In this document: positions 1 to 41,010 of the stretch, piece after piece
Position numbering within the stretch: position 1 is the first letter of the stretch
Layout: each line of letters starts with the position of its first letter
Source of the DNA: an uncultured Actinomycetes bacterium
Lineage (GTDB): Bacteria; Actinomycetota; Thermoleophilia; Miltoncostaeales; Miltoncostaeaceae
Assembly (NCBI GenBank): GCA_937871165.1
Contig: CALMXK010000037.1
Span: 1-41,010 of the forward strand
Direction: 5' to 3'
Length of the DNA: 41,010 nt
Program-made: the position numbers and the translations under genes
The notes under the pieces: generated by a model
Database searches by the model: none
What the model was told of the DNA's origin: nothing
Seen by the model: only the letters and a program-made list of their open reading frames with translations

Positions 1-40
1 GCCTTAGTCTCGTGGGCTCGGAGATGTGTATAAGAGACAG
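1..40 (+). other. Residual Nextera (Tn5) sequencing adapter at contig end
   Basis: Bases 22-40 read AGATGTGTATAAGAGACAG, the 19-bp Tn5 mosaic end, and bases 7-21 match the rest of the Nextera read-2 adapter. This is library sequence, not genomic DNA. The genome starts at about base 41, so anything upstream of the first gene, including its -35 element, is lost. Confidence 0.97.
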
Positions 41-52
41 GGGCACGGGCCA

Positions 53-58
53 TATACT
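53..58 (+). promoter_or_regulatory. Candidate -10 element of the GGDEF/HD-GYP gene
   Basis: TATACT lies 10 nt before the ATG at 69, so the transcript would have a leader of only a few bases. There is no Shine-Dalgarno sequence. The matching -35 would fall inside the adapter and cannot be seen. Confidence 0.5.
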
Positions 59-68
59 TTGAGCCGAA

Positions 69-2729
69 ATGGCGCCCGTCCCTCAAACGGCAGCCCGATC
101 TCGCACCGACTGGAGCACGGACGTCGTCCGCGTGCGCCGACTCCAGGCGCTGCAGATGGTGGTCGTCGCCATCGTCGCCGTCGCCATGGTGACGGGCGGA
201 GTCGTCCTCGGGCGGCGGATGTTGTCCGCCCAACAGCTGGTCGCGAGTGCACAGACGCAAGCTCGTGAGCTTCACCGTCTGCGCGGCGACCTTCGATCGG
301 CCTACGCGTTCTTCCTTGAGAACCGCTCAAACGGCAAACCCGGACTCGACGAGCGCACCCGTCAGACGTTCACCGCGGGACTCCTCACGATCAACAAGCT
401 TCGCGGCGCGGATGCGAGCGACCCGACGATCGCGGGCGCCGTCGCCCGCCTCGATCGCTACATGGGCGAGCTCGCGGTGATCATCACCCGCGACTACTCG
501 GGCAGCGCGATCGGCAGCCAGAGCGACCAGGTGGTCGTACGCCGCGCGATCGCGGTCATCACCCAGATCGACCAGGCCGCCGTCGCCTGGGCGGGTCGCG
601 CATCCACACTCGCCGACGACCGCGTCGCCCATGTGCGTTCGTTGACCAAGAAGCTCATCGCGCTGCTTGTGACGATCGTCGTGCTCGGCGGACTCATCGG
701 CATGATCTTGGCCACGCGGCTCGCTGCGGCACGAACGCGGATCGTCGCCGCGCTCTTTGACGAACACGCCGCTCGTGGCGCGGTGATCGCGAGTGTTCAG
801 GATGGCCTCGCGGTCATCGGCGAGGACGGACGCATCGTCGATATGAACGATCGTCTCTCCTCGGTGACCGGCTACAGCGAGGATGAGCTTCGGTCTGCGG
901 TGGACGGTGTGCCGTACCTGGCGGGCACCGAGGTCGGTGCCGATGTGGTCGGCGAGCGTGACCTGCTGATTCAACGGCCCGATGGCACCGCCGTGCCCGT
1001 CATCTTGAGTTCGGCCCCGCTCTCGACGCCGAGCGGCGGCGCCGGCAGGGTGCACGTGCTCAAGGATGTGACCGAGCGAAAACGCGCCGAGACCGAGCTT
1101 CGCACCCTCGCCATGGAGCAGGCGGCGCTACGACGCGCGGCAACCGCGGTCGCAAGCGGAGCCAACCCGGAGGACGTGTGCTCCATCGTCGCCCGGGAAG
1201 TGGCACTGCTTCTCGGGGCATCGGGCGCGATCGTGAGTCGCTTCGATCGCACCGCCGATCGTGCCGTGCGCGTCGGCTCGTGGGTCGATCCGAGTGTGAG
1301 CGACCGCTTGCCCCAACGCCTTCCGCTTGAGCGCAACGTGGTCTCGATCGTGTACCGCAGCGGCATCCCCGCCCGTACCGAAGACACCACCGATCCCCCA
1401 CAAGACGTCTTCGCCAAAAATGGTTTCGCCGTCAGCATCGCCGCCCCGGTACGCGTCGGCTCGGCAGTGTGGGGAGCCGTGACCGCCGTCGCGCAACGTC
1501 CCGAGGCGCTTCCCGTCGGATCGGATCTGCGCCTCGCCCGGTTCGCCGAGCTGGTGGGCATCACTGTCGCGAACGCCGACGCTCGTACCCGACTTGCGCG
1601 TCTGGCCGCGACGGATGCCTTGACCGGCCTTGCCAATCACCGCACGTTTCACGAGCGCATCCGCAACGAGATCGAAATCGCCCGGGTGCAGCAGACGCCA
1701 CTCGCCCTGGTCATCCTCGACCTCGACCACTTCAAGGCCGTCAACGATTCGTTCGGCCACCAGGCCGGGGACGCGGTGCTGACGGCGTTCGGGCGCTGTC
1801 TGTCGATGGGCGCACGCTACGAGGAGCTTGTCGCACGGATCGGCGGCGAAGAATTCGCGTGGATCCTTCCCGGAAGCGACGGGGTCAATGCGCTTCGTGC
1901 GGCTGAGCGCGTCAGCGCCTCCTTCGCCGCGACCGACCATCCCGGGATCGGCCACGTGACCGTGTCCGCCGGGGTGTGCGATCTGTCCAACACCGAGGAC
2001 CCCGAAGAGCTGATGCGACTGGCCGATGGCGCGCTCTACTGGTCGAAGTCACATGGGCGAAATCGGGTGACGCTGTACGCGCCGGACGTGGTCGAGGAAC
2101 TCTCGGACAACGAGCGCGCCGAACGTCTGGCCAAGAGCCAGGCGAAGACGGCCTTGAAGACGCTCGCGACGTTGATCGATGCGAAGGACCCGGCCACCGC
2201 CCGGCACACCGAACGGGTCGCGATGCTCGCAGCCGAGATCGCCGCGATGCTCGGCTGGTCGCCCCAGCAGATCGCGATGTTGGAAGAGGCTGCGCTCTTT
2301 CACGACATCGGGAAGATCGCGATTCCGGATGAGTTGCTGCTGCAGACCGAGCCGCTCTCACCGGCCGAGCGTGACCGGGTGCAATCGCACGTCAAGGTTG
2401 GCGTGGAGCTGGTCGACGACGTGCTCCTGCCGGAGCAGGTGTCATGGGTCCACAGCCACCATGAGAACTGGGACGGGAGTGGCTACCCCGAGGGACGACG
2501 AGGCGACGACATCCCACTCGGTGCGCAGATCATCCATGTGGCGGACGCCTGGGACGCGATGACGAGCAACCGCCAGTACCGGGGAAGTCGCTCTCACGAC
2601 GACGCCGTCGAGGAGTGTCGCTCGAGAGCGGGGACCCAGTTCTCACCCGCGATCGTGGATCAACTGATCGAGGTCGTCGCGCGGGGTCGCCATCTCGACG
2701 ATCCCGACACGGCAATCTCACCGATGTGA
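69..2729 (+). CDS. Membrane sensor with PAS, GAF, GGDEF and HD-GYP domains
   Basis: An 886-residue protein predicted to make and break cyclic-di-GMP at the inner membrane. Order: TM helix ~28-48, a periplasmic sensor region, TM helix ~195-217, PAS ~235-340, GAF ~365-505, GGDEF ~510-670 and HD-GYP ~690-880. The cyclase active site reads GGEEF (592-596), a permitted catalytic form. The inhibitory RxxD site five residues before it reads RYEE, so product inhibition may be altered. The phosphodiesterase half keeps HDIGK (745-749) and GSGYP (803-807). An in-frame TGA at 60-62 fixes the upstream limit of the ORF. Its 3' end overlaps the convergent glycosyltransferase by 12 nt. Which activity dominates cannot be told from sequence. 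Confidence 0.93.
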   Translation: MAPVPQTAARSRTDWSTDVVRVRRLQALQMVVVAIVAVAMVTGGVVLGRRMLSAQQLVASAQTQARELHRLRGDLRSAYAFFLENRSNGKPGLDERTRQTFTAGLLTINKLRGADASDPTIAGAVARLDRYMGELAVIITRDYSGSAIGSQSDQVVVRRAIAVITQIDQAAVAWAGRASTLADDRVAHVRSLTKKLIALLVTIVVLGGLIGMILATRLAAARTRIVAALFDEHAARGAVIASVQDGLAVIGEDGRIVDMNDRLSSVTGYSEDELRSAVDGVPYLAGTEVGADVVGERDLLIQRPDGTAVPVILSSAPLSTPSGGAGRVHVLKDVTERKRAETELRTLAMEQAALRRAATAVASGANPEDVCSIVAREVALLLGASGAIVSRFDRTADRAVRVGSWVDPSVSDRLPQRLPLERNVVSIVYRSGIPARTEDTTDPPQDVFAKNGFAVSIAAPVRVGSAVWGAVTAVAQRPEALPVGSDLRLARFAELVGITVANADARTRLARLAATDALTGLANHRTFHERIRNEIEIARVQQTPLALVILDLDHFKAVNDSFGHQAGDAVLTAFGRCLSMGARYEELVARIGGEEFAWILPGSDGVNALRAAERVSASFAATDHPGIGHVTVSAGVCDLSNTEDPEELMRLADGALYWSKSHGRNRVTLYAPDVVEELSDNERAERLAKSQAKTALKTLATLIDAKDPATARHTERVAMLAAEIAAMLGWSPQQIAMLEEAALFHDIGKIAIPDELLLQTEPLSPAERDRVQSHVKVGVELVDDVLLPEQVSWVHSHHENWDGSGYPEGRRGDDIPLGAQIIHVADAWDAMTSNRQYRGSRSHDDAVEECRSRAGTQFSPAIVDQLIEVVARGRHLDDPDTAISPM

Positions 2730-3806
2730 TGCCGGCGTCGGGTCGCGGCGTCTGCGGACGATCTCGATGACCGGAGTGCCACGCCACTTGAGGATCTCGA
2801 GCAGGTAGACGAGGTAGGCGCCGACGGCGACGGCGACCGCAAGCGCCAGCACCACTCCGATGGCGCCACCCGTGCGGAAGCTCACGAGGATCGCGACGAC
2901 GCCCATGACGCTGCACCAGGCGTACAGCGTCAGCACGGTGCGCCGCTGCCCCCACCCGATGGACGAGAACCGATGGTGGAAGTGGCTGCGATCGGCGGAG
3001 TAGACGGGAAGCCCGTGTTTGATGCGCTTCAGCACCACGAATGAGGTGTCGAGGATCGGGATGGCGAGCACGATCAGCGGAACACCGATCGCCACGGCGG
3101 CTGCGCTCTTCATCACGCCACTCACCGCGACTCCGGCGATCGTGAACCCGAGCAGCATCGAGCCGGCGTCACCCATGAAGATGTCCGCCGGATGGAAGTT
3201 GTGGACCAGGAATCCGAGGGCCGCGCCGGCAAGCGACGCCGCCATGATCGCCGGGACCGACCGGTCGAGCGAGGCTGCGAGGACGGCGAACGTCGTCAGG
3301 CCGATCGCCGACACGCCCGCCGCGAGACCGTCCATGCCGTCGATGAAATTGATGATGTTCGCGAGTGCCACGAACCACAGCACGGTGATCGGATACTGCG
3401 CCGGTCCAAGGTCGCCCACACCGAGGATGGGCAGCGTGACGTGGTCGATCGTGAGACCGAACGAGACCGGAACGATGGCGCAACCGATTTGTCCTGCGAG
3501 TTTGATCGCCGGGTTCAGATCGACGATGTCGTCGAGAGCGCCGAGCAGCGAGATGAGGATCGCGCCGATCAACAGGCCCTTCGCGGGCGTGTCGAAACTC
3601 GGCAGGTAGTAGATCACCGGGATCAAGAACCCGCACAAGATCGCCAGGCCGCCGAGCAGCGGGGTCGGCTTGTCGTGGATGTCGCGGGCGTTCGGCTCGG
3701 AGACGGCCCCGACCATGCGGGCAAGCTGTCCCGCCAACGGGGTGAGCACGACAACCGCCACGAGGGCGACGAGGGCACACACGATTGGGATCAAGGTGTT
3801 CGTCAC
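2718..3806 (-). CDS. WecA/TagO-like polyprenyl-phosphate sugar-1-phosphate transferase
   Basis: A 362-residue polytopic membrane protein of glycosyltransferase family 4 (MraY/WecA/TagO). These enzymes move an amino-sugar-1-phosphate from a UDP-sugar to a polyprenyl phosphate, starting cell-wall polymer or arabinogalactan synthesis. Family motifs are visible: the Asp pair in LDDIVDL (91-97), NFIDGMDG (153-160), GDAGS (212-216) and the His-rich loop HFHHRF (275-280). About ten hydrophobic segments follow one another. The WecA/TagO branch fits better than MraY because no mur/dcw gene is nearby. Start is GTG with GGAG a few bases upstream, behind a recognisable promoter. The sugar specificity is not readable. 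Confidence 0.9.
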   Translation of the reverse strand: MTNTLIPIVCALVALVAVVVLTPLAGQLARMVGAVSEPNARDIHDKPTPLLGGLAILCGFLIPVIYYLPSFDTPAKGLLIGAILISLLGALDDIVDLNPAIKLAGQIGCAIVPVSFGLTIDHVTLPILGVGDLGPAQYPITVLWFVALANIINFIDGMDGLAAGVSAIGLTTFAVLAASLDRSVPAIMAASLAGAALGFLVHNFHPADIFMGDAGSMLLGFTIAGVAVSGVMKSAAAVAIGVPLIVLAIPILDTSFVVLKRIKHGLPVYSADRSHFHHRFSSIGWGQRRTVLTLYAWCSVMGVVAILVSFRTGGAIGVVLALAVAVAVGAYLVYLLEILKWRGTPVIEIVRRRRDPTPASHR

Positions 3807-3840
3807 GGCGGATCTCCGCGCAGGAATGCGCGTTCTGGGG

Positions 3841-3870
3841 ATTCTAGGAAGCCGATCGAAACACCTGCAA
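3841..3870 (-). promoter_or_regulatory. Promoter of the WecA-like gene
   Basis: On the minus strand, TTGCAG (3870-3865), an 18-bp spacer and TAGAAT (3846-3841) form a good housekeeping-type promoter. The start codon is about 35 nt downstream and has its own Shine-Dalgarno sequence. Confidence 0.55.
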
Positions 3871-3893
3871 TGGTTCCGTCGCCATGCGACGAG

Positions 3894-3916
3894 AAAAACC
3901 CCGCTCCCAGCGGGGT
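3894..3916 (-). terminator. Rho-independent terminator after recQ
   Basis: Starting 11 nt past the recQ stop, a 7-bp GC stem (3899-3905 with 3909-3915, 3-nt loop) is followed on the minus strand by five T. This is a textbook intrinsic terminator for the leftward recQ operon. Confidence 0.85.
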
Positions 3917-3926
3917 CGCCGTCGGC

Positions 3927-5807
3927 TCACTCCCGGGCGTCGGCCATCAAGGCGAGCACCGCCGCGCCGTACCTGTCCAACTTTGCGGCCCCGACGCCCG
4001 AGATCGACGCCAGCTCGTCATGGGTCGCAGGCTGCGACCGGGCGATCGCGGCAAGCGTGGCATCGGGGAAGATGACGTAGGCGGGAACCGCCTGGGCGCG
4101 CGCTTGTTCGGCGCGCCAGACACGCAGGGTGTCGAACCGGCGGGATGCGTCGTCGTCCAGATCCTCGACCGGAGCAGATGCCGCCTTGCGCGCACGCGGC
4201 GCCGGGATGTCACGGCGGACCTCCAGGGTTTGCTCGCCGCGAAGCAGGGCACCTGCGGCAGCGGTGAGGCGCAGACTGCCGTGTTCGTCGGTCGGATCGA
4301 GCATGCCGCCCGCGATCAGCGCGCGCGCGATGGCGGTCCACTCGTGGTGGCTGTGGTCGGCACCGATGCCCCAGGTCGTGAGACGGTCATGGCCGTTGCG
4401 CGCAACCTTGTCGGTGCGGTTGGCGCGAAGCACATCGACGATGTGTCCCATTCCGAACCGCTGACCGGTGCGGTACACGCATGACAGGAACTTCCGCCCG
4501 TCCTCGGTGGCGTCCACCACCGCCGGTGGCGACAGGCAGTTGTCGCAGTTGCCGCAGTCGCCCGGGTAGTCCTCGCCGAACCATGCAAGCAGCGACCGGC
4601 GCCGACATCCCGAGGATTCGCAGTAGCCAAGCAGCGCCGAGAGCTTGGCCATCTCCAGTCGGCGGCGCTCCGGCGGGACGTCGTTCATGTCGATCAGGCG
4701 GCGCTGATTGACCATGTCGGCAAGACCGTAGGCGAGCCATGCCTCCGCCGGTTGGCCGTCGCGCCCGGCGCGACCCGTCTCCTGGTAGTACCCCTCGATC
4801 GACTTCGGCAGGTCGGCGTGCGCCACAAAACGCACGTCAGGTTTGTCGATGCCCATTCCGAAGGCGATCGTCGCCACCATCACAACCCCGTCGGCCTGCA
4901 GGAAGTAGCGCTGGTTGGCCTCCCTCACCCCGGCGTCGAGGCCCGCATGGTAGGGACGTGCGTCGACGCCGGCGACGCGCAACCTGGCTGCAATGTCGTC
5001 CACGCGCTTTCGCGACCACGCGTAGACGATGCCGCTCTGACCGGCGTGTTCGGCGAGGAACCGCTCCAGCTGCTGGTGGCCGCCGTTCTTCACGACCACG
5101 CGGTAGCGGATGTTGGGACGGTCGAACGAGCTCAGGAAGATCCGCGCATCGCCGAGTGCGAGCCGCTCGATGATTTCGGCGCGCGTCGGCTCATCAGCGG
5201 TGGCGGTCAGCGCGATCCGCGGAACGTTCGGCCAGCGTTCGTGCAGCACCGTCAGCTCACGGTACTCGGGGCGGAAGTCGTGTCCCCATTGCGAGACGCA
5301 GTGGGCCTCGTCGATGGCGAACAGGTTGACGTTCGCCTGGTCCACGAGCGACAGGAACCGCTCGGTCATGAACCGTTCAGGCGCCACGTAGAGCAACTTG
5401 AGCTCGCCGGCCACGAACGCGCGCTCGGTCGCCATCGCAGTTGCCGTGTCAAGCGTGGAGTTGAGCACGGCAGCAGCCACACCGACCTGGCGCAGCGCGT
5501 CGACCTGATCCTGCATCAGCGCGATCAGCGGCGAGATGACCACAGCGCATCCCGGCCGAAGGAGTGCGGGCACCTGGTAGCACAGGGACTTGCCGCCACC
5601 GGTCGGCATGAGCACGAGCCCGTCGCCGCCCGCGACGACGTGGGCCACGATCGCCGCCTGGTCACCGCGGAAGTCCTCGAACCCGAAGACGCGCCGCAGC
5701 ACGTCGCGGGCACCGGCCTCCACTAGGGGCGCCAGTCTGGGCGACGTGACGACGTGGCGAGTCGGATGGCGCGCAGACGCGCGGTCGTCACAGCGGCCGT
5801 CGACCAC
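3927..5807 (-). CDS. recQ: ATP-dependent DNA helicase RecQ
   Basis: A 626-residue RecQ, a 3'-5' DNA helicase for recombination and fork repair. Walker A is MPTGGGKS (67-74) and the DEAH box is at 166-169, followed by the aromatic-rich loop SQWGHDFRP. Motif VI reads [10 protein letters not shown] (342-351). The zinc subdomain uses C401, C418, C421 and C424, then comes the RQC winged helix and a C-terminal HRDC domain (~550-626). All domains of a full-length RecQ are present. The start is GTG at 5807 with only a weak ribosome site; a GTG at 5723 is possible but would leave little before the helicase core. The RecQ-like gene lies 52 nt upstream on the same strand, probably in one operon. Confidence 0.96.
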
Positions 5808-5859
5808 CGCCTCGACTCGTCGCGCTCACCGCACCGCATCCGCATGTCCGACGCGCGAC

Positions 5860-7002
5860 CTAGAGCTTCTCGAGCGCCGCGAGGATGGCCTCGCCATACG
5901 CGTCGCAGCGCGACGGCGTCACGATGCGACGCAGCTCGTCCATCGTCGTGGGCCGACGCACGATGAGGCGTGAGATGTCGGGGTCGGTGAGGATGCGGAT
6001 GGCAGGGACGCCCAGCTCGGCCGCATACGTCGCGCGCCAGCGGTACAACCCGCGCTTGGCCTCTTCGATCGCGCGCGCAGACGTCGAACGCTTCGGCGCG
6101 GCGGCCACGCGGCGCTTGGCCGGCTCACCGGTGGCCTTCTTGGCCGCGACGCCGCGGCGCTTGGGCATCGGTGCGTCGGGCAGCTGCATCTCACGGATGA
6201 ACCGGACTTCACGCTCGCCGCTGCGAACAGCCTCGGCAAGTGGCGTGGTGACGATTCCACCGTCGGCGTTGACCGCAAGCACCCCGATGGCAAGGAGCTG
6301 ACGATAGATGGCGTCCCACTGTGCCCGTGTGAGTGCGGAACCGCTTTTCCACACGTCGAGCCGGTCGTGGCCCTGACCTTCGACCGTCTCGGTGCGCTCG
6401 CCGAGCAATACGCTGATCAGGTGCTTGGCACTGAACCGCTCGCCGGTTTGGACGACGGCCTCCACCGCATGCGCAGCATCGGTGGCCCCAACCCGACCGG
6501 CGGGTGGAGTCACGCAGTTGTCGCAGATCCCGCACTCGTCGACGAGTTCGTGGCGCAGGAATCCGGCGATCGCCTGGGCTCGACAGCCCGACCACTCGGT
6601 GTATCCGTGCATGGCGTCGATCTCGTTGCGATCGACCTGCTCGTCGGCGCGAAGCCGTGCGAAGTCGGTCGGCGCGCCGATCAACGTGGCGGCACTCAGG
6701 GTGCCAATCTCGTCGAGTGCACCCACATATGCGTGAAGTCCCAGGTCTGCGTGGGTATGGACGATCCAGTTCGGGTCGCCCTCGCCGAGCGTGAGCACAT
6801 GCGCCGTTGCCGCATCCGGTGTGACGTCCAGTCCCGCCGTTCGCAGCGTCGTGGCGGTGTCGGCGACGCTCGTCGGCGTCGCGACCACCCGGCCACTGTC
6901 GCCTGGCATCGCACGCACAACCTCGGCAATTTGCGGTCCACTGTCGCGTTCATGGCGCTCCACAAATGCGAGTCGTAGTGCCTGGTCCGGTGCGTCGGTC
7001 AT
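5860..7002 (-). CDS. RecQ-like protein lacking the helicase ATPase (Zn-RQC-HRDC)
   Basis: A 380-residue protein that matches the C-terminal half of RecQ only. Residues ~36-110 look like a decayed second helicase lobe: IVHTHADLGLHAYVGALDEIG (80-100) lines up with the [18 protein letters not shown] stretch of the neighbouring RecQ, but the arginine-finger motif is gone. There is no Walker A or DEAH box. The four zinc cysteines are kept (C140, C157, C160, C163), as are an RQC-like winged helix (~170-270), a basic Lys/Ala linker (~280-312) and an HRDC-like end (~315-380). I chose ATG 7002; the frame is open up to 7338 but that extension is low-complexity and collides with the divergent gene. I infer a DNA-binding accessory or regulator, not a helicase. 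Confidence 0.75.
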   Translation of the reverse strand: MTDAPDQALRLAFVERHERDSGPQIAEVVRAMPGDSGRVVATPTSVADTATTLRTAGLDVTPDAATAHVLTLGEGDPNWIVHTHADLGLHAYVGALDEIGTLSAATLIGAPTDFARLRADEQVDRNEIDAMHGYTEWSGCRAQAIAGFLRHELVDECGICDNCVTPPAGRVGATDAAHAVEAVVQTGERFSAKHLISVLLGERTETVEGQGHDRLDVWKSGSALTRAQWDAIYRQLLAIGVLAVNADGGIVTTPLAEAVRSGEREVRFIREMQLPDAPMPKRRGVAAKKATGEPAKRRVAAAPKRSTSARAIEEAKRGLYRWRATYAAELGVPAIRILTDPDISRLIVRRPTTMDELRRIVTPSRCDAYGEAILAALEKL

Positions 7003-7256
7003 CCACACACCCTGACATACCAGCGCGCGACTGGTGTGCAAATCGGCCAAATGCATGGCAAGACGCCCCGCCTGACCCAGTCGGTCACCCCGACTGCACG
7101 CGGTTGAACGTCGGCTTCCATATGAGCGGTGTCGGGCCGCATCGTACGGCACGACACGCAACGATGGGTTCCCCGCGAGATCCGGGATGTCAGACCGTGG
7201 CAGGAGTCCGCCACGGGTGTGGCGAAGTTGTTCAGTCCAAGGGACTGGAGATTCCC

Positions 7257-8072
7257 ATGCGAGGGGCAATGCGGGACATGCGACGGCGGGGCAGGCATCC
7301 GGTGATTTGGATCGCTGCGGCCGCTTTGGTGGCGACACTGACCGAGACGGCGCGTTCGGAACACCCGCGGGTGATCAACAACGACCCGGCGCATCCGACC
7401 GCCGCACGTGCCGCAGATCTGTCACCGGCGATGCGACGTGCCGACGACGCCAAGTTCCGGGCAATCGTGCGCGCCAAACGCACAGCTGCGGTGGTTCCGT
7501 GGCAGCGGTATTTGATCGCCACCCAGGAACCGCAGTGGAACGTGTTCTACTGCGGTCCGGCCGCGGTCACCGCGAGTTTGCGCCAAGTGGCCTACCACCA
7601 CGGCCGCACAGTGGTCCTCAACCAGCGCCAGGCCGCGCGCGCCCTCGGCACCACCCGCGACGGCACGGTCTGGTCCGATGGCACAGGCTCCCCCGTCGCA
7701 CGCGTCATGAACCGGCACACGCCGACCGGCGTTCACTACGTGGCGCACTTCGTGCCCGCAGCGACGCCCGCCGAGGTCGACAAGCTCCGTCGCGTCGTAC
7801 GGTTCGACATCGCGCTGGATCGCCATCCCATCATCGCCGATGCGTTCCAGGCGCCAAACTCGCGCTACCACCTGACGGGTCATCCCACCAACCGGATCAT
7901 CTTCCACTGGTTCAACATCCGTGGATACAGCGAGGGTGGCAACCGCATCCACTACCAGGACTCTGTGGCCGGGGCATCCTCCGTGACCTGGCACGCAAGC
8001 GTTCCGCGGTACTCCAGCAGGTCGACGGTCGCGATGACGTCGATCGTCGCGGGCCGCGGATATGTCTGGTAG
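7257..8072 (+). CDS. Secreted C39-like (papain-fold) cysteine peptidase
   Basis: A 271-residue protein with a basic N-terminus and a hydrophobic signal segment (~15-30), so it is probably exported. EPQWNVFYCGPAAVTASL (91-108) carries the nucleophile Cys99 in the typical CGPA context of C39-like peptidases. His217 in the HWFNIRGY segment and Asp235 in HYQDS complete a plausible catalytic triad. No propeptide or ABC transporter is attached, so this is not a bacteriocin-processing C39 exporter. The start is ATG 7257 with GGAG (7247-7250) six bases upstream; the open frame back to 6966 has no signal sequence. It overlaps the next gene by 11 nt. The substrate is unknown; cell-wall or proteinaceous targets are both possible. 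Confidence 0.8.
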   Translation: MRGAMRDMRRRGRHPVIWIAAAALVATLTETARSEHPRVINNDPAHPTAARAADLSPAMRRADDAKFRAIVRAKRTAAVVPWQRYLIATQEPQWNVFYCGPAAVTASLRQVAYHHGRTVVLNQRQAARALGTTRDGTVWSDGTGSPVARVMNRHTPTGVHYVAHFVPAATPAEVDKLRRVVRFDIALDRHPIIADAFQAPNSRYHLTGHPTNRIIFHWFNIRGYSEGGNRIHYQDSVAGASSVTWHASVPRYSSRSTVAMTSIVAGRGYVW

Positions 8073-9189
8073 CCGGCTCTCCGTCACGGTCGCGTGCGTC
8101 GCCGTACTCGCCGCTGCCGGATGTGGCGGATCCACACCGACGCCTCCCCCGACCACGGTTGCGACCGGCAAATGGTGCACCGGGAAGACGGACGCCGCGT
8201 GGCGACGTTGGTTGTCGACGCCGGCGGTCGAGCTTTCGACCACGACATCGGTGACACCGTGGGCGCTCGCCGGCGACGGGCGCACATTCTTCGCGAGTCT
8301 GGCGTCGCCCGACTTCACCGGAGTGGTGCGGATCAACGCGGAAACGAACACGTACGTGCGGATCAGGGCGTTCCGCGATCCGCAGCAGTTTCAGGCGGTC
8401 GGCGCATTCGACGGCCGGTTTCTCGTGATTCGCGAGTATCACCGGCTGAACGACGCGCTTGCCGACTACACCGTCCATGCGTGGGACGCCACGTCCGGCA
8501 GCGTGTGGCAGATCGGCAGCGCCGTCTCCGACGGTGACGGCGGGTTCTTCCCCAGTCCCTGGCGCGACGTGTCGGTGCGCGGCGGGTTCGCAACATGGAC
8601 GACCGGCACGGGCGACGATGGTTCAGGAGAGGTTCACGTGTACGACCTGGTGCGCAGAGTCGACCGCGTCGTGCGTCGCGGCCACCCCGCCGGGGCGGTG
8701 CTGCTCGACGGCGCAGTGGTGGTGTGGCCCGAGTCACCCGGACCAGGTGAGCAGGCGGTGATGCGCGCGACGACCGTGACCGGCACACCCGCCCCGGTGC
8801 CCGCGGCGTTCGCCGGACGCGGGCTGATGGACGGCCTTGCGACCGATGGGCGAGCGGTTGCGCTCCCCGGCGACGACTGGACGACCCTGTCGTGGACAGC
8901 GGACTGGTCCCGACCGACGGCCACCGTGGTGACCGCAGGCGATGACGAGGTGATCACAAACAGCCTGGCGGTTGCAGGCGACCTGGTCGGATACGGCGTC
9001 GATCCGCTGCGCTTTCTCGCAGATGCATCCACCGGCCGTGCGGTCGAGCTTCCGGACGTCGCCTACACCCTGGTCGACGAACAGTCGGTGCTGGTGCTTG
9101 CGCGCGCAGGCGACAAGTCGCTCCATCCGGTCCAGCCCGTGCGACTCCTGTCGCGGCGATCGATGCCGCCGATGCCCGCATGCGGGTGA
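8062..9189 (+). CDS. Predicted lipoprotein, possibly beta-propeller
   Basis: A 375-residue protein with a short hydrophobic N-terminus ending in the lipobox LAAAGC, which makes Cys21 the lipidated residue. A Thr/Pro linker follows. The rest holds recurring short beta-strand-like units of the kind VHAWDATSGSVWQIG and VHVYDLVRRVDRVV, which suggests a TolB/WD-like propeller, but I cannot name a family. The ATG lies inside the end of the peptidase gene (11-nt overlap), so the two are probably translationally coupled and act together at the cell surface. Downstream is only the sigma-factor remnant. No catalytic motif was recognised. Confidence 0.7.
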   Translation: MSGSRLSVTVACVAVLAAAGCGGSTPTPPPTTVATGKWCTGKTDAAWRRWLSTPAVELSTTTSVTPWALAGDGRTFFASLASPDFTGVVRINAETNTYVRIRAFRDPQQFQAVGAFDGRFLVIREYHRLNDALADYTVHAWDATSGSVWQIGSAVSDGDGGFFPSPWRDVSVRGGFATWTTGTGDDGSGEVHVYDLVRRVDRVVRRGHPAGAVLLDGAVVVWPESPGPGEQAVMRATTVTGTPAPVPAAFAGRGLMDGLATDGRAVALPGDDWTTLSWTADWSRPTATVVTAGDDEVITNSLAVAGDLVGYGVDPLRFLADASTGRAVELPDVAYTLVDEQSVLVLARAGDKSLHPVQPVRLLSRRSMPPMPACG

Positions 9190-9213
9190 TGCGGGACGCC
9201 CTCTTTCCCGACC

Positions 9214-9429
9214 TCAGCGCACAGGCCGCAATTCGGAGATGCTCGAAGGCCCGCGCGACGTCTCCGCGGCGATCTCCGCACCCACCTGAGCGCCGGTGCG
9301 ACGACGGCAGTACGCCGCCACCACCGCATAGTGGCGCTCGAAGATCGCACCGAAGTCCTCCGGCACAGTCATGGACGCGGCCACGAGTTCGTCATCGGAC
9401 CGCTCGCGGGGTGTCGTGCTCACCATCAT
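9214..9429 (-). pseudogene. Truncated, frameshifted sigma-70 family (ECF-like) factor remnant
   Basis: A 71-codon reading frame (second ATG at 9426) starts like an ECF or actinobacterial sigma factor: [19 protein letters not shown] followed by GAEIAAET, the beginning of region 2. Near 9256-9261 the frame slips. The next frame continues family-like as VARAFEHLR, while the open frame runs into an early stop at 9214. Regions 2.3 to 4 are absent because the lipoprotein gene ends at 9189. It is best read as a decayed relic. A small functional peptide cannot be excluded. Confidence 0.55.
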
Positions 9430-9495
9430 CCAGTATTCGCTTTCCAGCCTCTGCGCGTTGCGCCGCAGCGGATCATGCGGCGAGCGAACCCGGTC

Positions 9496-9525
9496 TCGGC
9501 ACATGGGACACGAACGCGCTACACT
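9496..9525 (+). promoter_or_regulatory. Candidate promoter of the rpmE operon
   Basis: TCGGCA (9496-9501), an 18-bp spacer and TACACT (9520-9525) precede rpmE by about 40 bases. The -10 is fair and the -35 weak. The site lies just upstream of the divergent sigma remnant's start region. Confidence 0.4.
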
Positions 9526-9564
9526 GAACGGTCGGTCACACGAGACGCAGGCGCGGAGAGACAG

Positions 9565-9777
9565 ATGAAGACGGATATCCACCCCGAATACGTCACCGCT
9601 GAGGTGAGTTGCACATGCGGCAACACATTCACCACCCGGTCGGTCAAGCCTGAAATCCGTGTCGAGATCTGCAGCAACTGCCACCCGTTCTACACCGGTC
9701 GCCAGAAGCTGGTCGACACCGGTGGACGCGTCGAGCGCTTCCAGCGCAAGCTGGCACGCCGCCAAAAGAACGACTGA
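9565..9777 (+). CDS. rpmE: 50S ribosomal protein L31 (zinc-binding form)
   Basis: A 70-residue protein beginning MKTDIHPEY, the usual start of L31, a component of the large subunit at the central protuberance. Cys16, Cys18, Cys37 and Cys40 (CTC and CSNC) are the zinc ligands of the C-plus type, which is often replaced by a zinc-free paralogue under zinc limitation. GGAG at 9555-9558 gives a six-base spacing. DUF1385 starts 3 nt after its stop, so it heads the translation-related operon. Confidence 0.97.
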
Positions 9778-9780
9778 ACC

Positions 9781-10782
9781 GTGACGCCTGTGGCGTCACC
9801 CCACCGCAGCTCAACCCGCACCGCCACACCCCGCACGGGACTCCCGGCGATCGCGATGCTCATTCTGTCGGCGCTCAGCGGGCGACTCGGCGGACAGGCC
9901 GTGCTTGAGGGCGTGATGATGCGCGGGCCGGAGCGTCTGACGGTCGCCGTGCGACGCCCGGACAACCGCATCGGCGTGATGATGCAGTCATCACGGTCGC
10001 GCTCCGGACGTGGCCTTGCCCGCATCCCGATCCTTCGCGGCATCATCGTCACGTGGGAAGGGCTGCGCCTTGGCGTGCGCGCCCTGGCCGAATCGGCGAA
10101 GGTCGTCTCCGGCGAGGACGAGGCGCCGACCCGCGGGTCGATCTCGCGCGCGGGGATGGGCGTCACCATCGTCGTGGCGCTCGCCGCCGCGGTCGCGCTG
10201 TTTTTCCTGGTCCCGCTCCTGGTCACCCGCCAACTCCTCGACCTTCAGCCGGGAACGACGTTCTGGCTGGTCGAAGGCGGCGTGCGGATCCTCGTCCTGG
10301 TGCTCTATCTGCTCGCCCTGGGACTCATCCCCGACATGCGGCGAATGATGCAGTACCACGCCGCCGAACACATGGTCATCCACGCCTACGAGGCGGGGCA
10401 GCCGATCGACGCGCGGACCGCCGCGACCCACCCGCGCCACCACGCCCGCTGTGGCACCGGGCTTCTGCTCGCCATCATGATCATCGCGATCATCGTGTTC
10501 GCGGCGATCGGCGACCGCGACCCGTGGGTGCTCGTCGCGTCGCGGGTGACGGGGATTCCGCTCATCGCCGGCGTCGCCTACGAGGTCATGCGCCTCATCG
10601 CCTCCGCCCAGGATTCCATCATCGGTCGGGCGCTCGCCGTGCCGGGCTACCTGCTGCAGCGACTCACGACGCGCACGCCCACCGCCGACCACCTGGAAGT
10701 GGCGTGCGTGGCGCTCCGGCGACTGCTCGGCGTCGACCCCTCCATCACCGATCCCGCATCGAAGGCCGAGGTACTTGCATGA
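9781..10782 (+). CDS. DUF1385 (YqhQ-like) integral membrane protein
   Basis: A 333-residue protein of the DUF1385 family. GGQAVLEGVMMRGPE (37-51) is the conserved N-terminal block, YHAAEHMVIHAYEAG is the central His/Glu block, and HPRHHARCGTG follows. The His, Glu and Cys residues suggest a metal site, but no activity is established as far as I know. Three to four hydrophobic helices flank these motifs. Start is GTG 9781; ATG 9859 is a shorter option that keeps the conserved block. It sits between rpmE and prfA, a common actinobacterial and Gram-positive arrangement, and ends in an ATGA overlap with prfA. Confidence 0.88.
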   Translation: MTPVASPHRSSTRTATPRTGLPAIAMLILSALSGRLGGQAVLEGVMMRGPERLTVAVRRPDNRIGVMMQSSRSRSGRGLARIPILRGIIVTWEGLRLGVRALAESAKVVSGEDEAPTRGSISRAGMGVTIVVALAAAVALFFLVPLLVTRQLLDLQPGTTFWLVEGGVRILVLVLYLLALGLIPDMRRMMQYHAAEHMVIHAYEAGQPIDARTAATHPRHHARCGTGLLLAIMIIAIIVFAAIGDRDPWVLVASRVTGIPLIAGVAYEVMRLIASAQDSIIGRALAVPGYLLQRLTTRTPTADHLEVACVALRRLLGVDPSITDPASKAEVLA

Positions 10783-11861
10783 GCGACGACGTCGTCTCCC
10801 GACTGGTCGACCAGGTCGACGCCACACGCGCCGAACTCGAGGCGGCGCTCGCCGATCCCGCGCTCGTCAACGACCGCCTCAAGTACGCGGATGTCAACCG
10901 CCGCTGGAGCGGACTGACTGACGCGTTCGCGCTGGCGGCCCGCTACCGCGACGCCCAGTCGCAGATCGCCGAAGCCGAAGCGATGCTCGCCGACGGCGAC
11001 GACGACGACATCCGCGCCATCCTGAAGGAGTCACGGGACGAGCTCGACATGCTTGGCCCGGCCCTTCGCGAAGCCATGGTCGAGCCCGACCCCAACGACG
11101 ACCGCGACGTGATCGTCGAGATCCGGGCCGCCGCAGGCGGCGAGGAGGCGGCCCTGTTCGCCCGCGACCTGCTCGACGTCTACTCCAAGTACTCGCAAAG
11201 TCTCGGCTTTCGCACGGAGCTCATGGAGTCGAGCCCCGCCGATGCCGGCGGTTTCAAAGACGTGAGCCTTGCCATCAAGGGCAAAGGCGCATATTCGGTG
11301 TTCAAGCACGAGGGCGGCGTCCACCGCGTGCAGCGCATTCCGGCCACCGAGAGCCAGGGACGAATCCACACCTCCACGGCGACCGTCGCGGTCATGCCCG
11401 AAGCCGACGACGTCGAAGTGAACGTCGACCAGAACGACCTGAAGATCGACGTCTACCGCTCCACCGGACCCGGCGGCCAGAGCGTCAACACCACCGACTC
11501 CGCGGTGCGCATCACCCACCTTCCCACCGGACTCGTCGTGGCCATCCAGGATGAGAAGAGCCAGCTGCAGAACAAGGACAAGGCGATGCGCGTGCTGCGT
11601 GCACGCCTGTACGAACGCGCCCTGGCCGAACAGATGGCGCAGTTGTCGGCAGATCGCCGCTCGCAGTTGGGATCCGGAGATCGCAGCGAGAAGATCCGCA
11701 CCTACAACTATCCGCAAGACCGTGTGACCGACCACCGCGTCAATGTGACGATCACACTTCGCGGCCAGGTGCTCGAAGGGCAGCTCGGCAAGGTCACCGA
11801 GGCGCTGCAGGCCGAGGAACGTCGACTGCGACTTTCCGAAATGACAGACTCCGGGGTGTGA
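10779..11861 (+). CDS. prfA: Peptide chain release factor 1
   Basis: A 360-residue class I release factor that reads UAA and UAG and frees the peptide. The codon-recognition tripeptide is PAT, in RIPATESQGRIHTST. The catalytic loop is STGPGGQSVNTTDSAVRI, whose GGQ glutamine is the substrate of PrmC encoded two genes on. The length is normal. It begins in an ATGA overlap with DUF1385 and ends in a TGATG overlap with the next gene, so all three are translationally coupled. PAT rather than SPF excludes RF2. Confidence 0.97.
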   Translation: MSDDVVSRLVDQVDATRAELEAALADPALVNDRLKYADVNRRWSGLTDAFALAARYRDAQSQIAEAEAMLADGDDDDIRAILKESRDELDMLGPALREAMVEPDPNDDRDVIVEIRAAAGGEEAALFARDLLDVYSKYSQSLGFRTELMESSPADAGGFKDVSLAIKGKGAYSVFKHEGGVHRVQRIPATESQGRIHTSTATVAVMPEADDVEVNVDQNDLKIDVYRSTGPGGQSVNTTDSAVRITHLPTGLVVAIQDEKSQLQNKDKAMRVLRARLYERALAEQMAQLSADRRSQLGSGDRSEKIRTYNYPQDRVTDHRVNVTITLRGQVLEGQLGKVTEALQAEERRLRLSEMTDSGV

Positions 11862-12511
11862 TGAACCCCGACCTGCTGCGCTCTGAATTCCTCGGCGTCA
11901 CGGTCCGCTACGACGATGTCGAGCTCGCCCGTGACGACCTTGCCATGTTCTTCAGCGAGGTCAGCTCGGTCTACGACCTCCCCCGCTTCGAGTTCAACCC
12001 CGACGGGGGCGCCACCATGTCGAACCCCGACGGCGCCGAGTTCGTGCTGCGTCCGAGCTCCGCTGCGTGTGGCGGCGTCACCAATCTCGGGTTCCACGAA
12101 GGGCTCGAACGCATCGACGGACTCGTCGGCGAGGCGGTCGCCCGGTACGGCATGGATCAGCTGTGGCTGGACGACGTGACGCTCGTGGCCACGTGGGACC
12201 TCGAAGGCGAGCAGGCAGGCCGTGATCTGTTGATCGACGACGTGCTGCGCTTCGACACCGACCGGCTGGCGCTCATCGACGGCGAGGACCTGTCGCTCGG
12301 CCTCCGTGTCTGGCGGACGCTCGGCGAAGGCACGGTGGACTGTTCCATCGAGCCGATGCACGCCGACCCGTCCAAGGTCTACATCCGACTCGTGTACTCG
12401 CAGCGTGAGCTGCCGCTGGACATGCCGGCGCTGCTCGGGGCGGTCGAGATGGTCAACGAGTTCTTGCAGGGGCCGATCAAGGCGTTCATGCTGTCGGTCG
12501 CGCACCCCTGA
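11861..12511 (+). CDS. Uncharacterised protein between prfA and prmC
   Basis: A 216-residue soluble protein that I do not recognise. It is acidic, has no signal sequence or membrane segment, and shows no clear catalytic signature. The second half contains alternating strands and ends in an amphipathic stretch (VEMVNEFLQGPIKAFML). The pattern loosely resembles TIGR04255-like proteins, but that is a guess. ATG 11861 overlaps the prfA stop; the GTG at 11858 would add one residue. GC-rich third positions match the neighbours, so it looks like a long-standing operon member. Its position suggests a link to translation termination, by context only. Confidence 0.75.
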   Translation: MNPDLLRSEFLGVTVRYDDVELARDDLAMFFSEVSSVYDLPRFEFNPDGGATMSNPDGAEFVLRPSSAACGGVTNLGFHEGLERIDGLVGEAVARYGMDQLWLDDVTLVATWDLEGEQAGRDLLIDDVLRFDTDRLALIDGEDLSLGLRVWRTLGEGTVDCSIEPMHADPSKVYIRLVYSQRELPLDMPALLGAVEMVNEFLQGPIKAFMLSVAHP

Positions 12512-12560
12512 ACCACTCGCGCGACGTGCCGCACACCCCAGGTGCCCCGGCGGGGCGCGC

Positions 12561-13397
12561 ATGACGTCTGAGACGATCACCGTCGTTGAGGTGCTGCGAC
12601 GGGCGCAGGGATACCTGGCCGGCCGAGGTATCGACACGCCGCGACTCGACGCCGAGGTGTTGCTTGCCGACGTGCTCGGCTGCGACCGGCTGGGGCTCTA
12701 CACGGGCTTCGACCGACCGCTGACGACCGCCGAAACAGACACCTACCGCGATGCGATCGGGCGGCGCGCCAAACACGAGCCGGTGGCCTACATCATTGGG
12801 CACCGTGGGTTTCGCACCATCACCGTTCGGGTGAGCTCCGACGTGCTCGTGCCACGCCCGGAGACGGAGCTGCTCGTCGAGTGGGTGCTCGAGGCGGCGC
12901 CGCAGGACGCCCGCATACTCGACTGGGGCACCGGCAGCGGTGCGATTGCCCTGGCGCTCGCCGCGGAGCGTCCGGACCTGACGCTCACCGCCATCGACCG
13001 CTCGCCGGCCGCACTCGAGGTGGCGCGGGGCAATGACACCGACCACCGTGTGGAGTGGCTTCGCTCGGACGGGTTCGAAGCCTTGGCGGGCCGCACGTTC
13101 GACGTGATCGCCGCCAACCCCCCGTACATCGCCGAGGCCGAGATGTCCTCCCTCGCCCCCGACCTGGCACATGAGCCCCGCGAAGCGCTGGTGTCGGGAC
13201 CGACCGGCCTGGAGTGCTACCAGGCCATCGCGGCCGACGCGCCGGCACACCTCACCGACGACGGACTGATCGTCGTCGAGATCGGCGCCACGCAAGCGAG
13301 CGCAGTGGCCGCGTTGTTCGGAGCCGCCGGCCTGACCGACATCGAGGTGCGCACCGACCTGTCCGGATATGAGCGCGCCGTCGGGGCACGTCGGTGA
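12561..13397 (+). CDS. prmC: Release factor glutamine methyltransferase PrmC (HemK)
   Basis: A 278-residue SAM-dependent enzyme that methylates the GGQ glutamine of release factors. The helical N-terminal domain precedes the SAM-binding loop DWGTGSGAIALALA and the NPPY motif (in AANPPYIAEAEM), the hallmark of N5-glutamine methyltransferases. The ATG follows a 49-nt gap after the unknown gene. A small GC hairpin (12544-12556, 5-bp stem) sits just before the start and may limit ribosome access. The stop overlaps the GTG of the next gene. Confidence 0.96.
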   Translation: MTSETITVVEVLRRAQGYLAGRGIDTPRLDAEVLLADVLGCDRLGLYTGFDRPLTTAETDTYRDAIGRRAKHEPVAYIIGHRGFRTITVRVSSDVLVPRPETELLVEWVLEAAPQDARILDWGTGSGAIALALAAERPDLTLTAIDRSPAALEVARGNDTDHRVEWLRSDGFEALAGRTFDVIAANPPYIAEAEMSSLAPDLAHEPREALVSGPTGLECYQAIAADAPAHLTDDGLIVVEIGATQASAVAALFGAAGLTDIEVRTDLSGYERAVGARR

Positions 13398-14014
13398 GTC
13401 TCACGGACCAGATCGCCTCGTGCCGGCAGGCGCTCGCACACGGTGAGGTCGTGCTCGTTCCGACGGACACCGTCTACGGGGTCGCGGCGGCGCTCGACGA
13501 TGGCGACGCCGTGGCGCGCCTCTATGCGCTGAAGGGCCGCGATCGCAGCCAGCCGTGCCAAGTGCTGTGCTTCTCGGCAGTGGTCCTCGACACCATGACC
13601 AGCCACCTGCCCCCCGCGCTGCGAGCCCTCGTCCACGAGCTGCTTCCGGGCACGACCACGTGCATCGTGGACGACCCCTCGGGACGGTACGCAGCGGCAG
13701 GCGGCGCGGATCCGACCAGCCTCGGTATTCGCGCCCCCGCCATGGAGGCGACGTTCCAGACGATCGACGTGCCGCTCATCGCGACCAGCGCCAACGACCC
13801 CGGCGGGCCCGACCCGCGGACCGTGTCGGACGTGCCGGATCATCTGCGTGCGGGTCTTGGCGCGATCATCGACCTGGGTGAGCTCCCCGGTGTCGCCTCG
13901 GCGGTGGTCGATCTGCGTGCAGTCGGGCAGGCGACCATCATCCGGCCCGGTCCGGATCGCGGCGGCCTGGTTCACCGCCTGGAGTCCCACGGATTGCGGG
14001 TCCGCACCCCCTGA
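13394..14014 (+). CDS. Threonylcarbamoyl-AMP synthase (TsaC/Sua5/YwlC family)
   Basis: A 206-residue YrdC-fold protein that forms threonylcarbamoyl-AMP from threonine, bicarbonate and ATP for the t6A37 modification of ANN-decoding tRNAs. The signature is VPTDTVYGVAA near residue 24 followed by KGRDRSQPCQVL, with the basic K/R pair that binds substrate. It is the single-domain length and lacks the C-terminal Sua5 domain, so it is closer to TsaC/YwlC. It starts with GTG in a GTGA overlap with prmC, which is the usual gene order. Confidence 0.93.
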   Translation: MSLTDQIASCRQALAHGEVVLVPTDTVYGVAAALDDGDAVARLYALKGRDRSQPCQVLCFSAVVLDTMTSHLPPALRALVHELLPGTTTCIVDDPSGRYAAAGGADPTSLGIRAPAMEATFQTIDVPLIATSANDPGGPDPRTVSDVPDHLRAGLGAIIDLGELPGVASAVVDLRAVGQATIIRPGPDRGGLVHRLESHGLRVRTP

Positions 14015-14020
14015 TCGCCG

Positions 14021-14052
14021 TAGACTCCTCCCTGTCCGATCCCCCGAAGGAG
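14021..14052 (+). promoter_or_regulatory. Candidate -10 and ribosome binding site for upp
   Basis: TAGACT (14021-14026) could be a -10 element; no clear -35 is visible. AAGGAG (14047-14052) is a strong Shine-Dalgarno sequence eight bases before the upp ATG and settles that start. Confidence 0.45.
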
Positions 14053-14060
14053 TCCAGCAC

Positions 14061-14702
14061 ATGAGTGGTCCGGTCCGGCAACTTGGCGGCGCCCTGGCAG
14101 GCGAACACATTGCCCGCCTTCGTGACAAGGACACGCCTCCGGCGGCGTTTCGCACGGCCGCAGGCGCACTGTCGACCCTGGTGCTCGCCGACGCGCTCGC
14201 CGATCTGGAGGGTGCGCGCTCGAGTGTCGAGACCCCGCTCGAGACGACGGACGCACTCCGCCCCGCCCGCCGGGTGACCCTCGTGCCGGTGCTTCGCGCC
14301 GGGCTGGCGCTGATGGAACCGGCGCTTCGCCTGTTGCCCGGCGACACGCGCGTCGGATTCCTCGGGATGGCCCGTGACGAGCACACGCTCCAGCCGACCT
14401 TCTACCTGGAGCGACTGCCGAGCGACATCGGCGACGACGACGTGGTCGTGCTCGACGTGATGCTTGCAACCGGCGGATCGGCCGTTGCCGCGCTCGACGC
14501 TGTGGTCGCGGCCGGCGCACCCATTGCACGCGTTCGCTTCGCGTGCCTGATCGCGGCGCCGGAGGGTGTGGCGCGCATCCACGAGGCGCATCCGACCGTG
14601 CCGATCACCGCCGGCGTAGTGGACCGCGAGCTGAACGGAAGCGGGTTCATCACCCCGGGCCTCGGCGACGCCGGCGATCGGCTCTACGGCGCGACCGAAT
14701 GA
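14061..14702 (+). CDS. upp: Uracil phosphoribosyltransferase
   Basis: A 213-residue enzyme that converts uracil and PRPP to UMP in pyrimidine salvage. The PRPP loop reads VVVLDVMLATGGSAVAA; most homologues have DPMLATGGS, so the Pro to Val change is a small oddity. The uracil-binding end GLGDAGDRLYG is intact, as is the VPVLRAGLALMEP block. It is shorter than an average upp of ~208-216 residues by nothing of note. It has its own strong ribosome site and ends in an ATGA overlap with the SDR gene. Confidence 0.95.
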   Translation: MSGPVRQLGGALAGEHIARLRDKDTPPAAFRTAAGALSTLVLADALADLEGARSSVETPLETTDALRPARRVTLVPVLRAGLALMEPALRLLPGDTRVGFLGMARDEHTLQPTFYLERLPSDIGDDDVVVLDVMLATGGSAVAALDAVVAAGAPIARVRFACLIAAPEGVARIHEAHPTVPITAGVVDRELNGSGFITPGLGDAGDRLYGATE

Positions 14703-15505
14703 CACGCCCACTCGCGCTCGTCACCGGTGCGTCCGCCGGCATCGGACTGGCGTTTGCCGAGCACTACGCCGCGCACGGACACGACCTGATTTTGGTCGCG
14801 CGCCGCGAGGAGCGGCTGCGCGAGCTCGCCGACCGCCTCCGGGCCGAGCACGGCGCGCAGTCCACGGTCGTCGTCGCCGACCTGGCAACAATCCAGGGCC
14901 GTGCCGACACGCGCGCCGCGGTGGACGCGGCCGGCGGGGTCCGTGTGGGCATCGTCAACGCCGGCTTTGGCGCGGTCGGACCCATCGCCACCGCCGACCG
15001 GGCGCGGCAGGTGGAAATGGTCGATCTGAACTGCGGCGCCACCACCGACCTGGTGTGTCACCTCGTGCCGGCCATGGTGGCCCGCCAGTCCGGGGACATC
15101 GTGATCGTGTCTTCGGCGGCCGCATGGCAACCGATCCCGTATACGGCCACCTATGCCGCCACCAAAGCATTCGGACTGTTCCTCGCCGAAGCGCTGCACA
15201 ACGAGCTTCGCGGGACGGGTGTGCGCGTCGTTGCGGCGTGCCCCGGCCCCGTGCGCACGGAGTTCGGCACGGTCGCCGGGACCAGTGGCACATCACACCG
15301 CATCCCACACGAGACCGCAGACGGTGTCGTTCGCGCCACAATCCGCGCCCTTGGCTCGGGCTCGCCACGCGTCGCCACCGGGTGGCTTGCGCGTCTCACC
15401 ACGTGGTCCGCGTCGCTTCTTCCCCGACGAGTGACGGTCGCGGCGGCGGGTGCGATTCATCGACGCATCCACACGGACGATCACACACCTCCCAAAGCTC
15501 CGTAA
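14699..15505 (+). CDS. Short-chain dehydrogenase/reductase
   Basis: A 268-residue classical SDR with the Rossmann motif TGASAGIG (9-16), NAGFG in place of the usual NNAG, a catalytic Ser in VSSAAAW and the YAATK catalytic Tyr/Lys pair. LVARREERL after the second strand has an Arg pair suited to NADPH. It belongs to the YqjQ/DltE-like group of SDRs acting on keto or hydroxy lipids, but the substrate is not predictable. It overlaps upp by four bases and so is co-translated with it. Confidence 0.9.
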   Translation: MTRPLALVTGASAGIGLAFAEHYAAHGHDLILVARREERLRELADRLRAEHGAQSTVVVADLATIQGRADTRAAVDAAGGVRVGIVNAGFGAVGPIATADRARQVEMVDLNCGATTDLVCHLVPAMVARQSGDIVIVSSAAAWQPIPYTATYAATKAFGLFLAEALHNELRGTGVRVVAACPGPVRTEFGTVAGTSGTSHRIPHETADGVVRATIRALGSGSPRVATGWLARLTTWSASLLPRRVTVAAAGAIHRRIHTDDHTPPKAP

Positions 15506-15512
15506 CACGCAT

Positions 15513-15547
15513 TTCGCAATTGGTGTAAACGCGGCTATGATTAGTGT
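15513..15547 (+). promoter_or_regulatory. Leaderless promoter of the DUF2339 gene with repeated TTRGTGTA
   Basis: TTCGCA (15513-15518), a 17-bp spacer and TATGAT (15536-15541) lie exactly six bases before ATG 15548; no Shine-Dalgarno sequence exists. TTGGTGTA (15520-15527) and TTAGTGTA (15541-15548) are direct copies 21 bp apart, one in the spacer and one across the -10 end and start codon. Both 8-mers recur at the recombinase promoter near 36723-36745. Confidence 0.6.
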
Positions 15548-17485
15548 ATGGATGACACCGATCTCGCCGAAATCCGCGACCGCCTGAGCTCCATCGAAGA
15601 GATGGTGGGCGATCTGTGCGTGGCACTCGGCGCCACGCCGCGCACGAGTGCACCCACGGTCGCGGCACGTTCTGTCGCTCCGGCACCCGTCACTGCGACG
15701 CCCGCCGCCGCAGCGGCGGCGCCGACGCCTGTCGAGCCGGCCGCGGTGCCCGTCCCTGCACTGACAGCGACCCCTCGACCCGAGAGCGCTCACCGCCCAA
15801 GCCCGCCGCCCACCGCGACCGTGCCGCCCATGAAACCGGCCGCCGCGCGCAGTGGCGAGCCCACGACCCCGGCGACCGGCCCGACGCGCACCACCGAGGA
15901 ACTCCTTGGAGGCAGGGGCCTTGCCATCGTCGGCGGCCTTGCGGTACTCATCGGGATCGTGTTTTTCGTCGCCGTCGCCATCCGCAACGGGATGCTTCCC
16001 CCAAGTCTTCGCATGATTCTCGCCGCGATCGGCTCGGCAGCCCTGGTCGTCGGTGCCGAGCGAGTGCACCGCCGCGGCCTCGACTCAACCCTGTCGGGGG
16101 TGCTCGCCGTGGTCGGCCTGCTCGGTGGCTTTGCGACCATGCTCGGCTCGATCAACCATTTCGACCTCATTCCCCACCAGTCGTCGCTCGTGATTGCCCC
16201 GCTGATCGGCGCCGCCGCGCTGTGGTGCGGTCATCGATGCGGTCTTCGTTTCCTCATCGCGCTCGGGGCGATTCTCGCCCTCGTCGGCCCGATCGCCTCG
16301 CAGATCGACCCGTCGCCCGCACTCTCGGTCTACACGTTCGGGGTGTTCGTGCTGGCCGGCGCGCTCGCGCTGCATTTCGGGTGGCAGGAGCTGTGGCCGC
16401 TCGGCGCCATCGGTGTCGCCATCACCTGGGCGCCGTGGTTCAGCCGGGAGTGGTACACGTATGACACCGCGGCCGTCGGCATCGCCGCGCTGTGTCTCGT
16501 GCTCGTCGCGAACGTCGCCATCGCCGTTGCAAGCGATGGGCGCTGGAGCACCACGAGCACTCCGACACCGCTCGCCATCGCCGTCCTTCCCGCTGCGACG
16601 GCCGGCGTCGCGCTTGGTGGTGTCGAGCTCTTCCACACGGTGCACGCCGGTGAGCATGCGCAGAACTGGTGGATCACCGGACTTGCCATCGCCATGTCCG
16701 CGGGCGGCTACGTCGTCGCGATGCGAAATCGTGCCCGGCTGACCGGCCCATTCGTTGTCGCCATCGGATTCGCCCTCGCCGCGGTCGCGATCGGCATGTG
16801 GTTCGAAGGCCCGGGCAGAGCCATCGGATGGGCGGCCCAGGCCGTGGTGGCCGCATGGGCGGCACGCGCGGTACGCGACGACCGCCCGCTCCTCGGATCG
16901 GTGCTTGCACTCGCGATCGCCACCATCGGCGCCGTCGACCGCTGTCCCCCGCGATCCCTCGGCTGGGACGAGGTGTCCTGGCAGGGTGTCGTGGCGGTGG
17001 CGGCCGTCGCGATCGCCGCAGCTGCCGCGGCCTGGCTCTCGCGCGAACTCCCGGAGCGGTTCATCGACGTCACTGGGCACCGCACGCACGTCCTTGTCGC
17101 ATTGTCGGCGCTCGCCACGTGGTACGGCGGATCGGTGGCGATCGTGCAGGCGCTCGGGGTCGACCGGGATTCGACCCAGGTCGTGCTCAGCGTGGTCTGG
17201 GCCATCATCGGGCTCGGCCTCATCGTTGCGGGCCTCAGCCGTCACCTGCGCATCGTCCGCATCGTGGGTCTCGGCCTGTTGGGCCTTGCGCTGGCAAAGC
17301 TCGTGCTGTTCGACCTGCGCTACCTCGAGTCCACCAGCCGAGCCCTGTCGTTCATCATGGTCGGCCTCCTCGCCCTTGCCGGTGCGTACGCCTACCAGCG
17401 GGTCCTCGCACAGATCCGCCCATCTGCGCCAGCTCGGGACGACGCCCCGCCCGATGCCGACGCGGACAACGCCGACCCGACCTGA
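15548..17485 (+). CDS. DUF2339 polytopic membrane protein
   Basis: A 645-residue protein. Residues 1-30 form a short helix that may self-associate (LAEIRDRLSSIEEMVGDL), 35-115 are a Pro/Ala-rich disordered linker, and the rest is about 16 or more hydrophobic helices. The block LLGGRGLAIVGGLAVLIGIVFFVAVAI opens the DUF2339 membrane region and matches the family pattern. Length is within the usual range. No function is established for DUF2339; membrane transport or envelope roles are guesses. It is transcribed alone from a leaderless promoter and ends before a bidirectional hairpin. Confidence 0.85.
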   Translation: MDDTDLAEIRDRLSSIEEMVGDLCVALGATPRTSAPTVAARSVAPAPVTATPAAAAAAPTPVEPAAVPVPALTATPRPESAHRPSPPPTATVPPMKPAAARSGEPTTPATGPTRTTEELLGGRGLAIVGGLAVLIGIVFFVAVAIRNGMLPPSLRMILAAIGSAALVVGAERVHRRGLDSTLSGVLAVVGLLGGFATMLGSINHFDLIPHQSSLVIAPLIGAAALWCGHRCGLRFLIALGAILALVGPIASQIDPSPALSVYTFGVFVLAGALALHFGWQELWPLGAIGVAITWAPWFSREWYTYDTAAVGIAALCLVLVANVAIAVASDGRWSTTSTPTPLAIAVLPAATAGVALGGVELFHTVHAGEHAQNWWITGLAIAMSAGGYVVAMRNRARLTGPFVVAIGFALAAVAIGMWFEGPGRAIGWAAQAVVAAWAARAVRDDRPLLGSVLALAIATIGAVDRCPPRSLGWDEVSWQGVVAVAAVAIAAAAAAWLSRELPERFIDVTGHRTHVLVALSALATWYGGSVAIVQALGVDRDSTQVVLSVVWAIIGLGLIVAGLSRHLRIVRIVGLGLLGLALAKLVLFDLRYLESTSRALSFIMVGLLALAGAYAYQRVLAQIRPSAPARDDAPPDADADNADPT

Positions 17486-17496
17486 ACCCCAAATGA

Positions 17497-17525
17497 CGAC
17501 GGGGCGTCACATGGACGCCCCGTCG
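17497..17525. terminator. Bidirectional terminator hairpin
   Basis: A perfect 12-bp GC-rich stem (17497-17508 with 17514-17525) with a 5-nt loop separates the convergent DUF2339 and etfA genes. There is no long T tract on either side, only TCATTT on the minus side. Confidence 0.75.
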
Positions 17526-17552
17526 CACATCACACACGCATGACTCGGCGGA

Positions 17553-18512
17553 TCAGCCCTTGCGAGCCTTCACCAGCTCGGTCAGCGTCGGGACGACCGT
17601 GTTGAGGTCACCGACGACACCGAAGTCCGAGAAGTCGAAGATCGGGGCCGTGGCGTCCTTGTTGATCGACACGATCGTCTGCGAGGACTGCATGCCCACC
17701 TTGTGCTGGATTGCGCCGGAGACGCCCGCGCCCACGTACAGCTTCGGCGCAACGCTCTTGCCGGTCTGTCCGATCTGGGTCGCATAGGGGTACCAGCCGG
17801 AGTCCACGACCGCGCGGGTCGAGGCGACCGCGCCACCGAGTGCCGCGGCAAGGGCCTCAAGCTGACCGAAGCCGTCCGGTCCACCCACGCCACGACCGCC
17901 ACACACCAGGATGTCGGCCTCTTCGATCGACGGGCCGGCTGCCTGCTCCTGGTCCTGACCGACGAGCGACGCCTTGCCCGAGAAATCCTCGGTTGCGACA
18001 CCGACGCTCACGACCTCACCGGCAGCCGCGTTCTCCGTGGCTTCGAACGATCCGGAGCGGAACATTCCAAGGCGCGGCGAGGCGGTCCAGGCGACATCCA
18101 CGTACACACTGTCACCGAGGGCCGGACGCTTGCCGACGAGGCTGTCACCGGATCCGGAGATGTCGGCGAGGTCCCAGTTGAGACCGGCGTCGAGGCGGGC
18201 GGCGAGTCCGCCGGCAACGTCGGCGGCAAGCACCGATGCGCCGAACAGGACGGTGTCGAAGCCCTGGTCCTTCACAAGACCGGCGATGGCGTCCACGCGC
18301 GGCTGCGGCAACGGAGCGGCCACACTGACGTCATCGACGACGTACACCTTTGCTGCACCGTACTTCGCAGCTTGGGCGGCCACGGCACCGACACCGGAGC
18401 CGACAATGACGGCAGCGGTGTTCGGATCGAGCGAGGCGGCCTTGCTCAGCACGCCGAGCGCGCCCTTGACGGCGCTGTCGCCGTGATGCTCGAGGAAGAC
18501 GAGCGTGCTCAT
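17553..18512 (-). CDS. etfA: Electron transfer flavoprotein subunit alpha
   Basis: A 319-residue FixB/EtfA protein. With EtfB it takes electrons from acyl-CoA dehydrogenases and passes them toward the quinone pool. The C-terminal FAD domain holds the family signature [18 protein letters not shown] followed by [29 protein letters not shown]-type text ([21 protein letters not shown]) provides further flavin contacts. Its ATG lies in an ATGA overlap with etfB, giving balanced expression. The linked mutase-type B12 subunit fits a fatty-acid or branched-chain oxidation setting. Confidence 0.97.
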
Positions 18513-19291
18513 ACCAGCTTCCTTTCGATGAGGAACGCGACGACCTTTTCCGCGGCGGAGCCGTCGTCTTCGATCTTTTGAGTGTCACCACGCGACGGCG
18601 GCGCGTTCAGCGCCTTCACCTCGGTCTTGGAGCCGGCGGAGCCGGCACGCGAGGCGTCCGCCCCGATGTCACCGAGGCCGAGCACATCCTGCGGCTTCTT
18701 CTTGGCGCCCATGATGCCCTTGAGCGACGGGTAGCGCGGCTCGTTGATCGCATCGGACACTGCAAGGACGGCCGGCAGGGCGGTCTTGATGGTGTCGTAG
18801 CCGAACTCGGTCTGGCGCTTGGCGGTGGCCTCGCCACCGGCAACCGTCAGCTCCGAGATCTGCGAGATGACCGGCAGACGCAGACGATCGGCGACAGCCG
18901 ACCACATGACGGCGCCATCGCCGTCCGAGGCCTGCTGGCCGAACAGGATCACGTCCGGGTTCTCGCGCTCGAGGGCCGTTGCCAGCACGTAGCTGGTTGC
19001 CACGAGGTCCGAGCCGGCCGCGGCGTCATCAGCCACAAGCACGGCACGGTCGGCGCCCATTGCGAGCCCCTTGCGGATGGACTCGACGGCACGCGCCGGA
19101 CCCATCGAAACGAGCACGACCTCGCCGTCGCCGGCGGCCTCTTTCAGGCGAATGGCCTGCTCGATGGCATTGAGGTCGAATGAGTTGAGCGTACGGTCAC
19201 CGGCGTCACGGGACAGGCGCATCGTGGATGGATCGATGCGCTTCTCGACGGACGTATCCGGGACCTCTTTGACGCAGACTGCGATCTTCAC
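18509..19291 (-). CDS. etfB: Electron transfer flavoprotein subunit beta
   Basis: A 260-residue FixA/EtfB protein beginning VKIAVCVKEVPD, the family start. The AMP-binding region includes GQQASDGDGAVMWSAVADRL, and LPAVLAVSDAINEPRYPSLKGIM is the conserved ETF-beta signature. The C-terminal ~50 residues form the arm that docks on EtfA. Start is GTG 19291 with AAGGAG about 11 bases upstream. It is the first gene of etfBA and has its own ~140-nt upstream region with a palindrome. Confidence 0.97.
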   Translation of the reverse strand: MKIAVCVKEVPDTSVEKRIDPSTMRLSRDAGDRTLNSFDLNAIEQAIRLKEAAGDGEVVLVSMGPARAVESIRKGLAMGADRAVLVADDAAAGSDLVATSYVLATALERENPDVILFGQQASDGDGAVMWSAVADRLRLPVISQISELTVAGGEATAKRQTEFGYDTIKTALPAVLAVSDAINEPRYPSLKGIMGAKKKPQDVLGLGDIGADASRAGSAGSKTEVKALNAPPSRGDTQKIEDDGSAAEKVVAFLIERKLV

Positions 19292-19336
19292 GAGCGTGCA
19301 GGCTCCTTGTCGGTTCCCCTCTGCGGCATCCAACGA

Positions 19337-19354
19337 CCGCCTGCAGGCAGGCGG
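19337..19354. promoter_or_regulatory. Palindrome in the etfB upstream region
   Basis: CCGCCTGC and GCAGGCGG are perfect inverted 8-mers separated by 2 bp, about 45 bases upstream of etfB. TAGCGT (19382-19377, minus) could be a -10 just upstream of it. It may be an operator for a dimeric repressor or merely a hairpin in the leader; nothing distinguishes these. Confidence 0.35.
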
Positions 19355-19434
19355 GGTCAGCCGCACGAACAGCGGAACGCTACCACGGGCAATTGGCCGC
19401 GACTCGGGGCATTTCGGCCCCGGATTCGGGCTCT

Positions 19435-20304
19435 TCATCCCGACCGGTGCCGCCGCCCGAGCCCACCGGACACGACGACCACGGCGACGACGACGAGCGC
19501 CGCACCCACCCACTGCAGCGGTTGCAGCCGCTCCCCGAGCACGATGTAGGCGAGGATCGTCGCCGTCAGCGGCTCAACCGTCTCAAGCAGCACGGCCGTG
19601 GACGGCCCGACGCGCGCATTGCCGGCGGCGAGAGCCGTGATGGCGACCACCGTGCCAATGAGCGCCAGGGCGACGATGAGTCCCCACCCGGCCGCCCCGG
19701 TGTGCGGCAGTTCACCGCGCACGATCGCCCAGCCGCCAAAGGCGAGGGCGGACCCGGTGCAGACCGCGGCGGAGAGCGGAACCGGATGGACCGTGGCGAC
19801 GACGGCATGCGACAGCAGCATGTATGCCGCGTAGGCGACGGCGCAAAGGAGCGCCAGCACCACCCCGAGCGCATCCGCGGAGCCGACACTGGCGCCGCTT
19901 GCCACGAGCGCCGTTCCGATCAGCGCGATCGGCAGGCTCACAAGCAGCGCCCGACTCAGCCGCTCACGCCCGAAGGCGACGGCGCCCACCGCGACGAGTA
20001 CGGGCGCCACCTGCACAAGAAGGATCGTGAACGCCGCATCGAGACGTGTCAGCGACCAGAAGTAGAAGCCCGCTTGGGCGCCGTACACGACCAGTCCGAG
20101 CGCGACTGCGCGCCGCACATCGCGCGCCGTGGGTCGAACGGCAGGGCCGAGCGCTGCGGTGATCCCCCACAGGATTAGTGCGGCAAGCGCGAACCGCGCC
20201 GACAGCATGGCCGGCACGGAGAGGCCCTCGTCGAGGGCGAGTTTGCCGAAGATGCCGACGGAGCCGTAGGCGACACCGGCGAGAATGCACAGGGCGCCGC
20301 CCAC
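19435..20304 (-). CDS. EamA-type drug/metabolite (DMT) transporter
   Basis: A 289-residue membrane protein of ten predicted helices built from two EamA repeats of five. Each repeat ends in the typical short loop and a VGAxLVxxxV-like helix (VLGERLQPLQWVGAALVVVAVVVV in the second). DMT proteins export metabolites, amino acids or drugs; the substrate is not readable. The start is GTG 20304. The stop is 143 nt upstream of etfB, and the start lies 34 nt after the B12-subunit gene on the same strand, so they may share a transcript. Confidence 0.88.
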   Translation of the reverse strand: MGGALCILAGVAYGSVGIFGKLALDEGLSVPAMLSARFALAALILWGITAALGPAVRPTARDVRRAVALGLVVYGAQAGFYFWSLTRLDAAFTILLVQVAPVLVAVGAVAFGRERLSRALLVSLPIALIGTALVASGASVGSADALGVVLALLCAVAYAAYMLLSHAVVATVHPVPLSAAVCTGSALAFGGWAIVRGELPHTGAAGWGLIVALALIGTVVAITALAAGNARVGPSTAVLLETVEPLTATILAYIVLGERLQPLQWVGAALVVVAVVVVSGGLGRRHRSG

Positions 20305-20338
20305 GGTACGCGCCTGCGAGCCATGACGGTGGGCTGAA

Positions 20339-20740
20339 TCAGGCTGCGGCGAGGAACCGGCCGTTCAGGAAGTCGACCATCTCCTGAACCGGTGCACCCG
20401 GCGTGTACACCTGGGCGACGCCAAGCGCGCGAAGCCCCGGGATGTCGTCCGCGGGGATGGTGCCGCCGACAAGCACCACCACGTCGCCGGCGCCTTCGGC
20501 CCGAAGCAGTTCCATGACCCGCGGGACCAGCGTCATGTGCGCCCCGGACAGGATCGACAGTCCGACCGCATCGGCATCCTCCTGCACGACGGTCGCCACG
20601 ATCTGCTCCGGCGTTTGATGAAGGCCGGTGTAGACGACCTCCATGCCGGCGTCACGCAAACTGCGCGCAATGATCTTGGCACCGCGGTCGTGGCCGTCGA
20701 GTCCGGGCTTTGCGATCACGATTCGGATGGGGCGATTCAC
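20339..20740 (-). CDS. Stand-alone cobalamin-binding (methylmalonyl-CoA mutase C-terminal) subunit
   Basis: A 133-residue B12-binding Rossmann domain. GLDGHDRGAK (14-22 region) is the DxHxxG motif whose His17 ligates cobalt, SILSGAH is the second loop, and VLVGGTIP the third. It equals the small chain or C-terminal domain of methylmalonyl-CoA or related acyl-CoA mutases, which isomerise methylmalonyl-CoA to succinyl-CoA. The radical-catalysing subunit is not in the window. GTG 20740 has GGAGG five bases upstream, which rules out the longer open frame. The mutase chaperone MeaB is encoded at 30706, 10 kb away. Confidence 0.93.
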   Translation of the reverse strand: MNRPIRIVIAKPGLDGHDRGAKIIARSLRDAGMEVVYTGLHQTPEQIVATVVQEDADAVGLSILSGAHMTLVPRVMELLRAEGAGDVVVLVGGTIPADDIPGLRALGVAQVYTPGAPVQEMVDFLNGRFLAAA

Positions 20741-20764
20741 GGTTCCTCCCTGGTCGGCGCCCGA

Positions 20765-20809
20765 ATCATAGCCGTGAAGCGGCCGCATGCACGCCCGACG
20801 ATCTATTGT
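20765..20809. promoter_or_regulatory. Divergent -10 elements of the B12 subunit and pepA genes
   Basis: TATGAT (20770-20765) points left toward the B12-subunit gene and TATTGT (20804-20809) points right toward pepA. Neither has a convincing -35. Spacing to both starts (about 25-31 bases) suits leadered transcripts. Confidence 0.4.
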
Positions 20810-20840
20810 TCGTGAGCCAAACTCACAGGATCGAATACTC

Positions 20841-22286
20841 ATGAAGACGTCCCGCAGCAAGGCGAACCCGCTCACCAAGCGCACTCCCGTCGTCGTGACC
20901 GTCGGCGCCACGCCGGCCCTCGACGACATCGGCTCCGGCGCCGACGAGGCCCTTGGCGGCGCCATCAGTCGCGCGATCGCCGAAGGCGAAGTCCAGGGCG
21001 GCGCCGGTGAGACGACGGTCTTTCACGGCTCGGCCACAGGGCCGTCCCATGTGATCGTCATCGGCACCGGGTCCGGCGACCGCGACGCCCTGGTCAAGGC
21101 CGGCGGCGCCATCGCAAAGGTGGCGGGACGCCTGCGCACGGTCAAGCTGGTGGTTGCCCTGCCGGCAGACATCACCGACACCGATGCGCAGTCGCTCCTC
21201 GACGGCGTCGCCTACGGCGCGTACCGCTTCGATCGATTCCGCTCGGCAGGTGACGGCCCGGCGCCGACGACGCTGCGTGAGGTCACCATCGTGGGCGGCG
21301 GACCTGCTGCGGCGAAGCTTGCCGCCAGCGACATCGTCAACGCGCACGTCAACGCCGCGCGAGACCTGTCCAACACGCCCGGCAATCATCTGACCCCGCC
21401 GATGCTCGCCGAGTACGCCATGGCACTCGCGAAGCTCACCCCGGGGCTCACTTGCAAGATCCTCGGCCCGAAGGAGCTCGAGAAGCTCGGCGCCGGCGCG
21501 CTGCTGTGCGTGGCGCAGGGATCGCCGAACCCCGCGCAGCTCATCGTCATGCGCTACGCGCCCGCCAAAGCGGCCACATCCGAGGTGCTCGGCATCGTCG
21601 GCAAGGCGGTCACGTTCGACACGGGCGGCATCTCCATCAAGCCGTCCGGCGGCATGGAGGAGATGAAGATGGACATGGGCGGCGGCGCCGCCACGATCGA
21701 GGGAATCGCCGCCATCGCGGCGCTCGGCCTGCCGATCGAGGTCCTCGCCGTGGTTCCCTCGGCCGAGAACATGCCCGACGGCACGGCGATCAAGCCGGGC
21801 GACGTCGTAACGGCGATGAACGGCAAGACCATCGAGGTCGTCAACACCGACGCCGAAGGGCGCCTGATTCTCGCCGACGCGCTCACCTATGCCGCGCGCA
21901 ACGGCGCCACCCGCATCATCAACTTCGCAACACTCACCGGCGCAATCGTGATCGCCCTCGGCGAGGTCTACGCGGGCTTGTTCGGGTCGGACAAGGAGTG
22001 GACGTCCACCGTGTTCGACGCCGGCGAGGCCTCGGGCGACCTGGTGTGGGAGCTGCCGCTGCACGAGGGCTACCGGCCGCTCATCAAAAGCCCGGTCGCC
22101 GACTTGTCCAACGCCGCGAAGAAGCGTCAGGCAAGCAGCATCTACGCGGCGATGTTCCTGCGCGAGTTCACGGACGGACTGCCCTGGTGCCACGTCGACA
22201 TCGCGGGCACTGGCATGGTCAACGGCGCGGGCACCGGGTTCGGCGTCCGTCTCATCACCACACTGGCGGCGGATCTCACGAAGTAG
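20841..22286 (+). CDS. pepA: Leucyl aminopeptidase (M17 family)
   Basis: A 481-residue cytosolic, two-metal exopeptidase that removes N-terminal residues. The signature NTDAEGRL (335-342) and the metal/catalytic block KAVTFDTGGISIKP (255-268) are intact; the usual GKG before VTFD is GKA here. MDMGGGAA (277-284) adds metal ligands. The N-terminal ~150 residues are the poorly conserved regulatory domain. I chose ATG 20841; an open frame extends to 20787 without ribosome site. It runs alone between a divergent promoter and a terminator hairpin. Confidence 0.95.
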   Translation: MKTSRSKANPLTKRTPVVVTVGATPALDDIGSGADEALGGAISRAIAEGEVQGGAGETTVFHGSATGPSHVIVIGTGSGDRDALVKAGGAIAKVAGRLRTVKLVVALPADITDTDAQSLLDGVAYGAYRFDRFRSAGDGPAPTTLREVTIVGGGPAAAKLAASDIVNAHVNAARDLSNTPGNHLTPPMLAEYAMALAKLTPGLTCKILGPKELEKLGAGALLCVAQGSPNPAQLIVMRYAPAKAATSEVLGIVGKAVTFDTGGISIKPSGGMEEMKMDMGGGAATIEGIAAIAALGLPIEVLAVVPSAENMPDGTAIKPGDVVTAMNGKTIEVVNTDAEGRLILADALTYAARNGATRIINFATLTGAIVIALGEVYAGLFGSDKEWTSTVFDAGEASGDLVWELPLHEGYRPLIKSPVADLSNAAKKRQASSIYAAMFLREFTDGLPWCHVDIAGTGMVNGAGTGFGVRLITTLAADLTK

Positions 22287-22293
22287 CGCACAG

Positions 22294-22322
22294 GCGGCGG
22301 ACGCGTCCCACGCGCCCGCCGC
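22294..22322. terminator. Terminator hairpin between pepA and the kinase gene
   Basis: A 13-bp GC stem with one A/C mismatch (22294-22306 with 22310-22322) and a 3-nt loop lies between two convergent stops. It has no T tract, so strength is uncertain. Confidence 0.65.
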
Positions 22323-24064
22323 TACTGCAGCTTCGCGGTTGGAACGAAGTCGCTCGTCGGGGTGCCGCGACGAAGGGAGGTGCCCGTCAAGCTGATGCGC
22401 TCCCCGTCGGTGACCGCCGTCAGCTCGGTCACGAACCCGTCGCGCGTCGTGCAAAGTCGCGCCATGTCACCATTTTGGCGTCGTTGCAGGCAGGCGACCT
22501 CCCGCTCCATCTGCCGGTCCGAAAAGATCTCCGGGCCGAGGAGTGCAAGCGGGCCGAAGTACTTTTTGATGCCGTCGTCCGACATCAGCGACATGTAGCT
22601 CGTCAGCGTCGCCTGCAGTTGCGCGCGTTCCGCGCCGGTCAGATTCCGTGCCTTGCGGCACACGCTGCGACCAACGGCACGGTCCTTCGCGCACACCCAC
22701 TGGATCTCCTCGTCGATCGCGTAGAGCCGCATCTCAAGTTTTGTGTCCGTGACCATGAGACCGATCCGCTTCCCCGCCGTCGCGACGCGAATCTTGCCGC
22801 GTAGTGACGGCGTGTTGCTGGAGTAGACGATCACGCCGGTGGCGGGCTTCGCCGCGACCGCAACGAGTTCCAGTGCGGTCGCCGGCGGGAACCCGTCAGG
22901 ATCGCTCGCCGTCGTCGTCACCGTCTGCGGTGTTGTTGTCGTCGTCTGAATGGTCGATGACACGGAGGCCGTGCCCTCCTCCCCATTGCCGCTGAGCGCG
23001 ACGGCTGTGGCGATCCCGGCGGCAAGCGCACCGCCCGCCGCAAGCGCCACCAGCCGGTTGCGGCGATCGCTGCGCCGTCGACCCGACACGGGCACCGGAC
23101 CGTCGGTTTGCGTGCCGACCACCGTTCCCGCCGGGGTGAGCGCGCCACCACTGTCGGGTGTCTCGTCGCCCACGAGGGTCACCGGTGACTGCCCAGCCGC
23201 CACCGGGGTCGTCTGAGCGGACGGGGCCGACCCGACAGCCGTGCGAAGCGCCGTCACAAGATCGCCGCACGAGGAGAAGCGTTCCCCGGCCGACCGCGCC
23301 ATCCCGCGCTGGAGGATCTCATCGCACGCCGGTGGCAGGGTTGGACGGCGCTCCGTGGCGACTGGGCGATCATCGCGAACATGGGCGAACATCACCTGAA
23401 GGTCCGACTCGCGCGGGAATGGCCGAGTGCCGGTCAAGGCTTCGAACAGGACGCAGGCGAGCGAATACTGGTCTGCGCCGCCGCTGACCGCACCCGCCTC
23501 GAACTGTTCAGGGGCCATGTAGTCGACGGTGCCGACCCAACCGCCCGTTTTTGTCAGACGTGTGTCGGTGCCCGCCCGTGTCAAACCGAAGTCCGTGAGG
23601 TACGCCACCTCGCGACCCGACACCGCACGATCGAGAAGGATGTTGGCCGGCTTGACGTCCCGGTGAATCAGGCCCCGTGCGTGGGCGGCGTCGAGCGCGT
23701 GGGCGACCTGTTCGCCGATGGCGAGCACGCGCGCGGGCTCCAGCGGCGACTGCTCGCCGATGAGCGTGTACAGGTCCGTGCCGTCCACGTAGCGCAACGC
23801 CAGATACGGCTGACCGTCGATCTCACCGGCGTCGTAGATCGGCAGGATGTTCGGGTGATCGATGGCGGCGGCCATTTGCGCCTCCCGCCGAAAGCGTGCG
23901 CGAAAGCCCTCGTCGGCCGCCAGGTGCGGTGCGATGATCTTGAGTGCGACTGGACGACCGAGCCGCTCCTGACGCGCCCGGTAGACAAGCCCCATCCCGC
24001 CGCGACCAACGAGCGCCTCAATGCGAAACTCGCCGAAGGTCGCTCCAGGGTCGAGTTCAGCCAT
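22322..24064 (-). CDS. PknB-type membrane serine/threonine protein kinase
   Basis: A 580-residue kinase. The glycine loop GRGGMG (20-25), Lys42, HRDVKPAN (134-141), DFG (158-160) and APEQ (184-187) are all present, so it should be active. A Pro/Thr-rich juxtamembrane linker (~280-335) leads to one TM helix (~337-358). The outer part starts with a Thr-rich spacer and ends in a ~190-residue domain with several Cys and no PASTA repeat, so the sensed signal differs from that of PknB with PASTA. It overlaps the FHA-protease gene by 8 nt, so kinase and phospho-reader are made together. Confidence 0.93.
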   Translation of the reverse strand: MAELDPGATFGEFRIEALVGRGGMGLVYRARQERLGRPVALKIIAPHLAADEGFRARFRREAQMAAAIDHPNILPIYDAGEIDGQPYLALRYVDGTDLYTLIGEQSPLEPARVLAIGEQVAHALDAAHARGLIHRDVKPANILLDRAVSGREVAYLTDFGLTRAGTDTRLTKTGGWVGTVDYMAPEQFEAGAVSGGADQYSLACVLFEALTGTRPFPRESDLQVMFAHVRDDRPVATERRPTLPPACDEILQRGMARSAGERFSSCGDLVTALRTAVGSAPSAQTTPVAAGQSPVTLVGDETPDSGGALTPAGTVVGTQTDGPVPVSGRRRSDRRNRLVALAAGGALAAGIATAVALSGNGEEGTASVSSTIQTTTTTPQTVTTTASDPDGFPPATALELVAVAAKPATGVIVYSSNTPSLRGKIRVATAGKRIGLMVTDTKLEMRLYAIDEEIQWVCAKDRAVGRSVCRKARNLTGAERAQLQATLTSYMSLMSDDGIKKYFGPLALLGPEIFSDRQMEREVACLQRRQNGDMARLCTTRDGFVTELTAVTDGERISLTGTSLRRGTPTSDFVPTAKLQ

Positions 24065-25754
24065 TGCCGACCGCCAGCTGCACGTCGACCTGCTCCTGTG
24101 TGATCACGTCCTGCAGCGTGAGCGTGACCTGCGCGCCCTCGTCCGCGGGAACGGACTCGCAGTAGGACTGGCTGTCGAACACGGTCCGACGATCGATCGC
24201 GACCAACGCGACGCCGGGGCGAATACCGGCGCGATCTGCCGGCGACCCGGGAGTGACCCCGGCGATCGCCACACCCGCCGGGTCTCCTGCGCCGTTTCGC
24301 AGCGTCTCGCCGAGCGACAAGCCGAGCCAGTACTGCGCATTGCCGTTTTTCAGCAGCTCGAGCTTCTCCTTGAGTCGGGTCTCGGAGACGGCGTAGCTCT
24401 CGCTCTCGGCCCGCTGGCCACCGCGACTGTAGATGGCGGTGTTGACCCCGATCAGCTCACCCTGGTCGTCAAACAGAGGCCCGCCCGAGTTGCCGGGATT
24501 GACCGCGGCGGTGTGTTGGATGACGGAGGTGAGCAGGGGAACGCCGCTCAAGGGCACGTCATAGCGGGCAGCGACCTTGGAGACGATGCCGGACGTGGCC
24601 GACATCGTGTCCTTGCCGAACTCCTTGCCGCTCTCGGCCGACCCCGGATAGCCGAGTGCGACAACCGGGTCGCCCTGCTCGTAGGTGCTCGACGAGAACG
24701 TGACCGCGCGAACCGCCGCGCGCAGCGACGCGTCGTCGACTCTGATCAGTGCAAGGTCCTCACACGGATTGGCGGCGACGATCGTCGCGGCGGCCTGCAT
24801 GACGCGTGCCGCCTCGGGTTGCACCGACAGGTCGCCACCGGTCGCCACATGGTTGTTCGTGACGATGAGCCCCTTTTCGGCGTCGACGACGAATCCCGAT
24901 CCCATCGAGTTCAGCTCACCGTCGACCTTGCTGAGAATCATCACGGTCGCCGCGCGGTTCTTCTTCACGATCTCCGTCGGGGTCAGCGGCTCGTCGCCGC
25001 TGTTGAGCGCGACGGACGCGACCGCGACGACGGCGCCGAATGCGACGACGCCTGCGATGACACGCGCGCGCCCGATGGCGGAGGCCGCCTTGACCGGTTC
25101 CGCCGGCAGTGTCCCGCCGATCACCGTCGGGGCGGGACCGGTGGCAACCGCGTCGCCGCGTGTCGCGACGATCACTGTTTCACCGACCTGGATCTCGGCG
25201 CCGGAACGGATCGCCACCTCGTCACCGACCGGCAGCCCATCCACGAGTGTGCCGTTCGCCGAGTCCAGATCGGTGACCGTCGCCACCTGCCCGCGCAGGG
25301 TGATGCGCACATGGTTGGTCGAAACCCGCGAGTCGGTGAGCCGCATGTCCGCCGCGCCGTCGCGCCCGATCACAAGGGAGCCCTCGTGCAGCACCTGTTC
25401 CATGCCGGCGTCCGGCCCGGTACGTACCGACAGGCTCCAGTGGGTTGGTTCCTGGTCGGCGACCGTCGTCGTCTTCCCCTCGACGCGAAGCGTGGTGTCG
25501 CCCACACGCATCTCGTCGCCGGGCGCAATCACGCTCGGGCCGGTGATCCGCTCACCCCGCACGAAGGTGCCGTTGCTCGAGCCGATGTCCTCGACCTGGA
25601 TGGCGTCGCCATGCGGGCGAAGGAGTGCGTGGCGACCGGACACGCGCGGGTCGTCGACCACGATGTCAGCCGGAAGAACCCGCCCAAGCATGAGTTCCCG
25701 GTCCACCTCCACGGTGCGACCGGCGGCTGGACCTGACGAGATGGTGATTTTCAC
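24057..25754 (-). CDS. Double-FHA, membrane-anchored HtrA-like serine protease with PDZ
   Basis: A 565-residue protein. FHA domain 1 covers ~1-95 (VSGRHA, GSSNGT), FHA 2 ~105-198 (VSTNHVR, SANGT); these bind phosphothreonine and face the cytoplasm. A TM helix at ~232-252 leads outside to a trypsin-like domain with the triad His302 (TNNHVATG), Asp333 (EDLALIRVD) and Ser423 (NPGNSGGPLF). A PDZ domain fills ~475-565. GTG 25754 follows a GGGGGGAA ribosome site, so the 121-residue open-frame extension is not used. Phosphorylation on the inner face could gate proteolysis on the outer face; the co-transcribed PknB-type kinase is the obvious partner. This linkage is inferred. Confidence 0.92.
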   Translation of the reverse strand: MKITISSGPAAGRTVEVDRELMLGRVLPADIVVDDPRVSGRHALLRPHGDAIQVEDIGSSNGTFVRGERITGPSVIAPGDEMRVGDTTLRVEGKTTTVADQEPTHWSLSVRTGPDAGMEQVLHEGSLVIGRDGAADMRLTDSRVSTNHVRITLRGQVATVTDLDSANGTLVDGLPVGDEVAIRSGAEIQVGETVIVATRGDAVATGPAPTVIGGTLPAEPVKAASAIGRARVIAGVVAFGAVVAVASVALNSGDEPLTPTEIVKKNRAATVMILSKVDGELNSMGSGFVVDAEKGLIVTNNHVATGGDLSVQPEAARVMQAAATIVAANPCEDLALIRVDDASLRAAVRAVTFSSSTYEQGDPVVALGYPGSAESGKEFGKDTMSATSGIVSKVAARYDVPLSGVPLLTSVIQHTAAVNPGNSGGPLFDDQGELIGVNTAIYSRGGQRAESESYAVSETRLKEKLELLKNGNAQYWLGLSLGETLRNGAGDPAGVAIAGVTPGSPADRAGIRPGVALVAIDRRTVFDSQSYCESVPADEGAQVTLTLQDVITQEQVDVQLAVGNG

Positions 25755-25857
25755 AGTTTTCCCCCCATTCAGGGAGCATAACCATTGCTCGCAGCGACGC
25801 CCCCCGCAGGCGCCTCGTCCACCGGGCGCGATTGCATCTGAGTGCACGCATGACACG

Positions 25858-26778
25858 ATGTCACTCATGCGTCGTTCATTTCTCGGGCGGTTGACAACCA
25901 TCGCGGCGCTCTGCGGCGCCCTCGCGCCGGCAGCGGGGGCCTTCCCCACACCGCTCGCGCCGAGCTGCCCGATCTTCCCCGCGGACAACCCGTGGAACCG
26001 GGACGTCTCGAAGCTTCCCGTCGCGACCAACAGCGCCGCCATGATCCGTGCCATTGGTTTGAATGCGGGACTCCATCCGGACTTTTCGAACCAGGGCGGG
26101 TACGGGATTCCGTTCAACGTCGTCCCGTCGACGCAGCCGCGCCTCGGTGTGCGGTTTCAGTATGCGAGCGAGTCCGACCGGGTCGGCTATCCGATTCCGT
26201 CGCGCCCTCGGATCGAGGCCGGGAGTGACCGCCACATGCTGATCATCGACAAAGGGCGCTGCAAACTCTTCGAGCTCTTCGGTGCCCGCAAGGTGGACGG
26301 ACGTTGGCGTGCAGGCTCCGGCGCGGTGTGGGATCTGCGATCGAACGCACTGCGCCCCCTTCGCTGGACGAGCGCGGACGCCGCCGGCTTGGCCATCTTC
26401 CCCGGCCTGGTGCGCTACTCCGACGTGGCCCGTGGTCGTATCGACCACGCGTTGCGATTCACCGCCCCGCGCACACGAACGGCGTTCCTGTATCCGGCCC
26501 GCCATCAGGCCGGCGAGTCTGCCAGCACCGCATTGCCCCCGATGGGGTTGCACGTTCGCCTGAAAGCGTCGGTCAACATCTCACGCTACGGCCCGCAGTC
26601 GCGCATCATCCTGACCGCGCTGAAGCGGTACGGAATGATCCTCGCCGACAACGGGTCGCCGTGGTACGTCACCGGTGTGCCAAATAGCCGGTGGAACGAC
26701 GATGAGCTGCATGCTCTCGGCAGGATCACCGGCGCCGACTTCGAGGTTGTCAACACGGGCGCCAAGCCGCAGCGGTAG
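25858..26778 (+). CDS. Secreted protein of unknown function
   Basis: A 306-residue protein with a signal peptide: Arg-rich start, a hydrophobic core (IAALCGALAPAAGA) and a likely cleavage after AGA near residue 28. The mature part opens with CPIFPADNPWNRDVSKLPV, a motif I have seen in uncharacterised exported proteins of actinobacteria. A Ser/Asp/His catalytic set cannot be assigned with confidence. ATG 25858 and ATG 25867 are both possible; the second gives a more compact signal peptide. It diverges from the FHA-protease gene. Function unknown. Confidence 0.7.
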   Translation: MSLMRRSFLGRLTTIAALCGALAPAAGAFPTPLAPSCPIFPADNPWNRDVSKLPVATNSAAMIRAIGLNAGLHPDFSNQGGYGIPFNVVPSTQPRLGVRFQYASESDRVGYPIPSRPRIEAGSDRHMLIIDKGRCKLFELFGARKVDGRWRAGSGAVWDLRSNALRPLRWTSADAAGLAIFPGLVRYSDVARGRIDHALRFTAPRTRTAFLYPARHQAGESASTALPPMGLHVRLKASVNISRYGPQSRIILTALKRYGMILADNGSPWYVTGVPNSRWNDDELHALGRITGADFEVVNTGAKPQR

Positions 26779-26802
26779 CTGTCACCGACGCCGGTCCGCG
26801 GG

Positions 26803-26808
26803 TAGTGT
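26803..26808 (+). promoter_or_regulatory. Leaderless -10 element of the DNA ligase gene
   Basis: TAGTGT sits exactly six bases before ATG 26815 and there is no Shine-Dalgarno sequence, so the transcript should start at the initiation codon. Confidence 0.55.
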
Positions 26809-26814
26809 GGCGCC

Positions 26815-27756
26815 ATGTCACAGCCGCTCCAGCCACCGCTCGCACCGCAGCTTTCAAAGAGCGCCGGCGCACTTCCGACCGGGCCGCAGTGGCGGTATGA
26901 GCCGAAGCTCGACGGCTTCCGGGCCATCGTCTTCGTCCGTGACGGCGAGCTGACGATCCTGTCGCGAAGTGGTCGGCCACTTGGCCGGTACTTCCCGGAG
27001 CTGCGCTTTCCCGACGTCCCGTGCGTTCTTGACGGGGAGATCATCATCGGGGAGACCGAGGGCCACCAGGACTTCGAGGCCCTGCAGACGCGGCTTCACC
27101 CCGCGGCGTCGCGGGTCGAACGGCTCTCGCGTGAGATCCCCGCGACGTTCGTGGCGTTCGACCTGCTCGAGGTGGACGGCGCCTCGGTGCTCGAGTTGCC
27201 GTTCACCGACCGACGTGCCCGGCTCGAAGCGCTGCTGGGCAAGGCCCCGATGACGCCGGTGACCGACGATCCTGATGCGGCACAGGTGTGGCTCACCACG
27301 GCGGAAGGGGTGATCGCCAAGGATGCAACGGCCCCGTATCGCCCGGGCGAGCGCCTCGGCATGGTCAAGATCAAACGGGTGCGCACCATCGACGCGGTCA
27401 TCCTCGGCTGGCGCCCCGGCAAAGATGAGGGGACCGTCGGCTCGCTGATCCTCGGTGCCTACGAGCCGGATGGAACGCTCCGCGGGATCGGTCACTCAAG
27501 TGGCTTCACGGCCAAGCAAAAGCGCGAACTGGTCGCCATGCTCGCTCCGTACGAAACGGGTGAGCGGGGAACGGGCGACGCCAGTCGGTGGAGCGGCGAC
27601 CGCGACCTGTCATGGGTTTCACTTCGACCCGAGCTCGTCGCAGAGGTCAGCTTCGATCATGTGAGCGGCGGTCGCATTCGCCATGGCGCCAAGACGTTGC
27701 GTTTTCGCGACGACAAGGCGCCGGGCGAATGCGGGGTGGATCAGCTCGACTCCTGA
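26815..27756 (+). CDS. ATP-dependent DNA ligase (LigC-like)
   Basis: A 313-residue nucleotidyltransferase ligase. Motif I is EPKLDGFR with Lys31 as the adenylated residue, motif III is FVAFDLLEVDG, motif IV EGVIAKD and motif V MVKIKR. An OB-fold domain follows from about residue 205. The length suits bacterial LigC or the ligase part of LigD, used in non-homologous end joining or base-excision repair. The gene converges with a LigD-type polymerase gene and overlaps its 3' end by 16 nt; the two may be halves of a split end-joining system. No Ku gene is in the window. Confidence 0.93.
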   Translation: MSQPLQPPLAPQLSKSAGALPTGPQWRYEPKLDGFRAIVFVRDGELTILSRSGRPLGRYFPELRFPDVPCVLDGEIIIGETEGHQDFEALQTRLHPAASRVERLSREIPATFVAFDLLEVDGASVLELPFTDRRARLEALLGKAPMTPVTDDPDAAQVWLTTAEGVIAKDATAPYRPGERLGMVKIKRVRTIDAVILGWRPGKDEGTVGSLILGAYEPDGTLRGIGHSSGFTAKQKRELVAMLAPYETGERGTGDASRWSGDRDLSWVSLRPELVAEVSFDHVSGGRIRHGAKTLRFRDDKAPGECGVDQLDS

Positions 27757-28763
27757 TCCGGGCCCGAGCGGCGCTTGCTCGGCTGAACACGGCGCGGCTC
27801 ACCCTGCTTCTTGCGAAAGTGCGGCGGCCATGGCGCGTCGCCGAGCCCGTGCTGCTCATCGCGGGCCGCGAGCGCCAGCAGCCCCGCCAAGGATCCGGCG
27901 TGGGCATCCATCTCGGCTGACGGATCGCCGATCGTGGCGAGTCGCGCGGGTACGGTGTCGATCCGAAGCTCGTCCGGCTCGACGACGGCCACCTCGTCCC
28001 AGCTCAACGGACACGACACTTTGGCGTTTGGCACGGCACGAACCGAGTAGGCGGATGCGACGGTACGGTCCCGGGCATTTTGGTTGTAGTCGATGAACAC
28101 GCCGTGGCGTTCTTCCTTCCACCACTTGCTCGTGGCGAGCTCCGGCACTCGGCGTTCCACCTCCCGCGCAAGCGCCACCGCGGCGCGGCGCACGCCATCG
28201 AAATCGTGCTCGGGGACGATCCGTGCGTTGATGTGAATGCCGCGCGATCCCGACGTCTTGGGGAATCCCGTCAGCCCGACGTCGCGCAGGACCTCGCCCA
28301 CGACGAGCGCAACCCGCCGAACATGGTCCCACGGAACGTCCGGCATCGGATCCAGGTCGACACGCAACTCGTCCGGACGATCCAGGTCGGCCCGGCGCAC
28401 CGCCCAGGGGTTGAAGTCGATGACCCCGAGGTTGACCGCCCATGCCAGGTGGGCGGCGTCGGCGGGCACCAGCTCAGTCGCGGTGCGGCCGCTCGGGAAT
28501 GTGACGGTTGCGCTCTGCAGCCACGGGGGCGCGTTCGCCGGCACGCGCTTTTGGAAAAACGGCTCCCCCGCCGCCCCGTCGACGTAGCGTTTCATCACCG
28601 TCGGTCGTTCGCGAAGGTGGATGAGCGCCGCGTCGGCGACGGTCAGGTAGTACTCGACCAGCTGCAACTTGGTGATGCCAAGCTCCGGAAAGAAGATCTT
28701 GTCCGGATTCGACAGCCGCACCTGGACGTCTCCGATGTCGAGCAGTGTGAACCGGTCAGCCAT
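27741..28763 (-). CDS. LigD-type DNA polymerase/primase domain (PolDom)
   Basis: A 340-residue archaeo-eukaryotic primase-fold polymerase of the LigD group, which adds a few nucleotides during end joining. Asp136 and Asp138 in RVDLDP and Asp225 in FIDYNQNA form the metal site, and TSGSRGIHI (170-178) binds the nucleotide. It is a free polymerase without ligase or nuclease domains. The C-terminal ~60 residues are basic and poorly conserved. ATG 28763 is preferred to GTG 28769 because a TAACCT hexamer lies six bases before it. Confidence 0.92.
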   Translation of the reverse strand: MADRFTLLDIGDVQVRLSNPDKIFFPELGITKLQLVEYYLTVADAALIHLRERPTVMKRYVDGAAGEPFFQKRVPANAPPWLQSATVTFPSGRTATELVPADAAHLAWAVNLGVIDFNPWAVRRADLDRPDELRVDLDPMPDVPWDHVRRVALVVGEVLRDVGLTGFPKTSGSRGIHINARIVPEHDFDGVRRAAVALAREVERRVPELATSKWWKEERHGVFIDYNQNARDRTVASAYSVRAVPNAKVSCPLSWDEVAVVEPDELRIDTVPARLATIGDPSAEMDAHAGSLAGLLALAARDEQHGLGDAPWPPHFRKKQGEPRRVQPSKRRSGPDQESS

Positions 28764-28769
28764 GCGCAC

Positions 28770-28775
28770 AGGTTA
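28770..28775 (-). promoter_or_regulatory. Leaderless -10 element of the PolDom gene
   Basis: On the minus strand TAACCT (28775-28770) precedes ATG 28763 by exactly six bases. No Shine-Dalgarno sequence is visible. Confidence 0.5.
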
Positions 28776-28837
28776 GTCGTGCGATGGCAGCGGCCGTGCG
28801 TGTCGGAAGCGGACGTCGCCCGCCGCCCGGCGCCACA

Positions 28838-30709
28838 TCACGATCGAACGGCACGCGCGATGAACTCCACCGAGGCGCCGTCCATGTGCACCAACCGCAT
28901 CGTCTCGAGATCGGCGAGCTGCCGAAGTCGATGTGGCAACACCACGTCGGCGGGGACGCGCAGCACAAGTGGTCCGCCGAGCAGTGCGCGTGGGATGCGG
29001 TAGGTCTGCCGACTCGGCCCTTGCGGCAACCCGATTTCGGGCATCGCGGGCGGGCGGACGATGAGTGACTGAAGGCGCCACGCAATGCCCGGGCTCCACC
29101 GGATGCGGGCCAAAACCATCTCGTCCGCACGGCCTGCGGGAATCGTGATCGGGTCGGTGCCGCGCACGCGCACCGAGGACAGACGACGTTCGGGACCGCA
29201 GCGATTCGCGGTCCGGCGAAGCACCTCCCACCGGCCCACCAACCGCGTTTGACGGTAGTCGCAGATGAGCGCCACGTTCTCCCGTGGCGACTCGAACAGC
29301 GGGTTGTGCCGGTCAAGACGCGCCGTGCTTTCGCGCAGGATGACGGGCGGGCCGTCGCTTGATCCCATCCGGTCGGCGTTCAGTCGATCGAGCCCCCCGG
29401 TCCACGTCGAAAATGACTGGAACTGGGGGACCGGATGCCAGTTCAAGCCGTACGCCCAGACCGCGGACGTCTCGTGCGGTGCGACGTGCACCGGATCCGC
29501 GCCGACCGCGTCGATGACGGCCGGATCAATCGCCAGGGTGCGTCGGACAGCTGCACGCGACTGCGCGATCGTGCGCTCTCGGCGTGCGGAGTCCACCAGC
29601 ATGCGGGCTTCGCGCGCAAACCCGCGGGCGCCTGTCGGCTCCAGGCGCTGCCACGGATCGAGGTCCATGGCGTTCAACGCCCCGACGAGTCCCACACTCG
29701 CTGCGGCGAGGGCGAGCCAGCCGACGTACCGTCGAGGCCAGCGCAGCATCAGCGGGAGCAGGCCGAGCGTCAGCAAGGTACCCGCGACGTGGGTGTCGTG
29801 TCGCACGAAGCCGTGTTTGAACTCGACCCAGCAGACGAGCCCGAGCACCACCCAAAGCGCGGCACGTTCGCTTCGCGTGCGGCCGCGCCATGCCCACCAT
29901 GCGCCGATCGCCACCAGAGCGAGCGCACTGAAGAAGACCGTGAAGTGCCAGCCCGGACCGACGCGCGCATCCGTGAACATCGCCCCTTCCGTGTAGCCCG
30001 ACACCATCTGACGCGACCATCCAAGCCAGGACCCAATGGTGCTCAGGGGATTGCCCGTGGCGAGCCATCCCGCGAGGAACGCCACAATGTAGCCGCCGGC
30101 AAATTGGCCGAGTGCGCGCATGCCGCGCGGTCCCTGGAACCATGCGGCCAGGCCGAGCGTGATCGTGGCGACCACGCCGCTGTCGAGTTTGATGAGCAGG
30201 CAGAGCGCGGCCGCCGCGCCCAGTGCGCTCGCAACCAGCCACGACATGCGCCGGAGTCGGGCCGGTTGTTGGATCAGGACGATCGCGGCGAGTGCCGCGA
30301 GCATCCCCGGGATCGTGATCAGCGGGCCAAGTGTGGCGGCGCAGACGAAGCCGGCGACGATCGCCGGGAGGATGTGTCCCGTCGCACGGCGGGTTGCGCC
30401 GATCACGAGCAGCACGAGCGCCACGCGCAGCAGGAACGTGACCACGAATGCGATCGCCCACGTCGTGCCGGTCACCGTTTGCGGAAAGAGCACGAACCCA
30501 AGCGGCCCGTAGGTGAACACCACGTCGGTGCCGAAGTCCATGCGCTCGGCCGCGATCAGGTGCAGCGCGATCTGCCAGGACGGGTCGAACCCGGCGCTCG
30601 GGTGTGGCGACGGATACCAGGTCGCAATGACGATGACCACGGCGATCGCGCACAGCGTGAGGGCGCGGATGCGACGGCTCGCGCGCCACCGCTGGACGAG
30701 CTCATTCAC
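28838..30709 (-). CDS. Polytopic membrane protein of unknown function
   Basis: A 623-residue protein. About 10-11 hydrophobic helices fill residues ~15-370 and a soluble, probably extracytoplasmic domain fills ~380-623. FDPSWQIALHLIAAERMDFG followed by DVVFTYGPLGFVLFP (loop after the first helix) resembles the first outer loop of GT-C-type glycosyltransferases and related unnamed membrane proteins, where an Asp often acts in catalysis. I would not name an activity. It starts with GTG in a GTGA overlap with meaB and ends the leftward operon. Confidence 0.75.
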   Translation of the reverse strand: MNELVQRWRASRRIRALTLCAIAVVIVIATWYPSPHPSAGFDPSWQIALHLIAAERMDFGTDVVFTYGPLGFVLFPQTVTGTTWAIAFVVTFLLRVALVLLVIGATRRATGHILPAIVAGFVCAATLGPLITIPGMLAALAAIVLIQQPARLRRMSWLVASALGAAAALCLLIKLDSGVVATITLGLAAWFQGPRGMRALGQFAGGYIVAFLAGWLATGNPLSTIGSWLGWSRQMVSGYTEGAMFTDARVGPGWHFTVFFSALALVAIGAWWAWRGRTRSERAALWVVLGLVCWVEFKHGFVRHDTHVAGTLLTLGLLPLMLRWPRRYVGWLALAAASVGLVGALNAMDLDPWQRLEPTGARGFAREARMLVDSARRERTIAQSRAAVRRTLAIDPAVIDAVGADPVHVAPHETSAVWAYGLNWHPVPQFQSFSTWTGGLDRLNADRMGSSDGPPVILRESTARLDRHNPLFESPRENVALICDYRQTRLVGRWEVLRRTANRCGPERRLSSVRVRGTDPITIPAGRADEMVLARIRWSPGIAWRLQSLIVRPPAMPEIGLPQGPSRQTYRIPRALLGGPLVLRVPADVVLPHRLRQLADLETMRLVHMDGASVEFIARAVRS

Positions 30710-31677
30710 CGGTCGGGATGTGCTCCGCCGCGGTCGTTCGACAGGAGGCCCGCGAGCATGCGGTCCACCGCGTCGTCTGGCGCACGATCACCGCCCACCA
30801 CCTGCGACGAGAGCTCGTCAAGCAGTGGCCCAGGGCACGCCGTGTCCAGCCGGACGGCCAACCGCGCAAGCGCCATTGATCGCAGCCTGCTGCGCATACC
30901 CTCCGTGCGCCGTGCGCGCACCCCCGCCTCGCCCAAGGCGTCGCGGTGGGCGAGCACCGCCTCCCACAGCTCGTCGATTCCGGCTCCGACATTCGCCCGC
31001 GTCTCGCAGACCGGCACCTGCCAGCCCTCGTGCGGAATCAGTCGCATCGCGGCGTGCAGCTCGGTCCGCAGCACCGCGGCTGCCGGATGGTCGGCCTTGT
31101 TGATCACGAGCACGTCGGGGATTTCCATGACCCCCGCCTTGATCGCCTGCACACCGTCACCGCTGCCGGGCATGAGCACGAGCACGACGGTGTCGGTGAT
31201 CGACCGGATCTCGACCTCGTTCTGACCGGCGCCGACGGTCTCGACGATCACGACGTCGAACCCGGCCGCCTCCAAAACCGTCATGGCGGAGGCGGTGCCG
31301 AGGGACACCCCACCCAGCTGGCCGCGACTTGCCATGGAGCGGATGAACACCCCGGGATCGGTGAAGTGGTCCACCAGACGGATACGGTCACCGAGCACGG
31401 CACCGTTGGAGAACGGACTGGTGGGATCAACGCTGACGACGGCAACCGTCTGCCCCGCCGCCCGGCGGGACGTCACCAGACTCGAGATCAGGGTGCTTTT
31501 GCCGACACCAGGCGGGCCGGTGATTCCGATGCGCAGTGCGCCGCCGGCGTGGAGCGAGACGCCCGCGAGCACGGCGCGGCCGAGCTCCCCACCGGTTTCG
31601 ACGGCCGTGATCGCTCGACCGATCGCCCGGCGGGAGCCGGTGCGAACAGCCTGAACGAGTGCGGCGACGTCGGTCAC
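30706..31677 (-). CDS. meaB: MeaB/ArgK-type GTPase, acyl-CoA mutase chaperone
   Basis: A 323-residue G3E GTPase that loads adenosylcobalamin into methylmalonyl-CoA mutase and removes damaged cofactor. Walker A is GPPGVGKST (54-62), VDPTSPFSNGAVLGDRIR holds the switch I region, VETVGAGQNE the switch II region and NKAD gives guanine specificity. A C-terminal dimerisation arm follows. It overlaps hisC upstream and the membrane protein downstream by 4 nt each. Its client would be a mutase whose B12 subunit is likely that at 20339. Confidence 0.95.
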   Translation of the reverse strand: MTDVAALVQAVRTGSRRAIGRAITAVETGGELGRAVLAGVSLHAGGALRIGITGPPGVGKSTLISSLVTSRRAAGQTVAVVSVDPTSPFSNGAVLGDRIRLVDHFTDPGVFIRSMASRGQLGGVSLGTASAMTVLEAAGFDVVIVETVGAGQNEVEIRSITDTVVLVLMPGSGDGVQAIKAGVMEIPDVLVINKADHPAAAVLRTELHAAMRLIPHEGWQVPVCETRANVGAGIDELWEAVLAHRDALGEAGVRARRTEGMRSRLRSMALARLAVRLDTACPGPLLDELSSQVVGGDRAPDDAVDRMLAGLLSNDRGGAHPDR

Positions 31678-32807
31678 GAGGGCGCCGGCAACTCCGCCAG
31701 TGCGACCGCGTACTCGCTGAGGAACCGATCGTTCTCCGCCGGCAGCCCGATGGTGACGCGCACGCCCGTCGGCGCACCGAACGCCCGGGTGGGACGGATG
31801 ATGATCCCACGTGCAAGCAGCGCGTCCACGATGGCGCCCGCGCGCACGCCGTCACCCATGTCGACGTAGACGAAGTTTCCGTCCGAGGGCAGTGGCGGCG
31901 TGCCGAGCGCCGTGAGCCGCGCGCTGACTCGGGTGCGCTCACCGGCGTTGAGCGCAACCCGGTCCGGCAGGTACTGGGACGCGTGAGCCAAGCTGGCGGT
32001 CGCCGCGGTCTTTGCAAGGGTGTTCACGTCGAACACGTTGCGCACCTTGCCGATCTCGCTGATCAGCGCGGTCGGGGCGAACATGTAGCCGACGCGCAGG
32101 CCGGCAAGACCGAAGATCTTGCTGAACGTCCGCGTCACCACCATCGGGCGGCCGTTTCGCATCTCTTTGGCACCGTTGTGGCCGGTCCCGCCCATGTACT
32201 CGTAGTACGCCTCGTCGAGCACCGGCAACACGTGGCCCGGGACCCGGTCCAAAAACGCGGTCAGCGCGGCGGCGTCCACCGCGGCGCCGGTCGGGTTGTT
32301 GGGGCTCACGACGACCACCATCTTGGTGCGCGGCGTGATGGCCGCAAGCAGTCCGTCCAGGTCGTATGCGCCGTCGGCGGTGAGCGGGACGAGGACCGGC
32401 GACGCACCCATGATCAGCGCACCCTGGCGCCACGACGGGAACGACGGCCACCCCATCACCATCTCGTCACCGGGATCGAGCACGGTCATGCACAGCAGTT
32501 TGATCAGGCTGTCCACCCCGTTGCCCGGCTGCACGAGATCAACCGGAACGCGTGCATGTTGGCTGATCGCGTCCCGAAGGATCCACGCGCCGGGATCCGG
32601 ATACATGCGCAGTTGGCTGATGGACTCGGAGATCGCCTGTTGGGCTGCGGGAAATGGTGGGAACGGGCCTTCGTTGGAGGCGAGTTTCACGACCTCCTGA
32701 ATCCCGCTCTCCAGGCGCACCGCGCTGATCGGCCGACCGGGCTCGTACGGCTCGACGGCGCTCAGCGACGGTCGCACCAATCCATGTGGCAATGGTGGTT
32801 CGCTCAT
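31674..32807 (-). CDS. hisC: Histidinol-phosphate aminotransferase family protein
   Basis: A 377-residue PLP enzyme of fold type I. KLASNEGPFPP near the N-terminus, SPNNPTG (168-174), Asp198 in LDEAYYEY and the Schiff-base Lys230 in TFSKIFGLAGLRVGY are in place. HisC makes histidinol phosphate from imidazole-acetol phosphate; some paralogues act on aromatic amino acids, and no other his gene is nearby, so specificity is open. I chose ATG 32807; the open frame to 32882 overlaps the divergent gene. It leads the operon hisC-meaB-membrane protein. Confidence 0.88.
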   Translation of the reverse strand: MSEPPLPHGLVRPSLSAVEPYEPGRPISAVRLESGIQEVVKLASNEGPFPPFPAAQQAISESISQLRMYPDPGAWILRDAISQHARVPVDLVQPGNGVDSLIKLLCMTVLDPGDEMVMGWPSFPSWRQGALIMGASPVLVPLTADGAYDLDGLLAAITPRTKMVVVVSPNNPTGAAVDAAALTAFLDRVPGHVLPVLDEAYYEYMGGTGHNGAKEMRNGRPMVVTRTFSKIFGLAGLRVGYMFAPTALISEIGKVRNVFDVNTLAKTAATASLAHASQYLPDRVALNAGERTRVSARLTALGTPPLPSDGNFVYVDMGDGVRAGAIVDALLARGIIIRPTRAFGAPTGVRVTIGLPAENDRFLSEYAVALAELPAPS

Positions 32808-32816
32808 CTGTCCCGG

Positions 32817-32826
32817 ATCGTATAGT
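32817..32826. promoter_or_regulatory. Overlapping divergent -10 elements, hisC and LON-domain gene
   Basis: TATAGT (32821-32826) points right toward the LON-domain gene and TACGAT (32822-32817) points left toward hisC, sharing two base pairs. Only 38 bp separate the two start codons, so the operons must compete for RNA polymerase. Confidence 0.5.
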
Positions 32827-32845
32827 GCGACAAGGACCGCACGAC

Positions 32846-33424
32846 ATGACCACTGCATCGACAAACATGGGGCTCTTCCCACTCAACCTGGTGCTCCTGC
32901 CCGGCGAACACCTCCCGCTGCACATCTTCGAGCACCGCTACCGGGCGCTCGTCGCCGACTGCACGCTCGAGGGCCGCGCATTCGTCCTGCCGCTCGCCAC
33001 CTCCGAAGGCGTCGCCAAGTACGCGTGCAGCGCAACCGTCCACCGCGTGGAACATCGCTTCGCCGACGGACGGATGAACATCGTCGTTCGAGGACATGAG
33101 CGGATCGCCATCGTCGCAAAGACCGACGGGGAGCCCTACGTCACCGCAGATGTGCGGCCGGTTCCCGACATGGCGCCGCAGCTCGACCCGGCCCGCGTGG
33201 ACCAGGTGATCGACCGGTTCCGCACCCTTTCCGAGAGCCTCGCAGGTGAGCCGATCGACCCCCCGGCTGACGACGGCATTCCCCTGTCGTACCGGATCGC
33301 CGGCACCATGCAGCTTCCCAACGGCACCAAACAGCGCCTGCTCGAGGAGCGCTCCGAACATGCGCGCCTCGACATCATCGATTCGATCATCGAGCTCGCG
33401 CTCACCACGACCGAGGATTCATGA
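32846..33424 (+). CDS. LON substrate-binding-domain protein
   Basis: A 192-residue protein equal to the N-terminal PUA-like domain of Lon protease with no AAA or peptidase part. FPLNLVLLPGEHLPLHIFEHRYRALV is split over residues ~11-36 and is the LAN/LON family start. Such free domains are found in many bacteria and their role is unproven; substrate recognition is the usual guess. AAGGA at 32832-32836 gives a nine-base spacing to the ATG. It ends in an ATGA overlap with ygfZ. Confidence 0.88.
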   Translation: MTTASTNMGLFPLNLVLLPGEHLPLHIFEHRYRALVADCTLEGRAFVLPLATSEGVAKYACSATVHRVEHRFADGRMNIVVRGHERIAIVAKTDGEPYVTADVRPVPDMAPQLDPARVDQVIDRFRTLSESLAGEPIDPPADDGIPLSYRIAGTMQLPNGTKQRLLEERSEHARLDIIDSIIELALTTTEDS

Positions 33425-34251
33425 GCGCTCGCGGCGCGGTGGTTTGGGTCGATGGTCGCGACAGCCGCTCGTTCCTGCACGGGCTGCTGTCCAACGATGT
33501 CGCCGCCCTCGCTGTCGGCGCCTCCCAGCCGGCGCTGCTGCTCGATGCGACCGGACACGTTCGTGTGCTCGCCCGCGTGGTGTGCACGGGGGAGAGCGCG
33601 TTCACGCTCCTGACCGATGCCGACAGCGGTGAGCGTCTCGCACAGCTGCTCGACGAGTACCACTTCTCCGAGGACGTGGAGATCATCGGGCCCGAGCCGG
33701 TCGATCTGGTGACCTATGCGGAGGCCGTCACCCCCCTCGGCGCCGACCTGGTGATTGAGGGCTCCGTCCCGGGCACGTGCGACGCCGTCGGCGTGGCCGA
33801 TGTGATTCGGCAGTCGACGACGCAGGCCGCGATCGACGATGCGACCCTCGAGGCGCGCCGCATCGCGGCCGGCGTGCCGCGATTCGGTGTGGATCTGACC
33901 GAGCGGACGCTGGTCCATGAGGCCGGCCTCGAGACCACCGCGGTCTCATTCACCAAGGGGTGCTACCTCGGCCAGGAAACGGTCGCCCGGGTCGAGCACC
34001 GTGGGGGTGTGAACCGGCGTCTGGTGGGACTGCGTCTGCCTGAGATGGTCCCGACCGGCGCAGACGTCCACGCGGCGGACCGCGTCGTTGGGAGCGTCAC
34101 GAGCGTCGCCGGCCATCCGACGCTCGGACCGATCGGGCTCGCGACCCTGCGCAAAGAGGTGGACGAGCACGACCAGGTCTTCGTGTCGGACCTGCCGACC
34201 GCGGCGATCGTCGTCACACTCCCGTTCCCGGGGAGTTGGACGACGCCGTGA
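33421..34251 (+). CDS. ygfZ: YgfZ/GcvT-family folate-binding protein
   Basis: A 276-residue tetrahydrofolate-binding protein that supports assembly or repair of iron-sulfur enzymes. The signature KGCYLGQE (179-186) with Cys181 is complete. RSFLHGLLSNDV (16-27) is the N-terminal GcvT-like stretch. It lacks the catalytic Asp context of glycine-cleavage T protein, so it is the non-enzymatic branch. Overlaps join it to the LON-domain gene and the GST genes. Confidence 0.92.
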   Translation: MSARGAVVWVDGRDSRSFLHGLLSNDVAALAVGASQPALLLDATGHVRVLARVVCTGESAFTLLTDADSGERLAQLLDEYHFSEDVEIIGPEPVDLVTYAEAVTPLGADLVIEGSVPGTCDAVGVADVIRQSTTQAAIDDATLEARRIAAGVPRFGVDLTERTLVHEAGLETTAVSFTKGCYLGQETVARVEHRGGVNRRLVGLRLPEMVPTGADVHAADRVVGSVTSVAGHPTLGPIGLATLRKEVDEHDQVFVSDLPTAAIVVTLPFPGSWTTP

Positions 34252-34868
34252 TCACCCTCTACGGAATTCCGGCATCCGCCTCGACGGCGCCGCGAATCTG
34301 TCTTGAGGAGGCCGGCGCCGACTTCACGTTCATCCGGATCAGCCGCGATCCACCCGGCCCCGCAGCGTTTTTGGCGGCCTCGCCGCACCGCAAGGTTCCC
34401 GCGCTCGTCGACGGCGACGTCACGATGACCGAATCTGCCGCGATCACGATGTACCTGTCCGACCGTTTCCCCCATGCCAACCTCGCGCCCGCGACCACCG
34501 ACCCTGCGCGGGCGGACTGGTACCAGTGGATCATGTTCTTGACCACGGCCGTGCAGGCACCGCTCTATCAGGTGATCTACCCGGAACGGTTCACCACCGA
34601 CCGGCTGATGGTCGGACGAGTGCGCGATCACGCCGCCCGCCAGATCGACGACGCGCTGGAGTGGATTGAGACGCAGCTGGCGGATGACCGCGCCCACCTG
34701 CTCGGCGAGCGATTCAGTTCCGCAGACATCTTCTGGTTCATGGTGATCCCATGGACCCGGCATCTGGTGCGCCCGGCATTCGTGCGGCCGCGAACCGCCG
34801 CGTATTTCGCCCGGTTGTCGGAGCGGCCATCGATCGCGCGGGTGGTCGCGATGGAAGGCATCGTGTGA
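34248..34868 (+). CDS. Glutathione S-transferase family protein
   Basis: A 206-residue two-domain GST. The thioredoxin-fold half reads MITLYGIPASASTAPRICL, with the cis-Pro loop HRKVPALVDG and the TESAAI motif that holds the gamma-glutamyl group. The helical half follows from about residue 85. No Cys or Tyr is at the classic N-terminal catalytic place; Ser is the likely one. Actinobacteria usually use mycothiol, so the thiol partner is uncertain. GTG 34248 lies in a GTGA overlap with ygfZ and has GGGGAG about 12 bases ahead. Confidence 0.88.
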   Translation: MITLYGIPASASTAPRICLEEAGADFTFIRISRDPPGPAAFLAASPHRKVPALVDGDVTMTESAAITMYLSDRFPHANLAPATTDPARADWYQWIMFLTTAVQAPLYQVIYPERFTTDRLMVGRVRDHAARQIDDALEWIETQLADDRAHLLGERFSSADIFWFMVIPWTRHLVRPAFVRPRTAAYFARLSERPSIARVVAMEGIV

Positions 34869-35446
34869 TCCGGCTGCACCTGACCACGCACGCGTCGGCG
34901 AGCGCAGTCGTGGCCGCGATCGAAGAGATCGGCGTGGCGTACGAAGTGCTGCGGACCGACCGTGGCGACGGTGAGCCGGAGTTGGAGATCGGCGCCGTCC
35001 GCATCGTCGGCTCGGCGGCCATCCTGCTGTGGCTCGGTGACCGGTTCCCCGAGTCGCGCCTGTTCCCACCGATCGGTGCGCCCGAGCGGGCCGCCGTCTC
35101 GACCTGGGTGACATGGCTCGCCAACAGCGTCCACACGATCGGCCACCGGCTCGATGCCGTGGAGGGGCCGACACTCACAGCCGACGTTGCGGCGACCCTC
35201 CGTGCGGCCGCGGCCACCGATCGAGCGGCCGCGCTCGACTTCATCGACGACCAGCTGTCCGGGCGTCGCTACGTCGTCGGTGATCGGTGCACCATCGCCG
35301 ACTTGTTGATGCACATGCTGACGGAGCCTCGCGATGGGGTCGATGAGACGTCACCCCAGACGCGTCAGGCGCTCGCCGCCCACCGCGCGCTCATGGATGC
35401 GCACCCGTCGGTGGCCCGTATGCGGGTGCGCATCAGCCCGGTGTGA
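34865..35446 (+). CDS. Degenerate glutathione S-transferase-like protein
   Basis: A 193-residue paralogue of the previous gene. The beta-alpha-beta start (IRLHLTTHASASAVVAAI) and IVGSAAILLWLGDRFPESRLFP line up with the GST, but the VPAL cis-Pro loop is deleted and the TES motif reads VGS. The glutathione site is therefore probably lost. The helical half is kept, with RYVVGDRCTIADLLMHML as the N-capping box region. It may be a heterodimer partner of the upstream GST; this is inferred from coupling by a GTGA overlap and similar length. Confidence 0.75.
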   Translation: MIRLHLTTHASASAVVAAIEEIGVAYEVLRTDRGDGEPELEIGAVRIVGSAAILLWLGDRFPESRLFPPIGAPERAAVSTWVTWLANSVHTIGHRLDAVEGPTLTADVAATLRAAAATDRAAALDFIDDQLSGRRYVVGDRCTIADLLMHMLTEPRDGVDETSPQTRQALAAHRALMDAHPSVARMRVRISPV

Positions 35447-35470
35447 TCGTCACACTGCACTGAAAGGAAC

Positions 35471-35507
35471 GACAACACTCAGCCTCATGTTGAGATTGAG
35501 TGTTGTC
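35471..35507. terminator. Nested hairpin between convergent operons
   Basis: GACAACACTCA (35471-35481) and TGAGTGTTGTC (35497-35507) form a perfect 11-bp outer stem. Inside it, CTCA and TGAG (35484-35487, 35491-35494) form a second 4-bp stem. There is no T tract. It lies between the second GST and the TPR gene and probably ends both transcripts. Confidence 0.65.
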
Positions 35508-35516
35508 CTCGTCCCT

Positions 35517-35999
35517 CTAGTAGATGACCAGTCCGAAAAGGACTTGCAGGTTGTCCTGCGCAAGCGGTGAGAAGACCGGATGGTCAAGCACCGCGAGCTC
35601 CTGCATCACGTCGCACGCCCCCGTGCGGTCCCCGCGAACGTACCGCGAGATACCGAGGTTCTGCAGCGACTCGGCAAAGAGATCCGGGTCCGCACCAAGG
35701 GTGGCCGACTGCTCATAGCAGCCCTCCGCAAGTTCATAGCGCCGCAACGCCAGGTACGCGTTGCCCGCCCCCACGCACGCCGCCTGGCGGTCACGTGTGG
35801 GGCCTCCCTCGACAATCTCACGAAAGAGCGAGAGTGCCTCCATATGCTCGCCGGCGGCCGCAAGGCGCTGCGCCCGCACCAGTGTGCGACCGCTCAGGCC
35901 ACCTTCCGGTGCCTCCGTGTTCGCCGACCGCACTATCCGACCCATGATGTCCCTACCTGCTGGTGGCCTTGCAGCCTGCGGCGTCGATGTCGCGGGCAT
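35517..35999 (-). CDS. Small TPR-repeat protein
   Basis: A 160-residue soluble protein. Residues ~35-145 hold three to four tetratricopeptide-like helix pairs, for example AGNAYLALRRYELAEGCYEQ and LGISRYVRGDRTGACDVMQE, which are protein-interaction scaffolds. The C-terminus ends LFGLVIY. ATG 35999 is chosen because TACCCT lies six bases before it; ATG 35945 is the alternative and has AGGGA four bases upstream. The recombinase-like gene ends 59 nt before this start on the same strand. No enzymatic motif is present. Confidence 0.75.
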   Translation of the reverse strand: MPATSTPQAARPPAGRDIMGRIVRSANTEAPEGGLSGRTLVRAQRLAAAGEHMEALSLFREIVEGGPTRDRQAACVGAGNAYLALRRYELAEGCYEQSATLGADPDLFAESLQNLGISRYVRGDRTGACDVMQELAVLDHPVFSPLAQDNLQVLFGLVIY

Positions 36000-36005
36000 G
36001 AACGA

Positions 36006-36011
36006 AGGGTA
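36006..36011 (-). promoter_or_regulatory. Leaderless -10 element of the TPR gene
   Basis: TACCCT (36011-36006, minus) precedes ATG 35999 by exactly six bases. No Shine-Dalgarno sequence supports this start, which favours leaderless initiation. Confidence 0.45.
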
Positions 36012-36058
36012 GGACCATGTGCGGATCCGGACAATCCCGCGCCATTCCGTAGAAGCTT

Positions 36059-36712
36059 TTACGGTTTCGTGGGCGAGGCGGCAAGGATTGCACGCAGCGA
36101 CGTCGGCCGCCACAGCGCACCGCCGCGTGGCGTGGGCACCCCTTCGCGGTTGAGCGTGTCGCAGATCGCCTGCAGGGTGAGCCCGCGATCGCGCATCTCA
36201 CGAATACGTTCAGCAAGGTCCATGGGCGTCGAGGTGGGACGTCCCGGTCGCCGCGACACGATGGCGTCTTCGGCCTTGGTTCGCGCGATGGCCTCGGCCC
36301 GTCGCACGATGCTGCGTGAGCTCCACCCCGCAGCCGCACTCAGCACGGCGCCGACGACGGCGCCCTGTTCGCTGTCAAGGTCGACCGCGGGTTCCAGCGA
36401 AACGATGGAAAACCCGTCGCGGCCCGCCACGCTCACGAGTTCGGCCAGGTGCTCCAAGTCGTAGGTCAGCCGGTCCAGCCGCGCAACGATGATGCCGTCC
36501 GCTTGGCCGGCCCGGCACGCGGCGATGGCACCGCGAAGCCCCTGGCGCCGACGCAGGCGACCGGAGCGGACCTCCTGCTCGACCCCGGCGAGTTCCCAGT
36601 CGTTCTGCGCGCAGGCGGTCCGGATGACGGCAAGCTGTGCGTCGAGTTCAGGCCGCTCCGCCGAAACCTCCTTCGGCCCAACGCGAAGATATGCGATGAG
36701 CCGGCGCGCCAT
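36059..36712 (-). CDS. Serine-recombinase-like protein with catalytic residues lost
   Basis: A 217-residue protein with a resolvase/invertase N-terminal fold (1-~145) and a C-terminal helix-turn-helix like the start of a Recombinase domain (~160-212, GRPTSTPMDLAERIREM, LTLQAICDTLNREGVPT). The catalytic Ser in the YLRVS motif is Gly12 here (AYLRVGPKE). The third arginine in LDRLSR is Tyr84 (LDRLTY), and the helix E ERE stretch reads SSRS. Arg10, Asp80 and Arg81 remain. It should not be able to cut DNA, so I infer a DNA-binding regulator. ATG 36712 follows TATACT by six bases. No flanking attachment sites or transposase are seen. Confidence 0.85.
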   Translation of the reverse strand: MARRLIAYLRVGPKEVSAERPELDAQLAVIRTACAQNDWELAGVEQEVRSGRLRRRQGLRGAIAACRAGQADGIIVARLDRLTYDLEHLAELVSVAGRDGFSIVSLEPAVDLDSEQGAVVGAVLSAAAGWSSRSIVRRAEAIARTKAEDAIVSRRPGRPTSTPMDLAERIREMRDRGLTLQAICDTLNREGVPTPRGGALWRPTSLRAILAASPTKP

Positions 36713-36718
36713 GGCGGC

Positions 36719-36745
36719 AGTATACACCAACCGGCATTTAGTGTA
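36719..36745 (-). promoter_or_regulatory. Leaderless promoter and operator-like dyad of the recombinase-like gene
   Basis: On the minus strand TATACT (36724-36719) lies six bases before the ATG. A dyad of 8-bp arms with one mismatch, plus-strand TACACCAA (36723-36730), 7 bp, TTAGTGTA (36738-36745), overlaps the -10 and covers the spacer. It sits between this gene and the divergent glycosylase gene, so it could control both. The same 8-mers appear at the DUF2339 promoter. Confidence 0.6.
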
Positions 36746-36769
36746 CGCGCGGCCACGCCGACGGTCCCC

Positions 36770-36775
36770 TATGGT
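36770..36775 (+). promoter_or_regulatory. Leaderless -10 element of the AlkA-like gene
   Basis: TATGGT (36770-36775) precedes GTG 36782 by exactly six bases, with no ribosome site. The -35 region would fall next to the 36723-36745 dyad. Confidence 0.5.
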
Positions 36776-36781
36776 CGCCAG

Positions 36782-37663
36782 GTGCACGAGATCACGATCA
36801 TGCCGCGTGGCCCGTACTCCCTGCGCCAGTCGGTCGACGCCGGACGGAGCCTCTCGTGGCGACTGGCGGGAAGCACCGTGCAGGTCGCATTTCGCGCCGA
36901 CGACATGCCCGCGTTCGCTCGGATCGGTCAGCTCCCCGACGGGACGCTGACCGGCACGCTCACCACGTCGGCGAACGTCGCCGTGGCCCTCGACGAGTTG
37001 CGATTCGCCCTGGCCGTCGACGACGACCACACGCCGTTTCTCGAGATGGCCGCCACCGACGAGCTGCTCGCGCAGGCGGTGATCCCACGACGGGGTGTCC
37101 GGCCACTTCGCACATCGGTCGCGCAGTCGCTCCTTCACGGCTTTGCCGGCCAGCTCATCGCCGCACGTGAAGCCTGGTCGATCGAGCGGCGCATCACGAC
37201 CGCACTGGGCACGGCGCACGAAGGCCTGCTCCTTCCCCTCAGCGCAGACGAGCTGCGCGCAGCGGGTTCGGCGACACTCGTCAAACACGGATTGGCACCC
37301 AAGCGGGCGGGCGCGCTCGCCGGCGCGGCACGGCGACTCGATCTTGACGCCCTTCGCCGTGAACCGGCCGACGTGGCGATCGCACGACTGCGGCGTGAGC
37401 CGATGATCGGCCCGTGGACGAGCGCCCTTGTCGCGCTCAACGGCCTCGGAAGTTATGCGTATGGCATCGCGGGCGACCTCAACCTCATCCGTCTTTGCAG
37501 CAACCTCCTTGGCCGGCGTGCGAGCGTTGCCGACACCACTGCGCTTCTTGCCCGCTACGGTGAATGGGCGGGACTTGCCAGTTTGCACCTTGCACGCCAT
37601 CCGCTTGCGGGCGTGCGCGGCGCACATGGTGCTCCCGCTGGTACTACGACCTTCGGACCATAG
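36782..37663 (+). CDS. AlkA-like DNA-3-methyladenine glycosylase (HhH-GPD)
   Basis: A 293-residue base-excision glycosylase. The N-terminal ~100 residues match the AlkA-type TBP-like domain. The helix-hairpin-helix region is REPMIGPWTSALVAL and the catalytic Asp232 is in GIAGDLNLIRL, equivalent to AlkA Asp238. The family removes alkylated purines. GTG 36782 is favoured by the TATGGT spacing; ATG 36800 is the alternative. It diverges from the recombinase-like gene with only 69 bp between. An ~80-nt gap separates it from the histidine kinase. Confidence 0.88.
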   Translation: MHEITIMPRGPYSLRQSVDAGRSLSWRLAGSTVQVAFRADDMPAFARIGQLPDGTLTGTLTTSANVAVALDELRFALAVDDDHTPFLEMAATDELLAQAVIPRRGVRPLRTSVAQSLLHGFAGQLIAAREAWSIERRITTALGTAHEGLLLPLSADELRAAGSATLVKHGLAPKRAGALAGAARRLDLDALRREPADVAIARLRREPMIGPWTSALVALNGLGSYAYGIAGDLNLIRLCSNLLGRRASVADTTALLARYGEWAGLASLHLARHPLAGVRGAHGAPAGTTTFGP

Positions 37664-37743
37664 ACGCAGCCGGTGCAGCAGTTCAGAATCCCCTGCAGAT
37701 GCATGATCGATCAGAGCGCGAGCGCGCCCCGGGCGGACACCTG

Positions 37744-39081
37744 ATGTCCGATGTCCGGCTCCCGCCGGTCTCACTTCGACGCATCGCGGTGCGCTTCATC
37801 GTCATCTCATCGCTCGGCCTCGTGGCACTTGCCGCCGTGACGGCGCTGCTCAGCAGACGGATCGCCACGCAGGAGGCGATTATCGACGCCCGTCGGATCA
37901 CGACGGTCATCAGCGACGGACTGGTACGCCAGGCGGTGACGCCTGAGCTGCTCGCGGGAGATCCGAAGGCGATCGCCACGTTCGGGGAGGTGGTGCGAAG
38001 CAGCATCGTCCCGCTCGCGATGGTGCGAACGAAACTCTGGGATTCAAGCGGGCGCCTGCTGTATTCGGACGAGCCACGTCTGATCGGACAACGGTTCCCC
38101 TTCGGCGACGACGCCACGGCGGTGCTTGCAACCGGAGTGACGCATGCCGAGGTCAGCGACCTGACGGATGCGGAGAACCGGTTCGACAAGTCCGGTGACT
38201 CGCGCCTGCTCGAGGTCTACGCGCGCGTCACGCCCGCACGCGGCGAGCCCTTGCTGTTTGAGACCTACTTCGGCTACGACACCATCCGCGAGTCGAGTCG
38301 GCGTGTCTGGCAGGCATTCGCACCGGTCGCGCTCGGATCACTGCTTCTGCTGCAGCTGCTGCAGTTCCCGCTTGCATGGCGCACCGCCCGGCGTCTTCGC
38401 CGCAGCCAGGATGAACGTGAACGTCTTTTGAGCGCCGCCATCGAATCGTCCGCAGCCGAGCGTCGACGCATCGCCATGGACCTTCACGACGGCACCGTCC
38501 AAGACCTCGCCGGGGTCTCGTTGGAGCTCGCCGCCGCGAGCCGTCGGGCATCGAAACGAGACACGCCAGACGAGGCGACGAGCCATGAGGACGCGCGCCT
38601 GCTCGATCATGCGAGCGCACGCGTACGCAACGCGATCACGTCCCTGCGAACGCTGCTCGTGGATCTGTATCCCCCCAATCTGGATGACACGGGGATCGCA
38701 CAGGCGTTGTCGGATCTGACCTCGCGAGTGTCGGCACGTGGCATCGAGCCGACCATCGAAATCGATCTCCCCGACCGCCCCCTTCGCCGTGAAACATCTG
38801 CGCTGCTTCACCGCATCGCTCAGGAAGCACAGCGAAACGTCATTCGCCATGCCAGTGCCACGCAGATGACCCTTCGCATCACCCACGATCCGAGTCTCGT
38901 CGTCATGGACGTCATCGACGACGGCAGCGGCTTCGACGTCGACGGCGCGCTCGCACGCCCGGCCGACGGGCATGTCGGTCTTCGCGTCCTGCAGGACCTG
39001 GTGAGCGAGGCCGGTGGCAGCATGACCATCAACTCCGACCTCGGGGTCGGAACCACCGTCCATGTGGAGCTCCCGCAATGA
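37744..39081 (+). CDS. NarL-type membrane sensor histidine kinase
   Basis: A 445-residue HisKA_3 kinase. TM helices at ~15-37 and ~191-213 enclose a periplasmic sensor domain of about 150 residues. The phospho-acceptor His248 lies in ERRRIAMDLHDGTVQDL, and the ATPase has an N box (EAQRNVIRHA, 361-370) and a G1 box (DDGSGF, 392-397). The stop overlaps the response regulator start. Two starts are possible, ATG 37699 and 37744; neither has a ribosome site, and the second begins just before TM1. The stimulus is unknown. Confidence 0.92.
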   Translation: MSDVRLPPVSLRRIAVRFIVISSLGLVALAAVTALLSRRIATQEAIIDARRITTVISDGLVRQAVTPELLAGDPKAIATFGEVVRSSIVPLAMVRTKLWDSSGRLLYSDEPRLIGQRFPFGDDATAVLATGVTHAEVSDLTDAENRFDKSGDSRLLEVYARVTPARGEPLLFETYFGYDTIRESSRRVWQAFAPVALGSLLLLQLLQFPLAWRTARRLRRSQDERERLLSAAIESSAAERRRIAMDLHDGTVQDLAGVSLELAAASRRASKRDTPDEATSHEDARLLDHASARVRNAITSLRTLLVDLYPPNLDDTGIAQALSDLTSRVSARGIEPTIEIDLPDRPLRRETSALLHRIAQEAQRNVIRHASATQMTLRITHDPSLVVMDVIDDGSGFDVDGALARPADGHVGLRVLQDLVSEAGGSMTINSDLGVGTTVHVELPQ

Positions 39082-39728
39082 TCACCATCATGATCGCCGA
39101 CGACCACACCATTCTTCGCCATGGACTCGAGCAGTTGCTCACGACGACTGAAGACATGACCGTCACGGCCAGTGCCGCCGACGGGCGGGAGATCGTCGAG
39201 AAGGTCGCGGCCGACCCCCCGGACATCGTGTTGATGGACCTCTCGATGCCGGTGATGGACGGAGTGGAAGCGACACGTGCAATTCTCGAGGCGCACCCCG
39301 AGGTCGCCGTCGTCGTCCTCACATCGTTCAGTGACCAGCGGCGCGTGCTGGATGCCCTGGACGCCGGCGCCGTCGGATACCTGCTCAAAGATTCCGACCC
39401 GGACACGCTCCTGAGTGCGCTGCGCTCGACCGCGGCGGGGGGCGCGCCGCTCGATCCGAAGGCCGCACGCGTGTTGCTGTCGGCGCGGGAGCGCCCGGCA
39501 AGCGGTGTCGAGCTCACGCCGCGCGAACGCGAGGTGCTCGGTTTGGTGGTCCGTGGCCTGTCCAACAAGTTGATCGCACGTGAGCTCGACATCAGCGAGC
39601 GCACCGTCAAAGCCCACCTGGGCAGCGTGTTTCAGCGCATCGGCGTCACAGACCGCACCCAGGCGGCCCTGTGGGCCGCCGAGCACCTTCGCGAGCGCGG
39701 TCCGCTCACGCCTGCGCCGCCCACCTGA
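39078..39728 (+). CDS. NarL/FixJ-family response regulator
   Basis: A 216-residue two-domain regulator. The receiver has the acidic pair Asp8-Asp9, phospho-acceptor Asp54 (VLMDLSMP) and the conserved Lys in YLLKDSD. The LuxR-type DNA-binding domain begins ELTPREREVLGLVVRGLSN and contains ERTVKAHLGSVFQRIGV as the recognition helix. It is coupled to the kinase by an ATGA overlap. Its 3' end overlaps the convergent phosphotransferase by 23 nt. Confidence 0.96.
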   Translation: MITIMIADDHTILRHGLEQLLTTTEDMTVTASAADGREIVEKVAADPPDIVLMDLSMPVMDGVEATRAILEAHPEVAVVVLTSFSDQRRVLDALDAGAVGYLLKDSDPDTLLSALRSTAAGGAPLDPKAARVLLSARERPASGVELTPREREVLGLVVRGLSNKLIARELDISERTVKAHLGSVFQRIGVTDRTQAALWAAEHLRERGPLTPAPPT

Positions 39729-40557
39729 CCGCCTCGCTGATGACCGCCCGCCGCATGAGCGGCGCCGCCTGCAGCGCCGACCAGCCGTGCGCGATACGAA
39801 GCAGCGCGGCCGCCCGATGGAACCACAGGGTGTCCACCACCTCCTGAAACACCTGGGGTCGCACCGCCACGTACTCGGCCGTGAACGCGTTGCACATCTG
39901 CCAGTCCGGGCGGCCGCCGACGATGAGCTCCGTCGCCCAGCACCATGCACCCCAGTAGGCGACGTCGTGTGCAGATCCGGCCATCTGCAATCGATCGAAG
40001 TCGACGATGCGCACGGTGTCCCCGTCGGCCAGGACGTTGCGCGGCGACCAGTCGCCGTGGCTGAGTACGAGTGTCTCCCGCGCGGCGATGCGTCGAAGGA
40101 CGATCGGATCGTCGAGCAGCTCCACCGCGCGTCGGTACCGTCGCTCGTCGATGCTGCCGCGCAGGTCGACGGCTTTGCGGTGAAGTGACGCGACGATTCG
40201 CCGGGCATCGCGTCGGCGACCGACCTCGGCCGCCGAGCCATGGACCGCACCGATGAGTGCGGCGATCGGAGCCGCGAGCTCGCCGCTTCGGCCAAGGTCG
40301 CCACGCGCGCCGACCGGCTCGCCGGGAAGCGCCTCCATGGTGAGCTCCCGTTCCTCGTCGTCCCAGACGATCGGCTCGGGGATGGCCACGGGTCGACTCC
40401 CCCCACCCCCGCCGTCGAGCGCTTCCCAGAGCCGCCGGTGATCGCCGAAGATGCGCGCCCCATCGGCGTCGCGGTAGCGTTTGACGACAACGACGACGCC
40501 ATCGCGCGGTTCCATCCGGACGGGACGGTCGGCGTGCAGACCGATTGCGGTGCTCAT
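39706..40557 (-). CDS. Aminoglycoside-phosphotransferase-fold kinase
   Basis: A 283-residue APH/choline-kinase-like enzyme. LSHGDWSPRNVL carries the catalytic HGD and the metal-binding Asn, and VRIVDFDRLQ is the following metal Asp motif. An N-terminal lobe has VVVVVKRYRD with the ATP-binding Lys. The substrate is unknown; sugars, choline or small alcohols are typical in this clan. ATG 40557 has AGGAGG seven bases upstream. It overlaps the upstream phosphotransferase fragment by 4 nt, so they were one operon. Confidence 0.88.
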   Translation of the reverse strand: MSTAIGLHADRPVRMEPRDGVVVVVKRYRDADGARIFGDHRRLWEALDGGGGGSRPVAIPEPIVWDDEERELTMEALPGEPVGARGDLGRSGELAAPIAALIGAVHGSAAEVGRRRDARRIVASLHRKAVDLRGSIDERRYRRAVELLDDPIVLRRIAARETLVLSHGDWSPRNVLADGDTVRIVDFDRLQMAGSAHDVAYWGAWCWATELIVGGRPDWQMCNAFTAEYVAVRPQVFQEVVDTLWFHRAAALLRIAHGWSALQAAPLMRRAVISEAVRWAAQA

Positions 40558-40889
40558 ACTGGAACCTCCTGGGTAGCGTGGGAACACAAAGCGCGGCACC
40601 AGTCCATGCGCCCATGGCGGGTCAGTGCCAGACCGGCCAGGCGAACGAGCGCGAGCCATTCCCAGGCATCGACGTCACCGTCCACCTCGCCGTAGGCGTC
40701 GAGAAAGCCGTCGCGTGCGACGGCCACGGCGGCCGACGGACGACGACCAATGAGCGCCTCCTGGGACAGGTGCGCCAAAAAGTTGCCGACGTCGAGTGCG
40801 GCGGGCGCCGATGCCGCGTCGTCCAGGTCGATCTGGAGCCCACGGCGATCGGGCGCAACCAGCCGGTCACGCTGGGGCTCGTCGCAGTC
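40554..40889 (-). CDS. C-terminal fragment of a second phosphotransferase, 5' end lost
   Basis: About 112 codons in the frame ending at 40554. RRGLQIDLDDAASAP and ALDVGNFLAHLSQEAL match the metal-Asp motif and following helix of APH-type kinases, and WEWLALVRLAGLALTRH the C-terminal helices. The HGD catalytic motif, which should lie just upstream, is missing. The good coding frame changes near 40880-40895, where a different protein begins. I read it as a truncated gene at an assembly join. Confidence 0.7.
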   Translation of the reverse strand, partial: DCDEPQRDRLVAPDRRGLQIDLDDAASAPAALDVGNFLAHLSQEALIGRRPSAAVAVARDGFLDAYGEVDGDVDAWEWLALVRLAGLALTRHGRMDWCRALCSHATQEVPV

Positions 40890-40891
40890 TG

Positions 40892-41010
40892 CCGATGCCC
40901 GAAGAGCACCTCGAAGATCGCACCGGGGCTGTTGTCCGGCAGGGTCAGGACCACCTGCTGCGGGCGCGTCGGTTGCCAGCCGGCCTGCGAGGCCTGGGTC
41001 ACGGTATAGG
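40892..41010 (-). CDS. Fragment of an SdrD/SpaA-like repeat domain at the contig end
   Basis: Read leftward in a different frame from the phosphotransferase, the last ~119 bases encode YTVTQASQAGWQPTRPQQ and end in VLFGHR. This looks like one prealbumin-like B repeat of surface proteins, whose usual pattern is YTVTE, GW, FGNR. Third codon positions are GC-rich in this frame only. It has no plausible relation to the kinase it abuts, so it is probably foreign sequence. Confidence 0.55.

Follow-up and report, generated by a model that had tools for sequence, protein, structure and literature searches.

In Tn3, the resolvase TnpR autoregulates by binding res, which contains the promoters of two divergent genes, and this binding regulates both tnpR and tnpA (PMC7157771). 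Co-option of a dead mobile-element enzyme as a regulator has been documented for a tyrosine recombinase, MrpR, which is the master repressor of the SP-beta prophage (PMC10516654). In part of a review of recruited mobile-element genes, serine recombinases figure as resolvases and invertases and not as transcription factors (PMC8987985). A limited search of the open-access literature found no serine-recombinase counterpart of the MrpR type of co-option.

The gene studied here lies in the window, by which we mean the whole 41,010-nucleotide stretch that was analysed. The genome (205 contigs, 2.64 Mb) belongs to a GTDB family in which the named relatives, Miltoncostaea among them, are members of the Thermoleophilia. 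From the comparisons below, the product most likely works as a regulator of genes and no longer as an enzyme, and we consider it fairly probable that this serine recombinase has lost catalysis and has been retained to bind DNA at a specific sequence and to repress its own promoter. The features of the locus are collected in Table 1.

Table 1. Features of the dead-recombinase locus, in positions of the window
Feature	Positions	Strand	Basis or remark
Dead serine-recombinase homologue gene	36059..36712	-	ORF of 217 aa, ATG at 36712
Catalytic domain of the resolvase type (residues 1-148), with the fold retained in the model	36269..36712	-	Pfam, AlphaFold model, Foldseek
C-terminal DNA-binding domain (GRPTSTP...LTLQAICDTLN...VPTPRGG..WRPTSLR), the part best conserved across the clade	36080..36250	-	Column invariance, HTH_62/Recombinase
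Codon 12, Gly replacing nucleophile Ser10	36677..36679	-	Ala in the 12 other clade members
Codon 84, Tyr replacing Arg71	36461..36463	-	Tyr invariant, 13/13
Helix-E region, residues 131-138, E118/R119/R121/E124 lost	36299..36322	-	Alignment
23-bp palindrome TACACTAA-ATGCCGG-TTGGTGTA (minus-strand reading), putative operator	36723..36745	.	Sole full match in the genome
-10-like hexamer TATACT, 6 nt upstream of the ATG, overlapping the right end of the palindrome	36719..36724	-	
-35 position, with the weak hexamer CGTACA (most relatives have TTTACA), at 17-nt spacing from the -10	36742..36747	-	
Divergent neighbour, AlkA-like DNA-3-methyladenine glycosylase	36800..37663	+	phmmer to 2yg8, E 2.5e-6

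The window protein has the same fold as the TnpR proteins of Tn3 and gamma-delta, and its putative site likewise lies between divergent genes and overlaps promoters. TnpR, however, is an active recombinase working on a three-part res site inside a transposon, whereas the window protein has lost catalytic residues, is accompanied by a single palindrome (plus a half-site where the gene is linked to ino1) and has no linked transposase. Nothing marks the gene as belonging to a transposon that carries tnpA and a three-site res: the ORF lists for the surrounding 4.5 kb contained no recognisable transposase, and among the neighbours that were identified are ino1, trp genes and the alkA-like gene. MrpR resembles the role proposed here in being a recombinase fold without catalysis turned DNA-binding repressor, but its tyrosine-recombinase fold is unrelated to the serine-recombinase fold of the window protein, and it is a prophage regulator acting on repeated elements and not a chromosomal single-site autorepressor. 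Outside the class, the nearest intact proteins are small actinobacterial serine recombinases of plasmids, phages and chromosomes ('recombinase family protein'), which show about 27-30% identity and have the same domain order (PF00239 and a PF07508-like helix-turn-helix). Unlike the window clade, they keep S10, R71 and the helix-E residue E118, and their palindromes have spacers of 8 bp, as against 7 bp in the window family and 6 bp in the more distant clade member L062.

Pfam identified a Resolvase domain (PF00239, E 4e-21) and a Recombinase domain (PF07508, E 7e-7) in the 217-residue protein, the PF07508-like C-terminal helix-turn-helix standing behind the N-terminal resolvase domain. An AlphaFold2 model, made from only six window and clade sequences (mean pLDDT 74, pTM 0.54, with low confidence at residues 132-160), matched serine recombinases in Foldseek, namely Bxb1, gamma-delta, TP901-1 and Tn3. 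In this model the overall serine-recombinase fold is retained. The resolvase N-terminal fold of catalytic serine recombinases is thus present by both Pfam and Foldseek, and the preliminary description was right that fold and helix-turn-helix remain.

Residues were numbered by alignment to gamma-delta resolvase. Substitutions are seen at S10 (G12), R71 (Y84), E118 (S131), R119 (S132), R121 (S134) and E124 (R137), and R8, Q19, R45, D67 (D80), R68 (R81) and R125 are retained. Residues typical of catalytic serine recombinases are missing from all 13 members of the clade described below: the nucleophile Ser10 is Ala in 12 and Gly in the window copy only, Arg71 of the LDRLxR motif is Tyr in every member, and Glu118 and Arg119 of helix E are lost in every member. 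The alignment therefore confirms the earlier reading of the nucleophile as Gly12, of the second arginine of LDRLSR as Tyr84 and of the ERE helix as altered. Relatives from the Thermoleophilia and Actinomycetota outside two degenerate lineages keep S10, R45, R68, R71 and E118, as do five plasmid and phage relatives, and intact relatives at about 30% identity retain all catalytic residues.

Orthologues with 51-60% identity occur in 11 further genomes of the window's GTDB family; the gene is present in 12 of the 42 family genomes and in seven of the 12 genera. The thirteenth member, L062, comes from a genome of another family (G222). Nearly all of these sequences derive from metagenome-assembled genomes. 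In a maximum-likelihood tree a branch supported at 100/100 sets the 13 dead members apart, with the intact L063 and a second degenerate lineage near the clade. By these comparisons catalysis would most simply have been lost once, in the clade ancestor. The preliminary description had proposed looking for a clade that shares the glycine. Tree and alignment do give one well-supported clade, whose 13 members share these catalytic losses; loss of the serine is common to all of them, but the glycine itself is not shared, the others having alanine. Nor is the window gene a decaying copy among close intact homologues, the nearest intact relatives lying outside the clade.

Pairwise dN/dS within the clade was 0.04-0.33, which indicates purifying selection. 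In every pair tested the DNA-binding domain showed a lower dN than the catalytic domain, and 30 of its 56 columns are invariant, compared with 31 of 139 for the catalytic domain. The shared losses within one clade, the purifying selection and this pattern of invariance together argue that the gene is functional and that its DNA-binding part is under the strongest selection, which upholds the earlier view that the intact ORF points to selection. A viral origin of the dead clade was considered and rejected: IMG/VR held no relative, and phage and plasmid matches were either distant (about 27-30% full-length identity) or short and limited to the helix-turn-helix region.

A conserved palindrome of 23 bp, TACACNAA-N7-TTNGTGTA, is found upstream of the gene, 10-16 bp ahead of the start codon in nine of the 12 family members, and is exact or has one mismatch in these nine genomes. 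In all nine it is framed by -35-like and -10-like hexamers at a fixed spacing of 17 nt, and it would thus overlap the gene's own promoter, as in the TnpR arrangement, the promoter being recognised by sequence only. The -35-like hexamer is TTTACA in seven of the nine and TGTACA and CGTACA in the remaining two, and the -10-like TAnnnT ends 6-12 nt before the start codon, a distance as for leaderless or near-leaderless transcripts. The -35 of the window copy is weak (three of six positions), which accounts for the failure of a promoter scanner at its default threshold to find a match within the window. In L062 the half-sites are the same but stand 6 bp apart, which makes a 22-bp site, and they lie beside TTGACA.

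A scan of 25 genomes allowing up to one mismatch found the palindrome at the nine genes and at one extra position, upstream of citrate synthase in G011, which we took as a chance match. No other full match occurred in the 25 genomes, and the scanned genomes without the gene had none at up to one mismatch. A wider regulon was rejected, since two-mismatch scans of five genomes gave extra matches at the level of a reversed-pattern control. A generic palindrome search against shuffles gave weak results on single sequences (for the window, 25 of 30 shuffles did as well); the argument is carried by the conservation of the site from genome to genome. As the sites are few and the genomes related, the co-occurrence of gene and site amounts to fewer than nine independent observations. 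Three genomes (G008, G017 and G011) have the gene without a recognisable palindrome, and autoregulation would therefore not be universal.

Divergence from ino1, assigned by Pfam as myo-inositol-1-phosphate synthase, is the arrangement in eight of the 12 family members (genera g3, g5, g6 and g12), and most of these genomes have an additional TACACNAA-like half-site about 23 bp upstream. The gene lies 3' of trp genes in G008, G017 and G011 and beside a different small ORF in G222. The AlkA-like neighbour in the window had no match in Pfam. At ino1 the palindrome is absent from the gene-less genomes G002, G009 and G010, and also from G008 and G011, where the gene is located elsewhere; the window genome lacks an ino1 match, yet has the palindrome. 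The site, which occurs beside ino1, the alkA-like gene or a small ORF and is absent at ino1 in genomes without the gene, thus accompanies the dead recombinase and not the neighbour. The genomic place about which the preliminary description asked is thus conserved in part, being ino1-divergent in eight of the 12 members from the family and different in the others. The genomes G000 (that of the window), G001, G004 and G007 had no match to myo-inositol-1-phosphate synthase, though their relatives have one.

A 26-bp GTAC...GTAC palindrome occurs upstream of some intact chromosomal relatives (L063, L064, L080 and L002) and in L063 has the form GTATAGCAA-N8-TTGCTATAC. L002 is encoded in the window's own genome (G000:C129), and its upstream palindrome is GTACACACA-CGGAACGG-TGCGTGTAC; its nucleophile and R71 are intact, but it has Ser at the D67 position. 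The GTAC-ended site of the active enzymes may be a recombination site, an autoregulatory site or both, and in the simplest history a resolvase-type autorepressor would have given up recombination while retaining repression. The odd length of the 23-bp site, as against the even 26 bp in intact relatives, would fit the loss of a symmetric 2-bp crossover. We do not rely on this argument because L062, within the dead clade, has a 22-bp site and the intact L003 and L092 have odd palindromes.

In the mechanism that we propose, the recombinase ancestor of the clade lost DNA cleavage once, and its descendants would have been retained as repressors that recognise a specific DNA sequence. Bound as a dimer to the palindrome of TACACNAA half-sites, which extends from the -35 to the -10 of the gene's promoter, the protein would block RNA polymerase and so keep its own level low. 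In the ino1-divergent genomes the same complex could perhaps also affect the ino1 promoter, as the further half-site suggests. We infer binding of the palindrome by the window protein, and repression upon binding, from the sequences, and the same would hold for any signal that the protein senses. The earlier suggestion of a transcription factor derived from a recombinase is thus supported by the clade, by selection and by the promoter palindrome, and in its DNA-binding and regulatory part it is our interpretation of them. Against this mechanism speak the three members that lack a recognisable palindrome, the weak -35 of the window copy, the small number of sequences behind the structural model, the single target, which is odd for a regulator and was not widened by the scans, and the retention in the catalytic domain of R8, Q19, R45, D67 and R68, which goes beyond what DNA binding alone should require.

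The palindrome could instead belong to an unrelated repressor, with the dead recombinase doing something else, for instance being architectural or regulating unlinked loci through other sequences. Palindromic operators are common, and three members keep the protein without the palindrome. We nevertheless regard this explanation as unlikely, since the palindrome is found only with the gene, is absent in gene-less relatives, stays with the gene beside ino1, the alkA-like gene or an unrelated small ORF, and has a similar GTAC-ended counterpart upstream of some intact relatives. In the Tn3 and Sin systems, accessory resolvase dimers bind non-crossover sites, and the window protein might in the same way be an accessory or dominant-negative DNA-binding subunit that modulates an intact serine recombinase of the same cell, the more so as the window genome also encodes the nucleophile-intact L002 and L003. 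These two, however, are only about 30% identical to it and have different upstream palindromes, and no clade-wide partner was seen beside the gene, so that we consider such a role very unlikely.

Continued enzymatic activity with a substitute nucleophile, for example the invariant Tyr84, Thr83 or Ser50, seems more improbable still. All 12 members from the family have Tyr84 and Thr83, and R8, R45, D67 and R68 persist, but the helix-E residues are gone, usually with Pro in their place, and no alternative active-site serine was found, Ser50 being an ordinary 'SG' serine that is also present in intact enzymes. The independently degenerate protein L071, from the second lineage, likewise has Tyr at the Arg71 position, which suggests that the tyrosine is a structural filler. 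Several active-site substitutions would also be expected of a decaying pseudogene, an explanation that we find scarcely credible and that is already contradicted by 13 intact ORFs spread over eight genera, by the dN/dS range given above and by the single origin.

If autorepression by the dead recombinase is correct, the protein and its site would constitute a compact 23-bp operator with its cognate repressor. The steps of such a co-option would be traceable by sequence, from intact relatives with an upstream palindrome through one inactivation to a conserved, operator-like sequence spanning the promoter.

The second degenerate lineage is a separate group of serine recombinases in other Thermoleophilia families. 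Two of its members, L072 and L077, have two PG_binding_1 domains ahead of the resolvase domain by Pfam, together with hydrophobic stretches that resemble a signal peptide and a transmembrane helix; the recombinase part of these fusions is degenerate and has a conserved helix-turn-helix. They are possible candidates for membrane-anchored, DNA-binding one-component sensors. Tentatively, and with somewhat more doubt than conviction, we suggest that the Thermoleophilia turned serine recombinases into dedicated regulators at least twice, once in the soluble autorepressor clade and once in the membrane-sensor-like lineage of L072 and L077. A similar peptidoglycan-binding/recombinase fusion was recognised by eye in L078; the genomes concerned for these three fusions are G352, G354 and G173. 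L075 and L076 are degenerate recombinases with a transmembrane-like N-terminus, and L073 and L074 have a second resolvase-like segment in front, also recognised by eye; active-site residues are substituted in all four.
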